Source: Thermus antranikianii DSM 12462 | GTDB taxonomy: Bacteria > Deinococcota > Deinococci > Deinococcales > Thermaceae | Assembly (NCBI RefSeq): GCF_000423905.1 | Contig: NZ_AUIW01000004.1 | Span: 124,001 to 188,000 of the forward strand | Length of the DNA stretch: 64,000 nucleotides | Direction: 5' to 3' | Part shown: positions 1-64,000 of the stretch, piece after piece | Position numbering within the stretch: the first letter of the stretch is position 1 | Layout of the letters: each line of letters starts with the position of its first letter | Notes under the pieces: model-generated | The model's input: the letters and a program-made list of their open reading frames with translations, nothing else | Databases searched by the model: none | What the model was told of the DNA's origin: nothing | Made by a program: the position numbers and the translations under genes

Positions 1-541
1 GGAGGCCCTTTTGGCCACCTCGGGCCAGTTTGCCGCCGAGGCCCTGGAGGGTCCGGACCGGGAGCTTTACCGGAAGCTCCACGCCACCCTCAAGAAGGTC
101 ACGGAGGACCTCGAGGCCCTGCGCTTCAACACCGCCATCGCCGCCCTGATGGAGCTCTTGAACGCCCTCTACGAGTACCGTAAGGTGCGGCCCGTGACCC
201 CCGTCTACCGCACCGCCATCCGCTACTACCTGCAGATGCTCTTCCCCTTCGCCCCCCACATCGCCGAGGAGCTATGGCACTGGTTCTGGCCGGATAGCCT
301 CTTTGAAGCCGGCTGGCCGGAGCTGGACGAAAAGGCTCTGGAAAAGGATGTGGTGGAGGTGGCGGTGCAGGTGAACGGGAGGGTGCGGGGAACCATCCAG
401 ATTCCCAAGGACGCCCCCCTGGAGGTGGCCAGGGCCGAGGCCCTCAAGGTGAGAAACGTCCAGGCCCACGTGGAGGGCAAGGCCATCGTGAAGGAAATCT
501 ACGTCCCCGGCAAGATCCTCAACCTGGTAGTGCGGGGATAG
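1..541 (+). CDS. leuS: Leucyl-tRNA synthetase, C-terminal end (5' truncated)
   Basis: The reading frame is open from base 2 to a TAG stop; about 179 codons remain. LeuRS is the class I synthetase that charges tRNA-Leu in the cytoplasm. What is seen is the helical anticodon-binding domain (LRFNTAIAALMELLNAL, FAPHIAEELW with the downstream tryptophans) and the C-terminal domain that contacts the tRNA elbow (VAVQVNGRVRG, ending ILNLVVRG). The catalytic HIGH and KMSKS regions lie outside the window. Its last 23 bases overlap the convergent gene on the other strand, so there is no room for a separate terminator. Confidence 0.95.
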   Translation, partial: EALLATSGQFAAEALEGPDRELYRKLHATLKKVTEDLEALRFNTAIAALMELLNALYEYRKVRPVTPVYRTAIRYYLQMLFPFAPHIAEELWHWFWPDSLFEAGWPELDEKALEKDVVEVAVQVNGRVRGTIQIPKDAPLEVARAEALKVRNVQAHVEGKAIVKEIYVPGKILNLVVRG

Positions 542-1241
542 GGAAGAGAAGCCGGGTGGGTACCACCCTGGCCACCTCCTCCCCCACGGGGGTGAGGAAA
601 AGCCCCTCGTCCCCCGCCCAGGCTAGAAGCCGCCCGTAGCCCAGGAGGAACCCTTCCTCGTCCAGGAGCCCGTAAAGCCGGTGGGGCTCGGGGGGCACCA
701 TAAGGTATGCGGGCACGCGACCGAGGGGAAGGGGGCGGGGCCTGGCCCCCTGGAAGTGGGCAAAAAGCCTTTCCAGGCGGTTTTTCCGCCTCTCGGCCGG
801 GGTTTTCCTGCGGACCCCCTGAAGGGGCGGGGCCAGGCGCGCCCTTAGGTCCTTGCGCCAGGAAAGGGCCTGGTAAAGTTCCTCCCACCCCAGGACCAGG
901 ACCTCGGCGGGCACCAGGGCCTCTATCTGTAAGAGCCGAAACCCGGGGTCCAGGTAGCCATCCGTGTCGGCTACGGTGGGGCTTCCTTTGGGGATGAGGC
1001 GGGCTAAGCGCAGGGCCCCCACCACCGCCTGCGCCTCCATCCCTCTAGGGGACAGGGCCCCCAGAAGGTAGCGGCGTAGGGGGGTGAGGGTTCCTTCCCG
1101 GTAGTGGAAGAGGGTGAAGGCCCCGGGCAGGGCTCCCTGCCCCGGGTCCAGGTCCAGGAGGTAGGCTTCCTTGGCCTTTTCCAGAAGCCTTAAGGCCAGG
1201 GTGGACTTGCCGGTATCCGTGGGGCCAGCCAGGAGGAGCAT
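519..1241 (-). CDS. Clp1/Grc3-type P-loop polynucleotide kinase-like protein
   Basis: A 240-residue protein starting directly into a P-loop: GPTDTGKST at residues 6-14, then DLDPGQGAL at 30-38. This pair is the signature of the Clp1/Grc3/Nol9 family, which phosphorylates 5'-hydroxyl RNA ends in archaea and eukaryotes (GPkDsGKST and vDlDPGQ). A short basic stretch ([17 protein letters not shown]) follows near residue 140. The large C-terminal domain of eukaryotic Clp1 is absent. The start is the only one that retains an N-terminal P-loop; TAGTTT lies 8 bases upstream. It converges on leuS and diverges from the acyl-CoA dehydrogenase gene. The family call is fairly secure; the substrate (RNA, DNA or other) is not visible. 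Confidence 0.72.
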
Positions 1242-1298
1242 CCCCCTTGAAACTACCCCATGCCCCGGGATCCCGGGGGTCTGTAGGATAACGTATTT

Positions 1299-1328
1299 TT
1301 GCCATGTCGCAAGAAAGTGTTATACTAT
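1299..1328 (+). promoter_or_regulatory. Promoter of acyl-CoA dehydrogenase, near-leaderless
   Basis: TTGCCA at 1299-1304 and TACTAT at 1323-1328 (spacer 18) form a sigma-A-like promoter. TATACT at 1321-1326 gives an alternative register with spacer 16. The -10 box ends 7 bases before ATG 1336, so the transcript should begin at or within about 2 bases of the start codon. Confidence 0.6.
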
Positions 1329-1335
1329 GCCCACC

Positions 1336-2499
1336 ATGGGGCTCTGGTTTGAGGAAAGCCAGGAGGAGCGGGCAGTCTTGGGGCCCTTCCGCGAGTTTCT
1401 GAAGGCGGAGGTGGCCCCGGGGGCGGCGGAGAGGGACCGCACGGGGGCCTTTCCCTTTGAGCTGGTGAGGAAGCTCGCCCAGTTCGGCGTCTTCGGGGCC
1501 ACGGTGCCCGAGGCCTATGGCGGGGCGGGGCTTAAAAGCCGGCTTTTCGCCCGTATGGTGGAGGAGATCGCCTATTACGACGGGGCCTTGGCCCTCACCG
1601 TGGCCAGCCACAACTCCTTGGCCACGGGGCATATCCTCCTTGCGGGGGACGAAAGGCAGAAGGAAACCTTCCTGCCCAAGCTGGCCTCGGGGGAGGCCCT
1701 GGGGGCCTGGGGGCTTACGGAGCCGGGGTCGGGTTCGGATGCCGCTGCCCTTAAAACCCGGGCCGAGCCGGTGTCCGGGGGATATGTGCTCAATGGCACC
1801 AAGCAGTTCATCACCCAGGGGAGCGTGGCCGGGGTCTACGTGATCGTGGCCCGCACCGACCCGGCTCCAAGCCCGGAGAGGAAGCACCTGGGCATCTCCG
1901 CCTTCGCCTTTTTCCGTCCGGAAAAGGGTCTTCGCATCGGCCGCAAGGAGGAGAAGCTGGGCCTGAACGCCTCGGACACCGCCCAGCTGGTCCTCGAGGA
2001 CCTCTTCGTGCCCGAGGACAGCCTTTTGGGGGAGAGGGGCAAGGGGTTTTACGATGTGCTCAAGGTGCTGGATGGGGGCAGGATCGGCATCGCCGCCATG
2101 GCGGTGGGCCTGGGAAGGGCGGCCTTGGACTACGCCCTCCGCTACGCCAAACAAAGGGAGGCCTTCGGCAGGCCTATTGCCGAGTACCAGGGGGTTTCCT
2201 TCAAGCTGGCGGAGGCAGCCACGGAGCTGGAGGCGGCAAGGCTTCTTTACCTGAAGGCGGCGGAGCTTAAGGACGCGGGAAGGCCCTATACCCTTGAGGC
2301 CGCCCAGGCCAAGCTCTTCGCCAGCGAGGTGGCGGTGAAGGCCTGCGACGAGGCCATCCAGGTCCTGGGGGGGTACGGGTACATCAAGGACTACCCCGTG
2401 GAGCGCTACTGGCGCGACGCCCGCCTGACCCGCATCGGGGAGGGTACCAGCGAGATCCTGAAGCTGGTCATTGCCCGGCGCCTTCTAGAGTCGGTGTGA
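1336..2499 (+). CDS. Acyl-CoA dehydrogenase (FAD-dependent)
   Basis: 387 residues, the usual size for the family. It oxidises acyl-CoA thioesters to 2-enoyl-CoA, passing electrons to ETF. The N-terminal helical domain is followed by the FAD-contacting strand [13 protein letters not shown], the middle beta domain, and the C-terminal helices with [13 protein letters not shown] and [22 protein letters not shown] (split here: [13 protein letters not shown] then VERYWRDAR), typical of short-chain or branched-chain members. ATG 1336 was chosen over ATG 1327 because a -10 box overlaps 1327 and the family begins close to the FEESQEER segment. Its last 32 bases overlap convergent rlmN. Exact chain-length preference cannot be read. 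Confidence 0.93.
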
Positions 2500-3517
2500 A
2501 GGTGAGGGCCTTGGGGGCCTTTAAGGCCAGCTGGCCGCAGGCTGCCCCTACGTCCTGCCCTCGGCTGAAGCGGATGGAGGTGGGAATTCCCAGGCGCCTC
2601 AGCTCCTCCGCGAAGGCCAGAATGCCCGCTTTGGGAGTACCTTTCACCGGGGCACCTTCCCAGGGGTTAAAGGGAATCAGGTTCACGTGGGCGCTTATGC
2701 CCTTAAGGAGCTTGGCGAGAAGCCGGGCCTGCCAGGGATGGTCGTTTAAACCCTTCAGGAGGGTGTACTCAAAGGTGACCCGCCTTTTGGTCCTGGCGTA
2801 GTAGTGGCGCACCGCCTCGAGGATCTCCCCCACGGAGTAGCGGTGAGCGGTGGGGATGATCTTCCTGCGGGTCTCGTCGTCGGGGGCATGGAGGGAAAGG
2901 GCAAGGCGCACCCCAAGGTCCTCCTCCGCCAGGCGGTAGATGCCCTTGGGAATGCCCACGGTGGAGAGGGTGATGCGCCTTGGGCTCATGGCCAGGCCCT
3001 TGGGATGGAGCATGATGCGGATGGCCTTAAGCACGTTGCCCAGGTTCAGGAGGGGCTCCCCCATGCCCATGAGGACCACGTTTCGGATATCCCTGGGGGA
3101 GATACCCTGGTGGTGGGCGATGGCCAGGAGCTGGGAAAGGATCTCCGCCGCGGTGAGGTTGCGGCCAAAGCCCAAGGCCCCGGTGGCGCAGAAGGTGCAC
3201 CCCGCGGGGCAGCCCACCATGCTGGAGAGGCAGACAGTCTTGCGGTTCTCGTAGGGCATGTAGACGGCTTCCGTCTTCCTTCCGTCCAGCAGGGTGAAGA
3301 GGTACTTGACGCTTCCGTCCCGGCTTGGGTAGGCCTCCACCAGGGCAAACTCGGAGATGCGCCACTCCCCGGCCAGGGCTTCCCGGAGGCTCTTGGGCAG
3401 GTCGGTCATCTCGGAGAAGTCCATGGCCCCCCGGGCGTAGAGCCAGTGGGCGATCTGGGCCTTGCGGTAGCCCTCGCCGGGAAGCTCTTCGGGGAGGAGT
3501 TCCAGGATGGGTTTCAT
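2468..3517 (-). CDS. rlmN: Dual-specificity 23S rRNA A2503 / tRNA A37 C2-methyltransferase RlmN
   Basis: 349-residue radical-SAM enzyme that methylates C2 of A2503 in 23S rRNA (and A37 in some tRNAs). The 4Fe-4S ligand motif CPAGCTFC has its cysteines at residues 103, 107 and 110. MGMGEPLLN and [17 protein letters not shown] are diagnostic of RlmN. The C-terminal Cys in VGAACGQL is the methyl-carrying cysteine of the family. The start overlaps the stop of the upstream Uma2-type gene by ATGA, so the two are co-transcribed and probably coupled in translation. Full length, nothing missing. Confidence 0.96.
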
Positions 3518-4053
3518 GCCACGCCCTCGTAGATTTCCTCAAGCTTCAAGGTCCCCTCCGGGCAGGGGAGGATAAGGAGTTCCTCCAGCCTTTCCTCCCG
3601 AAAGCCCGAAGGGGTTTTGCGGTAAAGGACGCCTCCCGGCCTGGCCCCCTCCAGGAGGAGATAGGCCTGGAGACTGGGGAGCCTAAGGTAATGCGAAAGC
3701 TTTTCCCGCCGGTCCTGGGCCTCGGTACCGGGGGAGAGAACCTCCACCACCAGGCAAGGGGCGGTTTCGTAGAGGGGATGGGCCTTGGGGCCGCAGACCA
3801 CCATGACATCTGGGTAGTAGAAGGTGTCCTCGGAAACCTTAAGCCGGGCGGTTTCGCTGTAGACCCGGCATCCTTGGGCCCGGGCCAAGGGTTTTAGGAG
3901 GGCCACCAGGTTGGTGACGATGAGGTTGTGGTCCAGGCTGGCCCCGGCCATGGCATAAGGGATGCCCCCTACCAGCTCGTGGCGCACGGGGCTGGCCTCT
4001 TCCAGGGCCAGGTATTCCTCTTCCGTTAGCGGGCGCAAGGACCGCTCGGTCAT
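3514..4053 (-). CDS. Uma2-family (DUF820) putative endonuclease
   Basis: 179 residues. The family has a PD-(D/E)xK restriction-nuclease fold. Seen in order: LTEEEYLALEE, RHELVGGIPYAMAGAS near residue 25, then the active-site core YYPDVMVVCG (the Asp of the PD motif) and LVVEVLSPGTEAQDRREKLSHY with the E and K positions. These proteins are numerous in cyanobacteria and Thermus; their role is unproven and they are often suspected to be mobile or genome-defence remnants. First gene of a two-gene unit with rlmN; TACAAT followed by 6 bases then ATG marks a leaderless start. Confidence 0.85.
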   Translation of the reverse strand: MTERSLRPLTEEEYLALEEASPVRHELVGGIPYAMAGASLDHNLIVTNLVALLKPLARAQGCRVYSETARLKVSEDTFYYPDVMVVCGPKAHPLYETAPCLVVEVLSPGTEAQDRREKLSHYLRLPSLQAYLLLEGARPGGVLYRKTPSGFREERLEELLILPCPEGTLKLEEIYEGVA

Positions 4054-4084
4054 CGTCCTATTGTAAGGCTTTCGCCGGGGTTTT

Positions 4085-4309
4085 TCAGCGTAGCCGCCCG
4101 TAGCCCAGACCTAGCCCCAGGAGGAGAAGGAGAAGCCCCAAGGGCCTGGGCCGGGCAAGGAGCCCCAGGAAGCCCCCGAAGAGGAGGAGGCCCAGGCCCA
4201 CCCGCCTGCGCCCGTGCCGGTAGGCCCGGCCCGAGAGGAAGCCCAGAAGGAGGGGCAAAGCCCAGAGGACCAAGAGGAGGAGGCCCAGGAGGAAGGAAAA
4301 AGAGGCCAT
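4085..4309 (-). CDS. Small hydrophobic membrane protein, unknown
   Basis: 74 residues with about three predicted membrane segments (residues 5-25, 38-50 and 55-70) separated by short basic loops (GRAYRHGRRR, ARPRP). It starts 11 bases after the stop of the MoaD-MoaE gene on the same strand, so it would be the last cistron of that unit. There is no clear ribosome-binding site before ATG 4309. I do not recognise a family. The clean hydrophobic pattern with basic turns argues for a real protein, but a GC-rich chance frame is possible. Confidence 0.45.
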   Translation of the reverse strand: MASFSFLLGLLLLVLWALPLLLGFLSGRAYRHGRRRVGLGLLLFGGFLGLLARPRPLGLLLLLLGLGLGYGRLR

Positions 4310-4320
4310 GGCTTGGGGCC

Positions 4321-4992
4321 CTAGAGGCGGTGCTCCTCTGGGGCGAAACCCTCCACCCAGAAGCTACCGTCCGGCCGGTGCTCCTTCTTCCAGACGGGGA
4401 GGATCTGCTTCACCCGGTCGATGGCGTACTGGCAGGCGGCGAAGGCCTCGGGGCGGTGCCGGGCTGAAACCACGATGGCGATGGAGGCCTCCCCGGGGTT
4501 CACCCGGCCCAGGCGGTGCCAGAGGGCCACCCGGCCCAGGGGCCAGCGGGAGCGCATCTCCCCGATGATCTCCGCCATGACCTTTTCCGCCATGCCGGGA
4601 TAGGCCTCGTACTCCAAAAAGGCCACCTCCTCCCCCCGGTTGGGGCTTCGGGTGGTGCCCAGGAAGCTCACCACCGCCCCATACTCGGGGGCGGTGGCCC
4701 AGTCCACCAGGGCCTTCAGGTCCAGGGGTTCATGGGTGAGGCCGTAGGAGTCCTGTCCTCCCGAGACCGGGGGCAGAAAGGCCACCTCGTCCCCCTCCTT
4801 TAGGGGGGTTTCCCCTTGGGCCAGGGCCTGGTTCACCGCCGCCATGCCGCCCTCCAGCCTTAGGCTGGGGAAACGCTTCTCCAGGGCTTCTTTAGCATGT
4901 AGTACCCGGGCTCCTTCGGGCAGCTCCAGGAAGAGGCGGTCCGTGCCCGCCTGTTCCCGGTAAAGGGCGAAGAGCCGCACTTCAACCCGCAT
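4321..4992 (-). CDS. Fused molybdopterin synthase MoaD-MoaE
   Basis: 223 residues joining both subunits of molybdopterin synthase, which adds two sulfurs to precursor Z in molybdenum cofactor synthesis. Residues 1-79 are MoaD: ubiquitin-like fold ending FLPPVSGG, whose terminal Gly-Gly carries the thiocarboxylate. Residues 80-223 are MoaE: YGAVVSFLGTTRSPNRGE, LEYEAYPGMAEKVM, WHRLGRVNPGE, VKQILPVWKKEH. Because sulfur loading needs a free Gly C-terminus, the fusion must either be cut after Gly79 or work differently; the mycobacterial fusion MoaX is a precedent for cleavage. It overlaps the end of hrcA by 11 bases, yet has its own TATACT-N7-ATG start. Confidence 0.93.
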   Translation of the reverse strand: MRVEVRLFALYREQAGTDRLFLELPEGARVLHAKEALEKRFPSLRLEGGMAAVNQALAQGETPLKEGDEVAFLPPVSGGQDSYGLTHEPLDLKALVDWATAPEYGAVVSFLGTTRSPNRGEEVAFLEYEAYPGMAEKVMAEIIGEMRSRWPLGRVALWHRLGRVNPGEASIAIVVSARHRPEAFAACQYAIDRVKQILPVWKKEHRPDGSFWVEGFAPEEHRL

Positions 4993-5887
4993 GCTGCCCA
5001 GTATAGACCCGGCTGAGGCTCGAGGCCACGGAGAGGGCCTCGAGGTAGCGCATGCGCATGGGTCCCAGGAGCACCAGCTCCCCCAGCCACTCCCCCCGGG
5101 CGAAGCCCGCCTGCACCTGAGCCAAGCCCTCCACCTCCCCCACCCGCACGTCCACCCGGCCGGGAGGGGTCAGGACTGCCTCATCCCCCCCGGCTTCATA
5201 AAGGGCCACCAGGCGCTCTAGAAAGCCAGGGTCCTTGGCCTCCGGTTCCTTTAAGGCCTCGGCCAGCCCCTCCCGGTAGACGAGGGAGAGGCCTGCGGAA
5301 AGGGCCCGGGAGAGATGGGCGAAAAGTTCCTCGAGGCCCCTGGGAGCCGGGGGCAAGGCGGTAAAGGGTCCGGAGAGGGCCTCCTCTGCCTGTCTTAGGC
5401 GCTCCGGCGAGAGGGTGAGGGGAAGGCGGGCCTCCTTCACCCTTCCCCCTTCCAGGACGAAAACCGCCAGGGTGCCTTCCGGCAGGGGGGAGAGGTGGAC
5501 CTGGAGCACCTTGGGAGAGTTCCTGGGCCTCAAGCGCAAAAGGGCAGGGTACCCGGAAAGCCCCACCGCCATCTTCACCAAGAAGGCCTCGGGTTCCCTG
5601 GCCCCCTCCAGGGCCCGCTGGAGCCGCTCCTGGGTGGCCTCGGGAAGGGGTTTTGGGGGGAGGAGGGAAAGGGAGTACTGGCGGAAGGCCTGCCGGGTGG
5701 GGACCCTTCCGGCGGAGGCGTGGGGCTTGGAGAGGTAGCCCATCTCCTCGAGGGCGATGAGCTCATACCGGGCCAGGGCAGGGGATAGCCCCAGGCCCTC
5801 GGCCAGCCTCGCCGAGGGCACAGGGGCTTTGGTCTTGATGTATTCCTCCACTAGGAGGTAAAGGATGGCCCGCTGCCTGGCCGTCAC
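4982..5887 (-). CDS. hrcA: Heat-inducible transcription repressor HrcA
   Basis: 301 residues. The N-terminal winged helix is typical: LYLLVEEYIKTKAPVPS, LGLSPALARYELIALEEMGYL, SKPHASAGRVPT (residues about 8-65). The middle and C-terminal parts hold the GAF-like and dimer domains, more diverged, ending LVLLGPMRMRYLEALSVASS. HrcA normally represses groE and dnaK operons through the CIRCE inverted repeat. No CIRCE element (TTAGCACTC, 9 bases, GAGTGCTAA) is seen upstream, so self-repression by that route is not supported. It lies 4 bases after glnK, but has its own TACAAT-N6-GTG start formed by the last glnK codons. Confidence 0.88.
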   Translation of the reverse strand: MTARQRAILYLLVEEYIKTKAPVPSARLAEGLGLSPALARYELIALEEMGYLSKPHASAGRVPTRQAFRQYSLSLLPPKPLPEATQERLQRALEGAREPEAFLVKMAVGLSGYPALLRLRPRNSPKVLQVHLSPLPEGTLAVFVLEGGRVKEARLPLTLSPERLRQAEEALSGPFTALPPAPRGLEELFAHLSRALSAGLSLVYREGLAEALKEPEAKDPGFLERLVALYEAGGDEAVLTPPGRVDVRVGEVEGLAQVQAGFARGEWLGELVLLGPMRMRYLEALSVASSLSRVYTGQHAG

Positions 5888-5891
5888 ATCT

Positions 5892-6242
5892 TTATTGTAC
5901 CGGGGTCACGGCAGCCTCGTCCTCCTCCCCGGTGCGGATCCGGTAGACCTTCTCCACCGGCAAAACGAAGATCTTTCCGTCCCCCACCTCCCCGGTGCGG
6001 GCGGCTTTGAGGATGGCCTCCACCGTGGGCCTTACGAAGGGCTCGGACACCCCGATCTCCAGGCGGATCTTTTCGTGCAGGGCCATCTTCACCGTGGTGC
6101 CCCGGTAGGTTTCCACCCTTTCCGTTTCCCCCCCGTGCCCCTGGATCCTGCTGATGGACAGCCCCCGCACCTCCGCCCTGAAGAGGGCTTCCAGGACGTC
6201 CTGGAGCTTCTCCGGCCGGATGATGGCCACGATGAGCTTCAT
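5892..6242 (-). CDS. glnK: PII nitrogen-regulatory protein (GlnB/GlnK)
   Basis: 116 residues; MKLIVAIIRPEKLQDVLEAL opens the ferredoxin-like trimer subunit. The C-terminal signature GDGKIFVLPVEKVYRIRTGE binds ATP/ADP. The T-loop (residues 37-55) contains TYRGTTV: Tyr46 is kept but the uridylylation site equivalent to E. coli Tyr51 is Val, so control by uridylylation is not expected. PII proteins paired with amtB plug the ammonium channel when 2-oxoglutarate is low. The start overlaps the amtB stop by ATGA, supporting the GlnK assignment. Confidence 0.95.
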   Translation of the reverse strand: MKLIVAIIRPEKLQDVLEALFRAEVRGLSISRIQGHGGETERVETYRGTTVKMALHEKIRLEIGVSEPFVRPTVEAILKAARTGEVGDGKIFVLPVEKVYRIRTGEEDEAAVTPVQ

Positions 6243-7567
6243 GCTTTACCTCCTGCGGGCTTGAGGGCAGGGGGGCTGGCCTCGGAGAGCACCAGGATGG
6301 CCCCCTCGCCTTCCACGTAGGCTTCCTCCCCGTGCTGGGTCACGTCCAGGCCCAGCCCTTCCTCCTTGGGGCTCGCCCGCAAGGGGGTAAGGAGGTTCGT
6401 GAGCTTAAGGAGGAGGAAGGTGCCGAGGGCAGAGTAGGCCACCGCCACCCCCACCGCCAAAGCTTGGATGGCGAGCTGCATGGGGTTGCCGAAGAGGAAG
6501 CCGTCTGCTACTCCGTTCCAGGTCTTCTCCGCCAGAAGGCCAGTGAGGAGGGCGCCGGTGATGCCCGCAATCCCGTGGGCGCCGAATACGTCCAGGGAGT
6601 CGTCCAGCCGGGTCCTGGGCCGCCAGAGCAGGAAGAAGTAGCTGGGGAAGGCGCTCACCGCCCCCAGCACCAGGGCGGACAGGGGGGATACGAACCCCGC
6701 CGCCGGGGTGATGGCCACCAGGCCCACCACGATGGCGGTGGCCAGGCCCACCGCCGTGACCTTGCCGGTGCGCAGGAGGTCCAAAAGAGCCCAGGTGGTG
6801 AGGGTGGCCGCGGGGGCGAGGAGGGTGTTCACGAAGGCCAGGCTCGCCAGGGCCCCGGAGCTCAGGGCGCTTCCCCCGTTGAATCCGAACCAGCCGAACC
6901 AAAGAAGGGCCGCTCCCAGGAGGGTAAAGGGCACGTTGTGGGGCAGGATGGCCTGGCGGCCGTAGTCCTTCCGGGCCCCCAAGACCAAGGCCCCCACCAG
7001 GGCGGCTATGCCAGCGTTGATGTGCACCACTGTGCCCCCGGCGAAGTCCAGGGCTCCCAAGGAGCCCAAAAATCCTCCACCCCAGACCCAGTGGGCCAGG
7101 GGAGCGTAGACCAAAAGCCCCCAGAGGCTCAGGAAGAGAAGGAGGGCGGGAAAGCGCATCCTTTCCACCATGCCCCCCGTGAGGAGGGCGGCGGTGATGA
7201 TGGCAAAGGTGCCCTGGAAGGCCATGAAGAGGAGATGGGGGATCTCCCCCTTGGCCTCGAGGCCCACTCCCTTCAGAAGGGCGTGGTCTAGGCTCCCTAG
7301 CCAGGGACCGCCCTCGCCAAAGGCCAGGCTGTAGCCGAGGAGCGCCCAGCCCACTCCCACGAAGCCTAAGGCGGCGAAGCTCATCATCATGGTGTTCAAG
7401 GCGTTCTTGCTCCGCACCAGGCCGCCGTAGAAGAAGGCCAGGGCCGGGGTCATGAGGAGCACCAAGGCCGTGGAGACCAGCATCCAGGCCGTGGCTGCTC
7501 CATCCACCCCTTCTGCCAAGGCCAGTCCTGAGAGCCCGCTCACCGCTAGGAATAGGGTTTTCCGCAT
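6239..7567 (-). CDS. amtB: Ammonium transporter AmtB
   Basis: 442 residues: a cleavable signal peptide (about 18 residues ending LALAEG) followed by eleven membrane helices. Amt landmarks are visible: MTPALAFFYGGLVRSKN, WALLGYSLAFG, GTVVHINAGIAALVGALVLG with the first pore histidine, NVPFTLLGAALLWFGWFGFNGGSAL, and DDSLDVFGAHGIAGITGALLTG with the second pore histidine. The C-terminal tail (LGLDVTQHGEEAYVEGEG) is the piece that contacts GlnK. A GGGGGTGA ribosome site precedes ATG, so this mRNA has a leader, unlike most neighbours. Confidence 0.96.
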   Translation of the reverse strand: MRKTLFLAVSGLSGLALAEGVDGAATAWMLVSTALVLLMTPALAFFYGGLVRSKNALNTMMMSFAALGFVGVGWALLGYSLAFGEGGPWLGSLDHALLKGVGLEAKGEIPHLLFMAFQGTFAIITAALLTGGMVERMRFPALLLFLSLWGLLVYAPLAHWVWGGGFLGSLGALDFAGGTVVHINAGIAALVGALVLGARKDYGRQAILPHNVPFTLLGAALLWFGWFGFNGGSALSSGALASLAFVNTLLAPAATLTTWALLDLLRTGKVTAVGLATAIVVGLVAITPAAGFVSPLSALVLGAVSAFPSYFFLLWRPRTRLDDSLDVFGAHGIAGITGALLTGLLAEKTWNGVADGFLFGNPMQLAIQALAVGVAVAYSALGTFLLLKLTNLLTPLRASPKEEGLGLDVTQHGEEAYVEGEGAILVLSEASPPALKPAGGKA

Positions 7568-7590
7568 GGTCCGTCACCCCCTTAGGGCTG

Positions 7591-7619
7591 AGGGTAGCAC
7601 CGGGTATGCATAATGTCAA
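7591..7619 (-). promoter_or_regulatory. amtB-glnK promoter
   Basis: On the minus strand TTGACA (7619-7614) and TACCCT (7596-7591) are separated by 17 bases. The predicted transcript starts near 7584, giving a short leader with a Shine-Dalgarno site. An inverted repeat TCAAGC-ATTA-GCTTGA (7616-7631) overlaps the -35 box and is a candidate operator. Confidence 0.7.
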
Positions 7620-7731
7620 GCATTAGCTTGATACTTAGCAAAAGCTTTTGGGGCATGCAACAATGATATGGGCACGCATATCGCATATCGTCAGCCTGAA
7701 AGTGCACAGATGTACAGATATGATTGCACAG
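7616..7731. promoter_or_regulatory. AT-rich divergent regulatory region with palindromes and repeats
   Basis: This spacer is visibly AT-richer than its surroundings. It holds TCAAGC-ATTA-GCTTGA (7616-7631), a perfect 12-bp palindrome CAAAAGCTTTTG (7639-7650), a tandem GCATATC pair (7676-7689), and three heptamers TGCACAG, TGTACAG, TGCACAG starting at 7703, 7711 and 7725. Such stacked elements between divergent genes suggest one or more repressors or activators, possibly nitrogen-responsive on the amtB side and self-regulating on the other. No known regulator consensus was matched. Confidence 0.5.
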
Positions 7732-7786
7732 AAAAGCGCACAATCTACCCCCTCCACGCCGGGCCTCTCCCCTTAAACTGAGGCCC

Positions 7787-9334
7787 GTGACGTGGGAAGA
7801 ACTCTTGGAGCGGCTTTCTTTGGGACAGGACGAGCGTACCCTCTTCCTGCCCCCGGACCTTTCCCCGGAGGAGCTGGCCCGCTACGCCGCAGGTCTAGCC
7901 AACCACCGGGGCGGGATTCTCTTCCTGGGGGTGGATGGGGAGGGACGGGTGGTGGGAGCCTCGGAGATCCATCCCTTGCAGATCACCCATGCCCTTTTCC
8001 AACTCACCCAGGGGCTTCTCCTGCCCTATGTGGAGGTGATCGAGGGGCCTATGGGACGGGTTTTGGCCCTTCATGTACCGCAGAGCCCAGCGGCCATCGC
8101 CGTGGGGGCAGGGAGGGTGCCCTTTTGGGACGGCAAGAGGCTCACGGAGTTGAGGATGGGCCAGGCCCTGCCGGAGCCCGACTTTACCGCCCAGGTGTTG
8201 CCGGCGGCCAGCCTTTCCGACCTGGACCCGGTGGAGGTTTTGCGCCTTAGGCGCATCCTAGAGGAGCGGGGAAGCAATCTGGCGGCCTTGCCGGACCTGG
8301 AACTCCTCTTCGCCCTGGGGCTTTTGGAGCGGGTGGAGGGACAGGACAAGCCCACGGTGGCGGGCCTCCTTTTGGCGGGAACCCCCTTGGCCCTGAAGCG
8401 GCTTCTTCCCCAAGCGGAGGTGAGCTACTACTATCACGAGGCCGGCGTGGACCCGGAAGGCTACGCCTTCAGGGAGGATATTCTGCGCTCCATTCCCGCC
8501 CTTTTGGAGCGACTTAGGGACCTAATCCAGGCCAGGAACCGGGTTCGCTACCTCACGGTGGGCCTATTCCGCCTCGAAATCTGGGACTTTGACCAGGAAG
8601 TTTACCGGGAGGCCCTCTTAAACGCCTTGATCCACAGGGACTGGCAAAGCCCGGATGCCATCCAGGTGCACCACTACCCCGATCGCCTGGAGGTTTCCAA
8701 CCCGGGGAGCTTCCCTCCCGGCATTACCCCGGAGAACATCCTCCGCCACCCCCCCAAAAGGCGGAATCCCCGTCTGGCTGAGGCCCTCTACCGGCTTGGC
8801 TACGTGGAGCGGGCGGGAAGCGGGGTGGACAAGATGTACCGCCTTCTCCTCAAGTACGGCAAAGAGCCTCCGGAGTACCGCCTTTACCCCGAGGCCCTCA
8901 CCCTGGTCCTCTACAACCCAGAGTTGGACGAGGCCTTTGTGCGGGAGCTGGCCGAGGCTCAGGAGCGCCTGGGTGGCTTCAGCCTGGACCACCTCATCAC
9001 CGTGGGCCACCTGCGGAGGGTGGGGGAGGCCACCCTCGAGGAGCTGGCCCGGGCCCTACAGCTTCCTTTGGAAGCTACCCGCAAGGTCCTCACCCGGATG
9101 GAGCGCATGGGCCTTTTGCGCAAGGAAGGGGGAAGGTACTACCTGGTGCGGCGCGATCCTTTGGGGGAAAGGGCCTTGGGCCTCCTGGCCAATCCCCTTT
9201 CCCGCCGGGAGGTGGAAGCCCAGCTGGGGCTTACCCCCAGGGCAACCCTAGCCTTGCTGAACCGGCTTATCCGGGAAGGCAAGGTGGAGCGGATGGGCCG
9301 GGGAGCCGCTACCCGTTACCGGAGGCGGGTCTAG
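7787..9334 (+). CDS. AlbA_2/Schlafen-type regulator with ATPase-like and winged-helix domains
   Basis: 515 residues. Order: AlbA_2-type domain (about 1-130; LANHRGGILFLGVDGEGRVVGAS, then the DFTAQVLPAAS junction), linker, a GHKL-like ATPase domain (ALLNALIHRDW, YPDRLEVSNPGSFP, LAEALYRLGYVERAGSGVDKM; about 270-370), and C-terminal winged-helix units (ATLEELARALQLPLEATRKVLTRM and LTPRATLALLNRLIREGKVE). Often annotated as RecG-like helicase or divergent AAA-4 regulators, but no helicase motifs are present. GTG 7787 was preferred because TAAACT lies 7 bases upstream and the fold starts there; an in-frame ATG exists at 7724. Target unknown; a role at the shared amtB promoter region is only inference. 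Confidence 0.8.
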   Translation: MTWEELLERLSLGQDERTLFLPPDLSPEELARYAAGLANHRGGILFLGVDGEGRVVGASEIHPLQITHALFQLTQGLLLPYVEVIEGPMGRVLALHVPQSPAAIAVGAGRVPFWDGKRLTELRMGQALPEPDFTAQVLPAASLSDLDPVEVLRLRRILEERGSNLAALPDLELLFALGLLERVEGQDKPTVAGLLLAGTPLALKRLLPQAEVSYYYHEAGVDPEGYAFREDILRSIPALLERLRDLIQARNRVRYLTVGLFRLEIWDFDQEVYREALLNALIHRDWQSPDAIQVHHYPDRLEVSNPGSFPPGITPENILRHPPKRRNPRLAEALYRLGYVERAGSGVDKMYRLLLKYGKEPPEYRLYPEALTLVLYNPELDEAFVRELAEAQERLGGFSLDHLITVGHLRRVGEATLEELARALQLPLEATRKVLTRMERMGLLRKEGGRYYLVRRDPLGERALGLLANPLSRREVEAQLGLTPRATLALLNRLIREGKVERMGRGAATRYRRRV

Positions 9335-9337
9335 GCC

Positions 9338-9787
9338 ATGCTTCACCTGGTCCTTTTCCAGCCGGAGATCCCACAGAATACCGGGAACATCGCCCGCACC
9401 GCCGCTGCCTTGGGCTGGCCCTTGCACCTTATCCGCCCCTTGGGCTTCCGCCTAAGCGACCCTCGGCTTAAGCGGGCGGGCCTGGACTACTGGCCCCACG
9501 TGGACCTGCGCCTTCACGATACCTGGGAGGCCTTCTGGCAAAGCCTGCCCCCGGGTGCGCGGGTCTGGGCCTTTAGCGCCCGGGGGGATACCTCCCTCTA
9601 TAGGGTGAGCTTCCAGCCTGGGGACTACCTCCTCTTTGGCCCCGAAACCCGGGGGCTTCCCCCAGAGGTCCTGGCTCTTTTCCCCAGGGTGTACATCCCC
9701 ATGCCGGGGCCGGTGCGCTCCTTAAATCTGGCGGTGGCCGTGGGGGTGGCGGCCTATGAGGCCTACCGGCAGCTTCATAGGGCATGA
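9338..9787 (+). CDS. trmL: tRNA (cytidine/uridine-34-2'-O)-methyltransferase TrmL
   Basis: 149 residues, the full length of this minimal SPOUT methyltransferase that modifies the wobble base of tRNA-Leu isoacceptors. Motifs: LFQPEIPQNTGNIARTAAALG at the N-terminus, YLLFGPETRGLP in the middle, and the C-terminal knot PMPGPVRSLNLAVAVGVAAYEAYRQL. It begins 3 bases after the upstream stop codon, so it is read from the same transcript. Confidence 0.95.
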   Translation: MLHLVLFQPEIPQNTGNIARTAAALGWPLHLIRPLGFRLSDPRLKRAGLDYWPHVDLRLHDTWEAFWQSLPPGARVWAFSARGDTSLYRVSFQPGDYLLFGPETRGLPPEVLALFPRVYIPMPGPVRSLNLAVAVGVAAYEAYRQLHRA

Positions 9788-9794
9788 TGGAGGC

Positions 9795-10676
9795 GTGCGG
9801 GCCTATACCACCGCCCACCTAAGGGTGGACCTCCCTCAGGGCCATCCCTTCCCCCTCTACAAGTACCAGGGGGTGGCGGAGGCCTTGAAGGGACTTCTTC
9901 CCATCCTGCCTGCCCCCGAGGTGCCCCGGGAAGCCCTTCATCTGGCCCACCGCCCGGAGTATGTGGAAAAGCTTTTCACCGAGGGGCTTTCCCGCCAGGA
10001 GTCCTTGCGCCTGGGCCTGCCCTTTAGTCCAAGCCTCCTCAGGCGTGCCCTCTTCGCGGCGGGGGGAACGCTGGCCGCCGCCAGGGATGCCCTGGAGTTG
10101 GGCCTCGGCCTGAACCTCTCTGGGGGCACCCACCATGCCTACCCCGACCGGGCCGAGGGGTATAGCCTTTTCAACGATGTGGCGGTGGCCGTGGCCTGGC
10201 TCAGGCGGGAGGGCTTCCGGGGCCGGGTTTTGGTGGTGGACCTGGACGCCCATCAGGGCAACGGCACCGCGGTCTTTTTCCAGAAAGACCCCACCGTTTT
10301 CACCCTTTCCCTCCACGGGGAGCGGAACTACCCCTTAAGGAAGGAGAGGAGCGACCTGGATGTGGGGCTTCCCGACGGCGTGGGGGACGAGGCCTACCTC
10401 TATGCCCTGGATGAGGCGTTGGAAATAGCCCAGGCTTTCCAGCCCGAGCTGGTTTTCTACAACGCCGGGGTGGACGTGCTAAAGGGGGATCGGTTTGGCC
10501 GCCTGGGTCTGAGCCTCGAGGGGGTACGGAAGCGGGATGAACGGGTTTTTCGCATGGTAAAGACCTTGGGGGTGCCCTTGGTGGTGGTGATGGGTGGGGG
10601 GTACAACCGCGACCCCCGGCTCACCGTGGAGGCCCATGCGGGGACCTACCGCCTGGCCCTGAGTTCCTTGGCGTAG
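9795..10676 (+). CDS. Histone deacetylase/AcuC-family amidohydrolase
   Basis: About 293 residues. The class I deacetylase fold is clear: GGTHHAYPDRAEGYSLFNDVAVAVA (split: GGTHHAYPDRAEGY then SLFNDVAVAV) and VLVVDLDAHQGNGTAVFF with the Asp and His zinc ligands, VFTLSLHG, ELVFYNAGVDVLKGD with the second Asp, and VVVVMGGGYN at the end. Bacterial members deacetylate polyamines, acetoin-related substrates or acetylated proteins such as acetyl-CoA synthetase. GTG 9795 was chosen because the family starts at the AYTTAHLRVD segment, although GGAGG sits very close to it; ATG 9756 inside trmL is the alternative. Substrate unknown. Confidence 0.88.
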   Translation: MRAYTTAHLRVDLPQGHPFPLYKYQGVAEALKGLLPILPAPEVPREALHLAHRPEYVEKLFTEGLSRQESLRLGLPFSPSLLRRALFAAGGTLAAARDALELGLGLNLSGGTHHAYPDRAEGYSLFNDVAVAVAWLRREGFRGRVLVVDLDAHQGNGTAVFFQKDPTVFTLSLHGERNYPLRKERSDLDVGLPDGVGDEAYLYALDEALEIAQAFQPELVFYNAGVDVLKGDRFGRLGLSLEGVRKRDERVFRMVKTLGVPLVVVMGGGYNRDPRLTVEAHAGTYRLALSSLA

Positions 10677-11500
10677 GTGGCCACCGCCTCCTCGAGGCTG
10701 AAGCCCAGGTTGCGGTAAAGCTCCAGGGCCCCGGTCTCGTGGTCGTGGGCCCGGACCCTCAGGAGGGTGGCGCCCTTTTTCTGCGCCAGCTTTGCTGCTT
10801 CCGCCAGGAGGGCCCGTCCGATGCCCCGGCCCCGGGCCTTGGGCACCACGCCGATATAGGCCACGCTGGCCTCCTTATCCTCCAGCTCCACCTCGGCCAG
10901 GCCCACGGGTTCCTTCCCCTGGTAGGCCACCAGGAGGTGGACATGGGGATCCTGGAAGTGCTCCCAAAGCTCCTCGTCCGTCCATTTAAGGCGCAGGGCC
11001 CAACCCTCTTCGCTTTCCCGGTAAAGCTCCCGGTAAACCCCGGGGCCCGGGAAACCCCTTCGGATGGCCACGCCCTCGGGGGGTGGGTAGTCCAGGCCCT
11101 CCGGGTTTTTCACGAAGAAGTAGGTGAGGTGCAAAAGGCCGAAGTCGGCTTCCTCTAACACCTTTCGCAGGGTGTGGTTTTCCTCCCGGGGGAAAGCGTA
11201 AAGCCGGTCCAGGTGAAGTTCACTGGCCCGCTTTTCCGCGGCCTGAAGAAGGGGGGGAAGGTCCTCCTCCCGGTAGGCCAGGGGTCCCTCGAGGGCCGCT
11301 CCATCCCAAAAGGCATAAAGGCCCACGTACCCCGCCACCTCCCCGTTCCTCAAGAGGACCAGGCCGTCCTCCAGCTCCTCGGCCAGGCCCTCGAGGTCCC
11401 TGGCCTCCGGGGCCAAGACCCCCCGCTTGGGGCTTTCGTCCATCCAGTGGAGGAGCTTGAGGAGCCCGGGGAGGTCCTGGCGGGCCACGGGCCGGATCAT
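10646..11500 (-). CDS. Tandem GNAT-fold N-acetyltransferase
   Basis: 284 residues made of two GNAT-like halves. The C-terminal half carries the acetyl-CoA loop VAYIGVVPKARGRGIGRALL (V-x-P-x-x-R/K-G-x-G) and the closing motif ALELYRNLGF. The N-terminal half (residues 1-135) is degenerate, without a clear RGxGxA loop. Substrate not readable. TAGACT with 6 bases before ATG indicates a leaderless start. Its last 31 bases overlap the convergent deacetylase-like gene; pairing of an acetyltransferase with a deacetylase is suggestive but the two are on opposite strands. Confidence 0.85.
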   Translation of the reverse strand: MIRPVARQDLPGLLKLLHWMDESPKRGVLAPEARDLEGLAEELEDGLVLLRNGEVAGYVGLYAFWDGAALEGPLAYREEDLPPLLQAAEKRASELHLDRLYAFPREENHTLRKVLEEADFGLLHLTYFFVKNPEGLDYPPPEGVAIRRGFPGPGVYRELYRESEEGWALRLKWTDEELWEHFQDPHVHLLVAYQGKEPVGLAEVELEDKEASVAYIGVVPKARGRGIGRALLAEAAKLAQKKGATLLRVRAHDHETGALELYRNLGFSLEEAVATYAKELRARR

Positions 11501-11598
11501 GCTTCTAGTCTACTCCCCGTTGCCGGGGACGGAACCAGGGACAAATGCCTTCCGTTTGCTACCTGCCCTCCTGCCCACCAAGAAAGGAGGAGGTACTA

Positions 11599-11644
11599 AA
11601 GGTTGGGCGCGAGCACCCCCTTTACCATATCGACGCAGAAACCC
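11599..11644 (+). repeat. Diverged direct repeat, copy A (flanks MNT/HEPN pair)
   Basis: The 46 bases beginning AAGGTTGGGCGCGAGCACC resemble a 45-base segment at 12534-12578 (about three quarters identical by eye, one gap, both ending near GAAAC). The two copies lie on either side of the MNT/HEPN pair. No known repeat family was recognised. The rest of 11501-11749 shows only the promoter at 11715-11743. Confidence 0.35.
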
Positions 11645-11714
11645 TGCTGTGTCCACCTGCATCTGGGTGGATCACCCTTCGAGCGTGGGAGGCTTTTGCA
11701 ACCGATTACAAGCC

Positions 11715-11743
11715 TTGGCCGGGATCCCTGGCTAGGATACACT
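11715..11743 (+). promoter_or_regulatory. Promoter of MNT/HEPN pair, leaderless
   Basis: TTGGCC (11715-11720) and TACACT (11738-11743) are separated by 17 bases. The start codon GTG 11750 follows after 6 bases, so the mRNA should begin at the start codon. Confidence 0.65.
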
Positions 11744-11749
11744 GAGGGC

Positions 11750-12076
11750 GTGGAGGTCCTGGCTCCCTACCTCGAAGAAGCGGTGCGGAGGCTTCGGGAA
11801 GCCCTAGACCTAGAGGCGGTTTACCTTTTCGGCTCCCATGCCCGGGGTACCGCGGATGCCCGCTCCGACCTGGACCTCCTGGTGGTAGCCCGCACCCACC
11901 TGCCGCCCCTGAAACGCATCGGTCTAGTACTGGAGCTTCTTCAGGATGCCCCTTGGCCCGTGGAGGCCCTGGTGCTCACCCCCGAGGAGTGGGTCGAAAG
12001 ACAGGAGCTCCCGTTTTTACGGGGGATTCTAAGGGAGGCCGTGCCCCTTTATGAGCGTGGAAAAGAGGCGGCTTGA
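11750..12076 (+). CDS. MNT-type minimal nucleotidyltransferase (antitoxin-like)
   Basis: 108 residues. The nucleotidyltransferase signature GSHARGTADARSDLDLLVV (GS-x10-DxD) lies near residue 29. Proteins of this kind form operons with HEPN proteins; in studied pairs the MNT enzyme adds AMP units to the HEPN ribonuclease and silences it. The start GTG 11750 is set by TACACT plus 6 bases. It overlaps the HEPN gene by 26 bases, so the two products are made together. Function as an antitoxin is inferred from the pairing. Confidence 0.88.
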   Translation: MEVLAPYLEEAVRRLREALDLEAVYLFGSHARGTADARSDLDLLVVARTHLPPLKRIGLVLELLQDAPWPVEALVLTPEEWVERQELPFLRGILREAVPLYERGKEAA

Positions 12077-12467
12077 AGGGGAGCGCTGGCTAGTCCAGGC
12101 CGAAGACGACCTGGAGGCCGGCAAGGTTCTCCTGGCAGTGGGCAAGCACGCTCAGGCCGCTTTTATGACCCAGCAGGCCGGAAAGAAGGCCCTAAAGGGC
12201 CTTTGGTTCGCTCTGGGCTTGGATCCCTGGGGGCATAGCCTTGCCCGGCTTGTGCGCGACTTACCGGGGGAGTGGGGGAAGAGGCTCTCGCCCCTTCTCT
12301 CCCTAGCCCTGGCCTTGGACAAGCTCTACATACCCACCCGTTATCCGGATGCATTGCCCGGCTTGACTCCAAAGGAAGCCTATACCCGTGAGGAGGCCGA
12401 GGAGGCTCTAGCCCACGCCGAGGTCATCCTCGAGAGGGTTCGGCAGGCCTTCGCTGAGGTCCAATAG
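12051..12467 (+). CDS. HEPN-domain protein, partner of MNT
   Basis: 138 residues, all helical. Landmarks: WLVQAEDDLEAGKVLL, HAQAAFMTQQAGKKALKGL, GLDPWGHSLARLVRDL, DKLYIPTRYPDALPG, then AEEALAHAEVILERVR. This is the HEPN subfamily with a conserved TRYPD loop. The classical RNase motif Rx4-6H is not evident, unlike in the second HEPN gene at 14496-14894, so RNase activity is uncertain. A GGGAGG site lies 12 bases before ATG 12051, inside the MNT gene. Most likely the toxin-like partner of a type VII-like system. Confidence 0.82.
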   Translation: MSVEKRRLEGERWLVQAEDDLEAGKVLLAVGKHAQAAFMTQQAGKKALKGLWFALGLDPWGHSLARLVRDLPGEWGKRLSPLLSLALALDKLYIPTRYPDALPGLTPKEAYTREEAEEALAHAEVILERVRQAFAEVQ

Positions 12468-12474
12468 GTGCCCC

Positions 12475-12496
12475 CCCTCCCGAAGGAGCGGGAGGG
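12475..12496 (+). terminator. Candidate hairpin terminator after HEPN gene
   Basis: CCCTCCCG and CGGGAGGG form an 8-bp perfect stem around a 6-base loop, 7 bases after the HEPN stop. There is no T-tract, so termination efficiency is uncertain. The remaining 180 bases to the next gene hold repeat copy B and nothing else recognised. Confidence 0.4.
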
Positions 12497-12533
12497 CCTT
12501 CCCGCCTGGGGAAGCCCTGCCATACGACCCGTC

Positions 12534-12578
12534 AAGGTTGAACGCAAGCACCTCCCTACCGCGTCGGCGCGGAAACTC
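12534..12578 (+). repeat. Diverged direct repeat, copy B
   Basis: Partner of the segment at 11599-11644: AAGGTTGAACGCAAGCACC and a GAAAC-containing end align with the first copy with one gap. It lies between the HEPN gene and the end of the phosphatase-like gene. Confidence 0.35.
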
Positions 12579-12678
12579 GAGGGACGTGAATGCTACCAGG
12601 AACATTCTTCGGCTGGAACGCAGCCTTTGGGCGCTAACCTCTGCGGCGGGGGTTGCCCAAGGTCAGCGGAGCTATCTA

Positions 12679-13344
12679 CTAGTAGTAGCTGCCGGGTTTT
12701 AACCCGAGCGTAGCGTCACCCAGGTTGAGGGCCTTCACCACCCCTTCCTCCCCGTAGAACTCCACCACGGAAAGCCGGGCGTAGTCCTGTTCCACCCTGA
12801 GACCTTCTTCCACGGGAAGGGGTAGGGCCAGGCTCAAGGCGGCGCGGTTTAAGGTGCAGTTCCCCACCACCAACAGGGCCTGGCCTCGATGCTTTCCAAG
12901 GAGGGTCCTGATCGCTTCCCGCCCTCTTTCCCAGGCCTTCCTCAGGCTTTCCCCACCCGGGGGGGCAAAGCTGGCCTCGTCCTCCAGCCAGGCGGCTACT
13001 TCCTTGGGATACCGCTCCCTTACCTCGGCGAAGCTCAGTCCTTCCCATTCCCCCCAGCTTCGCTCCCTCAGTTCCGGGAGGAGGGTAAAAGGCACCCCAA
13101 GGGCTTCCGCAAGAAGCCCGGCCGCCTCGGCCTCGGCCAGGCTGTCGGCGGCGTAGACCCAGGCCACGGGGTAGCGCTGGGCTAGCCTGGCCAGGGAGCG
13201 GAGGGCTTGCCTGCCCTGTTCCGAAAGGGGAAGGCCCGGATGGCTGTAAAGGACGTGTTCGGGGTTTTCCACCGGCCCGGCGCGGGTGAGGAGCAGGGTG
13301 GTTTTGGGGTGGGGCCCCTTGAGGAAGTGGCCGAGGAGACCCAT
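12679..13344 (-). CDS. Histidine-phosphatase-fold protein lacking catalytic residues
   Basis: 221 residues with the shape of the phosphoglycerate mutase/histidine phosphatase family, including LRERSWGEWEGLSFAEVRERYP and the PPGGESLRKAWER helix. The catalytic RHG motif, however, reads TRAG (LLLTRAGPVEN), so the phosphorylated histidine is Ala. The second histidine segment, normally VSHGGxxR, reads VVGNCTLNR with Asn. The second arginine region (SSDLxRAxxTA) reads AADSLAEAEAAG. The reading frame is intact and full length. It is therefore probably a pseudo-enzyme with a binding role. Leaderless start: TATTCT, 6 bases, ATG. Confidence 0.82.
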   Translation of the reverse strand: MGLLGHFLKGPHPKTTLLLTRAGPVENPEHVLYSHPGLPLSEQGRQALRSLARLAQRYPVAWVYAADSLAEAEAAGLLAEALGVPFTLLPELRERSWGEWEGLSFAEVRERYPKEVAAWLEDEASFAPPGGESLRKAWERGREAIRTLLGKHRGQALLVVGNCTLNRAALSLALPLPVEEGLRVEQDYARLSVVEFYGEEGVVKALNLGDATLGLKPGSYY

Positions 13345-13361
13345 GGCCCTAGAATACGGGG
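13345..13361. promoter_or_regulatory. 17-bp bidirectional leaderless promoter
   Basis: The heptamer TAGAATA (13350-13356) reads TAGAAT on the plus strand and TATTCT on the minus strand. Each is followed by exactly 6 bases and a start codon (GTG 13362 plus, ATG 13344 minus). The whole intergenic space is 17 bp, so both genes seem to share one melting region. Confidence 0.7.
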
Positions 13362-14282
13362 GTGGAAAGGTGGGTCATCGTTAACCCGGCGGCGGGACGG
13401 GGAAAGGTAGGGAGGCTTTCCGGGTTCATCCTCAAGGCTGCCCGGGAAAAAGGAGCGAAGGCCTTCCTCACCGAGGGCCCGGGCCACGCCACAGAGCTTT
13501 CCCGGAATGCCCCCGAAGGGGCTAGGGTGGTGGCCGTGGGAGGGGATGGCACGGTGCACGAGGTGTTGAAGGGCCTGGCGGGCACGGAAAAGGTCCTGGG
13601 GGTGGTGCCCATCGGTAGCGGCAACGACTTCGCCCGCATGCTGGGCCTGAGGGAGCTTCCCTGGAGGGAGGCCCTGGAACTGGCCCTCTTCGCCCAGGAG
13701 GAGGCCATAGACCTCTGCTGGGTGAACGGCGAGCCCTTTGGGGCCTCCCTGGGCATCGGCTTCGATGCCCTGGTGGCCAAGAAGGCCCTCACCGCTCCCT
13801 CTTTCCTCCGGGGCATGCCCCGTTACCTTTACGCCCTCTTCGGGGTGCTTAAGGAGCTTCGCCTGCCCGAGGGGCGGGTGGTGGTGGAGGGGGAGGAGGT
13901 GCACCGGGGGCCTCTTCTCCTGGTGGCGGTGATGAATGGGCCCGTCTACGGGGGTGGCATCCCCATCGCTCCCATGGCCGATCCCCGGGATGGCGTTCTC
14001 TCCGTGATCCTGGCCCGCTCCTTCACCCGACCCGGGGTGGTCTTCATCCTGCCCCGGCTCCTTTTGGGCAGGCATCTTTCCCATCCTCAGGTGGTGGCCT
14101 TTGCGGGCCGGGAGGTGGTGGTGGAGTTCGCCCATCCTGTCCCCGCCCATGCCGACGGGGAGCTTCTTCCCGAGGCCCGCCTTTACCGGGCCCGGGTGGA
14201 GCCTTTGGGCCTTAGGGTGGTGGGAGGCAGGGCAGGGCAAAGGGGGGAAAGGCCCCTTTTAAGCCCGGTGGGAGCGGGTTGA
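13362..14282 (+). CDS. YegS/DgkB-family lipid (diacylglycerol) kinase
   Basis: 306 residues. VNPAAGRGKVGRL opens the fold, VVAVGGDGTVHEVLKGL carries the GGDGT nucleotide-binding motif, and VLGVVPIGSGNDFARMLGL is the family signature. The C-terminal beta domain includes SLGIGFDALVAKK and YGGGIPIAPMADPRDG. Members phosphorylate diacylglycerol or related lipids at the inner membrane face. The last 20 residues (VVGGRAGQRGERP) extend beyond the usual end. GTG start 6 bases after TAGAAT; shares its promoter with the divergent pseudo-phosphatase. Confidence 0.92.
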   Translation: MERWVIVNPAAGRGKVGRLSGFILKAAREKGAKAFLTEGPGHATELSRNAPEGARVVAVGGDGTVHEVLKGLAGTEKVLGVVPIGSGNDFARMLGLRELPWREALELALFAQEEAIDLCWVNGEPFGASLGIGFDALVAKKALTAPSFLRGMPRYLYALFGVLKELRLPEGRVVVEGEEVHRGPLLLVAVMNGPVYGGGIPIAPMADPRDGVLSVILARSFTRPGVVFILPRLLLGRHLSHPQVVAFAGREVVVEFAHPVPAHADGELLPEARLYRARVEPLGLRVVGGRAGQRGERPLLSPVGAG

Positions 14283-14301
14283 GGCCTGGAGGTGCCGGTT
14301 C

Positions 14302-14499
14302 TTGAACCCGGAAAAAAGCCCAGTCCTCAAAGACTTGGGCGTGGAGGTGTCCAAGGGTTACTTGAAGGCCCGTGCCCTCGAGCTTCTCCGCCAGGTGGAG
14401 ACCAAAGGGAGCGCTTTTGATTTTACCGCTCGGGGCTTGGTGGTCCAACCGTACCGGGAAGAGGGCTTGGGGAGGCTTCGGGGAACCCTGTGGGCCTAG
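14302..14499 (+). CDS. Orphan Phd/YefM-like antitoxin
   Basis: 65 residues. VEVSKGYLKARALELLRQV followed by DFTARGLVVQPYREE matches the prevent-host-death antitoxin pattern (K-x-x-LxELLxxVE, then ITxRGxPVAxLxPxxE). The TTG start is supported by GGAGGT 8 bases upstream (14288-14293). No Doc, YoeB or PIN toxin gene follows; the next gene is the convergent HEPN gene, overlapped by 4 bases. It may be a solitary antitoxin or a diverged remnant. The repression face seems kept; the toxin-neutralising tail is short. Confidence 0.6.
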   Translation: MNPEKSPVLKDLGVEVSKGYLKARALELLRQVETKGSAFDFTARGLVVQPYREEGLGRLRGTLWA

Positions 14500-14894
14500 G
14501 TGTCTTCCCCTTCCACCTCCTCCAGCCTTTGCAAAAGCTGGCGAAACCTTTCCAAGGCATTAGGGAGCTCCCCGTAGATCCTCTCCGCCAGGGCTTCATC
14601 GTAGGTGTGGCTGGTGAGGTTTCTCAGTTCCAGCATTTCCAGCCAGCCTGGGTCCTCCGGCAGAAGACCCACCTGGAAGGCTCCCCGGATAGCCGCTTTG
14701 GGGGAACGGGCCTCGAGGCCCTGGAGCTCGAGGTACTCCTTGAGGACCTTCCAGGCCAGTTCAAAGGTGAACTCAAAACGCTGGATGGCGGAGTCCCGGA
14801 GGAACTCGTTCTTAGGCTGGGCCAGGGCATTGGCCAATCGATCCACCGCCCGGCGGAAGAGGTGCAGGCGCTCCCTAAACCTCTCCTTCTGCAA
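14496..14894 (-). CDS. HEPN toxin-like protein with Rx4HxY motif (HI0074 family)
   Basis: 132 residues, helical. QRFEFTFELAWKVLKEYLE, then LELRNLTSHTYDEALAE. The last segment contains R-x4-H-x-Y (RNLTSHTY), the RNase motif of HepT-type HEPN toxins, complete here. Annotated families call it nucleotidyltransferase substrate-binding protein. It overlaps the MNT gene before it by 20 bases. Studied relatives cleave tRNA or mRNA and are blocked by AMP addition near the Tyr by the partner MNT enzyme. Confidence 0.87.
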   Translation of the reverse strand: MQKERFRERLHLFRRAVDRLANALAQPKNEFLRDSAIQRFEFTFELAWKVLKEYLELQGLEARSPKAAIRGAFQVGLLPEDPGWLEMLELRNLTSHTYDEALAERIYGELPNALERFRQLLQRLEEVEGEDT

Positions 14895-15186
14895 TCAGGA
14901 TCCCCTCCTCCTCCACGGTTTTCTTAAGCCCTGGGGCCCAGGAGAGCTCCACCAGGTCTATCCTTTGCAGGATGGGAAGCTCCTCCAAGGCCTCCCGGAT
15001 GCGGGCCAAGGTGGCCAGGTCCAGGGGCGGGTCGGCCCAGAGGGCCAGGTCGTAATCCGAGCGGGGGCTGGCCTCTTTCCGGGCCCGGGAGCCGAAAAGG
15101 TAAAGGCGGTAGCGCCTTCCCTTGAGGAGCTCTGCCACCCGCCTCGAGGCCTCCCTTAGCACTTCCTCGCGGGCTCCTTCCCCCAC
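14875..15186 (-). CDS. MNT-type nucleotidyltransferase (HI0073 family)
   Basis: 103 residues. LFGSRARKEASPRSDYDLAL holds the complete GS-x10-DxD catalytic motif near residue 31, with DLVELSWAP supplying the third acidic position. Partner of the overlapping HEPN gene. The start GTG is placed by TACAAT followed by 6 bases. Gene order MNT then HEPN is the same as in the other pair 3 kb away, but the sequences belong to different subfamilies. Confidence 0.87.
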   Translation of the reverse strand: MGEGAREEVLREASRRVAELLKGRRYRLYLFGSRARKEASPRSDYDLALWADPPLDLATLARIREALEELPILQRIDLVELSWAPGLKKTVEEEGILIAEGEV

Positions 15187-15214
15187 CCACGCATTGTACC
15201 CGTATACTTAGGCC
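15187..15214. promoter_or_regulatory. Divergent leaderless promoters (MNT and aspC)
   Basis: Minus strand TACAAT at 15198-15193 plus 6 bases leads to GTG 15186. Plus strand TATACT at 15203-15208 plus 6 bases leads to ATG 15215. The two -10 boxes are only 4 bases apart, so RNA polymerase can hardly occupy both. Confidence 0.65.
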
Positions 15215-16372
15215 ATGCGCGGCCTTTCGCAAAGGGTTAGGGCCATGAAACCCTCGGCCACGGTGGCGGTGAACGCCAGGGCCTTGGAGCTTAGGCGCCA
15301 GGGGGTGGACCTGGTGGCCTTGACGGCGGGGGAACCGGATTTTGACACCCCGGAGCACGTGAAGGAGGCAGCCCGGCGCGCCCTGGCCCAGGGGAAGACC
15401 AAGTATGCGCCTCCCGCGGGGATTCCCGAGCTTCGGGAGGCCCTGGCGGAGAAGTTCCGAAAGGAGAATGGCCTTGCCGTCACCCCGGACCAGACCATCG
15501 TCACCGTGGGGGGGAAGCAGGCTCTGTTTAACCTCTTCCAGGCCATCCTGGACCCCGGGGATGAGGTGATCGTCCTGGCTCCTTACTGGGTGAGCTACCC
15601 GGAGATGGTGCGCTTGGCCGGCGGGGTGCCGGTGGAGGTGGAAACCCTTCCCGAAGAGGGCTTCGTGCCCGACCCCGAGCGCGTAAAAAGGGCCATCACG
15701 GCCCGCACCAAGGCCTTGGTGGTGAACTCCCCCAACAACCCCACGGGGGCGGTCTATCCCCGGGAGGTCCTCGAGGCCCTGGCCCGGCTTGCCCTGGAGC
15801 ACGACTTCTACCTGGTTTCCGACGAGATCTACGAGCACCTCATCTACGAGGGGGAGCACTTCTCCCCGGGGCAGCTGGCTCCTGAGCACACCATCACCGT
15901 GAACGGGGCGGCCAAGGCCTTCGCCATGACCGGCTGGCGCATCGGCTACGCCTGTGGCCCCAAGGCGGTCATCAAGGCCATGGCGGATGTTTCCAGCCAG
16001 TCCACCACCAGCCCCGACACCATCGCCCAGTGGGCCACCCTCGAGGCCCTCACCAACCAGGAGGCCTCGAGGGCCTTTATCGAAATGGCCCGGGAGGCCT
16101 ACAGGAGGCGGCGCGACCTTCTCCTTAAGGGGCTTTCCGAGATCGGGCTGAAGGCGGTGCGCCCGAGCGGGGCCTTCTACGTCCTCCTGGACACCTCCCC
16201 CTTCGCCGAGGACGAGGTGAAGGCGGCGGAGAGGCTTCTTGAAGGGGGGGTGGCGGTGGTGCCGGGCACGGATTTCGCCGCCTTTGGGCACGTGCGCCTC
16301 TCCTACGCCACCAGCGAGGAAAACCTGAAGAAAGCCCTGGAGCGCTTTGCGCGGGTTTTGCAAAGGGTCTAG
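15215..16372 (+). CDS. aspC: Aspartate aminotransferase (PLP, type Ib)
   Basis: 385 residues, matching in length and nearly in sequence the well-studied T. thermophilus enzyme that interconverts aspartate/2-oxoglutarate and oxaloacetate/glutamate. Motifs: LTAGEPDFDTPEHVKEAA, NSPNNPTGAVYP with the cofactor-contacting Asn, LVSDEIYEHL, and GAAKAFAMTGWRIGYACGP with the PLP lysine. HVRLSYATSEENL carries the carboxylate-binding Arg. Many small substitutions relative to my memory of the HB8 protein indicate another Thermus species or strain. Leaderless start after TATACT. Confidence 0.96.
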   Translation: MRGLSQRVRAMKPSATVAVNARALELRRQGVDLVALTAGEPDFDTPEHVKEAARRALAQGKTKYAPPAGIPELREALAEKFRKENGLAVTPDQTIVTVGGKQALFNLFQAILDPGDEVIVLAPYWVSYPEMVRLAGGVPVEVETLPEEGFVPDPERVKRAITARTKALVVNSPNNPTGAVYPREVLEALARLALEHDFYLVSDEIYEHLIYEGEHFSPGQLAPEHTITVNGAAKAFAMTGWRIGYACGPKAVIKAMADVSSQSTTSPDTIAQWATLEALTNQEASRAFIEMAREAYRRRRDLLLKGLSEIGLKAVRPSGAFYVLLDTSPFAEDEVKAAERLLEGGVAVVPGTDFAAFGHVRLSYATSEENLKKALERFARVLQRV

Positions 16373-16376
16373 GCCC

Positions 16377-16595
16377 TTAGGTTCCGTCCCAGACCGGGAG
16401 GGCCTCCAGGGAGAAGCGCCTTAGGGCCTTGGGGTCAGAAAGCCGCTTGCTGGCATCCAGGACTTCGATGCCCAAAAGTTTCCCCTCCGCATCCCAGTCC
16501 AGAGCAATGCCTTCTCCCACCTCTTCCACGGTGGCCGGCCCCTCGCCGAAGGCGATGTACAGGGCATCGGCCTCGAGGTCATAGGTAATCCGCAT
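16377..16595 (-). CDS. DUF2283 family small protein
   Basis: 72 residues with the DUF2283 pattern: ITYDLEADALYIAFGEG, then EEVGEGIALDWDAEGKLLGIEVLDASKRL. The function is unknown; such proteins often sit beside DUF4258 toxin-like genes, but none is seen here. A GGAGG site lies 6 bases before ATG. It converges on aspC with only 4 bases between the stops. Confidence 0.85.
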   Translation of the reverse strand: MRITYDLEADALYIAFGEGPATVEEVGEGIALDWDAEGKLLGIEVLDASKRLSDPKALRRFSLEALPVWDGT

Positions 16596-16667
16596 GGCTT
16601 TCCTCCGCTGTGGCCCTCCGAGTACGCGGGGTAAGCCGGATGGGTTTCTTGGGCGTGCCTCTGGGCT

Positions 16668-17117
16668 CTAGAAGCGGCGCTTCCGCCTGGGAGCCAGGAG
16701 GAGCAGGGCCGTCCCCACCGTCACGCATACATCCGCCAGGTTGAAGACGGGGAAGGTGGCGATAAGGGGGATGGAGGTTCCCAGGTCCAGGTAGTCCACC
16801 ACAAAGCCCCGGCCCAGGCGGTCTATCCCGTTACCCAGAGCCCCCACGGCGATGAGGGAAAGGGCCAGGGTTTGCCAGAAGACATAGCGCCTTCGGGCCA
16901 GAAGGTAAAGGAGGAGGGTCCCCACCCCCAGGCTGAGCCACCCCAGGAGGAAGGCCCGGCCCTCGAAAAGGCCAAAGCCCGCCCCCGTGTTCTTGACCAG
17001 GGTGAGGTAGAGGAGGTCTCCCAGAAAGGGCCTCGGCACCGGGGAGAGGTTTTCCAGGGCCCAGAGCTTAAGGATCTGGTCAAAGGCGAGGAGGAGGGGC
17101 ACCAGGATCGTGGGCAT
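16668..17117 (-). CDS. lspA: Lipoprotein signal peptidase (signal peptidase II)
   Basis: 149 residues, four membrane helices. The two catalytic aspartates are in GNGIDRLGRGFVVDYLD and FNLADVCVTVG, the family hallmarks; KNTGAGFGLF near residue 42 is also conserved. It cleaves lipid-modified prolipoproteins in the inner membrane. The C-terminus is short and basic (PRRKRRF). TAGACT followed by 7 bases gives a leaderless start; divergent from rpmB. Confidence 0.95.
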   Translation of the reverse strand: MPTILVPLLLAFDQILKLWALENLSPVPRPFLGDLLYLTLVKNTGAGFGLFEGRAFLLGWLSLGVGTLLLYLLARRRYVFWQTLALSLIAVGALGNGIDRLGRGFVVDYLDLGTSIPLIATFPVFNLADVCVTVGTALLLLAPRRKRRF

Positions 17118-17150
17118 CCCCTAGAGTCTACCCAATGCTCCCTTTTGTGC

Positions 17151-17156
17151 TATACT
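17151..17156 (+). promoter_or_regulatory. -10 box of rpmB
   Basis: TATACT, followed by a leader of about 28 bases with a GGGAGG ribosome site before ATG 17191. No convincing -35 box was found. This is a leadered mRNA, in contrast to most starts around it. Confidence 0.5.
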
Positions 17157-17190
17157 CCATAGGGTTTGCCTTCGGGCACGGGAGGGTCTT

Positions 17191-17487
17191 ATGTCCAAGG
17201 TGTGCGAGATTAGCGGAAAGAGGCCCATCGTGGCCAATAGCATCCAAAGGCGGGGTAAGGCCAAGCGGGAAGGGGGCGTGGGTAAGAAGACCACCGGCAT
17301 TTCCAAGCGTCGGCAGTACCCCAACCTGCAGAAGATCCGCGTCCAGGTGGCCGGCCAGGAGATCACCTTCCGGGTGGCGGCGAGCCATATTCCCAAGGTT
17401 TACGAGCTTCTGGACCGGGCCAAGGGGCTTAAACTGGAGGGCCTTTCCGCCAAGGAGATCAAGGAAAGGCTCTTGAAGCTACTCTAA
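17191..17487 (+). CDS. rpmB: 50S ribosomal protein L28
   Basis: 98 residues, the size known for Thermus L28 and longer than the 78 of E. coli. [18 protein letters not shown] is the conserved opening; [18 protein letters not shown] follows. The protein sits on the large subunit near the exit-tunnel side. Good ribosome-binding site GGGAGG with 5 bases spacing. It is followed by a strong intrinsic terminator, so it is probably a single-gene unit. Confidence 0.98.
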
Positions 17488-17503
17488 GGCCTTCCTCCCT
17501 TGG

Positions 17504-17530
17504 AAAAGCCCCCCTTGGGGGGCTTTTTTT
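17504..17530 (+). terminator. Intrinsic terminator of rpmB
   Basis: An 11-bp perfect stem, AAAAGCCCCCC with GGGGGGCTTTT, closes a 2-base TT loop and runs into seven T (17524-17530). It begins 17 bases after the rpmB stop. Confidence 0.93.
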
Positions 17531-17543
17531 GTAGCATAGGTTC

Positions 17544-18239
17544 ATGATCTGGAAGCCGGGGCATTATCTCCTTCTGGCCCTGGCCCTCTACAGCCTGGTG
17601 GTCACCCTGGGGTTTTCCCTAAGGGGAAGGCAGCTTGCCAGCCTGCGCCAGGAGGTGGGGATCCTAAGCCAGAAGGCGGCCCTGGCGCCCGAGGGGTATG
17701 TTCTTCCCCTGCCTGGGGCCTGCCTGCCCACCAGGCCCGAGAACCTCCCGGGTGCGCCCCGTCCCTACCGTAAGGGGGTGAGCGCGGGCTTCGTGTTCAT
17801 CCAAGGGGATGCCTGCGTGCCCGTGGTGCGGGGGATGGGGGTGGTGGCCGCTTTTGGGGGAGAGGTGGTGAGGGTGGAGGGGGATTACAAGGAGCCCTCT
17901 TCCGAGGAGTATCAGAGGCTTCTGGAGGCGGTGCGAAACGGGGCTTCCCCGGAGCAGATGGACTTCTTGCGGGGCCTCGAGGTCTGGATCCGCCACCCAG
18001 ATGGCCGCACCAGCGTGTACGCCCACCTCGAGGGGCCCTACCCTGGCCTTAAGGTGGGGCAGAGGGTGTACCGGGGGGATCCCGTCGGCTATGTGGGCAG
18101 CACCGGGCTTATGGGCGGGGCTCCCAGGCTTCTTTTTGAGATCTGGGAAGGGGAGCCCGACCGGGGGAGGTTCCTCTTTCAGGGCCTATCCCGGGAGGAG
18201 CTCCTCAAAGAGGCCAAGGCCTTCTTCCGCTTAGAATAG
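17544..18239 (+). CDS. M23/LytM-like envelope protein, catalytic ligands missing
   Basis: 231 residues: one N-terminal membrane anchor (LLLALALYSLVVTLGF, residues 9-24), a short coil, and a C-terminal LytM-like domain (about 80-200). The family scaffold is clear in VRGMGVVAAFGGEVVRV, WIRHPDGRTSVYAHLEGP, YPGLKVGQRVYRGDPVGYVGSTG and LLFEIWEG. Zinc ligands of active M23 enzymes are mostly lost: the first motif lacks the usual HxxxD (reads KGVSAGFVF), and the final LHFE reads LLFE. It is likely a non-catalytic LytM factor, as those that activate amidases at division. Leaderless: TAGCAT, 6 bases, ATG, right after the rpmB terminator. Confidence 0.75.
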   Translation: MIWKPGHYLLLALALYSLVVTLGFSLRGRQLASLRQEVGILSQKAALAPEGYVLPLPGACLPTRPENLPGAPRPYRKGVSAGFVFIQGDACVPVVRGMGVVAAFGGEVVRVEGDYKEPSSEEYQRLLEAVRNGASPEQMDFLRGLEVWIRHPDGRTSVYAHLEGPYPGLKVGQRVYRGDPVGYVGSTGLMGGAPRLLFEIWEGEPDRGRFLFQGLSREELLKEAKAFFRLE

Positions 18240-18243
18240 CCCC

Positions 18244-19341
18244 ATGCGCGAGGCTTTCGCCCGGGTCTGGGAGAACCCGTATGTGCGGGTTCTTGTTTAC
18301 CTCCTATTCTTCTTCCTCCTCTACCGCTTTCTTCTCCGGGCCTGGCCTGCCCTTTCCATCCTCCTCACCGCCTTTGCCATCGCCTACCTCACCCATCCCG
18401 TGGTGCGCTTCTTTGAAGGCAAAAGGCTTCCCCGGCTCGTAGGGGTGGTCCTGGTCTACCTGGGCCTGGGCCTTTTCCTAGGCCTCGTCTCCTTCCTCAC
18501 TGCCCAGACGGTGCTGGAGCTCTCCCGCCTGGCCCAGGAGCTTCCTGCGCTCCTGGACCCCTTCCTCTCGTGGCTGCTGGACCTGCCCAATCGCGTTCGG
18601 ACCATACCCATTCCCGAATCCCTAAGGCCCGTGCTGGCCGAGGCCAGCCGTAACCTCCAGGGCCTTTTGCAGGGGTTTCTGGAAACCCTGGTTCACTGGC
18701 TTCAGGGGCTTCTCTCCCAGGGAGGCAACCTCCTGGGCTTTTTCACCTCCTTGCTGGGCGGTATCTTCCAGCTCCTCACCGCCCTCACCCTTTCCATCTA
18801 CTTCCTCTACGACCTGCCGCGCCTGGCCCAGGCGGCCTTAAAGGTGTTCCCGGAACCCTACCAGCCCCTGGTGGCCGAGCTGGCCCATAAGCTGGACCAA
18901 AGCGTGGGGGGGTATATGCGGGGGCAGCTTCTGGTGGCCTTTCTGGTGGGGCTTCTGGTGGGGGTGGGGCTATGGCTGGTGGGGGTTCCCTTGGCCGCCA
19001 GCCTGGGCTTTCTGGCCGGGGTCTTTAACCTGATCCCCTTCGTGGGGGTGGTTGTCTCCGGGGTACCCGCCCTGCTCCTGGCGGCCACCGGGGGGTGGGG
19101 CAAGGTGCTTTTAGCCCTTTTGGTCCTCTGGCTGGCCAACCAGCTGGAGGGGAACCTCCTCGGGCCTTTCATCGTGGGCCGTTCCACCCGGCTTCATCCG
19201 GTGACCGCCATCGCTGCCATCTTGGTGGGGGCCACCCTTTTTGGCCTCTGGGGGGCGCTTTTAGGGGTCCCCACCGCCGCCTTCCTCAAGGTGCTTTTGG
19301 AGGAATATTACAAGAAAAGCCGGTTCTACCGGGAGGGCTAG
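18244..19341 (+). CDS. AI-2E family (PerM/YdiK) permease
   Basis: 365 residues with about seven to eight membrane segments. The central amphipathic region (LPALLDPFLSWLLDLPNRV) and the C-terminal block FNLIPFVGVVVSGVPALLLA followed by NQLEGNLLGPFIVGRSTRLHPV are typical. Proteins of this family export varied small molecules or act in ion homeostasis; the autoinducer-2 label is historical. Its -10 box TAGAAT is formed by the last codons and stop of the M23-like gene, then 6 bases to ATG. Confidence 0.9.
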   Translation: MREAFARVWENPYVRVLVYLLFFFLLYRFLLRAWPALSILLTAFAIAYLTHPVVRFFEGKRLPRLVGVVLVYLGLGLFLGLVSFLTAQTVLELSRLAQELPALLDPFLSWLLDLPNRVRTIPIPESLRPVLAEASRNLQGLLQGFLETLVHWLQGLLSQGGNLLGFFTSLLGGIFQLLTALTLSIYFLYDLPRLAQAALKVFPEPYQPLVAELAHKLDQSVGGYMRGQLLVAFLVGLLVGVGLWLVGVPLAASLGFLAGVFNLIPFVGVVVSGVPALLLAATGGWGKVLLALLVLWLANQLEGNLLGPFIVGRSTRLHPVTAIAAILVGATLFGLWGALLGVPTAAFLKVLLEEYYKKSRFYREG

Positions 19342-19355
19342 GTTACGGCCGGGGT

Positions 19356-19383
19356 CCCCGCCCTGGCGCAAGCCAGGGCGGGG
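19356..19383. terminator. Bidirectional hairpin between convergent genes
   Basis: A 12-bp perfect GC-rich stem, CCCCGCCCTGGC with GCCAGGGCGGGG, closes a GCAA loop between the stop of the permease gene and the stop of tgt. No T-tract on either side, but the stability should halt or protect transcripts from both directions. Confidence 0.7.
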
Positions 19384-19388
19384 TGGCT

Positions 19389-20546
19389 TTACCAGTGCCC
19401 CCCCGCCGCCATGGCCTCCCGGAACCAGGGGGGTATCTCCTTGCCAAAACGCCTCTCGGCAAACTCCCGGGCAAAGGCCCCGTAGCTTCCTTGGCGGATG
19501 GCCTCCCGAGCCCTTTCCGTGAGGCGGTGCAGGAAGCGGAGGTTGTGCAGGGAAAGGAGGATGCCTCCAAGCATCTCCTCCGCGCGCACCAGGTGGGCGA
19601 TGTAAGCCCGGCTGAAGGTTTGGCAGGCGTAGCAATCGCAGCCTTCTTCCAGAGGCCGCTTGTCCTCTAGGTACTGGGCGTTTTTCAGGTTTATTCGCCC
19701 TTCCGGGACCAAGGCCGAGCCGAAGCGGCCCGTGCGGGTAGGGTAGACGCTGTCGAAGAGGTCCACCCCTAGGCCCATGGCCGCCACCAGGTCCTCGGGG
19801 TGCCCCACCCCCATGAGGTAGCGGGGCTTTGCCTCGGGAAGGATCTCCGTGGAGAGGGCCACCATGGGGAACATCTCCTCCTTGGTCTCCCCCACGGCCA
19901 GGCCTCCGATGGCGTAGCCAGGAAGGTCAAAGCGCAGGGTTTCCCGCGTGGAAAGGGCCCTAAGCCCGGCATCCGTCCCCCCTTGGGCGATGCCGAAGAG
20001 GGCCTGGTCGGGCCGGGTTTTGGCCTTCAGGCTCCGCTCCAGCCAGCGCAGGGTGCGTTCTAGGGAAGCCTTCAGGTATTCGGGGGAGGAGGGGTAAGGA
20101 GGACACTCGTCAAAGGCCATGATGAAGTCCGCCCCCAGGGCCTCCTGGATGGCGATGCTTCTTTCCGGGGTGAGGCGGATCAGGCTCCCATCCAGGTGGC
20201 TTTGGAAGACCACCCCTTCCTCGTCAATGCGCCTCAGGTGCCCCAGGCTCATCACCTGGAACCCCCCGGAGTCCGTAAGCCAAGGGCCATCCCAGCCGGC
20301 AAAGCGGTGGAGTCCTCCCAGGGCCTGCACCCGTTCGGGTCCCGGGCGGAGGAGGAGGTGGTAGGTGTTGGCCAGGAGCACCTGGCTGCCGATGGCCTTC
20401 AGGTCCTTGGGCAAAAGCCCCTTCACCGAGCCCTGGGTGCCCACGGGCATGAAAAGGGGGGTTTCCACCCTTCCGTGGGGGGTGGTGAGAAGGCCTACCC
20501 GGGCCCGGCCAGAGCGGGCTTGGATGGTGAAGCGAAAGGGATCCAT
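19389..20546 (-). CDS. tgt: tRNA-guanine transglycosylase (queuosine)
   Basis: 385 residues from ATG 20546. It exchanges G34 for preQ1 in tRNAs with GUN anticodons. Signatures: RVETPLFMPVGTQGSVKGL, LANTYHLLLRPG, LTDSGGFQVMSL with the catalytic/binding Asp, YAIGGLAVGE, VDLFDSVYPTRTGR with the nucleophilic Asp, and the zinc site CDCYACQTFSRAYIAHL. The ATG overlaps the stop of ispG (TGATG), so the pair is translationally coupled. An upstream in-frame extension exists but would run through ispG. Confidence 0.95.
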   Translation of the reverse strand: MDPFRFTIQARSGRARVGLLTTPHGRVETPLFMPVGTQGSVKGLLPKDLKAIGSQVLLANTYHLLLRPGPERVQALGGLHRFAGWDGPWLTDSGGFQVMSLGHLRRIDEEGVVFQSHLDGSLIRLTPERSIAIQEALGADFIMAFDECPPYPSSPEYLKASLERTLRWLERSLKAKTRPDQALFGIAQGGTDAGLRALSTRETLRFDLPGYAIGGLAVGETKEEMFPMVALSTEILPEAKPRYLMGVGHPEDLVAAMGLGVDLFDSVYPTRTGRFGSALVPEGRINLKNAQYLEDKRPLEEGCDCYACQTFSRAYIAHLVRAEEMLGGILLSLHNLRFLHRLTERAREAIRQGSYGAFAREFAERRFGKEIPPWFREAMAAGGHW

Positions 20547-21754
20547 CAGGCTTTGGAAAAGCGCCGCTCCACGTAGTCTTCCAAAAGGGCCAGGAAGTCC
20601 TGGGCCAGGTTCTCCCCCTTGAGGATGGTGAGGAGCTTCCCGTCCGCGTAAACCGGGGCCTTGGGCTCTTCCCCGCTTCCCGGCAAGGAGATGCCGATAT
20701 GGGCGTGGCGGCTCTCCCCGGGGCCGTTCACCACACACCCCATCACCGCCACCTTGAGTTCCTCCACCCCTGGGTACTTCGCCCGCCATTCGGGAAGCCT
20801 GGCCCTTAGGTGGGCGTTTACGGTTTCCGCCAGTTCCTGGAAAAAGGTGCTGGTGGTGCGGCCGCACCCCGGGCAGCTGGTGACCTCCGGGGCGAAGCTT
20901 CTAAGGCCTAGGGCCTGAAGGATCTCCTGGGCCACCTCCACCTCCTTGGTGCGGGGCTCCCCGGGGGCTGGGGTGAGGGAGATGCGGATGGTGTCCCCGA
21001 TGCCTTCCAGTAGCAGGGGAGCAAGGGCTGCGGTGCTGGCCACGATCCCCTTCACCCCCATTCCCGCCTCGGTAAGGCCCAGGTGAAGGGGGGCTGGGGT
21101 GCGGCGGGCGAGTTCCCGGTAGACCCATACCAGGTCCGGGGCCTTAGACACCTTGGCGGAGAGGACGATCTTATCCTCCCCTAGACCCAGCTCCCGGGCG
21201 GCCTCATAGGCCCGCACGGCGCTTTCCACCAGGGCTTCCAGGAGGACCTCGTGGGCGCTTTTGGGCTCAGGGCGGCGGGCGTTTGCCTCCATGAGCTCGG
21301 TGAGAAGGGCAGGGTCCAGGCTTCCCCAGTTGGCCCCGATGCGCACGGGCTTGCCCAGGTCCAGGGCGATCCTTATCATCTCGGCGAAGTTCTCGTCCTT
21401 ATGCCGCCCCCGGCCCAAGGTGCCCGGGTTGATGCGGAACTTGTCCAGGGCCTCGGCCATTTTAGGGTGCTTCCTTAGGAGCAGGTGGCCGTTGAAGTGG
21501 AAATCCCCCACCAGGGGCACCTCCACCCCCTCCTCCAGGAGCCTTTTCTTGATCTCCGGGACGGCCCGGGCCGCCTCCTCGTCGTTCACCGTGAGGCGCA
21601 CGATCTCGCTTCCCGCCCGGTAAAGGGCCAGGATTTGCGCCGTGGTGGCCTCCACATCCTGGGTGGGGGTGTTGGTCATGGACTGCACGGCCACGGGGTG
21701 GGCGCCCCCTAAGGGAACGCGTCCCACCCAGACCGTAGGGGTAGGTCGCCTCAT
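20546..21754 (-). CDS. ispG: 4-hydroxy-3-methylbut-2-enyl-diphosphate synthase (flavodoxin/ferredoxin)
   Basis: 402 residues. It is the penultimate enzyme of the MEP isoprenoid pathway, using a 4Fe-4S cluster. [17 protein letters not shown] opens the TIM barrel, [13 protein letters not shown] and RIGANWGSL follow, and the cluster ligands are in [12 protein letters not shown] and [18 protein letters not shown]. The length with an internal insertion is typical of thermophile and plant-like forms. TACCAT and 7 bases precede ATG (leaderless), although AGGAAGG lies within that spacer. Confidence 0.96.
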
Positions 21755-21809
21755 CCTTCCTATGGTAGCGGAAGGGAAGCCTACGGGCTAAGCCCTGGCG
21801 ACGGGGGCT

Positions 21810-22589
21810 TCATTCCAGCTCCATCCCCATGATGTGGTACCCGGAGTCCACGTAGACCACTTCCCCGGTGATGCCGCTGGCAAGGGGTGAGAGGAGGAAA
21901 AGCCCCAGGTTCCCCACCTCCTCCTGGGTGATGTTGCGCTTTAGGGGGGCCACCTGGGCCACCCGGTCGTACATCTTCATGAAGCCCGGGATGCTCCTTG
22001 CGGCCACGGTGCGCACGGGCCCTGCGGAGATGGCGTTCACCCGCACCCCCTTGGGGCCAAGTTCGTAGGCCAGATAGCGGACGCTGGCCTCGAGGGCCGC
22101 CTTGGCGATGGCCATCACGTTGTACCTTGGCACCACCTTCTCGCTGGCGTAGTAGGTGAGGGTGACGAGGCTTCCCCCTTCTTTTAGGAGGGGTTCTGCC
22201 CGCTGGGCCACGGCCACCAGGGAGTAGGCGGAGACCTCGAGGGCCAGAAGCCAGTCCTGGCGTTTCGTGTCCAGGTACCGCCCCTCCATGGCCTCCCGGG
22301 GTGCGAAGGCGATGGCGTGGACCAGGTAGTCCAGCTCCCCCCAGGCCTCCTTGATCCCGGCGAAAAGCCGGTCCAGCTCTTCGTCCTTGGTGACGTCCGC
22401 CTGGAAGGTGAGGGCCTTAAGGGGAGCGGCCAGCCTCTCCACCTCCTCCTTGAGCCTTTCCCCCTGGTAGCTGAAGGCCAGCTCCGCCCCTGCCTGGTGG
22501 AGCTTCTCGGCGATGGCGTAACCCAGGCTCCGCTGGTTGGTGACACCCATGATGAGGGCTTTTTTGCCGGAAAGGTCCAGGGTGAGCAT
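21810..22589 (-). CDS. fabI: Enoyl-[acyl-carrier-protein] reductase (NADH) FabI
   Basis: 259 residues, the reductive last step of fatty-acid elongation. LSGKKALIMGVTNQRSLGYAIA is the dinucleotide-binding start, LDYLVHAIAFAPRE the middle, and YNVMAIAK the Y-x6-K catalytic pair typical of FabI. ISAGPVRTVAARSIPGF and ITGEVVYVDSGYHIMGM complete the signature. The promoter has a perfect TATAAT box 6 bases before ATG: a textbook leaderless start. Confidence 0.97.
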   Translation of the reverse strand: MLTLDLSGKKALIMGVTNQRSLGYAIAEKLHQAGAELAFSYQGERLKEEVERLAAPLKALTFQADVTKDEELDRLFAGIKEAWGELDYLVHAIAFAPREAMEGRYLDTKRQDWLLALEVSAYSLVAVAQRAEPLLKEGGSLVTLTYYASEKVVPRYNVMAIAKAALEASVRYLAYELGPKGVRVNAISAGPVRTVAARSIPGFMKMYDRVAQVAPLKRNITQEEVGNLGLFLLSPLASGITGEVVYVDSGYHIMGMELE

Positions 22590-22623
22590 GGGGGGATTAT
22601 ACCCAAGGGTTAAGGGACCCTGC

Positions 22624-23067
22624 TTAGGGTGAAGGGGAGCTTTGTTGTTCCACGTTTTCCAGAAGAAGAGTCCAGGCTTCCTTCAGGGACAGGACCCATA
22701 CCCCCCGTATCTTCCGCCCCATGAGGGAACCGAAATGCTTGCGGTCGCCGGTGACGAGAAGGTCCGCCTTGGCTGCCCAGGCGGCCGCCAGAATGGGAGC
22801 GTCCTTCGGGGGCAACCCTTCCCTCAGGGCCTGGCGTACCAGGCGGATGGGCGCCTCGGGAACCCGTTCTACCCTGAGGGATAGTTCCTCAAGGACCTTG
22901 AGGGTTTCCGGCCGCTTTAGGCTTAGGTTTCTTCGGGCCTCCTCCAGGGCGTGTGAGGAGGTTAGAAGATGGACTCCTGCCCTTTGCGCCAGGAGGAAGA
23001 GGCTTCTGGCCCTTCCCTCCTGCCAGGCTGCGGCGAAGAGGACATTGGCATCTAAGAAGAGGCGCAT
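22624..23067 (-). CDS. PIN-domain putative toxin (VapC-like)
   Basis: 147 residues. The PIN-fold acidic residues are visible: LFLDANVLFAAAW at the start, SSHALEEARRNL, PPKDAPILAAAWAAKADLLVTGD, and RKHFGS. PIN toxins cleave RNA. The start overlaps the stop of the AbrB-like gene by TGATG, so it is the second gene of a toxin-antitoxin pair. The C-terminal tail (LLLENVEQQSSPSP) is not conserved. Confidence 0.85.
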   Translation of the reverse strand: MRLFLDANVLFAAAWQEGRARSLFLLAQRAGVHLLTSSHALEEARRNLSLKRPETLKVLEELSLRVERVPEAPIRLVRQALREGLPPKDAPILAAAWAAKADLLVTGDRKHFGSLMGRKIRGVWVLSLKEAWTLLLENVEQQSSPSP

Positions 23068-23315
23068 CAGCGCTCGCCCAAGGCCTTGGCCAAGCGTTCC
23101 CTTTCCTCCTGAGTAAGCTGGTCCTCCTCCAGAAACTCTTGGATGCGGGCCTGGGAATAGATCTCCACGGGATAAACCCCGGCGGGCCGAAGCACGATGG
23201 CTCCCTCAGGGGAAAGCTCCACCAGGAGGTAGGCTTCCCCCTCGAGGCCCAAGGCCTTGAGGAGGCGCTTGGGAATGGAAACCTGTCCCTTGCGGCTGAG
23301 CTTGGCGAGCTCCAT
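23067..23315 (-). CDS. AbrB/SpoVT-type antitoxin
   Basis: 82 residues. MELAKLSRKGQVSIPKRLLKALGLEGEAYLL (split here: LSRKGQVSIPKRLLKALGL) is the swapped-hairpin AbrB DNA-binding domain. The C-terminal part, LEEDQLTQEERERLAKAL, is the toxin-binding helix. First gene of the pair with the PIN gene; leaderless start TAAGCT, 6 bases, ATG. Such antitoxins usually repress their own promoter. Confidence 0.86.
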   Translation of the reverse strand: MELAKLSRKGQVSIPKRLLKALGLEGEAYLLVELSPEGAIVLRPAGVYPVEIYSQARIQEFLEEDQLTQEERERLAKALGER

Positions 23316-23414
23316 GCTTTTAGCTTACCCGATTTCCTTGAAGTTTGGTTTCCTTACTCTCGGTGAGCCGAAGTCTGGGCTCGGCAATTTTTGGATAGGC
23401 CGACGGCCCCGGTT

Positions 23415-23681
23415 TCAACTGGAGGCCGGGGCTTGCTCGGCCTGGTACCTGGCCAGCCAGGCGTTGAGGGTGGCCAGGGAAACCCCGCGGATGGCCTCCA
23501 CCTTGCCGTTCCACTCCAGGACCACCCCGGCGGTGGGGCTTCCCGCCAGCGCACGGATCTTCCTGGCCGCTTCCGGGTCCTGCCGGGCGTTGACGAACTC
23601 AAAGGGCACGCCCTTTTGCGCCAGGAACATCTTCACGATCTCGCAAGGACCGCAGCCGGGGATGCCGTAAAGCCGCACCAT
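23415..23681 (-). CDS. Glutaredoxin/thioredoxin-fold small protein with CGPC
   Basis: 88 residues. MVRLYGIPGCGPCEIVKMFL carries the redox motif CGPC at residues 10-13 right after the first strand, then GVPFEFVNARQDPEAARKI and the cis-Pro-like region AGSPTAGVVLEWNGK, followed by the C-terminal helix. This is the glutaredoxin/NrdH layout. It begins near the palindrome ATGGTACCAT, whose TACCAT half lies 8 bases before ATG. It is sandwiched between two AbrB/PIN pairs on opposite strands. The natural partner is unknown; trxB lies 9 kb away. Confidence 0.82.
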   Translation of the reverse strand: MVRLYGIPGCGPCEIVKMFLAQKGVPFEFVNARQDPEAARKIRALAGSPTAGVVLEWNGKVEAIRGVSLATLNAWLARYQAEQAPASS

Positions 23682-23726
23682 ACCCCACCATGGTACCATG
23701 TGTTTCCTCGGTGGTACCATAAAAGC
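23682..23726. promoter_or_regulatory. Tandem TGGTACCAT operators in a divergent promoter
   Basis: CATGGTACCATG (23689-23700) is a perfect 12-bp palindrome. A second site, TGGTACCAT (23712-23720), repeats its core exactly 21 bp downstream, two helical turns. The second copy also provides the -10 box TACCAT, 6 bases before ATG of the plus-strand AbrB gene; the first copy provides TACCAT for the minus-strand redox gene. Placement fits an autoregulating AbrB-type antitoxin. Confidence 0.65.
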
Positions 23727-24002
23727 ATGGCGGAAGTGGCGGAAAAAACCCACTATGTGGTACAGGTGGGCTCTAAAGGCCGGGTGGTACTCCCGGCGGA
23801 GGTTCGGGAGGCCTTGGGGCTTAGGGAGGGGGATCGCCTCCTCTTGCGCTGGCGGGAGGAGGGCACCCTCGAGCTGGTGAGCTTCCGCGAGGTGGCCCAT
23901 CGGGCCAGGGGCCTTCTTAAAGGCCTGGCGCCAGGGGTGAGCCTGGTGGACGAACTCATCCGGGACCGGCGGGAGGAGGCCCGGAAGGAGGACCTGGAGT
24001 GA
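23727..24002 (+). CDS. AbrB/MazE-type antitoxin
   Basis: 91 residues. VVQVGSKGRVVLPAEVREAL followed by LREGDRLLLRWREEGTLEL is the AbrB swapped-hairpin domain. The C-terminal helix (LVDELIRDRREEARKEDLE) should bind the toxin. ATG 23727 is fixed by TACCAT and 6 bases. It overlaps the PIN gene by GTGA. Confidence 0.87.
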   Translation: MAEVAEKTHYVVQVGSKGRVVLPAEVREALGLREGDRLLLRWREEGTLELVSFREVAHRARGLLKGLAPGVSLVDELIRDRREEARKEDLE

Positions 24003-24397
24003 GGGCGGTGCTGGACGCCTCGGCCTTGTTGGCCCTGCTTTTGGATGAACCTGGAGCCCAGCGGGTGGAGGAGGCCCTAGCCGAAGGAGCGGCGATAAGC
24101 GCTGTCAACCTGGCGGAGGCGCTTTCCAAACTTGCCGAACGGGGAGGGGATCCCAAGGAAGTTCGGGATCGGCTGGAGCGGGAAGGGGTTCTGGGCCAGG
24201 TCCTGGTGGTCTTCCCTTTTACCGAGGAGGATGCCCTTTGGGTGGCCCGCCTCCGCCCTCTCACCCGCTCCTTGGGGCTTTCCCTGGGGGATAGGGCCTG
24301 CTTGGCCTTGGCCCAGCGCCTGAACCTGCCGGCCCTTACCGCCGATGCTTCCTGGGGTGCCCTTTCCCTGGGGGTGGCCGTGGAGGTGGTGCGCTAG
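23999..24397 (+). CDS. PIN-domain putative toxin (VapC)
   Basis: 132 residues. VLDASALLALLLDEPGAQRV opens the PIN domain; SAVNLAEALSKLAERG carries the second acidic residue, and SLGLSLGDRACLALAQRLNLPALTADASW the third and fourth (shown in parts: LSLGDRACLALA, LTADASW). All four acidic positions of a metal-dependent RNase are present. GTG start inside the antitoxin stop. Together with the preceding gene a complete VapBC-like module, divergent from the other one 0.4 kb away. Confidence 0.88.
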   Translation: MRAVLDASALLALLLDEPGAQRVEEALAEGAAISAVNLAEALSKLAERGGDPKEVRDRLEREGVLGQVLVVFPFTEEDALWVARLRPLTRSLGLSLGDRACLALAQRLNLPALTADASWGALSLGVAVEVVR

Positions 24398-24415
24398 CCG
24401 GCTAGAATGTAGGCC

Positions 24416-25387
24416 ATGCGCCTGGTGGACCGCCACCCCGAGGTGGATTTGGAAAGACTCCTGCAAAGCTTTGTGCCCCCACCCCGCTACCAATCCGCCA
24501 CCTTCGCCACCTATCGGCCCGATCCCCGCTATCCTTCCCAGACTCTGGCCAAGGAGCGCCTCCGACGATGGATCAAGGACCGCCCCCGGGGCTTCCTCCG
24601 GCCCCGGCTTCCCGGCCCCCAAGGGATCTACCTGGACGGGGGCTTTGGCGTGGGGAAAACCCACCTCCTGGTGGCTGCCTACTGGGAGGCTCCGGGCCCT
24701 AAGGCCTTCCTCACCTTTGAGGAGCTCACCTACACCCTGGGCCTCATGGGGCTAAGGGAAGGGGCCAGGCGCTTTGCCACCTTGCGCTACCTTTTCCTGG
24801 ACGAGTTTGAGCTGGACGACCCCGGCAACGCCCAGATGATCACCCACTTCCTGGCCCTCACCATGGATAGGGGCCTGCGGGTGGCCACCACCTCCAACAC
24901 CCCGCCCGGGGCCTTGGGGGAAGGGCGGTTTAACGCCGAGCAGTTCAAGCACCAGATCCAAAGCCTCGCCCGGCGCTTCGCCGTGGAGCGCATCGAGGGG
25001 GAGGATTTCCGCCACCGCGACCCGGACCGGTTTCCTGAGCCCCTCTCCGATTGCAGGCTCCTTGCCCTCTACCGGGAGGACCCCCGCCGGAAGACCCTGG
25101 ACGCCTTTCCCGAGCTTCTTGCCCACCTGCGCGCCTTGCACCCCATCCGCTACCGCTACCTGCTGGATGGGGTGGAGGCCGTCTACCTTAAGGGCCTCGA
25201 GGCCATTCCCGACCAGAACGACGCCCTCCGCTTCGTGCACTTCGTGGACCAGGTGTACAACCTGGGGGTGGACCTCCGGGCCTCCGGGGTACCCCTCAAG
25301 GAGGTGTTTCCCGAGACCTACCGGCACGGGGCCTTTGCCAAGAAGTACGGCCGGGCCCTTTCCCGGTTGGCGGAGCTTTTGGGGTAG
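24416..25387 (+). CDS. ZapE/AFG1-family ATPase
   Basis: 323 residues, AAA+-like. [20 protein letters not shown] is the Walker A region (about residue 80) and [22 protein letters not shown] the Walker B (shown for position only; key residues DEF). [16 protein letters not shown] and [12 protein letters not shown] are family hallmarks. In proteobacteria ZapE modulates the FtsZ ring; in mitochondria AFG1 aids respiratory complex turnover. Start after TAGAAT plus 7 bases. Confidence 0.87.
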
Positions 25388-25396
25388 CATGGGGGC

Positions 25397-25651
25397 ATGG
25401 AGCTGGCAGAAAGGCTTTCAGAACTGGCCCAGGCCCTATCCCAGGCCAGCGCCGCGGTGGGGATCCTCGAGGCCATAGAGGAGGTCTTGGACGATTACCA
25501 GGACGGGGAGCTTTCCCTAGAAGAGGCCATGGAGGAGATCCAGGGCCTGGTAGAGGAGTTCCAGGCGGTCCGGGCCCTTTCCGAGATGACCCCAGAGGAG
25601 CTCATGGCCCTGGCCGAGGAGGAAGAGGGAGAGGGGGGCTTGAAGTCTTAA
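25397..25651 (+). CDS. Small acidic helical protein, unknown
   Basis: 84 residues, about one third Glu/Asp, no Cys, and predicted almost wholly helical ([48 protein letters not shown]). Not recognised. TAGCAT, 6 bases, ATG gives it its own leaderless start, with the TA-G of the box being the TAG stop of zapE. Its stop overlaps the ATG of deoB (TAATG), so it heads a transcription unit with deoB and the c-di-AMP genes. Confidence 0.7.
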
Positions 25652-26793
25652 TGAAGGTCACGGCCATCGTCCTGGACTCGGTGGGCCTGGGGTATCTGCC
25701 GGATGCCCCCTTGTTCGGGGACGAGGGGGCGGACACCCTGGACCACACGGTGCTGAAGACCGGGGTGGAGCTTCCCCACCTGGCCGCCTTGGGCCTGGGG
25801 TGGGTTCCCGGGGTCCACACCCTTCCCCGGCTTGAGCCCCAAGGGGCCTTTGGCCGCATGCTTGAGGTGAACCCCGGCAAGGACACCACCACCGGGCACT
25901 GGGAGTTCGTGGGGGTGTACCTGGAAAAGCCCTTCCGCACCTACCCTGAGGGTTTCCCCGAGGAACTCCTTAGGGCCTGGGCCGAGGCCATCGGGGTGAA
26001 GGGATGGCTTTTGAACCGGCCCTATTCGGGCACCGAGGCCATACGGGACTTTGGCGAGGACCACCTGAAGACGGGTTTCCCCATCGTCTATACCTCTGCG
26101 GATAGCGTCTTCCAGGTGGCGGCTCACCTGGAGGTGGTGCCCTTGGAGGAGCTTTACCGCTTTTGCCAGGTGGCCCGGGAGATGCTGGTGGGCGAGCACC
26201 AGGTGGCCCGGGTCATCGCCCGGCCCTTCGCTGGGGAACCCGGGAACTTCTACCGGCGGGAGGATTTGCGGAAGGACTTCGCCTTAGAGCCTCCCAGGAA
26301 CGTTCTGGACCTTCTGAAGGAGGGGGGCCTCGAGGTGGTGGGGGTGGGGAAGATCCCGGACATCTACGCCCACAGGGGCTTCACCCGGGAGGTGAAGACC
26401 AAGGACAATGCCGACGGCCTGGAGAAGACCCTGGCCCTCATGCAAGAGCCTTTTTCCGGCCTCCTTTTCACCAACCTGGTGGACTTTGACGCCAAGTACG
26501 GGCACCGGAGGAACCCGGAGGGGTACGCCCGGGCCCTTAAGGAGGTGGACGATTTCCTTCCCAGGCTTATGGAGGCCCTGGGCCCGGAGGACCATCTCTT
26601 TCTGGTCTCCGATCATGGCAACGACCCCACCTTCTTCGGCACCGACCACACCCGGGAGTACGGGATGCTCCTCTGGGTGGGCCCGGGGGTGAAGGGGGAC
26701 CTGGGTACCCGGGAGAGCTTTGCGGATCTGGGGGCCACCTGGGCCAGGCTCTTTGGCCTCACCTGGGAGGGCCCTGGGAAGAGCTTGGTGTAG
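25651..26793 (+). CDS. deoB: Phosphopentomutase
   Basis: 380 residues of the alkaline-phosphatase superfamily; converts (deoxy)ribose 1-phosphate to the 5-phosphate in nucleoside salvage. [24 protein letters not shown] holds the first metal site (key DSVG and DEGADT), [13 protein letters not shown] the phosphorylated Thr, and [20 protein letters not shown] the second metal site with Asp-His pairs. The length is typical. Coupled to the upstream small gene by a 1-base overlap. Confidence 0.95.
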
Positions 26794-26796
26794 GCC

Positions 26797-27510
26797 ATGC
26801 CCCTCACCTGGCGCGACGTCCTGGATATCCTTCTCGTCGGCATCCTCTTTTATTACCTCTGGCGCCTCATGGCGGGAACCCGGGCCCTGAACCTGGTGCG
26901 GGGGGTCTTGGTCTACCTGGTGGTCTGGTTTCTGGCCAGCCTCCTCGGGCTTTCCACCCTTTCCTGGCTTTTGGGGAACGCCGCCACCCTAGGGGCCTTT
27001 GCCCTGATCGTGGTCTTCCAGCCGGAACTCAGAGGGCTTTTGGAGCGCATCGGCCGACCTCAGGGGCCGAGGGCTCCTTCCTTGGCCCTGGAGGAGCTCC
27101 TCTTGGGCCTGGCCCGGCTTTCCGAGAGGCGCTACGGGGCCATCCTGGCCCTGGAACGGCGCACCCCCCTGGGAGAGTATGCGGCCACGGGGGAGATCCT
27201 CGAGGCTAGGCTCTCCGCCCGGCTACTCCAGACGGTGTTCTACCCCGGCACGCCCTTGCACGACGGCGGGGCCATCCTGAGGGGGGATCGGCTTTTCGCC
27301 GCGGGGTGCGTCTTTCCCCTTTCCGAGGCCCGCATGGGCCTGGGTACCCGGCACCGGGCGGCCTTGGGGCTTTCCGAGGTTTCCGATGCCCTGGTGATCG
27401 TGGTGAGTGAGGAAACAGGGGCCATAAGGCTGGCGGAGGGGGGAAGGCTTTCCCCACCCATGAGCCTCGAGGCCCTGCGGGAGAAGCTCAAGGAGGTGCT
27501 CCGTGCGTGA
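26797..27510 (+). CDS. cdaA: Diadenylate cyclase CdaA/DacA (c-di-AMP synthase)
   Basis: 237 residues: three N-terminal membrane helices (about 10-70), a coiled segment, then the DAC domain. Catalytic motifs: YPGTPLHDGGAILRGDRLFAA and GLGTRHRAALGLSE (RHR). The usual DGA triplet reads DGG here, a mild change. It makes the second messenger c-di-AMP from two ATP. It overlaps the next gene, a CdaR/YbbR protein, by 8 bases; that pairing is the standard cdaA-cdaR operon of many bacteria. Confidence 0.94.
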   Translation: MPLTWRDVLDILLVGILFYYLWRLMAGTRALNLVRGVLVYLVVWFLASLLGLSTLSWLLGNAATLGAFALIVVFQPELRGLLERIGRPQGPRAPSLALEELLLGLARLSERRYGAILALERRTPLGEYAATGEILEARLSARLLQTVFYPGTPLHDGGAILRGDRLFAAGCVFPLSEARMGLGTRHRAALGLSEVSDALVIVVSEETGAIRLAEGGRLSPPMSLEALREKLKEVLRA

Positions 27511-28321
27511 CTGGGGGAGCTTCCTCATCGCCCTTTTGGCGGCTTTTGCCGTCTGGTACTCCTTAAAGGAAAGGGCCCCGGTGGTGGAGCGGGCGGTGAG
27601 CGTGCCCCTGCAGGTGGTGGGCCTTGGGGGGGAGCGCACCGCGGAGGGAGTGCCCAAGGAGGTCATGCTACGCCTGAGGGGGCCAGCTCCCCTGGTGGAG
27701 GGGGCCAGGCTTCCCGTGTCCGCCTACCTGGACCTTTCCGGGGCCGAGGGGGCCTTTTCCCGGGAGGTGCGGGTGGCCGTACCCCAGGGGGTGGAGGTTT
27801 TGGAGATCCGCCCTGCCCGGGTGGAGGGCCGGGTGGAGGGCCTCCTTACCCGCACCCTGCCGGTGGAGGTCCTTTCCCGAGGGGCGTGGGTGGAAACCAG
27901 GCCCGCCTTTGTGGAGGCTAAGGGGCCGAGAAGCCGGGTGGAGGAGGCGGTGGTGGCCTTGGGCCTGGACCTTGGAGGGGATACGGTGGCCCTTACCGCC
28001 TTTGGCCCCCAGGGGCCCCTGCCCGGGGTGGAGCTTCTTCCCGCCCAGGTGCAGGTGGTGGCGCGGGAGGCCCCCCTTTTCCGCAAGGAGGTCCCCTTGG
28101 TCCTGAGGCCCCCGGCGGGCTTAAGGGTGGTGGACTACGCTCCCAGGGCTGTGGAGGTGGTGGGACCCAAGGAGGCTTTGGCGGGCTTGACCCAGGTGGA
28201 GGCGAGGCCGGAAGGAGGCTTCCGCCCGGGAGAGGTTTCGGGCCCTTTTATCCTTGATCTACCTCCCGGGGTGAGGGTCTTAGGGGAGGTTTTGGGTAGG
28301 GTGCGGCTTGCGCTAGAATAG
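27503..28321 (+). CDS. cdaR: CdaR/YbbR-domain regulator of diadenylate cyclase
   Basis: 272 residues: one N-terminal membrane anchor (SFLIALLAAFAVWYSL) and about three YbbR repeats outside (for example LQVVGLGGERTAEGVPKEV and LPVEVLSRGAWVETRP). In Firmicutes CdaR binds CdaA across the membrane and tunes its activity. GTG 27503 lies inside cdaA. The final codons (CTAGAATAG) double as the -10 box of def. Confidence 0.87.
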   Translation: MRDWGSFLIALLAAFAVWYSLKERAPVVERAVSVPLQVVGLGGERTAEGVPKEVMLRLRGPAPLVEGARLPVSAYLDLSGAEGAFSREVRVAVPQGVEVLEIRPARVEGRVEGLLTRTLPVEVLSRGAWVETRPAFVEAKGPRSRVEEAVVALGLDLGGDTVALTAFGPQGPLPGVELLPAQVQVVAREAPLFRKEVPLVLRPPAGLRVVDYAPRAVEVVGPKEALAGLTQVEARPEGGFRPGEVSGPFILDLPPGVRVLGEVLGRVRLALE

Positions 28322-28326
28322 TTGGG

Positions 28327-28902
28327 ATGATTTACCCCATACGCCTTTACGGGGACCCGGTGCTCCGCAAGCGGGCGCGGCCTGTCCAGGACTTTAGGGG
28401 CCTCAAGAAGCTTGCCGAGGACATGCTGGAGACCATGTTTGAGGCCCGGGGAGTGGGCCTGGCCGCACCCCAGATTGGGCTTTCCCAGCGCTTCTTTGTG
28501 GCGGTGGAGTACGCCGATGAGCCCGAGGGGGAGGAGAGGCCCCTCCGCGACCTGGTGCGCCGGATTTACGTGGTGGCCAACCCGGTGATCACCCACCGGG
28601 AGGGGGAGGTGGAGGGGCTGGAAGGGTGCCTCTCCCTCCCTGGCCTTTACGCTGAGGAGGTACCCCGGGCGGAGCGGATCCGGGTGGAATACCAGGACGA
28701 GGAGGGAAGGCCCCGCGCCCTGGAGCTGGAGGGGTATATGGCCAGGGTCTTCCAGCACGAGATTGACCACCTGGACGGTATCCTCTTCTTCGAACGCCTG
28801 CCCAAGGCCAAGCGGGAAGCCTTCCTGGAGGAAAACCGGGCGGAGCTGGCCCGGATGCAGAAGGAGGCCAGGGCGCTTTTGAAGGAGCTTTCCCAGGGAT
28901 GA
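28327..28902 (+). CDS. def: Peptide deformylase
   Basis: 191 residues. All three motifs are intact: GVGLAAPQIGL, EGCLSLPGLY with the metal cysteine, and QHEIDHLDGILF with the two metal histidines and the catalytic Glu. It removes formyl from new N-termini. The start is 7 bases after TAGAAT, which is formed from the end of cdaR. It overlaps fmt by ATGA: the enzymes that add and remove the formyl group are co-made. Confidence 0.96.
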   Translation: MIYPIRLYGDPVLRKRARPVQDFRGLKKLAEDMLETMFEARGVGLAAPQIGLSQRFFVAVEYADEPEGEERPLRDLVRRIYVVANPVITHREGEVEGLEGCLSLPGLYAEEVPRAERIRVEYQDEEGRPRALELEGYMARVFQHEIDHLDGILFFERLPKAKREAFLEENRAELARMQKEARALLKELSQG

Positions 28903-29813
28903 GGGTGGCCTTCTTCGGCACGCCTGCCTGGGCGGTGCCGGTATTGGATGCCCTAAACCGCCGCCACCAGGTGGTCCTGGTGGTCACCCAGCCGGATAAG
29001 CCCAAGGGCCGGGGCCTCAAGCCCGCTCCCAGTCCGGTGGCGGAGTACGCCTTGGCCCACGGGCTTCCCCTTTTGAAGCCCGAACGCCTTAAGGGGAACC
29101 GGGAGTTTCTGGAGGCCTTTAAGGCCGTGGCCCCGGAGGTGGCGGTAACCGCCGCTTACGGCAAGATCCTTCCCAAGGAGGTCCTCGAGGTTCCCCCCTG
29201 GGGGTTCTTGAACCTCCATCCCTCCCTTCTTCCCAAGTACCGCGGCCCGGCCCCGGTGCCCTGGGCCCTCATCCACGGGGAAAGGGAGACCGGGGTGGCC
29301 ATCATGAAGACCGAGGAGGGCCTGGACACCGGCCCCCTTTACGCCCTTTGGCGTACGGAGATAGGCCCCGAGGAGGATGCGGTGGCCCTTTCCGAGCGCC
29401 TTAGGGACAAGGGCATCGAGCTTCTCCTTTGGGTCTTGGAAAACCTTCCCCACCTCACCCCCGCGCCCCAGGAGGGCGAGCCCTCCTATGCCCCTCTCCT
29501 TACCAAGGAGGAGGGGCGTATCCGCTTTGCGGATAGCGCCCAGGCCATCTACAACCGCCACCGGGGGGTGCAGCCCTGGCCGGGAAGCTACTTCTTCCAC
29601 GGGGGCAGGCGGGTGAAGGTCCTAAAGATGCGCCCCGAGCCGGGGGCGGGGGAGCCTGGGGTGGTGCTGGGAGTAGACCGGGAAGGGGTCTTGGTGGGTA
29701 CCGGGGAGGGAGCCATCCGGCTTTTGGAGGTCCAGCCCGAGGGAAAGCGCCCCATGCCTGCGGCCGACTGGGCGCGGGGGTATGGGGTGGGGCCGGGTAC
29801 CCGCTTGGAATGA
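28899..29813 (+). CDS. fmt: Methionyl-tRNA formyltransferase
   Basis: 304 residues. RVAFFGTPAWAVPVLDAL opens the formyl-folate fold; VTAAYGKILPKEVL, GFLNLHPSLLPKYRGPAPVPWALIHG (key residues HPSLLP) and TGVAIMKTEEGLDTGP hold the catalytic Asn-His-Asp set. The C-terminal OB-fold domain (WPGSYFFHGGRRVKVLKM) binds tRNA. Full length; followed by a hairpin terminator. Confidence 0.96.
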   Translation: MRVAFFGTPAWAVPVLDALNRRHQVVLVVTQPDKPKGRGLKPAPSPVAEYALAHGLPLLKPERLKGNREFLEAFKAVAPEVAVTAAYGKILPKEVLEVPPWGFLNLHPSLLPKYRGPAPVPWALIHGERETGVAIMKTEEGLDTGPLYALWRTEIGPEEDAVALSERLRDKGIELLLWVLENLPHLTPAPQEGEPSYAPLLTKEEGRIRFADSAQAIYNRHRGVQPWPGSYFFHGGRRVKVLKMRPEPGAGEPGVVLGVDREGVLVGTGEGAIRLLEVQPEGKRPMPAADWARGYGVGPGTRLE

Positions 29814-29820
29814 GGGGACT

Positions 29821-29847
29821 CCCCAACCTGGTTTAGCCGGGTTGGGG
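29821..29847. terminator. Bidirectional terminator between convergent genes
   Basis: CCCCAACC pairs with GGTTGGGG (8 bp), with GG/CC pairs further in around a short AT loop. It lies between the fmt stop and the stop of the minus-strand gene. On the minus strand no T-run follows; on the plus strand the tail is GCCTTAAAAC. Confidence 0.65.
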
Positions 29848-29849
29848 CC

Positions 29850-31607
29850 TTAAAACTCCTCGTCCCACTCCACGATGGTTTCGCTGGTGAGGGTGGTGGC
29901 GGATGGCCTTTGGTCTTGGGTGGCGGTTACCTCCCGCCCCCGCTCCCTGAGGAGGCCGAACTGGGCGGCGATGCCCCTGAGCCCGGCCGCGCTGAAGGCC
30001 ACCACCAGGAAGATGGCGCTCCCCCAGGCCAGGTAGGGCACCAGGCCTTGGCCGATGGAGAGGTTGCTCAGGAAGGCCAGGAAGGGCGCACCCCCATAAT
30101 CGGCCATGATGGCGCCGAAGTAGGAGAGCCCCTCCACCACGATGGGCAGGAAGAGGAAGAGAAAGGCCAGGGCCAGCAGGTTCCAGTAGACGTTTCGCCC
30201 CCCGAAGGTGAGGCGGATCAGGTAGAGGGGAAAGAGGCTTAAGGCCGCGGCCAGGAGAAAGAGGACGGCCCGGGGGATGCCTGCGCTCAGGGTGAGCCAG
30301 AGCTTGAAGGAAAGCCAGGGGGTGGAGGCGGGGCCTTGGGCGAACTGCCTCTTTAGTTCCTCGAGGCCTTCGTATACGGCGAACACATCCAGGGTGCGAA
30401 GGCCCGTTGCCGTGGAGAGGTGGATTAGGCTGGAGCTTACCTGCTGGGTAAGCTCGGGATTGATCAAGGAGAACAGGGGTTCCAGCTGCACCTGAAACCG
30501 CCAGAGCGTCCTTTGCAGGTGCTCCCTGGCCAGGTCGGGATTGGCCCTGCCCAGGGCGTTGGCGGCAAGCCCCACCTCCAACAAGACCTGGTCTACGGCG
30601 TCCAGGAGCTCAAAGTTGTAGTTGTATCCCAGGTCATAGGCTTGCTGGCGGAACCGCCTGGCGGTTTCGGGGTCCATCCAAGGGGGCGTGCGGAACGTTT
30701 CCACCGTGGCCACCGCGTCCAGAGAAGGAGAGGATGCGGGGGAGGCTTGGGGAGCAGGGGAAATGGGAGGGGAAGCGGAAGGCGAAGGGATAGGGGGAGA
30801 GGGCGGGGAAGCAGCCGAAGGCGTGGAGGAGGGTTTCCCCGCAGAGGGGCCGGGGGAGGACTGGGCCGGAGCGGGGGAAGGTGGGGGGGTAGCCGAAGGG
30901 GAAGGCGCCGCCTGGGTTTGCAAATGCCTTCGCCAAGCCAGGGCCCTTTCCTGCAAACCCCTTACCGAGGATCGGAAGTCCTCCCCACCGGAAACCTGGC
31001 CTATGGCCTGGATGAAGTCCTGGGCTTTAAGGGTGCTTTGGGGGCTATCCTGGATTACCAGGAAGCGGGCGTAGGCCCGGGCCAAGGCCAGGTAGGCCTG
31101 GGGGCGGGAGCCGGCGGAAAGAGCCTGGCCCAGGTCCTCGGCCATGAGTTGCAGGTAGCCGGCTTCCAGCCTGCGCCGGGCTTCCTCGGGAGCCAGGCTT
31201 TCCGCCCCCTGGGCCACGGGCTGGGATAAACCGGTGGCCCGGACCAGGCGGGTGAGGTAAAGGGCTTTTTGGCCAGGGGGGGCCTGGAAGAAACCATCGT
31301 AAAGCGCCTTGCCCAGCAGGTGGCGCACCAGGAGGAGGCGGGCCTCGAGGTCCACCCGGCTTTGCCTAAGCACCGCCTGCCGGGCGTCCTGCAGGTGCAG
31401 CAGAGTGGCGTCGCGCAACACAGGAGGAAGCCCGTCGCTTTCCTGTCGCAGAAGGCTTTGCGCCCGGTCCAGGGCGGAAAGGGCCTGGGTGGGGTTTTCC
31501 AGGCGCACCTGCCTTAGGGCTTCCTCCAGGCGGTCGTAGACCTGGGGCAGGGGGGCGGCCAAGGCCAGAAGGCCGAGGAATGGGGCTAGGGCAAACCACC
31601 GTTTCAT
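29850..31607 (-). CDS. Large envelope protein with Ser/Pro-rich linker and C-terminal membrane helices, unknown
   Basis: 585 residues. A signal peptide (FALAPFLGLLALAAP), a helical domain (about 20-245), a roughly 70-residue linker made almost only of Ser, Pro and Ala (about 250-320), a second helical domain (about 330-450; NYNFELLDAVDQVLLEVGL), then four hydrophobic segments (LFLLAAALSLFPLYLIRL, LLALAFLFLFLPIVVEGLSY, and two more) and an acidic tail ending VEWDEEF. No enzyme motif seen. ATG 31607 overlaps the stop of the roadblock-like gene, so they form one unit. The shape suggests a scaffold spanning envelope layers. Confidence 0.7.
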   Translation of the reverse strand: MKRWFALAPFLGLLALAAPLPQVYDRLEEALRQVRLENPTQALSALDRAQSLLRQESDGLPPVLRDATLLHLQDARQAVLRQSRVDLEARLLLVRHLLGKALYDGFFQAPPGQKALYLTRLVRATGLSQPVAQGAESLAPEEARRRLEAGYLQLMAEDLGQALSAGSRPQAYLALARAYARFLVIQDSPQSTLKAQDFIQAIGQVSGGEDFRSSVRGLQERALAWRRHLQTQAAPSPSATPPPSPAPAQSSPGPSAGKPSSTPSAASPPSPPIPSPSASPPISPAPQASPASSPSLDAVATVETFRTPPWMDPETARRFRQQAYDLGYNYNFELLDAVDQVLLEVGLAANALGRANPDLAREHLQRTLWRFQVQLEPLFSLINPELTQQVSSSLIHLSTATGLRTLDVFAVYEGLEELKRQFAQGPASTPWLSFKLWLTLSAGIPRAVLFLLAAALSLFPLYLIRLTFGGRNVYWNLLALAFLFLFLPIVVEGLSYFGAIMADYGGAPFLAFLSNLSIGQGLVPYLAWGSAIFLVVAFSAAGLRGIAAQFGLLRERGREVTATQDQRPSATTLTSETIVEWDEEF

Positions 31608-32215
31608 CCGTTGACCTCCGCTAGGGATATGAGCCGCCTCAAGGCGTGAAGGAGGCGGCCGATATTGGCTTCCTTTCTGGCGAGAAGGCCGATGTATCCC
31701 TGGGCCAGGGGTCTTAAGGCCACGATTTCCCTTTCTAGGATGGCATAGAAGATTCCGTAACCCTGGCGCTTGAGGAGGGGATAGGCCAGGTCCAAGGGGG
31801 CAGGCTCCCCGGAAAAAAGCTCCTCCTTGCCGTTTGTGCCTGCCACTACCACCCCCGTCACCCCCTCCAGGCGGGCGAGCCTCTTGGCCAAGTGCTGGCG
31901 GGCCAAGGGATCCTCGAGGTCCACAGCCTCCACGGGTAGCCCTTCTTCCTCGGTTTCGGAGGCCTCGGCTTCCGCCACCTGGGAAGCGGCGAGCTCCCTC
32001 CATTCCCGGGCCAGGGCCTTAAGCTCGGGGGGCATTTCCCGGAAGGGCAGGAGGCGGCGGAGCTCAGGCCAGAGGATTTCCTCTAGAAGGTGCGCCCACT
32101 CCCCTGGCGAGGTGGGCCTTCTCTGGGCCAAGGCCCGCCTCAGCAGGTTCTCCGCAGCCCGGGGGGAAACATACCGGCTTAGAACCTCCAAAAGGCTTTC
32201 CTCGTTCGCCGCCAT
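31604..32215 (-). CDS. Protein with C-terminal Roadblock/LC7-like domain
   Basis: 203 residues. The N-terminal half is helical (SRYVSPRAAENLLRRALAQ), then an acidic linker (VAEAEASETEEEGLP). The last 95 residues follow the Roadblock/LC7 pattern: LARLEGVTGVVVAGTNGKEEL, LAYPLLKRQ, REIVALRPLAQGYIGLLARKEANIGRLLHALRRL (split here at IGLLARKEAN). Roadblock proteins such as MglB control small GTPases. No GTPase gene is adjacent. ATG 32215 lacks a clear ribosome site; upstream GTG 32224 is possible. TACACT at 32258-32253 is the nearest -10 box. Confidence 0.6.
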   Translation of the reverse strand: MAANEESLLEVLSRYVSPRAAENLLRRALAQRRPTSPGEWAHLLEEILWPELRRLLPFREMPPELKALAREWRELAASQVAEAEASETEEEGLPVEAVDLEDPLARQHLAKRLARLEGVTGVVVAGTNGKEELFSGEPAPLDLAYPLLKRQGYGIFYAILEREIVALRPLAQGYIGLLARKEANIGRLLHALRRLISLAEVNG

Positions 32216-32232
32216 AGAGGGCACCCTGGGGC

Positions 32233-32261
32233 TTGCCAATCTGCCCCTCAGAGTGTACCAT
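32233..32261 (+). promoter_or_regulatory. Promoter of the tRNA-Gln/Glu cluster
   Basis: TTGCCA (32233-32238) and TACCAT (32256-32261) with a 17-base spacer, about 33 bases before the first tRNA. The minus-strand box TACACT (32258-32253) overlaps it, so the tRNAs and the roadblock operon share a divergent promoter region. Confidence 0.68.
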
Positions 32262-32293
32262 AACCTCTGCCCGAGCGATCGGGCAAAAGCCGC

Positions 32294-32367
32294 TGGGGTG
32301 TCGTCTAACGGCAGGACAGCGGACTCTGGATCCGCCGGTCGTGGTTCGAGTCCACGCACCCCAGCCA
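32294..32367 (+). tRNA. tRNA-Gln (anticodon CTG)
   Basis: 74 bases with encoded CCA. Acceptor TGGGGTG pairs with CACCCCA; U1-A72 is typical of bacterial tRNA-Gln. Anticodon arm GCGGA, loop CTCTGGA, TCCGC gives CUG. T-arm GTGG-TTCGAGT-CCAC. It reads CAG codons. Confidence 0.96.
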
Positions 32368-32373
32368 AAACCT

Positions 32374-32448
32374 GGCCCCATCGACTAGTGGTTAGGTCAC
32401 CGCCCTTTCAAGGCGGCGGCGGGGGTTCGAGTCCCCCTGGGGTCACCA
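32374..32448 (+). tRNA. tRNA-Glu (anticodon TTC)
   Basis: 75 bases with encoded CCA, 6 bases after tRNA-Gln. Acceptor GGCCCCA with TGGGGTC. Anticodon arm CCGCC, loop CTTTCAA, GGCGG gives UUC. T-arm GGGGG-TTCGAGT-CCCCC. It reads GAA (and GAG by wobble). Confidence 0.96.
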
Positions 32449-32469
32449 GAAGCAGTCCGAGCCGCGCAC

Positions 32470-32545
32470 GGCCCCATCGTCTAGAGGCCTAGGACACGGC
32501 CCTCTCAAGGCCGAGACGGGGGTTCGAATCCCCCTGGGGTCACCA
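32470..32545 (+). tRNA. tRNA-Glu (anticodon CTC)
   Basis: 76 bases with encoded CCA. Acceptor GGCCCCA with TGGGGTC. Anticodon arm CGGCC, loop CTCTCAA, GGCCG gives CUC. T-arm GGGGG-TTCGAAT-CCCCC. It is close in sequence to the neighbouring Glu tRNA, suggesting local duplication and anticodon change. It reads GAG, the preferred Glu codon here. Confidence 0.96.
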
Positions 32546-32623
32546 GATGCGGCTCGGATTGCTTTTTCATCCGGCTGAAGCTTGCCTTGACTTGCGCCCG
32601 GGGGTTGGGGGAAACTGGGTAAG

Positions 32624-32644
32624 CTATACCCCCGCTAGGTATAG
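32624..32644. promoter_or_regulatory. 21-bp inverted repeat in the trxB promoter region
   Basis: CTATACC (32624-32630) and GGTATAG (32638-32644) form a perfect 7-7-7 operator-like palindrome, about 33 bases before the trxB start. Either half resembles a -10 box (TATACC, TATAGG), so a bound regulator would cover the promoter. The rest of 32546-32677 is the trxB leader with AAGGAGGAGG before ATG. Confidence 0.5.
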
Positions 32645-32677
32645 GGGGGTGTAACCTGGACGAAGGAGGAGGGATCC

Positions 32678-33652
32678 ATGGAGTTCACCCTCACGGGGCT
32701 TGCGGGAAGCGGCGAAAAGGAGGAGCGTTACGACGTGGTCATCATCGGCGGCGGGCCTGCGGGCCTCACCGCGGGGATTTACGCCGGACGGGCCCAGCTC
32801 AAGACCGTCATCCTGGAAAAGGGTCTTCCCGGTGGGCAGATCGCCCAGACCGACGAGGTGGAGAACTACCCCGGTTTCCCCGAGGGCATTTCCGGGCCGG
32901 AGCTGGCCAGCCGAATGGTCCAGCAGGCGGAGAAGTTCGGGGCCAGGATCGTCATGGACGAGGTGCTGGGCCTCGAGGTCCAGGACGGGGGTTTTCTGGT
33001 GCGGGGGTTTGAGCGCTCCTACTTCGGGCGCGCGGTCATCATCGCCACCGGGGCCAATCCCAGGAAGCTCGGGGTGCCCGGGGAGGAGAGGTTCTATGGC
33101 CGGGGGGTATCCACCTGCGCCACCTGCGACGGCTTCTTCTACCGCGACAAGGAGGTGGTGGTGGTGGGGGGTGGGGATGCGGCGGTGGAGGAAGGGCTTT
33201 TCCTCACCAAGTTCGCCCGCAAGGTAACCCTTGTCCACCGCCGGGACGAGCTGAGGGCCAACAAGGTGGCCCAGGCTCGGGCCTTCCAGAACCCCAAGAT
33301 GCACTTCCTCTTCTCCCATATCGTCACCGAGGTCCTGGGGGAGGATCAGGTAACGGGGGTGCGCCTTAAGAACCTGAAGACGGGGGAGGAATACGTCTAC
33401 CCCACGGATGGAGTCTTCGTCTTCATCGGCCACGAGCCCAACACCGCCTTCCTCAAGGGGGTGGTGGAGCTGAGGCCCGACGGCTACGTGGCGGTGCGGG
33501 ATGAGGTCTTCACCTCGGTGCCTGGCATCTTCGCCGCCGGGGATGTGGCGGACCCCATCTACCGCCAGCTCACCACCAGCGTGGGGGCGGGCACCCGGGC
33601 GGCCATGATGGCGGAGCGCTACCTGGCGGAGGCCCATGAGAAGGTGAGTTAG
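32678..33652 (+). CDS. trxB: Thioredoxin reductase
   Basis: 324 residues, two dinucleotide-binding domains. [20 protein letters not shown] binds FAD (residues 18-37), [13 protein letters not shown] carries the redox-active Cys-Ala-Thr-Cys, [17 protein letters not shown] binds NAD(P)H, and [18 protein letters not shown] closes the FAD site. The 16-residue N-terminal extension before the FAD motif is slightly longer than usual. Strong ribosome site AAGGAGGAGG; leadered mRNA. It may reduce the CGPC protein at 23415 or a thioredoxin elsewhere. Confidence 0.95.
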
Positions 33653-33660
33653 GGCTTGGG

Positions 33661-34896
33661 GTGCGGGGCCTGGGGCTTTGGGGGCTTTTTCTTTGGGGTT
33701 TGGGCCTGGCCCAGGCTTCCATCCTTTACCTTCCCCTGGACGACCGTCCTCCCAACTGGGGCCCGTGCGCCTGGGAGCGGGTGGCCTGCCCTCCCCGGGA
33801 GGTCTACCGGGGGCCTGAGGGGGCCGATCTTGCCGCCTTAGGGGCCTGGCTTTTGGCGAGCCCGGGGGAAAAGCTGGTGGCCAGCCTGGACGCCCTGGCC
33901 TACGGCGGGCTTCTCCAAAGCCGCCACCTGGCCCTGCCGGCGGAGGATGCCCTGGCTCGGCTTGCACCCCTGCTGGCCTGGAGGGTTCGTTACGGAGGGG
34001 AGCTTCTCCTTTTCGGGGTGGTGCCCCGTTGGGACGCCACCCAGCGGCAGAGAAACCGGGCGGTCCTCGAGGCCTTGGCCTCCTGGCCGGGGCTTCCCGG
34101 GGTTTATCTGGAGGCGGTTTGGGACGATGCCCTGCGCAACTCCCCCGCCCCCAGAGAGGCTAAGGCCCTTCCCTACCCTAGCCGGCCCGGGGCGGACGAG
34201 GCAGGGCAGGTGCTTCTCCTAAGGGCCTTTAGACCAGGTCTAAAGGTCGCCGTGGTCTACGAGGAGGAGGCCCTGGCGGAGCGCATCACCCCTTATGAGG
34301 GGATTCCCTTGCGGGACACGGTGAGGGGGGTGTTGCAAAGCGCCCTGGCTATGGAGGTTTCCCTGGAAGGGAGGCCGGACCTGGTCCTTTACGTCTACGG
34401 GGGTGGGAATCCCAGGAGGGCTGTCCGCCACCTCCTTGGCCTCATGTCCCGCTTCCCCGTGGCCCTGGCGGATCTTTCCCGGGTGAACCGGGGGGATCCT
34501 GGGCTCATGGCTTACCTGCTGGGCCTCGGGCTTTACCCCCGCCTTGCCTCCTACGCCTCCTGGGGTACCCCGGCCAACAACCTGGGAAGCGCCCTGGCCC
34601 AGGGAGGGCTTTTCCTGAAGGACCCGGAGGCGCGGCTTAGGCGCCTGGCCGAGGCCTACTTCGCCCACTGGTGGGGGGAGGTGGGCCGCCCTTGGGCAAG
34701 GACCCGTTTCCCCGAGCCCCTGCCCCCGGAGGCCCGGGGGGTGGCGGCTCTTTGGCCGTACCTGGAGCTGGAGGGGTACCGGGTGGACCTCGAGGGCCTG
34801 CGCTTCCCCTGGGATCGATCCTTTGAGGCCGAGGCCCGCTTGGGTTTGACCGCCCTTGCCCTTGAGTTTGGGGGTAGGGCCCGGCCCACGTGGTAG
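33661..34896 (+). CDS. DUF4127 family exported protein
   Basis: 411 residues with a signal peptide (GLFLWGLGLAQA). LYLPLDDRPPNWG, LVASLDALAYGGLLQSRHL, GVVPRWDATQ, VYGGGNPRRAV and SYASWGTPANNLGSALAQG are the DUF4127 hallmarks. The function of the family is unknown; it is often found near cell-envelope or glycoside genes. It starts with GTG 8 bases after trxB and may be read from the same mRNA. The 58 bases after it, up to glmS, show nothing. Confidence 0.85.
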   Translation: MRGLGLWGLFLWGLGLAQASILYLPLDDRPPNWGPCAWERVACPPREVYRGPEGADLAALGAWLLASPGEKLVASLDALAYGGLLQSRHLALPAEDALARLAPLLAWRVRYGGELLLFGVVPRWDATQRQRNRAVLEALASWPGLPGVYLEAVWDDALRNSPAPREAKALPYPSRPGADEAGQVLLLRAFRPGLKVAVVYEEEALAERITPYEGIPLRDTVRGVLQSALAMEVSLEGRPDLVLYVYGGGNPRRAVRHLLGLMSRFPVALADLSRVNRGDPGLMAYLLGLGLYPRLASYASWGTPANNLGSALAQGGLFLKDPEARLRRLAEAYFAHWWGEVGRPWARTRFPEPLPPEARGVAALWPYLELEGYRVDLEGLRFPWDRSFEAEARLGLTALALEFGGRARPTW

Positions 34897-34954
34897 GGCG
34901 AGGGGCGTTGTGGCCCCAAGCTGGCGGCGGTGTTCCTGAACCCGGTCCGCTAGC

Positions 34955-36769
34955 CTACTCCACGGTGACGCTCTTGGCCAGGTTCCTGGGCTGGTCCACG
35001 TCCCGCCCCAGGAGGACGGCGATCTCGTAGGCCAGAAGCTGCAGGGGCACCACGCTCACGATGGGGGCGAGGAGGGGGTGGACCTCCGGCACGTAGAGCA
35101 CATCCTGGGCCAGTTTTGGGATCTCCGCATCCCCCTCGGTGGCGATGGCGATCACCCTGCCTCCCCGGGCCCGCACCTCCTGGATGTTGGAGAGGGTCTT
35201 CTCGTAAAGAGGCCCCCGGGTGGCCAGGACCACCACCGGCAGGTGCTCGTCGATCAGGGCGATGGGCCCGTGCTTCATCTCCCCGGCGGGGTAGGCCTCC
35301 GCGTGGATGTAGCTGATCTCCTTGAGCTTCAGGGCGCCCTCATAAGCCGTGGGGGCCTGCACGTGCCGGCCCAGGAAGAGGAAGTCCTGGGCCTGGTGGT
35401 ACTTCTCCGCCAGGTGGGCGATGAGGGGACGCTTTTCAAGAACTTCCTCCACCAACCGGGGAAGCTTGCGCATCTCCTTGAGGAGGCCTTGGGCCTTTTC
35501 CTTGGGGAGGATCCCCCTCCTTCGGCCAAAGTGGACGGCCAGCATGGCCATGGCGGCAAGCATGGCGATGTAGGCCTTGGTGGAGGCCACCCCGATCTCG
35601 GGGCCCGCATGGATGTAGAGCACGTCCTCCACCTCCCGGGTGATGCTGGAGCCCTTGGCGTTGATAACCCCCAGGGTCCTGGCCCCCTTGGCCTTGGCTT
35701 CCCGGATGCCCTCCAGGGTGTCTATGGTTTCCCCCGACTGGCTGATGGCGATGGCCAGGGTCTTTTCGTCCACCACGGGATCCCGGTAGCGGTACTCGCT
35801 GGCCACGTCCCACTCCGTGGGGATGCGGGCCAGGGCTTCCAGGAGGTACTTCCCGTACCAGCCGGCGTAGGCGGCGGTGCCGCAGGCGATCACGTGGATG
35901 CGGTCGATGGCCAGGGGGTCCAGGCCAAGGCCGAGCTCCACATCCCCTTCCTCCTCCCTGAGGCGCCCTCCCAGGGTGTTTTCCAGGACCCAGGGTTGCT
36001 CGTAGATTTCCTTGAGCATGTAGTGGGGAAAGCCTCCTTTCTCGGCGGCCTCGAGGGTCCAGTCGATCTCCACCACCTCCCGGGGCAGGGGATGGCCCTC
36101 GAGGTCCGTGACCGCCACCTCCTCCCGGGTGATGCGGGCCAGGTCCCCGTCGTGCAGGAAGATGACCCGGCGGGTGTAGGGAAGGAGGGCGGGTACGTCC
36201 GAGGCCAGAAAGTTCTCCCCCTCCCCCAGGCCGATCACCAGGGGGCTCACCGTGCGGGCGGCCACGATCTCCTGGTGGTCCTCGTGGGCCACCACCACCG
36301 CGTAGGCTCCCCGCACCTCCTTCAGGGCTTCCCTCAGGGCCTGGAAAAGGTCCCCCCGGTACTTCTCCTCTATGAGGTGCGCCAGGACCTCCGTGTCGGT
36401 TTCCGAGGCGAAGCGGTGCCCCCGCGCCCTTAGAGCCTCTTTAAGCTCCAGGTAGTTCTCGATGATCCCGTTGTGGATGACGGCGATCTTGCCGTCCTCT
36501 GTGGTGTGGGGATGGGCGTTGGGGTCGGTGGGGGCTCCGTGGGTGGCCCAGCGGGTATGGCCGATGCCCAAAGGCCCCTCCAAGCGCTCCTCCTTCAGGG
36601 CGCTTTCCAGGGCGGAAAGCTTCCCCGAGCGCTTCACCACCTTAAGCCCTTCCGGGGTCCTTACCGCCACCCCGGCGGAGTCGTATCCCCGGTACTCCAG
36701 CCTCCTAAGGCCATCTATGAGCACATCCGTGGCGTTGCGAAAACCGATATAGCCTACGATTCCACACAT
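34955..36769 (-). CDS. glmS: Glutamine--fructose-6-phosphate aminotransferase (isomerizing)
   Basis: 604 residues. The N-terminal Cys2 nucleophile is in MCGIVGYIGFRNA; LGIGHTRWATHGAPTDPNAHPH and VIHNGIIENYLELKEAL complete the glutaminase domain. The isomerase half has two SIS domains (AYAGWYGKYLLEALARIP, IAISQSGETIDTLEGIREA) and the C-terminal DQPRNLAKSVTVE with the conserved Lys-Ser-Val-Thr-Val-Glu end. It makes glucosamine-6-phosphate, the first step to UDP-GlcNAc for wall synthesis. AAAGGA lies 6 bases before ATG. The long leader carries a glmS ribozyme. Confidence 0.98.
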   Translation of the reverse strand: MCGIVGYIGFRNATDVLIDGLRRLEYRGYDSAGVAVRTPEGLKVVKRSGKLSALESALKEERLEGPLGIGHTRWATHGAPTDPNAHPHTTEDGKIAVIHNGIIENYLELKEALRARGHRFASETDTEVLAHLIEEKYRGDLFQALREALKEVRGAYAVVVAHEDHQEIVAARTVSPLVIGLGEGENFLASDVPALLPYTRRVIFLHDGDLARITREEVAVTDLEGHPLPREVVEIDWTLEAAEKGGFPHYMLKEIYEQPWVLENTLGGRLREEEGDVELGLGLDPLAIDRIHVIACGTAAYAGWYGKYLLEALARIPTEWDVASEYRYRDPVVDEKTLAIAISQSGETIDTLEGIREAKAKGARTLGVINAKGSSITREVEDVLYIHAGPEIGVASTKAYIAMLAAMAMLAVHFGRRRGILPKEKAQGLLKEMRKLPRLVEEVLEKRPLIAHLAEKYHQAQDFLFLGRHVQAPTAYEGALKLKEISYIHAEAYPAGEMKHGPIALIDEHLPVVVLATRGPLYEKTLSNIQEVRARGGRVIAIATEGDAEIPKLAQDVLYVPEVHPLLAPIVSVVPLQLLAYEIAVLLGRDVDQPRNLAKSVTVE

Positions 36770-36782
36770 ATAACATCCTTTG

Positions 36783-36806
36783 GGGTGGCCAAGCGCTTGG
36801 CCACCC
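36783..36806. promoter_or_regulatory. 24-bp perfect palindrome beside the glmS ribosome site
   Basis: GGGTGGCCAAGC is followed directly by its reverse complement GCTTGGCCACCC. In the glmS mRNA it would fold as a 10-bp stem with a GCGC loop, ending 1 base before the AAAGGA ribosome site. It could act as an RNA hairpin that limits ribosome entry or shields the 3' product of ribozyme cleavage, or as a DNA operator. Confidence 0.6.
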
Positions 36807-36995
36807 AGAACCTCCTATCCCTTCGCCCTGCCCCGCGGTTGTCCCTGAAGAGGGCTTTCCCTTGGGGCTTTTCTCAGGCGGGCGGGGCGGGCACACCCCG
36901 GGCGGCATCCGCGGATTCCTCGACCTTTCCCGGTTTCCCGGTTATCCCCTTCTCGGGGTCCGCCACCTCGTCAGGCCTTTTCGGCCCCCTGCGCT
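36807..36995 (-). ncRNA. glmS ribozyme (glucosamine-6-phosphate-activated self-cleaving RNA)
   Basis: Read on the minus strand: a GCGC start preceded by A (predicted cut between 36995 and 36994), a P1 hairpin (GGCC, GAAAA, GGCC), TGACGAGGTGGCGG, two small inserted hairpins (CCCC/GGGG, and CCGG-GAAA-CCGG), then TCGAG, TCCGCGGATG and CCGCCCGG. This order and these blocks match the known core of glmS ribozymes (UUGACGAGG, UCGA, CGGCGGAUG, UCCCGG). The helix usually written GGAGG/CCUCC is GGCGG/CCGCC here, a compensatory change. It lies in the leader of glmS, as expected. 3' hairpins (P3, P4) are only approximately placed. Confidence 0.85.
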
Positions 36996-37055
36996 TCCCG
37001 CCTTCCTCCTTCCTGGCTGATTTTTTTCCTCCCTCCCACCCCCCTCCTTCGGCGG

Positions 37056-37061
37056 AGTATA
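37056..37061 (-). promoter_or_regulatory. -10 box of glmS
   Basis: TATACT on the minus strand, giving a predicted start near 37049 and a leader of about 280 bases that contains the ribozyme and the palindrome. The first 54 bases before the cut site are purine-rich. No good -35 box was found. Confidence 0.55.
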
Positions 37062-37084
37062 GCAAAACCTTAAGGCCAAAAGGC

Positions 37085-37114
37085 TTGACAAGGTCTGGGT
37101 GAGGCTTTTATGAT
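37085..37114 (+). promoter_or_regulatory. Strong promoter of slpA
   Basis: TTGACA (37085-37090) and TATGAT (37109-37114) with an 18-base spacer. The predicted start is about 126 bases before the slpA ATG. The nearby minus-strand glmS box makes this a divergent promoter region controlling two cell-envelope genes. Confidence 0.8.
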
Positions 37115-37120
37115 ACCAGC

Positions 37121-37165
37121 GGACGCAAGGCGAAAGTTCTTTCTTAGAAGCAAGGTCTTGCGTCC
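37121..37165 (+). promoter_or_regulatory. Hairpin at the 5' end of the slpA leader
   Basis: GGACGCAAG (37121-37129) and CTTGCGTCC (37157-37165) form a 9-bp perfect stem at the extreme 5' end of the predicted mRNA. 5'-terminal stems of this kind stabilise abundant mRNAs, and a long leader is known for Thermus slpA. The remaining leader to 37246 includes AAGGA before ATG and nothing else recognised. Confidence 0.6.
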
Positions 37166-37246
37166 CGGAAGGCACCCTTTGGGGAGGAAACGCGGCAACT
37201 CGCCCAAAGCGGAGCTTCCGAAACCCTAAAGGGGGTGTAAGGAAGT

Positions 37247-39928
37247 ATGAAGAAAAGGCTAGTCATGCTACTGGCGGGGCTTTTGACCGTGCTCTCCATG
37301 GGCTTCGGTCTAGCCCAGTTCTCCGACGTGCCCGCCGGGCACTGGGCCAAGGAGGCGGTGGAGGCCCTGGCGGCCAAGGGGATCCTCGTGGGCTTCCCCG
37401 ATGGCACCTACCGGGGCAACGAGACCCTCACCCGCTACCAGGCGGCCCTCATCATCTACCGCCTCCTGCAGCAGATCGAGGAGGAGCTGAAGGCCAAGGG
37501 TGAGTCCCCCACCATGCAGGCCATGTCCTCCGAGGACATCGAGGCCCTGAAGAACGCCGTGCAGGAGCTGGCCGCGGAGCTTGCTGCCTTGGGCGTGCGG
37601 GTCTCGGCCCTCGAGGACAGCGCCGCCACCAAGGAGGACATCGCCCGCCTCGAGGCCATGATCCAGGAGCTCAAGGCCCAGCCTGCTCCTGAGCCCGGCA
37701 TGGACGCCGCTGCGCTTCAGGACCTGGCCGACCGGGTGGAGGCGGCCTCCATCGCCGCCGACACTGCCCTGGCCCAGGCCCAGCAGCTGGCCGAGCAGCT
37801 GGATGCCTTGGCCCAGGATGTGGAAGGGGTGAAGGGCGACCTGGCTTCCCTCCAGACCCAGGTGGAGGCCAACGCCCAGGCCATCCAGGCCCTCAATGAG
37901 CTCGCCGTCCTCCTCAACCAGGATGTCCTCTCCCTGCAGGACCGGGTGACCGCCCTGGAGAAGGGCTTGGCTGACTTGCAGGGGATTGACTTTGAGCAGT
38001 TCGCCTCCAAGGAGGATGTGGCTGCGGTGCAGGAGTTCGCCGCCGCCCTCCGCTCCGACTTGGTGGGGCTCTCCGAGAAGGTCTCCAAGCTCGAGGGCCA
38101 GGTGGCGGAGCTCTCCAAGGTGCAGTACACCATCTCGGGGAGCCTTACCGCCACCTACGGGATGAAGACCCTTGCGGGCACCAACTTTGATATCGACCGT
38201 CTCTTCTCCACGCCTTTCAGCACGGGGGTCTTTGGGGCAAGTCAGGTGGCTTCTTCCGTTATCCTTGAGGACGTCGCTTCCGCCAACCTTTCCAGCGGCT
38301 CCCTGAGCCTCACCTTAGGGGTGAAGAACACCGCTCCTGCCGCCACTGGCGTTGCGGTTTCCGAGGCGAGCGCGGTGGTCCAGGTGCCCGTGGCCTTTGG
38401 TACATCCTTTAGCGCTGCGCCCACAGTCCGGGTCAACGCCGCCACCGTGCGGGGTAGCGTGGACGGCCAGGCCTTCTCCGTGGCCTACAGCCGCGCGGCC
38501 AGCAGCTTCAAGTTCAACGATTACCTCTTCGTCAACGACAGCGATCCCGCGGGCCGCGAGACCCGCCAGGGGGTGGTGGCCACCTTCACGGGGAGCAAGC
38601 TGCCTCTGACGCCTACGGTGACGGTAGTAGCTGGGGTGAGCGACACCGCTGACAACGGTGGTGGTGGCGGGAACCTCCAGGGCAACTACTTCGGCTTCCG
38701 CTTCGCCACCAAGCCCATTGCTGGCCTGGACCTGGCCCTGAGCTACGCGGCCAACAACGTCAACCCCTCCCGCTCTGCCCTTGGCCTGGACGGCACCTTC
38801 AAGCTGGGCGATTTCTCTGTGAAGGGTCTCTTCGTTACCTCCAAGGTGACCAACATTGGTGGTTACTTCCGGGACTACTTTGACCCCGCTGTGGCTGACT
38901 GGGCCTACTACGTCCAAGCTGAGGCTAAGCTGGGGCCTTTGGGTCTCAAGGCAAACTACCGGGCCATTGACCCCCAATACGCCAACGGCGTGGCGGGGAT
39001 GTCTGGTAGCCACCTGGCCTACTATGGAGGCCTGGGAGGCTTCCAGTCACCGGCTCCCTACCCTGCTAATCAGGAAGGCTTGGGGGTTGAGCTTTCGGCC
39101 GACTTAGGGCCAATCAGCCTTGCTGCGAAGGGGGATAGCTCCACTACCTATCCCTACACGGGTGGCCCAAGCAGCACTAGCCTTGGGGTTTCCGCTAATA
39201 CCCGTCTCTTTGCTGGGTTTAGCCTTAAGGCCGCTTACGATACTTCCTACACTGGAACTGGTTACTTTAGCCTTACCACTCAAACGGCCTCTACGGTTAC
39301 CGCCACCCTGCAACACGATGGCGGAGCCAAGGACGCCCTGGTCAAGGACCTTAACCTGACCTTCCAGGGTACTTACAACACCATTACCAACGTCTTTGGC
39401 CTCACCGCCCACGCCACCTACAAGCTGGGGCTTGGTCCCATCAGCCTGGACCGCATCCTTGCCCGCTATGCGGATCCCGACCTGAACGTTGCCAACGACC
39501 AGACCCTGAAGGGCGGCCTCCAGGCCTCCTTGGACCTTGGTGGCTTCCTGCCCTTCAAGCCCAAGCTCACGGGCGAGGTGGCGGCCCGGCAGACCGGGGG
39601 CGCGGGCGGCACGGAGGAGCTCAAGTGGGGCGTGGGTCTCTCCCTGGGCGAGTTCCTCTTCCCGGGCTCCAGCGCCGAGGTGCGCTACGCCCAGTACCGG
39701 GCAAGCAATGTGACCAGCGTGGCCGTAGGCGTGAATGACCATGCCTTTGCTGCGGACAAGGACCGGATTTACTCCGACCCTGGTGCTAACAGCGGTACCC
39801 TTGCCGGCTTCAACGTCACCTGGCGCTACTACGACTTCCGCGTGGACTACGGCGAGTACCTGTTGGATCGGTCTGGCGGTCCGGACCACGCCCGTACCTT
39901 CCGCGTGACCTACACAGTGAACTTCTAG
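37247..39928 (+). CDS. slpA: S-layer/outer-envelope protein SlpA (SLH domain plus beta-barrel)
   Basis: 893 residues. Signal peptide ([17 protein letters not shown]), one SLH domain at about 25-75 ([38 protein letters not shown]), which binds the pyruvylated cell-wall polymer, a long coiled-coil (about 95-300) spanning the periplasm, then a beta-rich C-terminal domain (about 300-893) ending in the aromatic YTVNF typical of outer-membrane barrels. This is the main Thermus surface protein, tying the outer membrane to the wall. Codon use in 38600-39350 is somewhat less GC-rich than in the N-terminal part, as if the surface-exposed region evolves faster. Confidence 0.93.
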
Positions 39929-39944
39929 GCTCCCCAGGCTTAGG

Positions 39945-39975
39945 CCCCCGCCCTTCGGGGCGGGGGTTCTTTTTC
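39945..39975 (+). terminator. Intrinsic terminator of slpA
   Basis: CCCCCGCCC pairs with GGGCGGGGG around a TTCG tetraloop, followed by TTCTTTTT. It starts 16 bases after the slpA stop, fitting a highly transcribed single gene. Confidence 0.93.
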
Positions 39976-40005
39976 CCTCCCCAACCTCCCCCTAAACTGA
40001 GGGGG

Positions 40006-42006
40006 ATGACCTTCCGCTACCGGGGTCCCACCCCCAAGGGGGACCAGCCCCGGGCCATCCAGGAGCTGGTGGAGGCCTTAAGGGATGGGGAGCGCTTCGT
40101 CACCCTCCTCGGGGCCACGGGGACGGGGAAGACGGTGACCATGGCCAAGGTGATCGAGGCCATGGGAAGGTCTGCTTTGGTGCTGGCTCCCAACAAGATC
40201 CTGGCGGCTCAGCTCGCCGCGGAGTTCCGGGAGCTTTTCCCGGAAAACGCCGTGGAGTACTTCATCAGCTACTACGACTACTACCAGCCCGAGGCCTACG
40301 TGCCGGGGAAGGACCTCTACATCGAGAAGGACGCCAGCATCAACCCCGAGATCGAGCGCCTGAGGCACTCCACCACCCGTAGCCTCCTCACCCGCAGGGA
40401 CGTGGTGGTGGTGGCCTCGGTCTCCGCCATCTACGGCCTCGGGGACCCCCGGGAGTATAGGGAGCGGAACCTGGTGGTGGAGCGGGGGGCGGTCTACCCC
40501 CGGGAAGCCCTCTTGGAGAGGCTCTTGGAACTTGGGTACCAGCGGAACGACATCGACCTCGCCCCGGGCCGGTTCCGGGCCAGGGGAGAGGTGCTGGAGA
40601 TCTTCCCCGCTTACGAAACCGAGCCCCTCCGGGTGGAGCTCTTCGGGGACGAGGTGGAAAGGATCCTCCAGGTGCACCCCGTCACCGGGGAGAGGCTTAG
40701 GGAGCTTCCCGGCTTCGTGCTCTTCCCCGCCACCCACTACCTTTCCCCCGAGGGGCTGGAGGGGATCCTGAAGGAGATCGAGAAGGAGCTATGGGAAAGG
40801 GTCCGCTACTTTGAGGAAAGGGGGGAGGTCCTCTACGCCCAGCGCCTTAAGGAGCGCACCCTTTACGACCTGGAGATGCTCCGGGTCATGGGCACCTGCC
40901 CGGGGGTGGAGAACTACGCCCGCTACTTCACCGGCAAGGCCCCGGGGGAGCCCCCCTACACCCTTCTCGACTACTTCCCCGAGGACTTCCTGGTCTTCCT
41001 GGACGAGTCCCACGTGACCGTGCCCCAGCTTCAGGGGATGTACCGGGGGGACTATGTGCGCAAGAAGACCCTGGTGGACTATGGCTTCCGCCTCCCCAGC
41101 GCCCTGGACAACCGCCCCCTTCGCTTTGAGGAGTTTTTGGAGAGGGTGTCCCAGGTGGTCTTCGTTTCCGCCACCCCGGGGCCCTTTGAGCTTCAGCACT
41201 CGGGGCGCATCGTGGAGCAGATCATCCGTCCCACGGGGCTTCTGGATCCCCTGGTGGTGGTGAAGCCCACGGAGAACCAGATCCTGGACCTCATGGAGGG
41301 GATCCGGGAGCGGGCGAAGAGGGGGGAAAGGACCCTGGTCACCGTCTTAACCGTGCGCATGGCGGAGGAGCTTACCGCCTTCTTGCAGGAGCACGGGATA
41401 CGGGCCCGCTACATGCACCACGAGCTGGATGCCTTTGAGCGCCAGGCCCTGATCCGGGACCTGCGCCTCGGGCACTTTGACGCTTTGGTGGGGATCAACC
41501 TCCTGAGGGAGGGCTTGGACATCCCCGAGGTTTCCCTGGTGGCCATCCTGGATGCCGACAAGGCGGGCTTCCTGAGGAGCGAGCGAAGCCTTATCCAGAC
41601 CATTGGCCGGGCGGCGAGGAACGCCAAGGGGGAGGTGTGGCTTTACGCCGATACCCTCTCCGAGGCCATGGAGAGGGCCATCCGGGAGACCAACCGGAGA
41701 AGGGCCCTCCAGGAGGCCTACAACCGGGAGCACGGCATCGTCCCGGAGACCGTGCGCAAGGAGGTTAGGGCCATCATCCGCCCCGAGGAGTACGGGGAGA
41801 AGGCTCCTGTGGAAGCCTGGGAGGGGGAGGACCTGAAGGAGCGGATCGCCGAGCTGGAGCTAGCCATGTGGCAGGCGGCGGAGGCTTTGGACTTTGAGCG
41901 GGCGGCGCGGCTACGGGATGAGCTACGGGCCCTCGAGGCCCGCCTGCAAGGCCTCACGCCCCCGGAAGCCCTGCCGGGAAGCCGGAAGCGGCGCAGGCGG
42001 CGCTAG
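40006..42006 (+). CDS. uvrB: UvrABC system protein B
   Basis: 666 residues; damage-verifying subunit of nucleotide excision repair. [19 protein letters not shown] is Walker A, the beta-hairpin motif [19 protein letters not shown] follows, then [14 protein letters not shown] (DEAD-like), [10 protein letters not shown], and the helicase end [21 protein letters not shown] and [12 protein letters not shown]. The C-terminal coiled UVR domain ([24 protein letters not shown]) contacts UvrC. TAAACT plus 7 bases sets the leaderless start. Confidence 0.98.
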
Positions 42007-43118
42007 GCCAAAAGCAGCACGGGGTTTTCCAGGTAAAGGGCCACCCGTTCTAGGAGCTTTCGGGCGATGGGGGCCTCGAGGCCCGAGGCGGCAAGCACCC
42101 CCTCCTGGGAGAGGAAAAGGCTCGGGCGGCCGGAGTGCACCTCCTCCTCCCCCGCAAAGCAGAGAAGTCCCTCCCCTTCCTCCCCCTCCTGCTGGCGGAA
42201 GAGGGCGAGGAAGCCATCCATGGGCCTTACGCCCCGCACCGCCTCCCCCGCCACCTGGCCCAGGAGGGGCCTTAGGGGAAGCTCCAGCTCCGCCAGGGCC
42301 TTCTCCGCCGCCTTGAGCAGGAAGGGAAGGGGGTTATGGGGCACCCCGTGGGCCTGGTGGAAGGCTTCCAGGGCTGCCTCCAGCCTCCCGGGGTCAAACC
42401 TCAGGCGCTGCACCCGCAAGAGGAAGGGAGCAGGAGCCGGGGCGGCGGTGAGGCCCGGGGCCGGGCTGGGCGGAGGGATGGGGGCGGCCAGGGGCGGGGG
42501 TTCCGGGGCAGGGAGCGCTTCCTCCAGGGCCTCTAGGGGTTCCGGGGTAGGGGCCTCCTGGGTTTCGCCGAGGAGGAGGTCTTCCTCCAGCTCCAGCTCC
42601 TCCGGTTCGGGGGAAAGCGCCTCCTCCTCGGCGGGAAGAAGGAGCTCCTCAAGCTCCTCCTCCACGGGCTCGGGGAGGAGGGTTTCCTCTTCCTCCAGCC
42701 CGGAGAGGGAAGGGGCTTGGTCTTCCCGGGCGGGTTCCCCGGCCAGGAGGAGGTCCTCCTCCAGGTCGAGGTCCAGGTCCTCCAGGAGGGCGGGCTCGAG
42801 GTCCAGCTCCTCTTCCGCCACCTCCTCCACCGCCAGGGTGGGGGCCTTGGGGGGTTCGGGGAGAACGTCTTCCAGATCCACGCCCTCCCGGCTCAGGACC
42901 TCTTGTACCCGCTTCAGTTCCTCTTCCGGGGGAAGGGGCGGGGCTTCCTCGGGCATGGGGGGCAGGTCCACCTCCCCGGCCATCACCTTGGCCAGGAAGG
43001 CAAGGATGTCCCGCTCCACGATGGTGCCATCGGGGCCGGTGCCCTGGAGCCTGCGCCAGTCTATGCCGTTTTCCTCGGCAAGACGCCGGGCCAAGGGCGT
43101 GATCTTGGGTTCGGCCAT
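42003..43118 (-). CDS. E3-binding-domain protein with a non-catalytic E2-like C-terminus
   Basis: 371 residues. Residues 3-42 are a peripheral subunit-binding domain ([32 protein letters not shown]) as in E2 subunits of 2-oxo-acid dehydrogenases. There is no lipoyl domain. A long acidic Glu/Leu/Pro-rich middle (about 50-235) follows. The last 135 residues track the E2 acyltransferase fold ([17 protein letters not shown]; ending [17 protein letters not shown]), but the catalytic HxxxDG near the end is replaced ([10 protein letters not shown]). It may dock on a dehydrogenase E3 or E1 without acyl transfer. Its last bases overlap uvrB. Confidence 0.7.
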
Positions 43119-43138
43119 CTTGGCCCTATGATAACAAA
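43119..43138. promoter_or_regulatory. 20-bp bidirectional promoter
   Basis: TATGATA (43127-43133) gives TATGAT on the plus strand, 6 bases before GTG 43139, and TATCAT on the minus strand, 9 bases before ATG 43118. One AT-rich heptamer thus serves both genes. Confidence 0.6.
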
Positions 43139-44227
43139 GTGGAAGCCGCTTTCGCTCAACTCCTGGTGGAGTACTGCCTCGAGGCCCAGGAAGGGGAGAC
43201 CATTTTGGTGGAGGCGGAGGCCCCGGCTTTGCCCCTCCTGCCCCATTTGAAAAGGGCCTTCCTGAAACGGGGGGCCTACCCCCTTTTCCGCATTGGCTAC
43301 CCCGGGGAGGGGCGGGACTTCCTCCTCCACGGGAGGGCTTGGCTGGAGAGGATACCGGAGGTGGAGCGCGCTCTTTATGAGAAGGCGGACAAGTTCCTGC
43401 GCGTCCTTTCCGCGGAAAACCCCCTGGAGGGAGCCTCCCTGGACCCCGGCCTTTCCCTAAAGCACCAGCGGGCCTGGCGGCCTCTGGCCGAGCTCCGCCT
43501 GAACAAGCGCTGGACCCTCACCCTCTACCCCACGGTGGGGTACGCGGTGGGGGCGGGGATGGGGACGGAGGAGTTCCGGGAGTACCTTAAGGGGGCGTTA
43601 TTCCTGGACCGGGAGGATCCGGTGGGCGCCTGGCGGGCCCTTTCCCGCTTCCAGGAGGCCTTGATCGGGAGGCTTTCCCAGGGCAGGGAGCTTCGCATCC
43701 AGGCCCCGGGCACGGACCTCAGGCTTTCCGTGGCGGGGAGGAGGTGGATCAACTCCGACGGCCGGCGCAACATGCCCTCGGGGGAGGTGTTCACCGGGCC
43801 CCTCGAGGATTCCGCCGAGGGGGAGGTGTGCTTCAACCTTCCCGCCTTCGTGGGGGGCAGGCGGGTGGAGGGGGTTTACCTGCGCTTTAAAGGGGGCGAG
43901 GTGGTGGAGGCCCGAGCGGAGGTGGGGGAGGAGTACCTGCTTGCGGCCCTGGCCACGGATGAGGGGGCCAGGCGGCTTGGCGAGGTGGGGATCGGCACCA
44001 ACTTTGGCCTCACCCGGCCCACCGGCCTCATCCTCCTGGACGAGAAGATGGGGGGCACCGTGCACCTGGCCCTGGGCCGGAGCTACCCGGAAACCGGTGG
44101 GAAGAACCCAAGCGCCCTACACTGGGACCTGGTGCTTTCCCTAAGGGAGGGAAGCCTTCTCGTGGACGGCGAACCCCTGGTGGAGCGAGGGCGCTTCGTG
44201 GGCCTCCCTGAACCCTATCCCTTCTAG
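43139..44227 (+). CDS. M29-family metallo-aminopeptidase (aminopeptidase T)
   Basis: 362 residues. Family signatures: NMPSGEVFTGPLEDSAEG with metal-binding Glu, GEVGIGTNFGLTRPTG, and GGTVHLALGRSYPETGGKN followed by ALHWDLV with the His, Tyr and Asp ligands. T. aquaticus aminopeptidase T is the type member of M29. It removes N-terminal residues in the cytoplasm using two cobalt or zinc ions. Leaderless GTG start. Four bases overlap the convergent ABC permease gene. Confidence 0.93.
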   Translation: MEAAFAQLLVEYCLEAQEGETILVEAEAPALPLLPHLKRAFLKRGAYPLFRIGYPGEGRDFLLHGRAWLERIPEVERALYEKADKFLRVLSAENPLEGASLDPGLSLKHQRAWRPLAELRLNKRWTLTLYPTVGYAVGAGMGTEEFREYLKGALFLDREDPVGAWRALSRFQEALIGRLSQGRELRIQAPGTDLRLSVAGRRWINSDGRRNMPSGEVFTGPLEDSAEGEVCFNLPAFVGGRRVEGVYLRFKGGEVVEARAEVGEEYLLAALATDEGARRLGEVGIGTNFGLTRPTGLILLDEKMGGTVHLALGRSYPETGGKNPSALHWDLVLSLREGSLLVDGEPLVERGRFVGLPEPYPF

Positions 44228-44994
44228 AGGTCCTTGCGTTCAAAAACCAAAGCCGCCAGGAAGGCGAAGCCCAGGGTGTAGATGAGGAGGAGAGGCAGGC
44301 CGAGCCCCGCTGCGTTGGGCCTTAAGTGGAGGTCCAGGTAGGTGGTGAGGAGGAAGGGGGTAAGGGCGGGAAAGGCCACCAGGAGGCGCATGAGAAGCAG
44401 GGTGGCCACCGCCGCCAGGGCGCTTGCCGTGGTGGAGAGGAAGACCGTGGCGTAGAAGAGGGCCAAGGCGGCGAGGGGTAAGAGGACGATCCCCGCCAGG
44501 AGGTGGGCGGAAAGGAGCTGGCCAAGGGCCTCTTGGGCGCTCAGAAAACCTACCCCGGCGAACCCTCCTGCCCCAAGCCCCGTGTCCCCGTAGAACCCTC
44601 CTAGCCCGTGGGGCAGGCCTGCCAGGAGGCTTCCCAGGAAGCTCGCCCCCAAAAGGACAAAGGGATAGAGGAGGGCAGAGAGGAGCTTGGCCAGGACGAG
44701 CCGGGTCCGGGAAAGGGGGTGGAGGAGGAGGCTTTTCAAGGTGCCTTGGGCCACCTCGCTTCCCAGGGACTCGCTGGCCGCCATCACCACCAAGAAGGGA
44801 AAGAGGAACTCCATCCCCGCCATCAGGCTAAGGGAAACCACCTGCCAGCCCGAGGCCAGGACCAGGCCGTACACTTCCTTAAGCCCTGGGGCCAAGGCCC
44901 ACAGGAAGGGAAGAAGGAAGGCGGCCAGAAGCCCAAGCTGCACCGAGCGCAGGCGGAAGAGCTTGTAGAGCTCAAAGACCAGAAGCCTAAGCAT
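44224..44994 (-). CDS. ABC-2 type transporter permease
   Basis: 256 residues with six membrane segments: LLAAFLLPFLWALAP, MEFLFPFLVVMAASESLG, ALLYPFVLLGASFLGSLLAG, LLAGIVLLPLAALALFYATV, ALAAVATLLLMRLLVAFPALTP (given in part), LLLIYTLGFAFLAALVF. QGTLKSLLLHPLSRTRLVLAK is the typical cytoplasmic coupling loop of ABC-2 exporters. It overlaps the ATPase gene by 8 bases. Substrate not visible. Confidence 0.88.
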   Translation of the reverse strand: MLRLLVFELYKLFRLRSVQLGLLAAFLLPFLWALAPGLKEVYGLVLASGWQVVSLSLMAGMEFLFPFLVVMAASESLGSEVAQGTLKSLLLHPLSRTRLVLAKLLSALLYPFVLLGASFLGSLLAGLPHGLGGFYGDTGLGAGGFAGVGFLSAQEALGQLLSAHLLAGIVLLPLAALALFYATVFLSTTASALAAVATLLLMRLLVAFPALTPFLLTTYLDLHLRPNAAGLGLPLLLIYTLGFAFLAALVFERKDL

Positions 44995-45865
44995 GTTTCA
45001 CCCTCTCCTGGTAGTAGAGCTTCAGGTCGAAACCTTGGGGATGGAAGGCCTTCACCCGGTACCCTTCCCTGAGAAGGGCTCCTAAGGCCGCCTCCGCCTC
45101 GCCCTCAAAGAGGATGGCCTGCCCTTGGATCCGGGCCGAGGCCACCTGGGGCAGGGTCTTGAGGAGGGCCAGGGCGCCTTCCAGGGGCTCGGCCTCGAGG
45201 CGGTAGGCCTTCCGCCCCTCGAGGACCACCTCGTCCAGAAGCCTCCCCCCTCCCAGGATCCCCACCTTGTGGGCGTACTGGCTCACCTCCTCGAGGTGGT
45301 GGGTGGAAAGGAGCACAGCCACTCCCTCCCGGGCCATCTCCTGCAAGAGGCTATGGACCAGCTCCACCCCCTCGGGGTCCAGGCCGCTGGTGGGTTCGTC
45401 CAGGACCAGGACCCTGGGCCGGTGCAGGATGGCTGCCGCCAGGCCCAGGCGCTGGCGTTGCCCCAGGGAGTAGCTTCCCACCTTCTGGTCGGCCACGGCG
45501 AGGAGCCTCAAGCGAGCCAGCACCTCCGTGATTCGGCCTTCCTCCGTCACCCCGGCCAGGTAGGCCCGCATCCTGAGGTTCTCCCGGCCCGTGAGGTAGG
45601 GATAGAAGGCGGCCGGAGCCTCCACCACCGCCCCCAGGTGGCGCCGGGCTTGGGGGTTTTGGTGCACGTCCTCCCCCAGGAGGAGGGCCCTTCCCTCGCT
45701 GGGAAAGGCCAGGCCGGTAACCAGGCGGATAAGGGTGGTCTTCCCCGAGCCGTTGGGTCCTGCCAGGGCGTAGACCTCCCCGGGACGCACGGAGAGGTTT
45801 ATCTTCTCCAGGATGGGCTTGCGCCCGTAGCGCTTGCCCAAGCCCTCTAGCCTTAGGGCTTCCAT
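44987..45865 (-). CDS. ABC transporter ATP-binding protein
   Basis: 292 residues. Walker A GPNGSGKTTLIR, Q-loop region EAPAAFYPYLTGREN, signature YSLGQRQRLGLAAA (SLGQ in place of SGGQ), Walker B VLVLDEPTSGLDPEG and H-loop LLSTHHLEEVS. A C-terminal domain of about 80 residues follows, as in BcrA/CcmA-type exporters. ATG 45865 was chosen over ATG 45883 because TAGTAT lies 7 bases upstream. Forms an exporter with the next gene. Confidence 0.93.
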   Translation of the reverse strand: MEALRLEGLGKRYGRKPILEKINLSVRPGEVYALAGPNGSGKTTLIRLVTGLAFPSEGRALLLGEDVHQNPQARRHLGAVVEAPAAFYPYLTGRENLRMRAYLAGVTEEGRITEVLARLRLLAVADQKVGSYSLGQRQRLGLAAAILHRPRVLVLDEPTSGLDPEGVELVHSLLQEMAREGVAVLLSTHHLEEVSQYAHKVGILGGGRLLDEVVLEGRKAYRLEAEPLEGALALLKTLPQVASARIQGQAILFEGEAEAALGALLREGYRVKAFHPQGFDLKLYYQERVKHA

Positions 45866-45871
45866 GGGTGC

Positions 45872-45878
45872 TATACTA
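45872..45878. promoter_or_regulatory. Shared -10 heptamer TATACTA (SRP RNA and ABC operon)
   Basis: TATACT on the plus strand lies 6 bases before the SRP RNA 5' end at 45884. TAGTAT on the minus strand lies 7 bases before ATG 45865 of the ABC ATPase. The overlap means the two units compete for one melting site. Confidence 0.65.
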
Positions 45879-45883
45879 CCCAA

Positions 45884-45983
45884 GCCCCCGGTCCAGCGCG
45901 ACGGTCCGGGCGTGAACCGGGTCAGGTCCGGAAGGAAGCAGCCCTAAGCGCCACGGGTCGGGTGCCGCTGGGGCGCCGGGGGC
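45884..45983 (+). ncRNA. ffs: Signal recognition particle RNA (4.5S type)
   Basis: 100 bases. The universal SRP core is present: GGTCAGGTCCGGAAGGAAGC with AGCC following, including the GGAA tetraloop. The ends pair: GCCCCCGG with CCGGGGGC, then CAGCG with CGCTG, forming the long hairpin of bacterial 4.5S RNA. It binds Ffh and targets membrane proteins. TATACT is in the right place for a start at 45884. No clear hairpin terminator follows; the first DnaA box begins 3 bases after the end. Confidence 0.95.
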
Positions 45984-45985
45984 AG

Positions 45986-46006
45986 TTATCCACAAGGTTA
46001 TCCACA
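45986..46006. other. Two tandem perfect DnaA boxes
   Basis: TTATCCACA occurs at 45986-45994 and again at 45998-46006, same orientation, 12 bases apart. Both match the DnaA consensus TTATNCACA exactly. They sit just behind the SRP RNA gene. No AT-rich unwinding region or dnaA/dnaN gene is near, so this is not an origin; a regulatory or titration site is possible. Nothing else is seen up to the caiB-like gene at 46071. Confidence 0.65.
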
Positions 46007-46070
46007 GGCCAAAAGGACCCATGGATAGCGGATCCAGAGGCGAAAAGGGCCTTGGGAACGAGGGTTTTGC

Positions 46071-47273
46071 TCACCGCCCTTCCTTGGCCTGGATGCGGAC
46101 CACCCCCTTTTCCACAAGCCGGGCCACCTCCTCTGGGGTGTAGCCTGCTTCCCTTAGCACCGCCTCCGTATGCTCCCCAAGCAGGGGCGGGGGCAGGGAG
46201 GGGCTTGCCGGGGTGCGGGACAGGAAGCGCAAGGGGTTCGCCAGGGTGGGCAGGGCTTCCAAGAGGGGATGGGGAAGGGTCCAGATGGCCCCCCGGGCCT
46301 GGGCCTGGGGGTCTTGGAAGGCTTCGGCCAGGTCGTTCACCGGGGCGGCGGGGATGCCCTTCTCCCGAAACCTTTCCAGCCAGTGGGCCCGGGGTTGGGT
46401 CTTGAGCACCTGGGAAATAGCCTCCACCACCTCCTTTCTTGCCTCCACCCTCTCTGCGTTGGTGGGAAACCGCGCCGGGAGGTCCGGGAGGTTCAGGACC
46501 TGGCAGAGCCTGGCGAACTGCTCGTCGTTCCCCACCGCCAAAACCAGCCAGCCGTCCGCCGCGGGAAAGGCCCCGTAGGGCACGATCTGGGCGTGGGCGT
46601 TGCCCAGGCGCTTGGGGGGTTTGCCCGTGAGGAGGTAGCTTTCCCCCAGGTTGGCCAGGGCGAAGAGGCCCACGTCAAAGAGGGAAAGGTCGATGTGCTG
46701 GCCCAGGCCGCTTTTTTCCCGCTCGTAAAGGGCGGAAAGCACCGCCACCGCCCCCATCATCCCCGTCATCACGTCGATCCAGGCCACCCCCACCTTCATG
46801 GGGGGGCCTTCCGGCTCCCCGGTGACGGACATGATGCCGGTGTAGCCCTGCAAGGCGGCATCGTACCCGGGTTCCTGGGCCCTGGGTCCCGTGTGGCCGA
46901 AGCCGGTGATGGAGAGGTAGACCAGGCGCGGGTTAAGCTCCCTCAGGCTTTCATAGTCCAGGCCGTAGCGCCTCAGGTCCCCGGTTTTGAAGTTTTCCAC
47001 CAGGACATCGGCCCTTTGGGCTAGCCTGCGCACCACCTCCTGGCCCTCGAGGGTCTTGAGGTCCAAGGCCAGGCTCTTCTTGCCCCGGTTCACGGAGAGG
47101 AAATAGGCGCTCTCCCCTTTGACAAAGGGGGGTCCCCAGCCCCGGGTTTCATCCCCCCAAGGGGGCTCCACCTTGATCACCTCCGCCCCCAGGTCGGCCA
47201 GGATCATGGTGCAAAGGGGCCCCGCCAGCACCCGGGAGAGGTCCAGCACCTGGATGCCGGAAAGAGGTTGCAT
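46071..47273 (-). CDS. CaiB/BaiF-family CoA-transferase
   Basis: 400 residues, class III CoA-transferase. GIQVLDLSRVLAGPLCTMILADLGAEVIKVE (key: DLSRVLAGP, ADLGAEVIKVE) opens the family, VNRGKKSLALDLK follows, and the catalytic Asp is in GYDAALQGYTGIMSVTG. Members move CoA between carboxylic acids such as carnitine, formate/oxalate or methylsuccinate derivatives; the substrate here is not readable. Leaderless start TAAGAT, 6 bases, ATG; divergent from the permease gene with 44 bases between starts. Confidence 0.93.
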   Translation of the reverse strand: MQPLSGIQVLDLSRVLAGPLCTMILADLGAEVIKVEPPWGDETRGWGPPFVKGESAYFLSVNRGKKSLALDLKTLEGQEVVRRLAQRADVLVENFKTGDLRRYGLDYESLRELNPRLVYLSITGFGHTGPRAQEPGYDAALQGYTGIMSVTGEPEGPPMKVGVAWIDVMTGMMGAVAVLSALYEREKSGLGQHIDLSLFDVGLFALANLGESYLLTGKPPKRLGNAHAQIVPYGAFPAADGWLVLAVGNDEQFARLCQVLNLPDLPARFPTNAERVEARKEVVEAISQVLKTQPRAHWLERFREKGIPAAPVNDLAEAFQDPQAQARGAIWTLPHPLLEALPTLANPLRFLSRTPASPSLPPPLLGEHTEAVLREAGYTPEEVARLVEKGVVRIQAKEGR

Positions 47274-47317
47274 GGGAGCATCTTAAGGCCCAGGCCCCTG
47301 TGGGGTATATTGGGCAC

Positions 47318-48103
47318 GTGGGCCGGGCTTTGGGGCATCTTCTGGTCTTTTTGGCCTTGTTTTTCGTCCTCCTTCCCTTTCTCTGGATGGCCTACGCCGC
47401 CTTCATGCCCAAGGAGGCGGTGTACTCGGGGGAGCTCTTCTCCAAGGTGGGCTTTAGCCTGGAAAACGTCCAGGGCCTGGCCAAGGAGGGGTTTTGGGGC
47501 CGGCTCTTCTTCTCCCTGGGGCTTTCCTCGGGGGTGGTGCTTCTTCAGCTTTTCACCGCCCTTCTGGCGGCCTACGCCTTAAGGGCGGGGCTTGGGCTTC
47601 TTCCCTTTTACCTGGTGCTGATGGCCGTGCCCGCCGAGCTCCTCCTGGTCCCCCTCTATGGCATCCTCAAGGGGCTTTCCCTTCTGGACACCTTTTGGGC
47701 CTTAGCCTTGCCTTTTGCGGCCAGCCCCTTTGTCATCTACCTGGTTTACCAGGCCATGCGGGGGGTGCCCGAGGAGCTTTTGGAGGCAGCCAGGCTGGAT
47801 GGGGCGGGGCACCGGGTGCTGCTTTTCGGCATCCTTTTCCCCTTGGTGCGCCCCACCCTAGTGGCGGCTGGGGTGCTGGCCTTCGCCGCCCATTGGAACC
47901 TGGTGCTCTACCCCAGGGTGATGGTTTCCGACCCCAGGCTCTGGACCCTCCAGACCTGGCTTACGGACCTGCAGCGCAAGTACCCCACCGACTGGGGCCT
48001 CCTTTCCGCTGCTGCCCTTTTCTCCGTCCTTCCCATCGCCTTGCTCTACCTCGTCTTTGAGAGGCGGGTGGTGGCCACCTTTGAGGAGGGCTTGAAGGGC
48101 TGA
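47318..48103 (+). CDS. MalG-type ABC sugar permease (orphan)
   Basis: 261 residues with six membrane segments. The coupling loop PEELLEAARLDGAGHRVLLFGILFPLVRP (key EAA---G: EAARLDGAG) identifies the MalG/CUT1 inner-membrane component. Partner genes for the solute-binding protein, MalF-type permease and ATPase are missing nearby. GTG 47318 is set by TATATT plus 6 bases. Either the rest of the transporter is elsewhere or this is a leftover. Confidence 0.85.
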   Translation: MGRALGHLLVFLALFFVLLPFLWMAYAAFMPKEAVYSGELFSKVGFSLENVQGLAKEGFWGRLFFSLGLSSGVVLLQLFTALLAAYALRAGLGLLPFYLVLMAVPAELLLVPLYGILKGLSLLDTFWALALPFAASPFVIYLVYQAMRGVPEELLEAARLDGAGHRVLLFGILFPLVRPTLVAAGVLAFAAHWNLVLYPRVMVSDPRLWTLQTWLTDLQRKYPTDWGLLSAAALFSVLPIALLYLVFERRVVATFEEGLKG

Positions 48104-48142
48104 TCCCCGAAGGGCTATCCTCGTCCCGAGGAGGCAACGGGT

Positions 48143-48733
48143 ATGCGGGCAGTCTGGACCTTGGCGCTTCTCCCGCTTCTCCTTGCGGGGTGCCTTCCGG
48201 TGGCCGTTTTGCGTTCGCCCGAGCCGGTGCGGGGAGAGGAGCTGGCCCTGGGGCTCAGCCTGATACGGAATCCCTTTGCCAACCGGGATCGTTACCCCCT
48301 GATTCCCCTTCCCTATTTGGCCTATGCCCGGGGCGATGGGGCCCAGGAGGAGAACTTTTCCGTTCAGCTTGGCCTTCGGGCTGGGCTTAAGGCCACCTTA
48401 GCCCCGGGGGTGGCCTTGGACCTGGGGATCACGCCTCCCCTCTTCCTCCTCGGGGATGCGGGAGGATTCCCCTTTGTGCTGGACGGGGGGGTGCTCCTGG
48501 GCCAGGGGGGGTTTTACCTGAGCCCCCGCCTTCACTTGGCCGTGGGGCTTCTTCCTCCGTGTACGCCCGGAGGGTACAACTTTTTCTGCGGCCCCCCTGT
48601 CCTCCCGGTGCTCCAGGCGGCTTTCGGTTATATGGGGCCGGAGGGGGGCCTCGAGGCGGGGGCTTTCGTGGGGGAAAACCCCATCATCTATCTGGCGGGG
48701 GCCCTTCGCTTCCGCCTTGAAACCGGGCCCTAA
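48143..48733 (+). CDS. Lipoprotein, unknown
   Basis: 196 residues with a clear lipoprotein signal: [11 protein letters not shown], Cys17 being the lipidation site. The mature part is Gly/Leu/Pro-rich with alternating hydrophobic strands ([23 protein letters not shown] shown in part: [14 protein letters not shown]), suggesting a beta-structured outer-envelope protein. No family recognised. GAGGAGG lies 9 bases before ATG. Its 3' end overlaps convergent rarA by 50 bases, unusually far. LspA, encoded at 16668, would process it. Confidence 0.72.
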
Positions 48734-49949
48734 GCTGGGCCAGCCGGGCCCGAACCCGCTCCTCCCAGCCCTCCCCCTGGGCCTGGAAAAGGAGGAGGCC
48801 CTCGAGGCCCTCAGGCAGGTACCTTTGGGCGAAGCTACCTTCCTTGTCCTCGTGGTAGTAGGCGTAGCCCTCCCCGTGGCCCAGAGCGCGGGCCAGGCCG
48901 GTGGGGGCGTTCCTCAGGTTCAGGGGAACGGGGGCCTCGGGGTGGGCCCTGGCCGCCTCCTCCGCCCGCTTCCAGGCGGCATAGAGGCTGTGGCTCTTCG
49001 GGGCCAAGGCGAGGTAGACCGTGGCCTCCACCAGGGCCAGCTCCCCTTCCGGGCTTCCTAGGGCCTCGTAGGCCTCCTTGGCGGCCACGGTGAGCCTTAG
49101 GGCCAGGGGGTCGGCGAGGCCTACGTCCTCGAGGGCCACCCGGATGAGCCTCCGGGCGAGGTACCGGGGGTCGGCCCCGCCTTTGAGGAGCCTCGCCAGG
49201 TAGTAAAGGGCGGCGTCCACGTGGCTTCCCCGCAGGGACTTGTGGAGGGCGGAGACCAGGTCGTAAAAGCGGTCCCCCTCCCGGTCCATGCCGAAGCGCT
49301 CCGCCCCCAGGGCCTCCCGCACGCTCTTTAGGTCCACCCGGCCGAAGCTTGCGGCCAGCTCTAAGGTGTTCAGGGCAAAGCGGGCATCCCCCTCGGCCGC
49401 CCTCGCCAGGAGCCTTAGGGCCTCCTCCTCGTAAGGGGTGCCGGGAAGCCCCCGGGGGTCCTCCAGGGCCCGGCGGAGGAGGGCGAGGAGGTCGGCCTCC
49501 TGGAGGGGCTTCAAGGGGAAAAAGCGGAGGCGGGAGCGGAGGGCGGGGGTGAGCTCAAAGGCGGGGTTTTCCGCGGTGGCCCCGATCAGGGTGAGGAGGC
49601 CGGACTCCAGGTGGGGTAGGAGGGCGTCCTGCTGGGTGCGGTTGAAGCGGTGCACCTCGTCCAGGAAGAGGACGAGGCCCCCTTCCCTCCGGGCCCTTTC
49701 CACCACCGCCCTTACCTCCTTAACCCCGGCCTCCACCGCAGAAAGCCTTAGGAAGGGCTTGCCCACCCCTTCCGCCAGGATCTGGGCCAGGGTGGTCTTG
49801 CCCGTGCCCGGGGGGCCGAAGAGGACCATGGAGGAAAGCCTTTTCGCCTCCAGCATCCGCCTTAAAAGCCCTTGGGGCCCCGTGAGGTGGGGCTGGCCCA
49901 GGACCTCGTCCAGGGAACGGGGCCTGAGGCGCTCGGCAAGGGGCTCCAT
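48684..49949 (-). CDS. rarA: Replication-associated recombination protein A (RarA/MgsA AAA+ ATPase)
   Basis: 421 residues. [21 protein letters not shown], Walker [16 protein letters not shown], Walker [21 protein letters not shown], and sensor region [20 protein letters not shown]. The C-terminal tetramer domain has [27 protein letters not shown] (key HKSLRGSDxxA-like). It acts at stalled replication forks, interacting with SSB. ATG 49949 was chosen because TAGCAT lies 7 bases upstream; that box contains the more distal ATG 49958. Confidence 0.94.
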
Positions 49950-50002
49950 CCCCCTCATGCTAAGGCCAGGGTAAGGGGAGGCATGGTAGGCTTGGAAGGA
50001 AC

Positions 50003-50686
50003 ATGCGCTGGCTTTTCCTCCTGCCCTGGGGCCTCTTCCTTTTGGGGCTTGCTCCCCTGGCCTTGACCGAACCCTTGGGCCAGGTGGAGCGGGGGCTTGG
50101 CCTTCTCCTTGCCGCCCTTTTGCTGGCGGCGGCGGGGAGCCTGTACTCCCGGTTCCCCGTGGTGTTTTCCGTGCAGTTTTTCCTGGTGCTGGGCCTTGGC
50201 CTCCTGGCGTTCCAGCTGGCCTTGGAAAGCACCCTGGCCTTCGCGGGGTTGGCGGGTTCGGGTTACACGGCCCTTGGGGGGATTCTGGGGGCCTTGGCCT
50301 TGGGCCTGGCCTTCTTCCTGGGCACGGGCAGGGAGGCTCCCCTTTTGCCGGCCCTCGAGGGGATGGGGACCCGGGAGGACCTCCTGCGCCTGGCCGGGGC
50401 CTTGGAGGGGCTGGCCCTTAGGCGCCCTCTGGTGCTGGTGTACCTTTCCACCTCCGCTCCTCCCGAGCGGCTTCAGGCGGAGCTTCGCCGCGGGGACTTG
50501 GCCTTCCGCCTGGCGGGAGGGTATCTTTTGGTCCTCCAGGGAAGCCGGCCTGAGGATGCGGCGGGGCTGGTGCGAAGGCTTAAGGAGCGGTTTCCCCTTT
50601 CCGCCTACGCCGTGGAGCGCTGGCAAGGGGGGAGCCTGGAAAGCGTGCTGGCCCGCCTCGAGGCGGAGGCCCTTCTCCAGTCCTGA
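50003..50686 (+). CDS. Membrane protein with degenerate GGDEF-like domain
   Basis: 227 residues. Four hydrophobic segments fill residues 3-110 ([66 protein letters not shown]). The last 100 residues resemble a diguanylate cyclase fold: [19 protein letters not shown], then [19 protein letters not shown] where active enzymes have RxDxxxRxGGDEFxxxL. The signature is AGGYL, so no catalysis is expected. It could be a nucleotide sensor or just a decayed regulator. AAGGA lies close before ATG. Confidence 0.6.
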
Positions 50687-50693
50687 GCGTTTT

Positions 50694-50731
50694 GGTGTAG
50701 GTGGTAGAGGCTACACCGACCCCAGGGTGTA
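50694..50731 (+). repeat. Three alternating complementary segments (GGTGTA / TACACC / GGTGTA)
   Basis: GGTGTAG (50694-50700), CTACACC (50711-50717) and GGTGTA (50726-50731). The middle piece can pair with either flank, so RNA here could switch between two hairpins; as DNA it is three half-sites of one operator. Confidence 0.5.
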
Positions 50732-50799
50732 CGGGTTTTTGCTTTACCTTGATGCGCCTGCCCCTCCCGCCCCTTACCCTTAGGCTCAGGGAGGCCAAA

Positions 50800-50874
50800 A
50801 TGGAGCAGGCCAAGGAGATCAGCCAGGCGTGGCAAGAAGCCCTGGAAACCTACGGGGAACGGGAAGAGGAGTAG
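50800..50874 (+). CDS. Possible 24-residue acidic small protein
   Basis: ATG is preceded by GGGAGG with 5 bases spacing, an ideal ribosome site. The peptide starts MEQAKEISQAWQEALETYGE and ends REEE, amphipathic and acidic. An in-frame ATG 50752 would give 40 residues but lacks a ribosome site. A strong terminator follows 15 bases after the stop. Short length leaves the call tentative; the transcript might instead be an RNA regulator. Confidence 0.4.
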   Translation: MEQAKEISQAWQEALETYGEREEE

Positions 50875-50889
50875 ACGGGAAGAAAGCCC

Positions 50890-50918
50890 AAACCGGGTCC
50901 CGTGGGACCCGGTTTTTT
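50890..50918 (+). terminator. Intrinsic terminator
   Basis: AAACCGGGTCCC and GGGACCCGGTTT pair over 12 bp with a 2-base GT centre and run into a total of six T. It ends one transcription unit on the plus strand directly before the convergent phnE stop. Confidence 0.92.
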
Positions 50919-52544
50919 CTACACCAGGCGGCTTCGCAGCCAGCTGGAGGCAAAGTCAATCAGGTTCACCACGATGACGATGGCGATGATGCCGATCACC
51001 ATCTGGTCGTAGTGGCCCGCATCCATGGCACCCTTGATGAAAAAGCCAATCCCCCCGGCCCCCACCAAGCCCAGGACGATGGACACCCGGAAGTTGATCT
51101 CAAAGCGGTACAGGGTATAGGACACGAAAAGGGGAAGCACCTGGGGCAGAATAGCCCAGCGGAGCACATTGCTCCCGCTGGCCCCCACGCTCTCCAAAGC
51201 TTCGATGGGTCCTTTATCCACGTTCTCTATGGCTTCGGAGTAAAGCTTGCCCAGATCGGCGAGGGAGTGGATAGCCATGGCCAGCACCCCGGCGAAGGGG
51301 CCCAGGCCCACCGCCGCCACCAGGATCAGGGCCAGGATCAAGGTGTCCACCCCCCGGTCCACGTTGTAAAAGCCCCGCATCAAATAGAAGAGAACGCGGA
51401 GCAGGGGGTTTTGGAAGGTGAGGTTGCGGGCGGCGAGGAAGCTGGTGGGCAGTGCGAATAGGGCGGCCAGCAGGGTGCCCACCAGGGCGATTTCCAGGGT
51501 CAGGAGCATCTCGCTGGCCACGCTCTGGAGCGGGTAGATGCCGCTTTGGGGTTGGGCCAGGTTGGGGGGCCAGGCCCGGTCCAGGAAGTTCACCAGGAAG
51601 GGCCAGCCTTTGACCAGTTTGCCCAGGTCAAACTCGGTGGCGTCAAAGGCGGGAAAGACGCTGGCGGCCACCAGGGCCAGGACCAGGCCCGTGCGGAGGT
51701 CATCGGGTTGCGCCAGCTTAGGTCGGAAAAGAAGCCAGATCCCCGAGCCCATCATCACCCCCAGGAAGAGGAGAAGGGCCACGTTCCCGTAGGCGGTGGA
51801 CTGGGGTTGCAGGAGCCGGTAGCCCGCCTGGGCCACCTCCTGGGGCAGGCGCCCCTCGTTGAGGCCCGTGAGGTCCCGGATGGGCTTTAAGGGGGGAAGC
51901 CCGATTTCTTCCCGCACCCGGTTTAGCTTCTCCAGGCCCTGGTTGTACGCCGCCACCAGCTTTTCTTCGGTCCCGGGCTCGGCGGGAAGGATGAGCTTGT
52001 AGTAGCCCTCCATCCGGGGAAAGTAGGTGTGGGCCTGGGGGGAGTTGAGCCAGGCGAAGGTGGAGAGGGCCAGGGCTACCCCCAAGGGTAGCCAAAGCCC
52101 AGCCTGTTTCCTGCGCCAGACGGCCAGGAGCGCGAAGGGAACCAGGAGGCTTAGGGCCACCACGCCCTCCATAAGCCCCGGGAGGGGTTTAAGCCGCACC
52201 AGGTGGGCAGGGCCCTGGAGGAAGACCAGAAGGCTTGCAAGAGCCAAGCCCCCACCCAGCACGCCTCCGACACCTGCGGCCCGCCCGCCGAAGTGGGCCA
52301 GGAGCAAGGCCAAAAGGGCTCCTAAGGGAACCAGGGCCAGGTGGGGGGTCAGGGGGAGGAGGGCCAGGAGGGTGGGCCCCAGGGTTTCCCGGGAAAGGTA
52401 CCCCACGGCCTCCACCACCGGGAAGGTGGGGGTGGCCACCAGGAGACCCAAGGCCGCAGCCACCAAGTAGCGGCGCATGGAACCCCGGCCCAGGCCGAGG
52501 AGGCTCGCCAGAGCCATGCCGAGCAGGAAAACTGCCAAGTTCAT
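50919..52544 (-). CDS. phnE: Phosphonate/phosphate-type ABC permease PhnE, with long N-terminal extension
   Basis: 541 residues, about twice the usual 260-280. The C-terminal 250 residues are the PhnE core: LLTLEIALVGTLLAALFALP, FYNVDRGVDTLILALILVAAVG, and the ATPase-contact loop IEALESVGASGSNVLRWAILP. The N-terminal 290 residues hold about eight additional membrane segments and a soluble stretch (about 190-255; PGTEEKLVAAYNQGLEKLNRV), without a second contact loop. What the extension does is unknown. Overlaps phnC by ATGA. Confidence 0.88.
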   Translation of the reverse strand: MNLAVFLLGMALASLLGLGRGSMRRYLVAAALGLLVATPTFPVVEAVGYLSRETLGPTLLALLPLTPHLALVPLGALLALLLAHFGGRAAGVGGVLGGGLALASLLVFLQGPAHLVRLKPLPGLMEGVVALSLLVPFALLAVWRRKQAGLWLPLGVALALSTFAWLNSPQAHTYFPRMEGYYKLILPAEPGTEEKLVAAYNQGLEKLNRVREEIGLPPLKPIRDLTGLNEGRLPQEVAQAGYRLLQPQSTAYGNVALLLFLGVMMGSGIWLLFRPKLAQPDDLRTGLVLALVAASVFPAFDATEFDLGKLVKGWPFLVNFLDRAWPPNLAQPQSGIYPLQSVASEMLLTLEIALVGTLLAALFALPTSFLAARNLTFQNPLLRVLFYLMRGFYNVDRGVDTLILALILVAAVGLGPFAGVLAMAIHSLADLGKLYSEAIENVDKGPIEALESVGASGSNVLRWAILPQVLPLFVSYTLYRFEINFRVSIVLGLVGAGGIGFFIKGAMDAGHYDQMVIGIIAIVIVVNLIDFASSWLRSRLV

Positions 52545-53290
52545 AGAGCCTCCAGGTTACCCGCGTAGACCATTCGCTCCACCTCGAGGGTCAGGGCCTC
52601 CACCGGACCGTCAAAGACCAGCCTTCCCCGGTTGAAGGCCAGAATGCGCCGGGCGTAGCGCCGGGCCAGTTCCAGCACGTGGATGTTCACCAGGACCGTC
52701 ACCCCTTTTTCCTGGTTGTACTCCTTGAGAATGCCCAGGATCACATCGGAAAGCCTGGGGTCCAGGCTGGCCATGGGTTCGTCCGCCAGGATCAGCTGGG
52801 GTTCCTGGGCCAAGGCGCGGGCGATGGCCACCCGCTGTTGCTGGCCCCCGGAAAGCTGGTCGGCCCGGGCCTGCTCCTTTCCCTGAAGCCCCACCCGACG
52901 GATCTGCTCGAGGGCGATGGCGGTATCCTCCTCCCGGTAGAGCCCAAGAAGCCCCTTCCACGTGGGCAGGTAGCCCAGGCGCCCGTGAAGCACGTTTTCC
53001 AGGACGGTGAGGCGCTGCACCAGGTTGAACTGCTGGAAGATGAAGCCCACCTTCCGGCGGAAGGCCTGGAGCTCCTTGCGGGAAAGCCTGGTCACCTCCA
53101 CCCCTCCCACCCACACCTCGCCGGTGGTGGGCTCCACCAGGCGGTTTAAGGTGCGCAAAAAAGTGCTCTTCCCCGCACCCGAGAGGCCGATGATGGCCAC
53201 GAAGTCGCCCTGGGGTATGGAGACGTTCACCTCCGAAAGCGCCCGGGTCCCGTCGGGAAAGACCTTGCTCAGGTTCTTGACTGCGATCAT
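52541..53290 (-). CDS. phnC: Phosphonate/phosphate-type ABC ATPase PhnC
   Basis: 249 residues. MIAVKNLSKVFPDGTRALSE starts the fold. Walker A GLSGAGKSTFLRTL, Q-loop FIFQQFNLVQRLTVLENVLHG, signature LSGGQQQRVAIARAL, Walker B LILADEPMASLDP. The H-loop His is present in VLVNIHVLELARRYA. ATG 53290 was chosen as the conserved start; GAGGAAAC lies before it. Middle gene of phnD-phnC-phnE. Confidence 0.93.
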   Translation of the reverse strand: MIAVKNLSKVFPDGTRALSEVNVSIPQGDFVAIIGLSGAGKSTFLRTLNRLVEPTTGEVWVGGVEVTRLSRKELQAFRRKVGFIFQQFNLVQRLTVLENVLHGRLGYLPTWKGLLGLYREEDTAIALEQIRRVGLQGKEQARADQLSGGQQQRVAIARALAQEPQLILADEPMASLDPRLSDVILGILKEYNQEKGVTVLVNIHVLELARRYARRILAFNRGRLVFDGPVEALTLEVERMVYAGNLEAL

Positions 53291-53351
53291 GTTTCCTCGG
53301 CTTCCCCAAAAAGGCCCCCAGGGGGTCCTGGGGGCCCGGAGGGTCAAGGCT

Positions 53352-54227
53352 TCACTTATCCTGGCCGGAGATGCGCCGGGCCTCACGCACCACGTCGTAA
53401 TCGCTATCCTTGGCCGGGACCATGTAGTCGATGCGGTAGAGGTTTTGGAGCAGGGTGCATTTGGGCGCCTGGCAACGCTGGATGGCGGCGGCGATTCCCT
53501 TGGCCAGGTTGGGGTACTTGCTGAGGAAGTCCTTGGCCACGGAGAAGGTGTCGCCGGGGATGGGCTTGGAGTAGAAGATGGCGGTGATCTGCCGTGCCTC
53601 CTCGGGTTTTAGGAACTGGGTCCAGGCCCCGGACTTGTTCTTGTCGTCGTTGGCGAAGGTGGCGGCGGCGTCCACGGACTTGTTGAGGACCGCCAGCACG
53701 GCAGCGTCGTGCTTGCCGGCGAAGACCTGCTTGGCGAAGAAGGTGTCGGGGTTGATGCCCCGGCTCACCAGGGCCGCCCGGGGGAAGACGTAGCCGGCGG
53801 CGGAGAGGGGGTCTACCCAGGCGATGGTCTTGCCCTCGAGGTCCTCGATCTTCTTGATCCCCGAGTCCTTGCGCACGATGATGGCCGACCAGTAGTAGGG
53901 GCTGCCGTTCCGCACCGACTTGAGGAGGACCTCCGCCCCCGCTTCCCGGTGGGCCAGCACGTAGCCGTCGGGGGGGAAGAAGGCGAACTCCAGCTTCCCC
54001 GCCCTCATGGCCTCGATGAGGCCGCGGTACTCGGTGGGGACGAAGATCTCCACCTCCACCGTCCCCCTGAACTCCTTCTCGATGTAATCCGCGATGGCCT
54101 GGGCGGCCGCCTTGAGCTGGTCGGAGTTCTGGGTGGGATTAAAGCCGATGCGCACCTTTACCGGGGCCTGGGCAAGACCCAGGCCAAGGCCCAGGAGGGC
54201 CAAAAGGAAAAGCATGAAACGCTTCAC
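53352..54227 (-). CDS. phnD: Phosphate/phosphite/phosphonate ABC substrate-binding protein PhnD
   Basis: 291 residues. Signal peptide (FMLFLLALLGLGLGLAQA), then a type II periplasmic binding fold: VRIGFNPTQNSDQLKAAAQ, VEIFVPTEYRGLIEAMRAGKLEFAFFPP (key: YRGLIEAMRAGKL), WVDPLSAAGYVFPRAAL, and the Ser-Ala-Gly ligand region. Genomic pairing with phnCE makes it an uptake system for phosphonate, phosphite or phosphate; no C-P lyase genes are seen here. GTG start 6 bases after TAGAAT, with TTGCCC at -35. Confidence 0.92.
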   Translation of the reverse strand: MKRFMLFLLALLGLGLGLAQAPVKVRIGFNPTQNSDQLKAAAQAIADYIEKEFRGTVEVEIFVPTEYRGLIEAMRAGKLEFAFFPPDGYVLAHREAGAEVLLKSVRNGSPYYWSAIIVRKDSGIKKIEDLEGKTIAWVDPLSAAGYVFPRAALVSRGINPDTFFAKQVFAGKHDAAVLAVLNKSVDAAATFANDDKNKSGAWTQFLKPEEARQITAIFYSKPIPGDTFSVAKDFLSKYPNLAKGIAAAIQRCQAPKCTLLQNLYRIDYMVPAKDSDYDVVREARRISGQDK

Positions 54228-54233
54228 GGGCCG

Positions 54234-54261
54234 ATTCTACACCGCTTGGACCCGGGGGCAA
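54234..54261 (-). promoter_or_regulatory. phnDCE promoter, leaderless
   Basis: On the minus strand TTGCCC (54261-54256) and TAGAAT (54239-54234) are separated by 16 bases; GTG 54227 follows after 6 bases. No Pho-box-like repeat was recognised. Confidence 0.7.
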
Positions 54262-54268
54262 GGGGGGT

Positions 54269-56032
54269 TTACTTCCCCACCAGGCGTTTGCGCTGGGAAG
54301 GGTCCAGCACCTTCTTGCGCAGGCGAAGGCTTTTGGGGGTTACCTCCAGAAGCTCATCCTCGGCCAGGAACTCCAGGGCCTCTTCCAGGGAAAGCCGCCT
54401 TGGGGGTACCAGGCGGATGTTCTCATCGGAGCCCGCCGCCCGGATGTTGGTGAGCTTCTTGGCGAGGGTGACGTTCACATCCAGGTCGTTTTCCCGCACG
54501 TGCTCCCCCACGATCATGCCCACGTAGACCTCGGTGCCCGGCTCGATGAAAAACTGGACCCGCTCCTGCAGGCGGTTCAGGCTGTAGGCGGTGGCCACCC
54601 CGGCCTCCATGGCCACGGCGCTTCCCGTGGTGCGGGTGGGGATGGGGCCGGCCTCGGGGCCGAAGCCGTGGAAGGTGTGGCTTAGAAGCCCCTCTCCTCC
54701 CGTAAGGGAAAGGAAAAGACTACGGAAGCCGAAAAGGGCCCGGGCCGGGACCACGAACTCCGCCCGCACCCTTTCCCCCACCTCCATGTGCACCATCTCC
54801 GCCCGGCGGGCTCCCAAAGCCTCCATGACGCTTCCGAAGCGGTCCTGGGGCACCTCCACCACCAGAAGCTCGTAGGGCTCGAGGCCATCCTTGGTGAGCA
54901 CCCGGGGCTGGCCCACGCTGAACTCGTAGCCCTCCCGGCGCATGGTTTCCAGGAGGATGGCCAGATGGAGCTCCCCCCGGCCCCTAAGCTCAAAGACCTC
55001 GGGGCCCACCTCCTCCACCTGGAGGGCCACGTTGGTGCGAAGCTCCTTAAGGAGGCGCTCCTTCAGCTTCTGGCCCGTCACGTGCGCCCCCTCCCGTCCG
55101 GCGAAAGGGGAGGTGTTGGCGGTGAGGGTGAGGGCCACGGTGGGCTCGTCCACCTTCAGGCGGGGAAGGGCCTCAGGGGCTTCTCTGGCGGCCAGGGTGT
55201 CCCCGATTCCCACGCCCTCCACTCCCGCCAGGGCCACGATGTCCCCGGGGAGGCTTTCCTCCACCTCCACCCGCTCCAGGCCCTGGTGGGTGTAGACCGC
55301 CACCACCCTGGCGGAAAGGACCCCGTCCCCTTTCAAGATGGCCACGCTTTCCCCCTTGCGCACCCGGCCCCGGGCCACCTTGCCGATGGCGATCCGCCCC
55401 AGGTAGGGGGAGTGGTCCAGGTTGGCCACCAGAAGCTGGAACGGCCCTTCCTCCCACCTGGGTGAGGGGATGTGCTCGAGGATGGTTTGGAAAAGCTCCG
55501 AGAGGTCTTCTTTGGGCGCTTCCCGCCAGGCCCGGCCATCCCGGCCGATGGCGTAGAGGTAGGGGAAGTCCAGCTGCTCCTCCGTGGCCCCCAGTTCCAC
55601 CATGAGGTCAAAGGTGAGGTTGAGCACCTCGTCGGGGCGGGCCTCCTTCTTGTCCACCTTGTTGAGGACCACGATGGGCTTGAGCCCAGCCTGGAGGGCC
55701 TTCCGCAGAACGAACCGGGTCTGGGGCATGGGGCCCTCGGCGGCATCCACCAGAAGGAGCACCCCGTCCACCAGGGAAAGGGCCCGCTCCACCTCCCCAC
55801 CGAAGTCCGCATGGCCGGGGGTGTCCACGATGTTGATCTTCACCCCACCCCAGACCACGGCGGTGTTCTTGGCCAGGATGGTGATCCCCCGCTCCTTCTC
55901 CAGGTCGCCCGAGTCCAGGATCCGCTCCCCCTCTTCCTTGGCCAGGGCCTTGGCCTGGCGGAGCATGGCGTCCACCAGGGTGGTTTTCCCGTGATCCACG
56001 TGGGCAATGATGGCAATGTTTCTAATCTCCAT
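54269..56032 (-). CDS. typA: Ribosome-associated translational GTPase TypA/BipA
   Basis: 587 residues. MEIRNIAIIAHVDHGKTTLV with the P-loop AHVDHGKT, switch I region RGITILAKNTAVVWG, DTPGHADFGGEV, and NKVDKKEARPDEV identify a translational GTPase. The C-terminal domain (LLSHTFHGFGPEAGPIPTR, LNRLQERVQFFIEPGTEVYVG) is unique to TypA. It helps 50S assembly and stress growth. ATG 56032 fits the family start; TTG 56044, 7 bases after TAGAGT, would give a leaderless form four residues longer. Confidence 0.95.
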   Translation of the reverse strand: MEIRNIAIIAHVDHGKTTLVDAMLRQAKALAKEEGERILDSGDLEKERGITILAKNTAVVWGGVKINIVDTPGHADFGGEVERALSLVDGVLLLVDAAEGPMPQTRFVLRKALQAGLKPIVVLNKVDKKEARPDEVLNLTFDLMVELGATEEQLDFPYLYAIGRDGRAWREAPKEDLSELFQTILEHIPSPRWEEGPFQLLVANLDHSPYLGRIAIGKVARGRVRKGESVAILKGDGVLSARVVAVYTHQGLERVEVEESLPGDIVALAGVEGVGIGDTLAAREAPEALPRLKVDEPTVALTLTANTSPFAGREGAHVTGQKLKERLLKELRTNVALQVEEVGPEVFELRGRGELHLAILLETMRREGYEFSVGQPRVLTKDGLEPYELLVVEVPQDRFGSVMEALGARRAEMVHMEVGERVRAEFVVPARALFGFRSLFLSLTGGEGLLSHTFHGFGPEAGPIPTRTTGSAVAMEAGVATAYSLNRLQERVQFFIEPGTEVYVGMIVGEHVRENDLDVNVTLAKKLTNIRAAGSDENIRLVPPRRLSLEEALEFLAEDELLEVTPKSLRLRKKVLDPSQRKRLVGK

Positions 56033-56084
56033 GGGCGCACCCAATCCTCCCACTCTACCACGTGGGGGCGCGTAGGATAGGGGC

Positions 56085-57995
<1,911 letters not shown>

Positions 57996-58033
57996 GCCCG
58001 AGGCCACACAGGGGGAGGAACGGAGGTGGCAAG

Positions 58034-58642
58034 ATGGAGCGCAAGATGGTGGAGCTCGAGGATACGGGTCTTACCTTTGAAACCCACGTGGACCTGGGGC
58101 GCCTGAAGCGCCTTGCGGCGGAGTGGCTGGAGGTCATCGGGGAGGATCCCAGCCGGGAAGGCCTCGTGAAAACCCCCGAGCGGGTGGCCAAGGCTTGGGC
58201 CTTCCTCACCCGGGGCTACCGCCAGGACCTGAAGGCCATCGTCAACGGGGCCCTCTTCCCCGCCGAGGGGAGCGAGATGGTGGTGGTGAAGGGCATAGAG
58301 TTCTACTCCATGTGCGAGCACCACCTCCTGCCCTTCTTCGGCCAGGTGCACATCGGCTATATCCCGGGCGAGAAGATCCTGGGCCTTTCCAAGTTCGCCC
58401 GCATCGTGGACATGTTTGCAAGAAGGCTTCAGGTGCAGGAGCGCCTGGCGGTGCAGATCGCCGAGGCCATCCAGGAGATCCTCGAGCCCCAGGGGGTGGG
58501 GGTGGTGGTGGAAGGGGTCCACCTCTGCATGATGATGCGGGGGGTGGAGAAGCAGCACTCCCGCACCACCACCAGCGCCATGCTGGGAGTCTTCCGGGAA
58601 AGCCAGAAGACCCGGGAGGAGTTCCTAAGCCACCTAAAGTGA
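58034..58642 (+). CDS. folE: GTP cyclohydrolase I
   Basis: 202 residues. [30 protein letters not shown] (key DPSREGLxKTPxRVA), [23 protein letters not shown] with zinc Cys and His and the catalytic His, and [23 protein letters not shown] with the second zinc Cys. It opens the pterin ring pathway to folate. Ribosome site GGAGG 7 bases before ATG. Fourth gene of the DUF1028-ndx1-gammaCA-folE run; a short GC hairpin (CCCCCC/GGGGGG, 58644-58664) follows. Confidence 0.96.
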
Positions 58643-58679
58643 ACCCCCCCGCCTAGGCAGGGGGGCTTGGTCCGGTGCT

Positions 58680-58835
58680 GCTAGTCAGGGTTTTGCGGGG
58701 GCGCAGGCAGTTCGCATCCCGGCACTGGCGGTCTGCGCTTTCCCGGCGTGGGGGTGGCCGAGTTTACCCTGCGGGCCTCCCGCCTGCGGTCGGACGAGGG
58801 CACCTTTCGTACAGGAAGGGATCCGGTGGACGTGT
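58680..58835. other. Unexplained structured GC-rich segment
   Basis: No gene is convincing here. Inverted repeats occur: GCGCAG/CTGCGC closing a CAGT/ACTG stem, and GCGGG-AGG-CCCGC. On the minus strand GGTGCCC and GCCGGGATGCGAACTGCC recall pieces of cobalamin riboswitches, but the B12 box is not intact and no gene lies downstream on that strand. Confidence 0.3.
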
Positions 58836-58840
58836 GGGTC

Positions 58841-59062
58841 TTAGCGGCGAAGAAGGCCCAGGAGGTTCCAGAGCAGGGTGAGGAGAAGGGAAAGAACCAG
58901 GGCCGAGGTGATGGGAATGTACACCCGTAGGCCTTCCCGCTCGATCCGGATGTCCCCCGGCAGGTGGCCGAACCAGGAAAAGAGCTTGGGGAAATAGAGA
59001 AGCACCAGGCCAAGAAGGACCAGCAAAACTCCCAGGAAAAGTAGAGCCTTACCCACCTCCAT
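58841..59062 (-). CDS. DUF2905 small membrane protein
   Basis: 73 residues with two membrane helices: LLFLGVLLVLLGLVLLYFP and SALVLSLLLTLLWNLLGLL. Between them GHLPGDIRIEREGLRVYIPI is the conserved DUF2905 motif. ATG 59062 lies inside the end of the ROK gene and has GGAGG 6 bases upstream. Function unknown; very widespread in bacteria. Confidence 0.87.
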   Translation of the reverse strand: MEVGKALLFLGVLLVLLGLVLLYFPKLFSWFGHLPGDIRIEREGLRVYIPITSALVLSLLLTLLWNLLGLLRR

Positions 59063-59957
59063 CCCGAACCTCCAGATAGGCGGTGAGGGCGGCACCCAAG
59101 AGCCCGGCCTCCCCTCCCAAAAGAGCCCGGCGCAAGGGAGGAGCCTCCCAACCTGCCAGGTAGTGGCGGTAGGCTTCCTCCAAGGCTTCCCAGTAGGCCT
59201 GGGGGGCGTTTAGGGCAAGCCCCCCGCCCACCACCACCACCCCGGGGTCGAAAGCCTTGACCAGGCTGGCCAGGCCCATGCCCACATAGCGGGCTGCCTG
59301 GAAGAGGATGCGCCGGGCCCTGGGCTCGCCTTCCTGGAAGAGCTGGAAGAGCTCCTTGGTATCCACCTTGCGGTGGTAGGCGTAGGAGGCTTCCCGCTCC
59401 AGGGCCCTGCCCGCCGCCAGGGCCTCGAGGCATCCCTCCAGCCCGCAGCCGCACACCGGCCCCCCGGGAAGCAGGGTGATGTGGCCGAGCTCCCCTCCCT
59501 GCCCTCTTTCTCCCCTTAAGACCCGCCCCCCCAGGACCACCCCACCCCCGATCCCGGTGGATACCGTGAGGAAGAGGGAGCTACCCTCTCCCCTTGCCGC
59601 CCCCAGGTGGTGCTCGGCCAGGGCGGCGGCGTTGGCGTCGTTTTCCAGATGGACGGGCCTTTTGGTGGCCTCCTCCAGAAGGCGGCGGATGGGGAAGTTC
59701 ACGAGGCCCCGGATGTTGGGGGTGAAGCGGATCACCCCCTCCTTGAAGTCCAGGGGCCCCGGGGTGCCCAGGCCGATGGCCACACCCTCCACCCCAGCCT
59801 CCGCCTCCGCTTTCCTGGTGGCCTCGGCCAGGGCCTGCACCACCGCCATCCCACCTTCCCCGGGGGTGGGGAGGACCACCTTGGAAAGAAGCCTCGTGCC
59901 GTCAAAGACCCCGGCGGCGATCTTGGTGCCCCCTAGGTCCAGACCCACCACGGTCAT
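59049..59957 (-). CDS. ROK-family glucokinase
   Basis: 302 residues. VVGLDLGGTKIAAGVFDGT binds phosphate, EGVAIGLGTPGPLDF and LENDANAAALAEHHLG hold the catalytic Asp, STGIGGGVVLGGRVLRGERGQGGELGH (key: TGIGGGVV, GELGH) and the zinc motif CGCGLEGCLE are ROK hallmarks. Thermus glucokinase of this type phosphorylates glucose with ATP. GGAGGAG precedes ATG. It overlaps its neighbours on both sides. Confidence 0.92.
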   Translation of the reverse strand: MTVVGLDLGGTKIAAGVFDGTRLLSKVVLPTPGEGGMAVVQALAEATRKAEAEAGVEGVAIGLGTPGPLDFKEGVIRFTPNIRGLVNFPIRRLLEEATKRPVHLENDANAAALAEHHLGAARGEGSSLFLTVSTGIGGGVVLGGRVLRGERGQGGELGHITLLPGGPVCGCGLEGCLEALAAGRALEREASYAYHRKVDTKELFQLFQEGEPRARRILFQAARYVGMGLASLVKAFDPGVVVVGGGLALNAPQAYWEALEEAYRHYLAGWEAPPLRRALLGGEAGLLGAALTAYLEVRDGGG

Positions 59958-60190
59958 GGGATCTCCTCCTCCAGCGTGGCTTCTGCTTCCCCCAGAAGGG
60001 CCTCGGGCACAAAGAGGTTCACGTCTCCCATGTAGGTGCCCAAGGCCGCCTCGGGCAGGCCGGGAAAAGGAGTTTCCAGGATGACGGGGATGCCCCTGGC
60101 CTCGAGCCTTGCCTTCACTCCCTCGGCCACGGGCCGGGGGGCGGTGAGGAGCTTCCTGTAGGGGGTGCCGGCGATCAAGCGGCGTTCCAT
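59954..60190 (-). CDS. DUF2007-like small protein
   Basis: 78 residues. VAEGVKARLEARGIPVILET, then GDVNLFVPEALLGEAEATLEEE fits the DUF2007 pattern (putative signal-transducing, ferredoxin-like fold). GGAGG lies 4 bases before ATG 60190, inside the M20 gene. Stop overlaps the ROK start (ATGA). The family match is modest; the gene itself is well supported by context. Confidence 0.65.
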   Translation of the reverse strand: MERRLIAGTPYRKLLTAPRPVAEGVKARLEARGIPVILETPFPGLPEAALGTYMGDVNLFVPEALLGEAEATLEEEIP

Positions 60191-61245
60191 AAAGCCTCCA
60201 CCAGGCGCACGTAGTCCTGGGCGGCCCCCTCCACCTCGGCCAAGGGAATATGCTCCCTGGGGGTGTGGGCTAAGGAGGGATCCCCCGGGCCGTAGCCCAA
60301 GACGGGAGCCTTGGTGCCCAGATAGGGGGCGTCGGTGGTGAAGGGCCAAAGGCCCGCCCCCTCCTGGTCCAGGGCCTTAAGGGCCGCAAGGAGCAAGGGG
60401 TGGTCCTCCGGCAAGCGGTAGGGAGGCCAGAGGGCGGGGATGACGAGGCGCACCTCCCCCGAGGCCCGCTCCTCCTCGGGAATGTAGACCGAGGCATCCC
60501 CCAGGGCCTTGAGCCTCTCCAAAAGAGCTTCTAGGTTGGCCTCGGGCTCGTAGCGCACATCCAGGTACAGGCGCACCACCCCGGGGGTCTGGTTCCGGGC
60601 CCCGGGGTAGGTGTCCACCCGGGTGGGGGTGAGCTTGAGGCCGGGGGGAAGGGGAAGCTCCTTTAGGGCCAGCAGGTACTCCCCGAGGCCGAAGAGGGGG
60701 TTTTCCGGGCCCGAGAGGGCAGCGTGGGCCTCCTCCCCTTCAAAGTCAACCCAGACCTCCGCTCGGCCCCGGTGGCCCCGCATGAGCCTTCTTCCCGAGG
60801 GCTCCCCCAGGATGAAGGCCAGAGGGGAAAGCCTTTCTGCGGCATGACGGCTTCCCAAGCCCCCCACCTCCTCCTGCACCGTGGCGAGGAAGCGCACCCG
60901 TCCCTTGAGGGGTTTTTGGGCGAGGGCCTCGAGGGCCAAGAGCATGGCCACCAAAGGCCCTTTCATGTCCACCGCCCCCCGGCCCCAGACGGCCTCCTGG
61001 GCCACGGTGCCCTGGGGGTAGGGCCAGTGCAGGGGATCCCCCACGGGCACCACGTCCAGGTGCCCGGTTAGCACCACCTCGGGTTCCTTCTCCCCCAGAA
61101 GGGCCTCCACGTTTCCCGCCTCGTCCAGGGTGGCCGTCAGGCCCATGCCCTTGAGGGCCTCCAGGAGAAGGGCCGCCACCTCCCCTTCCTGCCCGGGGAG
61201 GCTTTCCGCCTGGAGGAGGCGGGAAAGAAGCCGGATCCAGTCCAC
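60175..61245 (-). CDS. M20-family metallopeptidase/deacetylase (ArgE/DapE/LysK type)
   Basis: 356 residues. VVLTGHLDVVPVGDPLHW and WGRGAVDMKGPLVAM give two metal ligands, ATVQEEVGGLGSRHAAERL the Glu-Glu pair, and LGYGPGDPSLAHTPREHIP the last His. The dimerisation domain lies at about 165-270. Candidates are acetyl-ornithine or LysW-lysine hydrolase or a dipeptidase; the sequence alone does not decide. GTG 61245 follows TAGGAT plus 6 bases; that box is formed by the end of rlmB. Confidence 0.87.
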   Translation of the reverse strand: MDWIRLLSRLLQAESLPGQEGEVAALLLEALKGMGLTATLDEAGNVEALLGEKEPEVVLTGHLDVVPVGDPLHWPYPQGTVAQEAVWGRGAVDMKGPLVAMLLALEALAQKPLKGRVRFLATVQEEVGGLGSRHAAERLSPLAFILGEPSGRRLMRGHRGRAEVWVDFEGEEAHAALSGPENPLFGLGEYLLALKELPLPPGLKLTPTRVDTYPGARNQTPGVVRLYLDVRYEPEANLEALLERLKALGDASVYIPEEERASGEVRLVIPALWPPYRLPEDHPLLLAALKALDQEGAGLWPFTTDAPYLGTKAPVLGYGPGDPSLAHTPREHIPLAEVEGAAQDYVRLVEALWNAA

Positions 61246-61249
61246 GACC

Positions 61250-61966
61250 CTATCCTACACCCCGGCCCAGGGCTGCCATGTAGAGGGCTATCCCTAAGGC
61301 CACGGAGGCGTTCAGGGACTCGGCCTCCTCCCGGATGGGGATGCGGAAAAGCTCGTCGCAGCTTTCCCTTACCAACCGGCGCATACCTTCCCCTTCCGAG
61401 CCCACCACCAGGGCCAGGGGCCTTTGGAAGTCCAGCTCCTTGGGGGTTTTTCCCCCCCTTACATCCAGGCCGTACACCCAGAGCCCCCTTTTCTTGACCT
61501 CCTCGAGGGCCCGGGGAAGGTTTTTCACCTTCACCACAGGAAGCTTTAAGGCGGCCCCGGCGCTGGCCTTCAGGGCCAGGGGCGAAAGGGGGGCGCTTCG
61601 GCGCTCCTCGGACACCACCCCGTGGGCTCCCAGGGCCAGGGCGCTTCGGATCATGGCCCCGTAGTTCCTGGGGTCGGTGATGCCGTCCAGGAAGACCAGA
61701 AGGGGAAGCTCCTTGCGGGCTTCCGCCAGGGAGAAGGCTTCCTCCAGGGGGGCGTAGCGGGGTTCCTCTATCTCCGCGGCCAAGCCCTGGTGGTGGGTGG
61801 TTCTCAGGAGGGTGTCCAGCTCGATCCGGGGCACCAGGGTGTACTCCGCCCCCAGCCTCTCCAGCTCCCTTAAAAGCCAGGCCTCCACCCCCCGGGCCAC
61901 CAAAACCCGCCGCACCCGGCCCTCCTTCAGGGCCTCGAGGACCGGGTTCCTTCCGTAGATCCACAT
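61250..61966 (-). CDS. rlmB: 23S rRNA 2'-O-methyltransferase RlmB / TrmH family
   Basis: 238 residues. IYGRNPVLEALKEGRVRRVLVARG is the N-terminal substrate-binding start; VFLDGITDPRNYGAMIRSALALGAHGVV (key: DxxxDPxNxGAxxRxA) begins the SPOUT domain; LALVVGSEGEGMRRLV and IPIREEAESLNASVALGIALY form the knot. It probably methylates G2251 of 23S rRNA. Leaderless: TAAACT, 6 bases, ATG. Confidence 0.92.
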   Translation of the reverse strand: MWIYGRNPVLEALKEGRVRRVLVARGVEAWLLRELERLGAEYTLVPRIELDTLLRTTHHQGLAAEIEEPRYAPLEEAFSLAEARKELPLLVFLDGITDPRNYGAMIRSALALGAHGVVSEERRSAPLSPLALKASAGAALKLPVVKVKNLPRALEEVKKRGLWVYGLDVRGGKTPKELDFQRPLALVVGSEGEGMRRLVRESCDELFRIPIREEAESLNASVALGIALYMAALGRGVG

Positions 61967-62012
61967 GGCCTGAGTTTACGACCCAGTATGATGAAAGCGA
62001 AGGAGGCGAGCC

Positions 62013-62447
62013 ATGTACAAAACCATCCTGATGCCCACGGACGGAAGCTCCTGTAGCTTCCAGGCCCTGGAGCACGGCCTTTCCCTGGCCAAGGCCTTGG
62101 GGGCCAAGGTTCACTTCCTCTACGTGCTGGAGAATCCCGCCCAGGCCATCTGGATTGCTCCCGAGAGCGTTCCTTATGGCCTTGAGCTTTTGGAGGACCT
62201 GAAAAAGGCGGGGGAGGAGGCTATTGCCAAGGCCTTGAGCCTGGCTCAAGAGAAGGGGGTGGAGGCCACGGGGGAGGTGAAGGAGGGGGTGCCGATACCC
62301 ACCATCGTGGAGGCGGCCAAGGGATTCGACCTCCTGGTCATGGGCACCCACGGGCGCACCGGGCTGGATAAGCTCCTTTTGGGCTCGGTGACCGAGGGGG
62401 TCTTGCACCGGGTGGGGATACCCGTTTTGGTGGTGCGGTGCCGTTAA
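62013..62447 (+). CDS. Universal stress protein (UspA family)
   Basis: 144 residues. MYKTILMPTDGSSCSFQAL binds nucleotide at the first strand; VMGTHGRTGLDKLLLGSV carries the ATP motif G-x2-G-x9-G-S. Thus an ATP-binding type of Usp. Ribosome site AAGGAGG 6 bases before ATG; TATGAT at 61987 could be its -10 box. Single gene, divergent from rlmB. Confidence 0.95.
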   Translation: MYKTILMPTDGSSCSFQALEHGLSLAKALGAKVHFLYVLENPAQAIWIAPESVPYGLELLEDLKKAGEEAIAKALSLAQEKGVEATGEVKEGVPIPTIVEAAKGFDLLVMGTHGRTGLDKLLLGSVTEGVLHRVGIPVLVVRCR

Positions 62448-62489
62448 ACCCCATCTCCTGCTAGGTAAGGGGGAGCCCTGGCTGTAGCG

Positions 62490-63005
62490 ATGCGGCTTAT
62501 TAGCGCGTTCGTTTCCTCGAGGGTGGCCCCCAGTGATCCCTTGTACTCCCGCCTGGTCCGCTACGGGGAGGTGATGGCCGAGGAGGGCTTTGGCCTGGCC
62601 TGTGGGGGCTACCAGGGAGGGATGGAGGCCTTAGCCCGGGGGGTGAAGGCCAAGAGGGGAATGGTGGTGGGGGTCACCGCCCCGGCCCTTTTCCCCGAGA
62701 GGCGGGGGCCCAACCCTTACGTGGACCTCGAGCTTCCGGCTGCCACCTTGCCCGAGCGCATCGGTAGGCTTTTGGACCTGGGGGCGGGGTACCTGGCCCT
62801 GCCGGGTGGGGTGGGCACCTTGGCCGAGCTCACCCTGGCCTGGAACCTCCTCTACCTGCGGCGGGGCTTGGGGCGGCCCTTGGCGGTGGACCCTTACTGG
62901 CTTTCCCTCCTCAAGGCCCACGGGGAGATCGCCCCGGAGGACCTGGCCCTTTTGCAGGTGGTGGCGGACGAGGGGGACTTGCGGGCGTTTTTGCGGAGCC
63001 TATGA
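62490..63005 (+). CDS. LOG-family (TIGR00730-like) Rossmann protein
   Basis: 171 residues. [26 protein letters not shown] and [19 protein letters not shown] (PGGxGTxxE) define the family, long mislabelled lysine decarboxylase; characterised members cleave nucleoside monophosphates to release the base. Lacks an obvious ribosome site. Overlaps the next gene by ATGA. Confidence 0.87.
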
Positions 63006-63385
63006 GCGAAACCCTTGTGGTGTACGTGCCGGATCTGGGCCAGGGCGTGAGCTTCTACCAGGCTTTGGGGCTGGCCCTGGAGGAGCTGATCCCGGAACGG
63101 GAGGCCCTTCTGGCTCCCCTCGAGGGGCCCCTTCTCCTCCTGCGCCCTGGAAGCGGGGGGGTGGAGCAGGGGCCCAACCGCCCCCGGCCCGAGGGGCATG
63201 GCTTTGCCCGGGTGGGGGTGGAGGAAGGCCGCCTGGTGTTCTTCGTGGAGAACCTGGAGCACGAAAAGTTTCGCCTTTCCAAGTACGGCCTTCCCTTCCG
63301 CGAGGCAGGGGGACACCTCCTCCTCTTTGACCCGGGGGAGAACCCGGTCTTGGTGCGGGAGCTTCCCCCAGAGAAACATTCCTGA
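63002..63385 (+). CDS. VOC-like (glyoxalase/bleomycin resistance fold) protein
   Basis: 127 residues. [24 protein letters not shown] followed by [15 protein letters not shown] and, in the second half, [21 protein letters not shown] and [14 protein letters not shown] matches the two-module VOC layout. Metal-ligand positions are not clear, so activity is uncertain. Coupled to the LOG gene by ATGA. Confidence 0.75.
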
Positions 63386-63398
63386 CCCGAGGAGATAC

Positions 63399-64000
63399 AT
63401 GAAGCTTTGGCTTTTGGATCTGGACGATACCCTTCTTGTGGACCACCGGGTGAGCGAGGAGGTCTTGGGCCGCTTGGGGCAGGAAGTAGGAGTGGAGGGA
63501 CTACCCCAGGCGGTGCGAAGAAAAGCAGAGGAGTTCTTCCGGCAGGCTCCCTTCTACCCCTGGGCCGAGCGCATCGGCCACTCGGCCCTGGAGGCTCTTT
63601 GGGCCCGCTACTCCACCCCGGGGCTGGAAACCCTGGCGGAGTGGGCCTGGCCCTTTCGGGAAAGGGTTTTCCAGGAGGCCCTTAGGGCGCTTGGCGGTCC
63701 TGTGGAGCGGGCCCGGGAGCTGGCGGAGGCCTTTTTCCGGGAAAGGCGCCGCTACCCCCTTTTCCCCGAGGTGCCGGAGTTTCTGGAGGCCCTTAGAGCC
63801 AGGGGGGCCATCCCGGTCCTCCTCACCAACGGCGTGCCCGACCTGCAGCGGGAGAAGCTCGCCGGGGCAGGCCTTGGGGAGGCCTTTTCCCTCACCTTGG
63901 TTTCCGGGGAAGTGGGGCTTGGCAAACCTGACCCCAGGCTCTTCCGCATGGCCCTTTGCGCCTTTGGCGTGGGCCCGGAGGAGGCGGTGATGGTGGGGGA
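63399..64000 (+). CDS. HAD-superfamily hydrolase, 3' truncated by the window
   Basis: About 200 codons are present and the frame is open at the window end. MKLWLLDLDDTLLVDHRVSE has the nucleophile motif DxDxT; IPVLLTNGVPDLQREKL is motif II; GEVGLGKPDPRLFRMAL motif III; VMVG at the end leads into motif IV. The helical cap between residues 20 and 110 marks a C1-cap phosphatase. GAGGAG lies 4-5 bases before ATG 63399. Confidence 0.92.
   Translation, partial: MKLWLLDLDDTLLVDHRVSEEVLGRLGQEVGVEGLPQAVRRKAEEFFRQAPFYPWAERIGHSALEALWARYSTPGLETLAEWAWPFRERVFQEALRALGGPVERARELAEAFFRERRRYPLFPEVPEFLEALRARGAIPVLLTNGVPDLQREKLAGAGLGEAFSLTLVSGEVGLGKPDPRLFRMALCAFGVGPEEAVMVG

Follow-up and report, generated by a model that had tools for sequence, protein, structure and literature searches.

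A divergent Roadblock protein, its membrane partner and a third Roadblock-like protein in Thermus may be linked to the MglA polarity switch

Membrane-anchored Roadblock platforms are best known from eukaryotic growth signalling, and in Ragulator the Roadblock domains are held on the membrane by one anchoring subunit. The polar landmark proteins FimV and HubP consist of a periplasmic part, a membrane span and an acidic cytoplasmic part, an arrangement also seen in the membrane protein described here. MglB is a single Roadblock domain of about 129–179 aa according to a passage of PMC4316618, which also notes that orphan MglB-type genes are many and that none had been characterised at the date of that paper. 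The same source describes the Streptomyces conservons (CvnA–D), in which a Roadblock protein and an MglA-type GTPase accompany a membrane protein whose C-terminal motif is conserved. In Myxococcus, the Glu-rich C-terminus of RomR, with its crucial tryptophan, engages the Roadblock dimer of MglC at a positive cleft, as stated in passages of PMC12719032 and PMC10329633. For Thermus thermophilus, passages of PMC7519303, PMC12024867 and PMC12393216, citing Salzer 2015, report that MglA is needed for pili to occur at only one pole, by a mechanism given as unknown; how the organism confines its pili to one pole is likewise described as unknown in PMC7519303 and PMC12393216, and a passage of PMC12024867 states that it lacks Pil-Chp genes.

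The locus analysed here lies in a stretch of 64,000 nucleotides from Thermus antranikianii DSM 12462 (NZ_AUIW01000004.1, positions 124,001 to 188,000), referred to below as the window, and its features are collected in Table 1. A preliminary description of the locus had proposed an ATGA-coupled two-gene unit; the overlap is present, and both frames, here called A and B, were confirmed as genuine minus-strand reading frames, since they recur widely in relatives. The pair is flanked on the B side by a convergent gene at 28899–29813, which we take to be fmt, and on the other side by three plus-strand tRNA genes (32294–32545); a search for a promoter-like site ahead of A on the minus strand revealed none. 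Two other overlapping gene pairs lie nearby in the window, one at 26797–28321, which we take to resemble a diadenylate cyclase (CdaA) with its YbbR-type partner, and one at 23391–24397, presumably an AbrB-like and a PIN-like gene forming a likely toxin–antitoxin unit.

Table 1. Features of the A–B locus, with positions in the window and residue numbers of the encoded proteins
Feature	Residues	Position	Strand	Basis or remark
Gene A		31604-32215	minus	203 aa; helical N-domain and Roadblock domain
A, N-domain	2-88	31952-32212	minus	four-helix (AlphaFold); common to gene C
A, Roadblock/LC7-type domain	96-203	31607-31930	minus	AlphaFold fold, Foldseek, VIA, PDB profile match
ATGA stop/start overlap, A with B		31604-31607	minus	sequence; kept in most relatives
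Gene B		29850-31607	minus	585 aa; membrane protein
B, signal peptide	1-18	31554-31607	minus	sequence; hydropathy segment 5-24
B, periplasmic domain 1, helical	20-233	30909-31550	minus	AlphaFold
B, Ser/Pro/Ala linker, disordered	229-312	30672-30923	minus	AlphaFold and composition
B, periplasmic domain 2, helical	313-439	30291-30671	minus	AlphaFold; two unlike types in Thermus
B, three membrane helices	444-549	29961-30278	minus	AlphaFold, hydropathy, alignment; FGGxNxYW and GxRGIxxQFGL conserved
B, acidic tail, disordered, cytoplasmic	550-585	29853-29960	minus	AlphaFold, hydropathy
B, C-terminal motif EWDEEF	580-585	29853-29870	minus	conservation among relatives

The first protein had been described as Roadblock/LC7-like, and structure prediction bears this out. 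In the AlphaFold model of A (built on 40 relatives; mean pLDDT 83.6), residues 96–203 form an alpha-beta-beta-alpha-beta-beta-beta-alpha fold that agrees with solved Roadblock structures in both Foldseek and VIA comparisons. The top Foldseek matches in the PDB were all Roadblock proteins (7yh1 with E 1.9e-4; 11 matches with E ≤ 0.001), with Ragulator subunits and the Thermus MglB structures 1j3w and 3t1r among them. The VIA comparison, which covers residues 101–203, yielded a Z of 11.4 for an archaeal Roadblock protein, 10.5 for MglC (7ct3) and 9.4–10.5 for MglB chains, each over about 100 residues, with values of about 10–11 for MglB, MglC and Ragulator taken together; for MglB 1j3w and MglC 7ct3 the scores were 10.1 and 10.5, respectively (about 100 residues; rmsd 3.1 Å).

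Searched as a sequence profile, the same domain matched a Roadblock chain in the PDB (7f8m, E 0.0012); 7f8f and CvnB5 scored more weakly in that search, with one unrelated designed protein ranked in between. A had no family match in Pfam or NCBIfam, where the cut-off of PF03259 (Robl_LC7) was not reached, and a search of the window's genome with Robl_LC7 returned four other loci, A not being one of them. Scans of A and B against Pfam, NCBIfam and PADLOC gave nothing better than chance. In distant relatives A also occurs in longer versions (330–463 aa), and these came closer to Robl_LC7, with E 0.0026–0.014 in four of the six scanned, under the curated cut-off. By its predicted fold A is thus a Roadblock protein, and by sequence it is a divergent branch. 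Ahead of this domain, the model places helices at residues 2–12, 18–31, 37–55 and 63–88, a helical N-domain (2–88) that, like gene C and the invariant C-terminal motif of B discussed below, goes beyond the preliminary description. A second match of P0001 in genome G020 (L075) was discarded as a chance antisense frame.

The second protein had been described as carrying a signal peptide, an almost pure Ser/Pro/Ala linker, four terminal membrane helices and an acidic tail. The signal peptide, linker and tail are all present, but the membrane helices number three rather than four, both by hydropathy (segments 436–470, 472–502 and 518–553, besides the signal peptide) and in the AlphaFold model (mean pLDDT 83.0; helices 444–468, 473–504 and 522–549), which in addition contains a nine-residue half helix at 508–516. 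Serine, proline, alanine or threonine make up 64 of the 84 linker residues, and the disordered stretch in the model runs from about 236 to 300. Arginines are present in the loop between the first and second membrane helices and after the third, and there are none in the loop between the second and third; with a cleaved signal peptide and these positive-inside loops, the acidic tail should therefore be cytoplasmic.

Among 25 aligned relatives of B, invariant residues fall in FGGxNxYW and GxRGIxxQFGL of the membrane module, and all 25 proteins end in EWDEEF. In a wider set of complete C-termini, 42 of 71 end in exactly EWDEEF, and the pattern [EDQN]W[DE][DE][DE] is found within the last eight residues of every one (71/71). 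The codon pattern for an EWDEEF ending occurs a single time in the window's genome, within B. A C-terminal motif preserved to this degree most probably reflects a cytoplasmic binding partner. Between the window's B and that of T. scotoductus (L006), identity is 90% in domain 1 and 24% in domain 2, while domain 2 is 61% and 59% identical to those of T. igniterrae and T. brockianus, respectively. The occurrence of two unlike versions of domain 2 within Thermus suggests, at the level of sequence, a domain exchange, perhaps caused by a variable periplasmic partner. Several candidate matches of B were set aside, namely a YfdX match under the cut-off (E 0.015), PDB profile matches that were mainly due to chance and arose from the linker or a helix, and fold matches of the model of B, which consisted only of four-helix bundles (cytochrome b562-type fusion partners), were taken to reflect a common arrangement and exclude no family. 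A tblastn search of B against plasmids gave no match.

Co-occurrence of the two genes in relatives had been set as a test of the unit, and the tandem proved highly conserved. A single-sequence search over 61 genomes, among them that of the window, detected A in 50, and the membrane module of B was present in 99 of the 111 genomes examined from the phylum. Both genes fell on one stretch of sequence in 81 genomes, and in every one of these A lay upstream of B on the same strand; the overlap was exactly 4 bases in 66. The spacing in most of the others was −1 to +21, with 76 bases in G033, and the large apparent gaps in G015, G021 and G055 are due to a split B frame. Split frames of B, from a sequencing error or a real frameshift, were seen in G022, G015, G021 and G055 (L039/L015, L045, L051/L014 and L127).

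A third gene, C, encodes an A-like N-domain, a long middle part resembling a coiled coil, and a Roadblock-like C-terminus. In profile-to-profile comparison the start of C matched the N-domain of A (E 8e-6, probability 84), and its last 100 residues matched the Roadblock part of A (E 5e-5, probability 67). The C protein of G106 reached E 3.2e-4 against Robl_LC7, under the curated cut-off, and eight C proteins scanned whole against Pfam gave no Robl_LC7 match, so the Roadblock assignment is less certain for the end of C than for A. C is 776 aa long in the window's genome and up to about 1060 aa among the C proteins read. Its inner stretches LYFEWPEVQKLR and GGPKxRRLE...LAxAExERAR are strongly conserved (e.g. 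L139:153-902 and L162:3740-6067).

C is present in 100 of 111 genomes, a count that leaves out three of the 103 genomes in the A4 profile tally (G049, G087 and G094), where only the N-domain of A was matched. In 46 of the 97 genomes with both genes it lies directly behind B, within 1.5 kb. This arrangement varies with the family (f3, 29/29; f2, 3/3; f5, 3/4; f4, 7/14), being seen in 4 of 20 genomes of the window's family outside its genus and in none of the 27 of the genus itself. The order A–B–C is probably ancestral, having since been broken up in Thermus. In the window's genome C lies upstream of a gene that appears to be relA-like; the neighbours of C other than B, presumably relA-like and tsaE-like genes, differ among groups. 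A, B and C form a real, conserved and apparently undescribed three-gene set, as a literature search at the level of titles and abstracts found no description of any of them.

The link to MglA had been guessed in the preliminary description from the Roadblock likeness, and it was assessed here through the distribution of the genes. The window's genome carries what we take, by likeness, to be an mglA–mglB pair on contig C2, with A–B on C4 and C on C33. A–B is accordingly not near an MglA-type GTPase gene, and the Roadblock gene adjoining mglA on C2 is another one, a standard MglB. Tandem short Roadblock-type genes, apart from mglB, were also noted in this genome beside a presumably recR-like gene (L002, 760–1851). 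Pfam PF00025 fails on Thermus MglA, and the MglA protein itself was therefore used as query; it was detected in 99 of 111 genomes, a frequency so high that its mere presence says little. Six of the 111 genomes (G046, G057, G107, G108, G103 and G110; completeness 89–98%) are without A, B and C, and MglA is missing from all six, the other six MglA-negative genomes being assemblies only 58–85% complete. In these six, the A4 profile, which also detects the N-domain of A in many relatives, found nothing, B was not found even at E 10, and the single-sequence search, which included G046 and G057, found no A in either. Pfam Roadblock matches were likewise absent from five of the six, with one weak match in G103, while 11 of 12 comparison genomes had them. 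Two further genomes count against the link: in G042, B is reduced to a trace (E 0.21) just ahead of C, and G109 has MglA with only a divergent B and no Pfam Roadblock match.

The chance that six random genomes would all fall among the 12 MglA-negatives is 4e-7, a figure which is not a real probability, as the genomes are related. In a RelA tree (from which G041 and G037, with split matches, and G106, with no RelA match, are omitted) the six form two separate clades, one of four genomes and one of two. Only two independent losses therefore stand behind the MglA link, and gene loss may have been extensive in both clades. The clade of four retains the type IV pilus ATPases (PF00437), which are missing from the clade of two, and the PilM match is strong in G046, G057 and G108 and weak in the other three. 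With PF00437 in four of the six and strong PilM in three, the losses follow MglA better than they follow the pilus machine; judged from these searches, the set is lost along with MglA in a clade that retains much of its pilus machine.

The predicted fold of A, the A–B tandem, the architecture common to A and C, the conserved tail of B and the absence shared with MglA together form the evidence for a role of A, B and C in MglA polarity, which is moderately supported. The specific reading we favour, as a working proposal whose chances we put slightly short of even, is that, in the Thermus phylum, the three proteins make up a single Roadblock platform bound to the membrane and acting together with the MglA/MglB switch. 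A and C would pair via their Roadblock domains, and the acidic, tryptophan-containing cytoplasmic tail of B would dock on the positive side of a Roadblock dimer of A and/or C, thereby tethering them to the membrane. The long coiled-coil-like C and the N-domains common to A and C could then recruit further partners, MglA or MglB included, and the outcome would be that a cell pole is marked or held, leading to the use of type IV pili at one pole.

A different possibility, which we regard as somewhat unlikely, is that the three proteins build a scaffold of the envelope or of cell division, connecting the inner membrane with something in the periplasm and not acting via MglA, the common loss being parallel and not causal. 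The large helical periplasmic domains and long spacer of B, needless for MglA, fit such a scaffold, as do the unlinked positions of the A–B–C genes and mglA and the retention of the set in nearly all genomes of the phylum, as would be expected of an envelope part. It is harder to reconcile with the lack of MglA in all six genomes without the set, four of which retain pilus ATPases, and with the fact that Roadblock domains are mostly GTPase partners, as stated in a passage of PMC4316618. The VIA Z scores, which place the Roadblock fold of A close to those of MglB and MglC, together with the absence shared with MglA, could also be read to mean that A, C or both are additional proteins of the MglB kind acting directly on the MglA GTPase, in hydrolysis or exchange, with B as the membrane anchor. 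A standard MglB already adjoins mglA in the window's genome, however, and A and C are uncoupled from mglA and bear extra domains. Moreover, other Roadblock proteins such as MglC bind but are not known to have GTPase-activating or exchange activity, which counts against a direct action of this kind, and we consider it quite improbable. Finally, A, B and C might themselves be components of the type IV pilus machine, or of DNA uptake, given that PF00437 ATPases are also missing from two of the six genomes that lack the set. The other four keep PF00437, three of them with strong PilM, and the pilus machine can thus exist without the set, making this the sort of explanation we would be surprised to see borne out.

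Within the platform proposal, A, B and C may supply the membrane component still missing from the MglA polarity switch. A bolder form of it, which is speculative and in our estimation unlikely, would make the set a bacterial Ragulator counterpart: the trans-envelope B, via its invariant acidic-tryptophan tag, would hold a Roadblock dimer, one subunit short and the other very long, thereby tying MglA to a periplasmic cue, and the conserved [ED]WxE inside C (within LYFEWPEVQKLR) may compete with the [ED]WDEE tail of B for one pocket, as a built-in switch. If the platform is real, the one-pole pilus question in T. thermophilus gains concrete genes, and bacteria too would use a membrane-anchored Roadblock platform.

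Compared with the described systems, the set shares single features with several of them. The C-terminal domain of A has a predicted fold like those of T. thermophilus MglB (1j3w) and M. xanthus MglC (7ct3), but A and C add a helical N-domain and C a very long middle, the genes are not beside mglA, they are tied to a membrane protein, and A is without a Pfam family. Neither size nor architecture matches MglB, with A being 203 aa long including the extra N-domain (330–463 aa in some relatives) and C 776 aa. The likeness to FimV and HubP is one of layout; one relative of B matches at chance level (E 0.021), and neither LysM, TPR nor a FimV C-terminal domain was seen in B with Pfam and NCBIfam. 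Conservons differ in that CvnA, according to passages of PMC4316618, is a histidine kinase and its motif is LPxR, whereas Pfam and NCBIfam scans of B revealed no kinase domain and its motif is another one. The best fold matches of A include Roadblock chains of LAMTOR, and the comparison with Ragulator is one of arrangement; B differs from the Ragulator anchor in its three membrane spans and its periplasmic domains. Finally, RomR and MglC of M. xanthus, as described in part of PMC12719032, offer the same combination of an acidic C-terminal stretch carrying a key tryptophan and a Roadblock dimer; RomR is a soluble receiver-domain protein with a helical C-terminus, whereas B is a membrane protein whose last residues are predicted to be disordered, and the likeness drawn here is one of principle.

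Follow-up and report, generated by a model that had tools for sequence, protein, structure and literature searches.

A putative glmS ribozyme of Thermaceae type in the glmS leader of Thermus antranikianii, with inserted core stems and a probable helix across the predicted cut site

The window analysed here, a 64,000-nucleotide stretch of contig NZ_AUIW01000004.1 of Thermus antranikianii DSM 12462 (positions 124,001 to 188,000), carries a glmS gene on its minus strand (34955–36769). The encoded glutamine-fructose-6-phosphate transaminase scores 846 bits with TIGR01135 (cut-off 418), confirming the gene named in an earlier note made from the sequence alone. The leader length of roughly 280 bases given there holds provided that an extended -10 element, TGCTATACT (37056–37064, minus strand), is taken as the promoter; this element was called by eye and is seen in most Thermus leaders, but the call is weak and was not picked up by a promoter scan of the window. 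A conserved RNA occupies positions 36824–37002 of the leader on the minus strand, and a strong hairpin without a T run, GGGTGGCCAAGCGCTTGGCCACCC (36783–36806, minus strand), lies between it and the glmS ribosome-binding site. Many Thermus leaders have a hairpin of other sequence at the corresponding place. An S-layer-homology/porin-like gene (37247–39928, plus strand) is divergent from glmS and shares its intergenic region, with a good sigma-70 promoter (TTGACA-18-TATGAT; 37085–37114, plus strand) located just upstream of the likely glmS promoter on the opposite strand.

The earlier note had proposed a glmS ribozyme at 36807–36995, composed of a series of blocks on the minus strand. All of these, namely A36995|GCGC, a GGCC/GGCC hairpin, TGACGAGG, GGCGG, TCGAG, CCGCGGATG and CCGCC, are located in that order. 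The proposed position of the cut site stands as a prediction and the extent requires revision, the ribozyme ending near 36824 and the conserved RNA starting at 37002, some 7 nt before the cut. Likewise, the blocks listed are right, and the helices P3, P3.1, P4 and P4.1, as well as a helix upstream of the cut here termed P0, are to be added.

The Rfam glmS model (RF00234; gathering cut-off 37 bits) returned nothing at the gathering threshold in the window, and a relaxed search of the leader up to E = 10 gave no glmS-like match either. The ribozyme region of the window is matched by no Rfam family, and none of 27 Thermus genomes is matched by RF00234. As the current model misses the ribozyme entirely, annotation that relies on Rfam leaves the site blank. 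The best RF00234 score in the Thermaceae, 28.8 bits, is an end-to-end alignment below the cut-off in a genome of the Meiothermus group (G005), directly before glmS, with an insertion relative to Rfam where the stems PA and PB described below are located. In neighbouring families of the order, scores range from 31.7 to 49.4 bits, five of them at or over 37. Since relatives from the same order pass the Rfam cut-off, the failure of RF00234 reflects model coverage and not a biological feature. The earlier note had itself counted such a failure against its proposal, and ancestry was therefore tested independently.

The alignment behind a covariance model (R1) comprised 12 sequences, drawn from the Meiothermus group (g4) and the sister family f4, and no Thermus sequence. 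This model matched positions 37007–36826 of the window (106.5 bits; E = 4e-29; runner-up: 16.8 bits, E = 0.0014) and a single site in the whole genome (E = 1.3e-27; runner-up: 0.026). Matches were obtained in 63/111 genomes of the phylum, including 48/49 Thermaceae, and the RNA is found upstream of glmS in every relative inspected, with one open reading frame in between in G049. Furthermore, a search for the core pattern TCGA-N(1-8)-TCCGCGGATGCC gave a single match in this genome and likewise one match in nearly all close relatives, and the reversed pattern, used as a control, gave 0 matches. When one genome per GTDB species was scanned, the pattern was found in Thermus, Meiothermus and further Thermaceae, together with two isolated matches elsewhere. 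On this distribution, the match in the leader is not a chance one. The two matches outside the Deinococcota, in Catelliglobosispora and Ramlibacter, were put down to chance, about one being expected by estimate.

The predicted cut lies between A(-1) at 36995 and G(+1) at 36994, a position obtained by aligning the RNA with its relatives and with the Rfam consensus AGCGCC. The 5′ strand of P2.2 follows (CGC-A-GG with a bulged A; 36988–36993); it is invariant in 59/59 sequences and pairs with CCGCG (36910–36914), as assigned from pair counts. The P1 hairpin (GGGCC/GGCCT; 36973–36987) has five pairs kept in 98–100% of sequences through CG/TA/AT/GC changes. The adjoining ACGAGG-T (36965–36971), which combines the 5′ strand of P2.1 (CGA, 36970–36968) with the active-site guanines, is identical to the active-site block A37–G42 of B. 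subtilis. Its partner, 36921–36923, belongs to TCGAG (36919–36923), which pair counts and block comparison identify as the 3′ strand of P2.1 and a side of the cofactor pocket. P2 is formed by GGCGG (36960–36964) and CCGCC (36901–36905) in 59/59 sequences with a third pair of either CG or TA, in agreement with the true pairing postulated earlier for these strands. The P3 hairpin (CGGGG..CCCCG; 36883–36900; loop UGUGCCCG) is likewise paired in 59/59, with a closing pair of CG versus AT. Its loop contains UGCCC (36889–36893), the 5′ strand of P3.1, which complements GGGCG (36824–36828), the 3′ strand; this pseudoknot covaries, UGCCC/GGGCG being the Thermus pairing and GAACCC/GGGTTC that of Meiothermus. 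Alignment and folds place P4 at 36830–36868 (GCCCC/GGGGC, 36868–36864 with 36834–36830), with an internal loop GGGAAA/ACAACC, and P4.1 at 36843–36854.

Pairs were counted in Python on anchored blocks in 59 sequences from eight genera, since the MAFFT alignment of Thermus with sister families shifts the 3′ strand of P0 by one column. Thirteen core pairs (five in P2.2, three in P2.1 and five in P2) are formed in 59/59, with compensatory changes of CG/TA in P2 and AT/CG in P2.1. The blocks AGCGC, ACGAGG, UCGA and GCGGAUG are all present in the window and nearly invariant among relatives. Directly before the U of the UCGA block, this species has G where many relatives have A. Recent mutational work reports A37–G42, C54–A56 and G67 as essential in B. 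subtilis (PMC11602151), and counterparts of all of these are found in the window RNA.

Two stems, PA (CCCC-GAGAA-GGGG; 36946–36958) and PB (CCGG-GAAA-CCGG; 36930–36941), stand in place of the short linker between P2 and P2.1. They correspond to the two small hairpins, one with a GAAA loop, that had been noticed before TCGAG (ACCCC..GGGG and CCGG-GAAA-CCGG), and are kept with compensatory changes in nearly all 59 sequences. Four pairs of PA are kept in 93–100% of sequences through CG/TA/GC changes, a fifth, outermost position being paired in Meiothermus only, and 0/5000 strand shuffles attained the observed pairing. PB is kept in 98–100% and shows two-sided changes (CG/GC and GC/AT; Thermus CCGG/CCGG versus Meiothermus GCAG/CTGC); its shuffle test (429/5000) has little power, there being only four distinct strand pairs. 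On the evidence of these paired changes, PA and PB are real helices. Their loops vary in length between 1 nt and about 130 nt. Two genomes of the Meiothermus group (L092 of G020 and L093 of G021) have insertions of ~130 nt in the PB loop, at a central place in the catalytic core.

The Thermus segment just before the cut site (GGCGGGA|A^GCGC) is as conserved as the core. Positions -3 to -8 (GGCGGG; 36997–37002) are complementary to CCCGCC (36877–36882), which directly follows P3 and constitutes an insertion in J3/4 relative to Rfam. Both sides of this helix, P0, change across genera, to AGCGGA/TCCGCT (g2), ACGGG/CCCGT (g3), GAG/CTC (Meiothermus, g4), TCGGG/CCCGA (g13), TTCGGG/CCCGAA (g10), GGGG/CCCC (g8) and TTGGG/CCCAA (g16). 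All 59 sequences form pairs -3 and -4, and 58/59 form -5, with pair -4 changing from GC to AT in 17 sequences. Pairs -6, -7 and -8 are formed in 80, 73 and 54% of the 59 sequences, and P0 contains mismatches in the Meiothermus group. In a permutation test with one representative per genus (14 genera), the duplex energy of true partners was -8.79 versus -6.89 for permuted partners (z = -4.26; p = 3e-4); kinship among sequences inflates such tests, and the slid controls share the same relatedness. Nothing comparable was found in 20 other downstream and nine other upstream windows, the best of which was far upstream (z = -2.75; p = 0.009). RNAalifold drew P0 unaided on the non-Thermus alignment alone, and the 3′ strand is visible as an insertion relative to Rfam, such as 'cccgaac' in L052. 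In the Rfam consensus, the bases preceding the cut are unpaired and rich in A and U, with no P0, and J3/4 is too short for P0 in two Firmicutes glmS ribozymes (L137 and L138). Canonical glmS sequences were sought on viral contigs as a control for P0, and none was found.

Thermodynamic folding bears on P0 in part. When 12 upstream nucleotides, including the 5′ strand of P0, are supplied, the minimum-energy fold contains P0, P1, PA, PB, P3 and P4, whereas a fold begun at the cut site contains neither P0 nor the native P3. Fold energies are no better than those of shuffles (z = -0.70 with the 5′ strand of P0; z = 0.95 from the cut site), and P2 is given in a shifted register because the programs ignore pseudoknots. 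With P0 added, predicted P3 pairing rises in Thermus from a mean of 0.46 to 0.68, and in the window from 0.23 to 0.64. The folding role of P0 is nevertheless only partly supported, since predicted P3 pairing drops in the Meiothermus group, where there is no folding gain, and P2 is not rescued in the predicted folds.

The pairing might instead belong to an alternative structure, such as an anti-ribozyme or a folding intermediate, or be a phylogenetic coincidence. P0 is short (3–7 bp), relatedness inflates permutation tests, and one control window far upstream attained p = 0.009 as well. Against this, the signal peaks at a single segment pair among 21 downstream and 10 upstream windows, pair types change jointly at -4 (GC/AT), -6 (CG/GC) and -7 (GC/AT/TA), and P0 fits alongside the other nested helices of the minimum-energy fold. 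We therefore regard it as unlikely that P0 is anything but a helix of the active RNA. As such a helix, P0 most likely keeps the substrate strand in position and steers an RNA of very high G+C content towards its native fold, and it may alternatively retain the 5′ product. Were P0 needed, cleavage would require both an upstream sequence and transcription beyond P3, and the 5′ product would remain attached, which would allow re-ligation or delayed release. It is conceivable, at somewhat less than an even chance, that the glmS ribozymes of the Deinococcota make up a separate structural class, in which a conserved P0, built with the insertion after P3, holds the strand 5′ of the cut.

The glmS ribozyme class has been known since 2004. 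McCown, Roth and Breaker reportedly described, in 2011, Deinococcus-Thermus variants whose catalytic core carries further stems and whose supporting structures are altered; these variants would come from the same phylum, and their extra core stems recall PA and PB. In the papers searched, a set apart from the McCown papers of 2011 and 2012, a glmS ribozyme of Thermus or Meiothermus was not found mentioned. With the class long known and variants from this phylum reportedly published, the RNA is taken as a lineage-specific form of a known class; PA and PB are very probably known too, and P0 is possibly a new detail.

Compared to the classic ribozyme (RF00234; B. subtilis, B. anthracis, T. tengcongensis), the Thermus RNA shares the location before glmS, the AGCGC cut site, the helices P1, P2, P2.1, P2.2, P3, P3.1, P4 and P4.1, the GACGAGG, UCGA and GCGGAUG blocks and the AAA/ACAA internal loop in P4. 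It differs by having two stems where the classic form has a short linker between P2 and P2.1, by P0, for which the classical type has neither a known conserved counterpart upstream of the cut nor the J3/4 insertion to form it, and by its score below the Rfam cut-off. P2.2 also differs, reading GCGCC-A-G in the classic form and GCGC-A-GG here. In the consensus core A6 is bulged in P2.2 (PMC7125110), while the pairs here are C4-G, [A5], G6-C and G7-C, placing the bulge one position earlier; the number of P2.2 pairs is maintained through changes on both strands. The Rfam-detectable relatives from neighbouring families (L052–L058; RF00234 31.7–49.4 bits) have the same core and the upstream GGG with a CCC insertion in J3/4 that make up P0, but several are without PA and PB and some have a hairpin elsewhere, between UCGA and UGCGG. 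Three of them (L052–L054, family f3) represent another structural type, with PA and PB absent and the hairpin between UCGA and UGCGG.

The GNRA tetraloop of L4, which docks to P1, is absent from the RNA in the window and from that of 13 other Thermus genomes; L4 is GNRA in the remaining tabulated sequences and is an accessory rather than a core feature. The 14 Thermus genomes without it are exactly those with G, not C or T, as the last base before ACGAGG (36972, at the foot of P1). This coincidence of changes suggests that the clade of these 14 Thermus lost the tertiary contact between L4 and P1 in a single event.

A degenerate glmS ribozyme, which would share the ancestry and fold without cutting, perhaps as a plain glucosamine-6-phosphate riboswitch or a structural leader, would be in keeping with the RNA being missed by Rfam, with the L4 contact lost in this clade and with a P2.2 register unlike the consensus. 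Loss of catalysis would, however, be expected to relax GCGC and GACGAGG first, and the cut-site and active-site nucleotides are nearly invariant in the 59 sequences, where the loops are free to vary; this explanation is thus very improbable. An unrelated structured leader resembling the motif by chance, to which the lack of an Rfam match in the window itself might point, is refuted by the R1 E-value of 4e-29 from an independent model and by relatives that align to the Rfam glmS model end to end at the same place before glmS, and can be set aside.

The homology, position, conservation and base pairing by covariation established here make it almost certain, as far as sequence can tell, that the leader ahead of glmS in this Thermus adopts the fold of a glmS ribozyme, which would serve as a feedback switch on GlmS. 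The identification made in the earlier note is thereby upheld by position, core pairs, conserved essential nucleotides, family-wide conservation, compensatory changes and graded relatives reaching above-threshold Rfam scores. With ligand, chemistry, cut and decay taken from the known class, accumulating glucosamine-6-phosphate, the product of GlmS, would bind a preformed pocket of P2.1 and P2.2 and act as the acid of the cleavage reaction, and the RNA would cut itself between A36995 and G36994. The downstream mRNA, now bearing a 5′-OH, would be destroyed, probably by RNase J, the gene for which is encoded in the same genome (TIGR00649; 528 bits), and GlmS synthesis would drop, closing a feedback loop on glmS. 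Decay of the mRNA after glmS cleavage has been described for RNase J1 (PMC7125110).

Thermus, a standard thermophile model, would on this strong case control cell-wall sugar synthesis by a metabolite-dependent ribozyme. Activity near 70 °C, which had been considered notable, is not remarkable in itself, since the thermophile Thermoanaerobacter tengcongensis has already provided a glmS ribozyme and, with it, a classic structure. This is one of the two classic glmS ribozyme crystal structures (PMC11602151). Together with P0, the two core insertions, with loops of up to ~130 nt, constitute natural experiments on the tolerance of the glmS core, P0 being one on the participation of upstream RNA, and structural studies can readily draw stable variants from the Thermaceae glmS family.

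Further variation can be observed among the relatives. At the P2.1 pair beside the active site, genus g3 (L029 and L043) has C-G in place of A-U (ACGCGG/GCGA) and family f2 (L055–L057) has A opposite G (ACGAGG/GCGA), whereas substitutions of A40 are very harmful in B. subtilis. In G049, of a sister genus, GAAGCGGTGAAGTGGTGAAG repeats are found in the P1 loop of the ribozyme and the region behind it (L090, 232–1090), and the open reading frame between ribozyme and glmS appears to encode a four-helix-bundle (23S rRNA intervening) protein.
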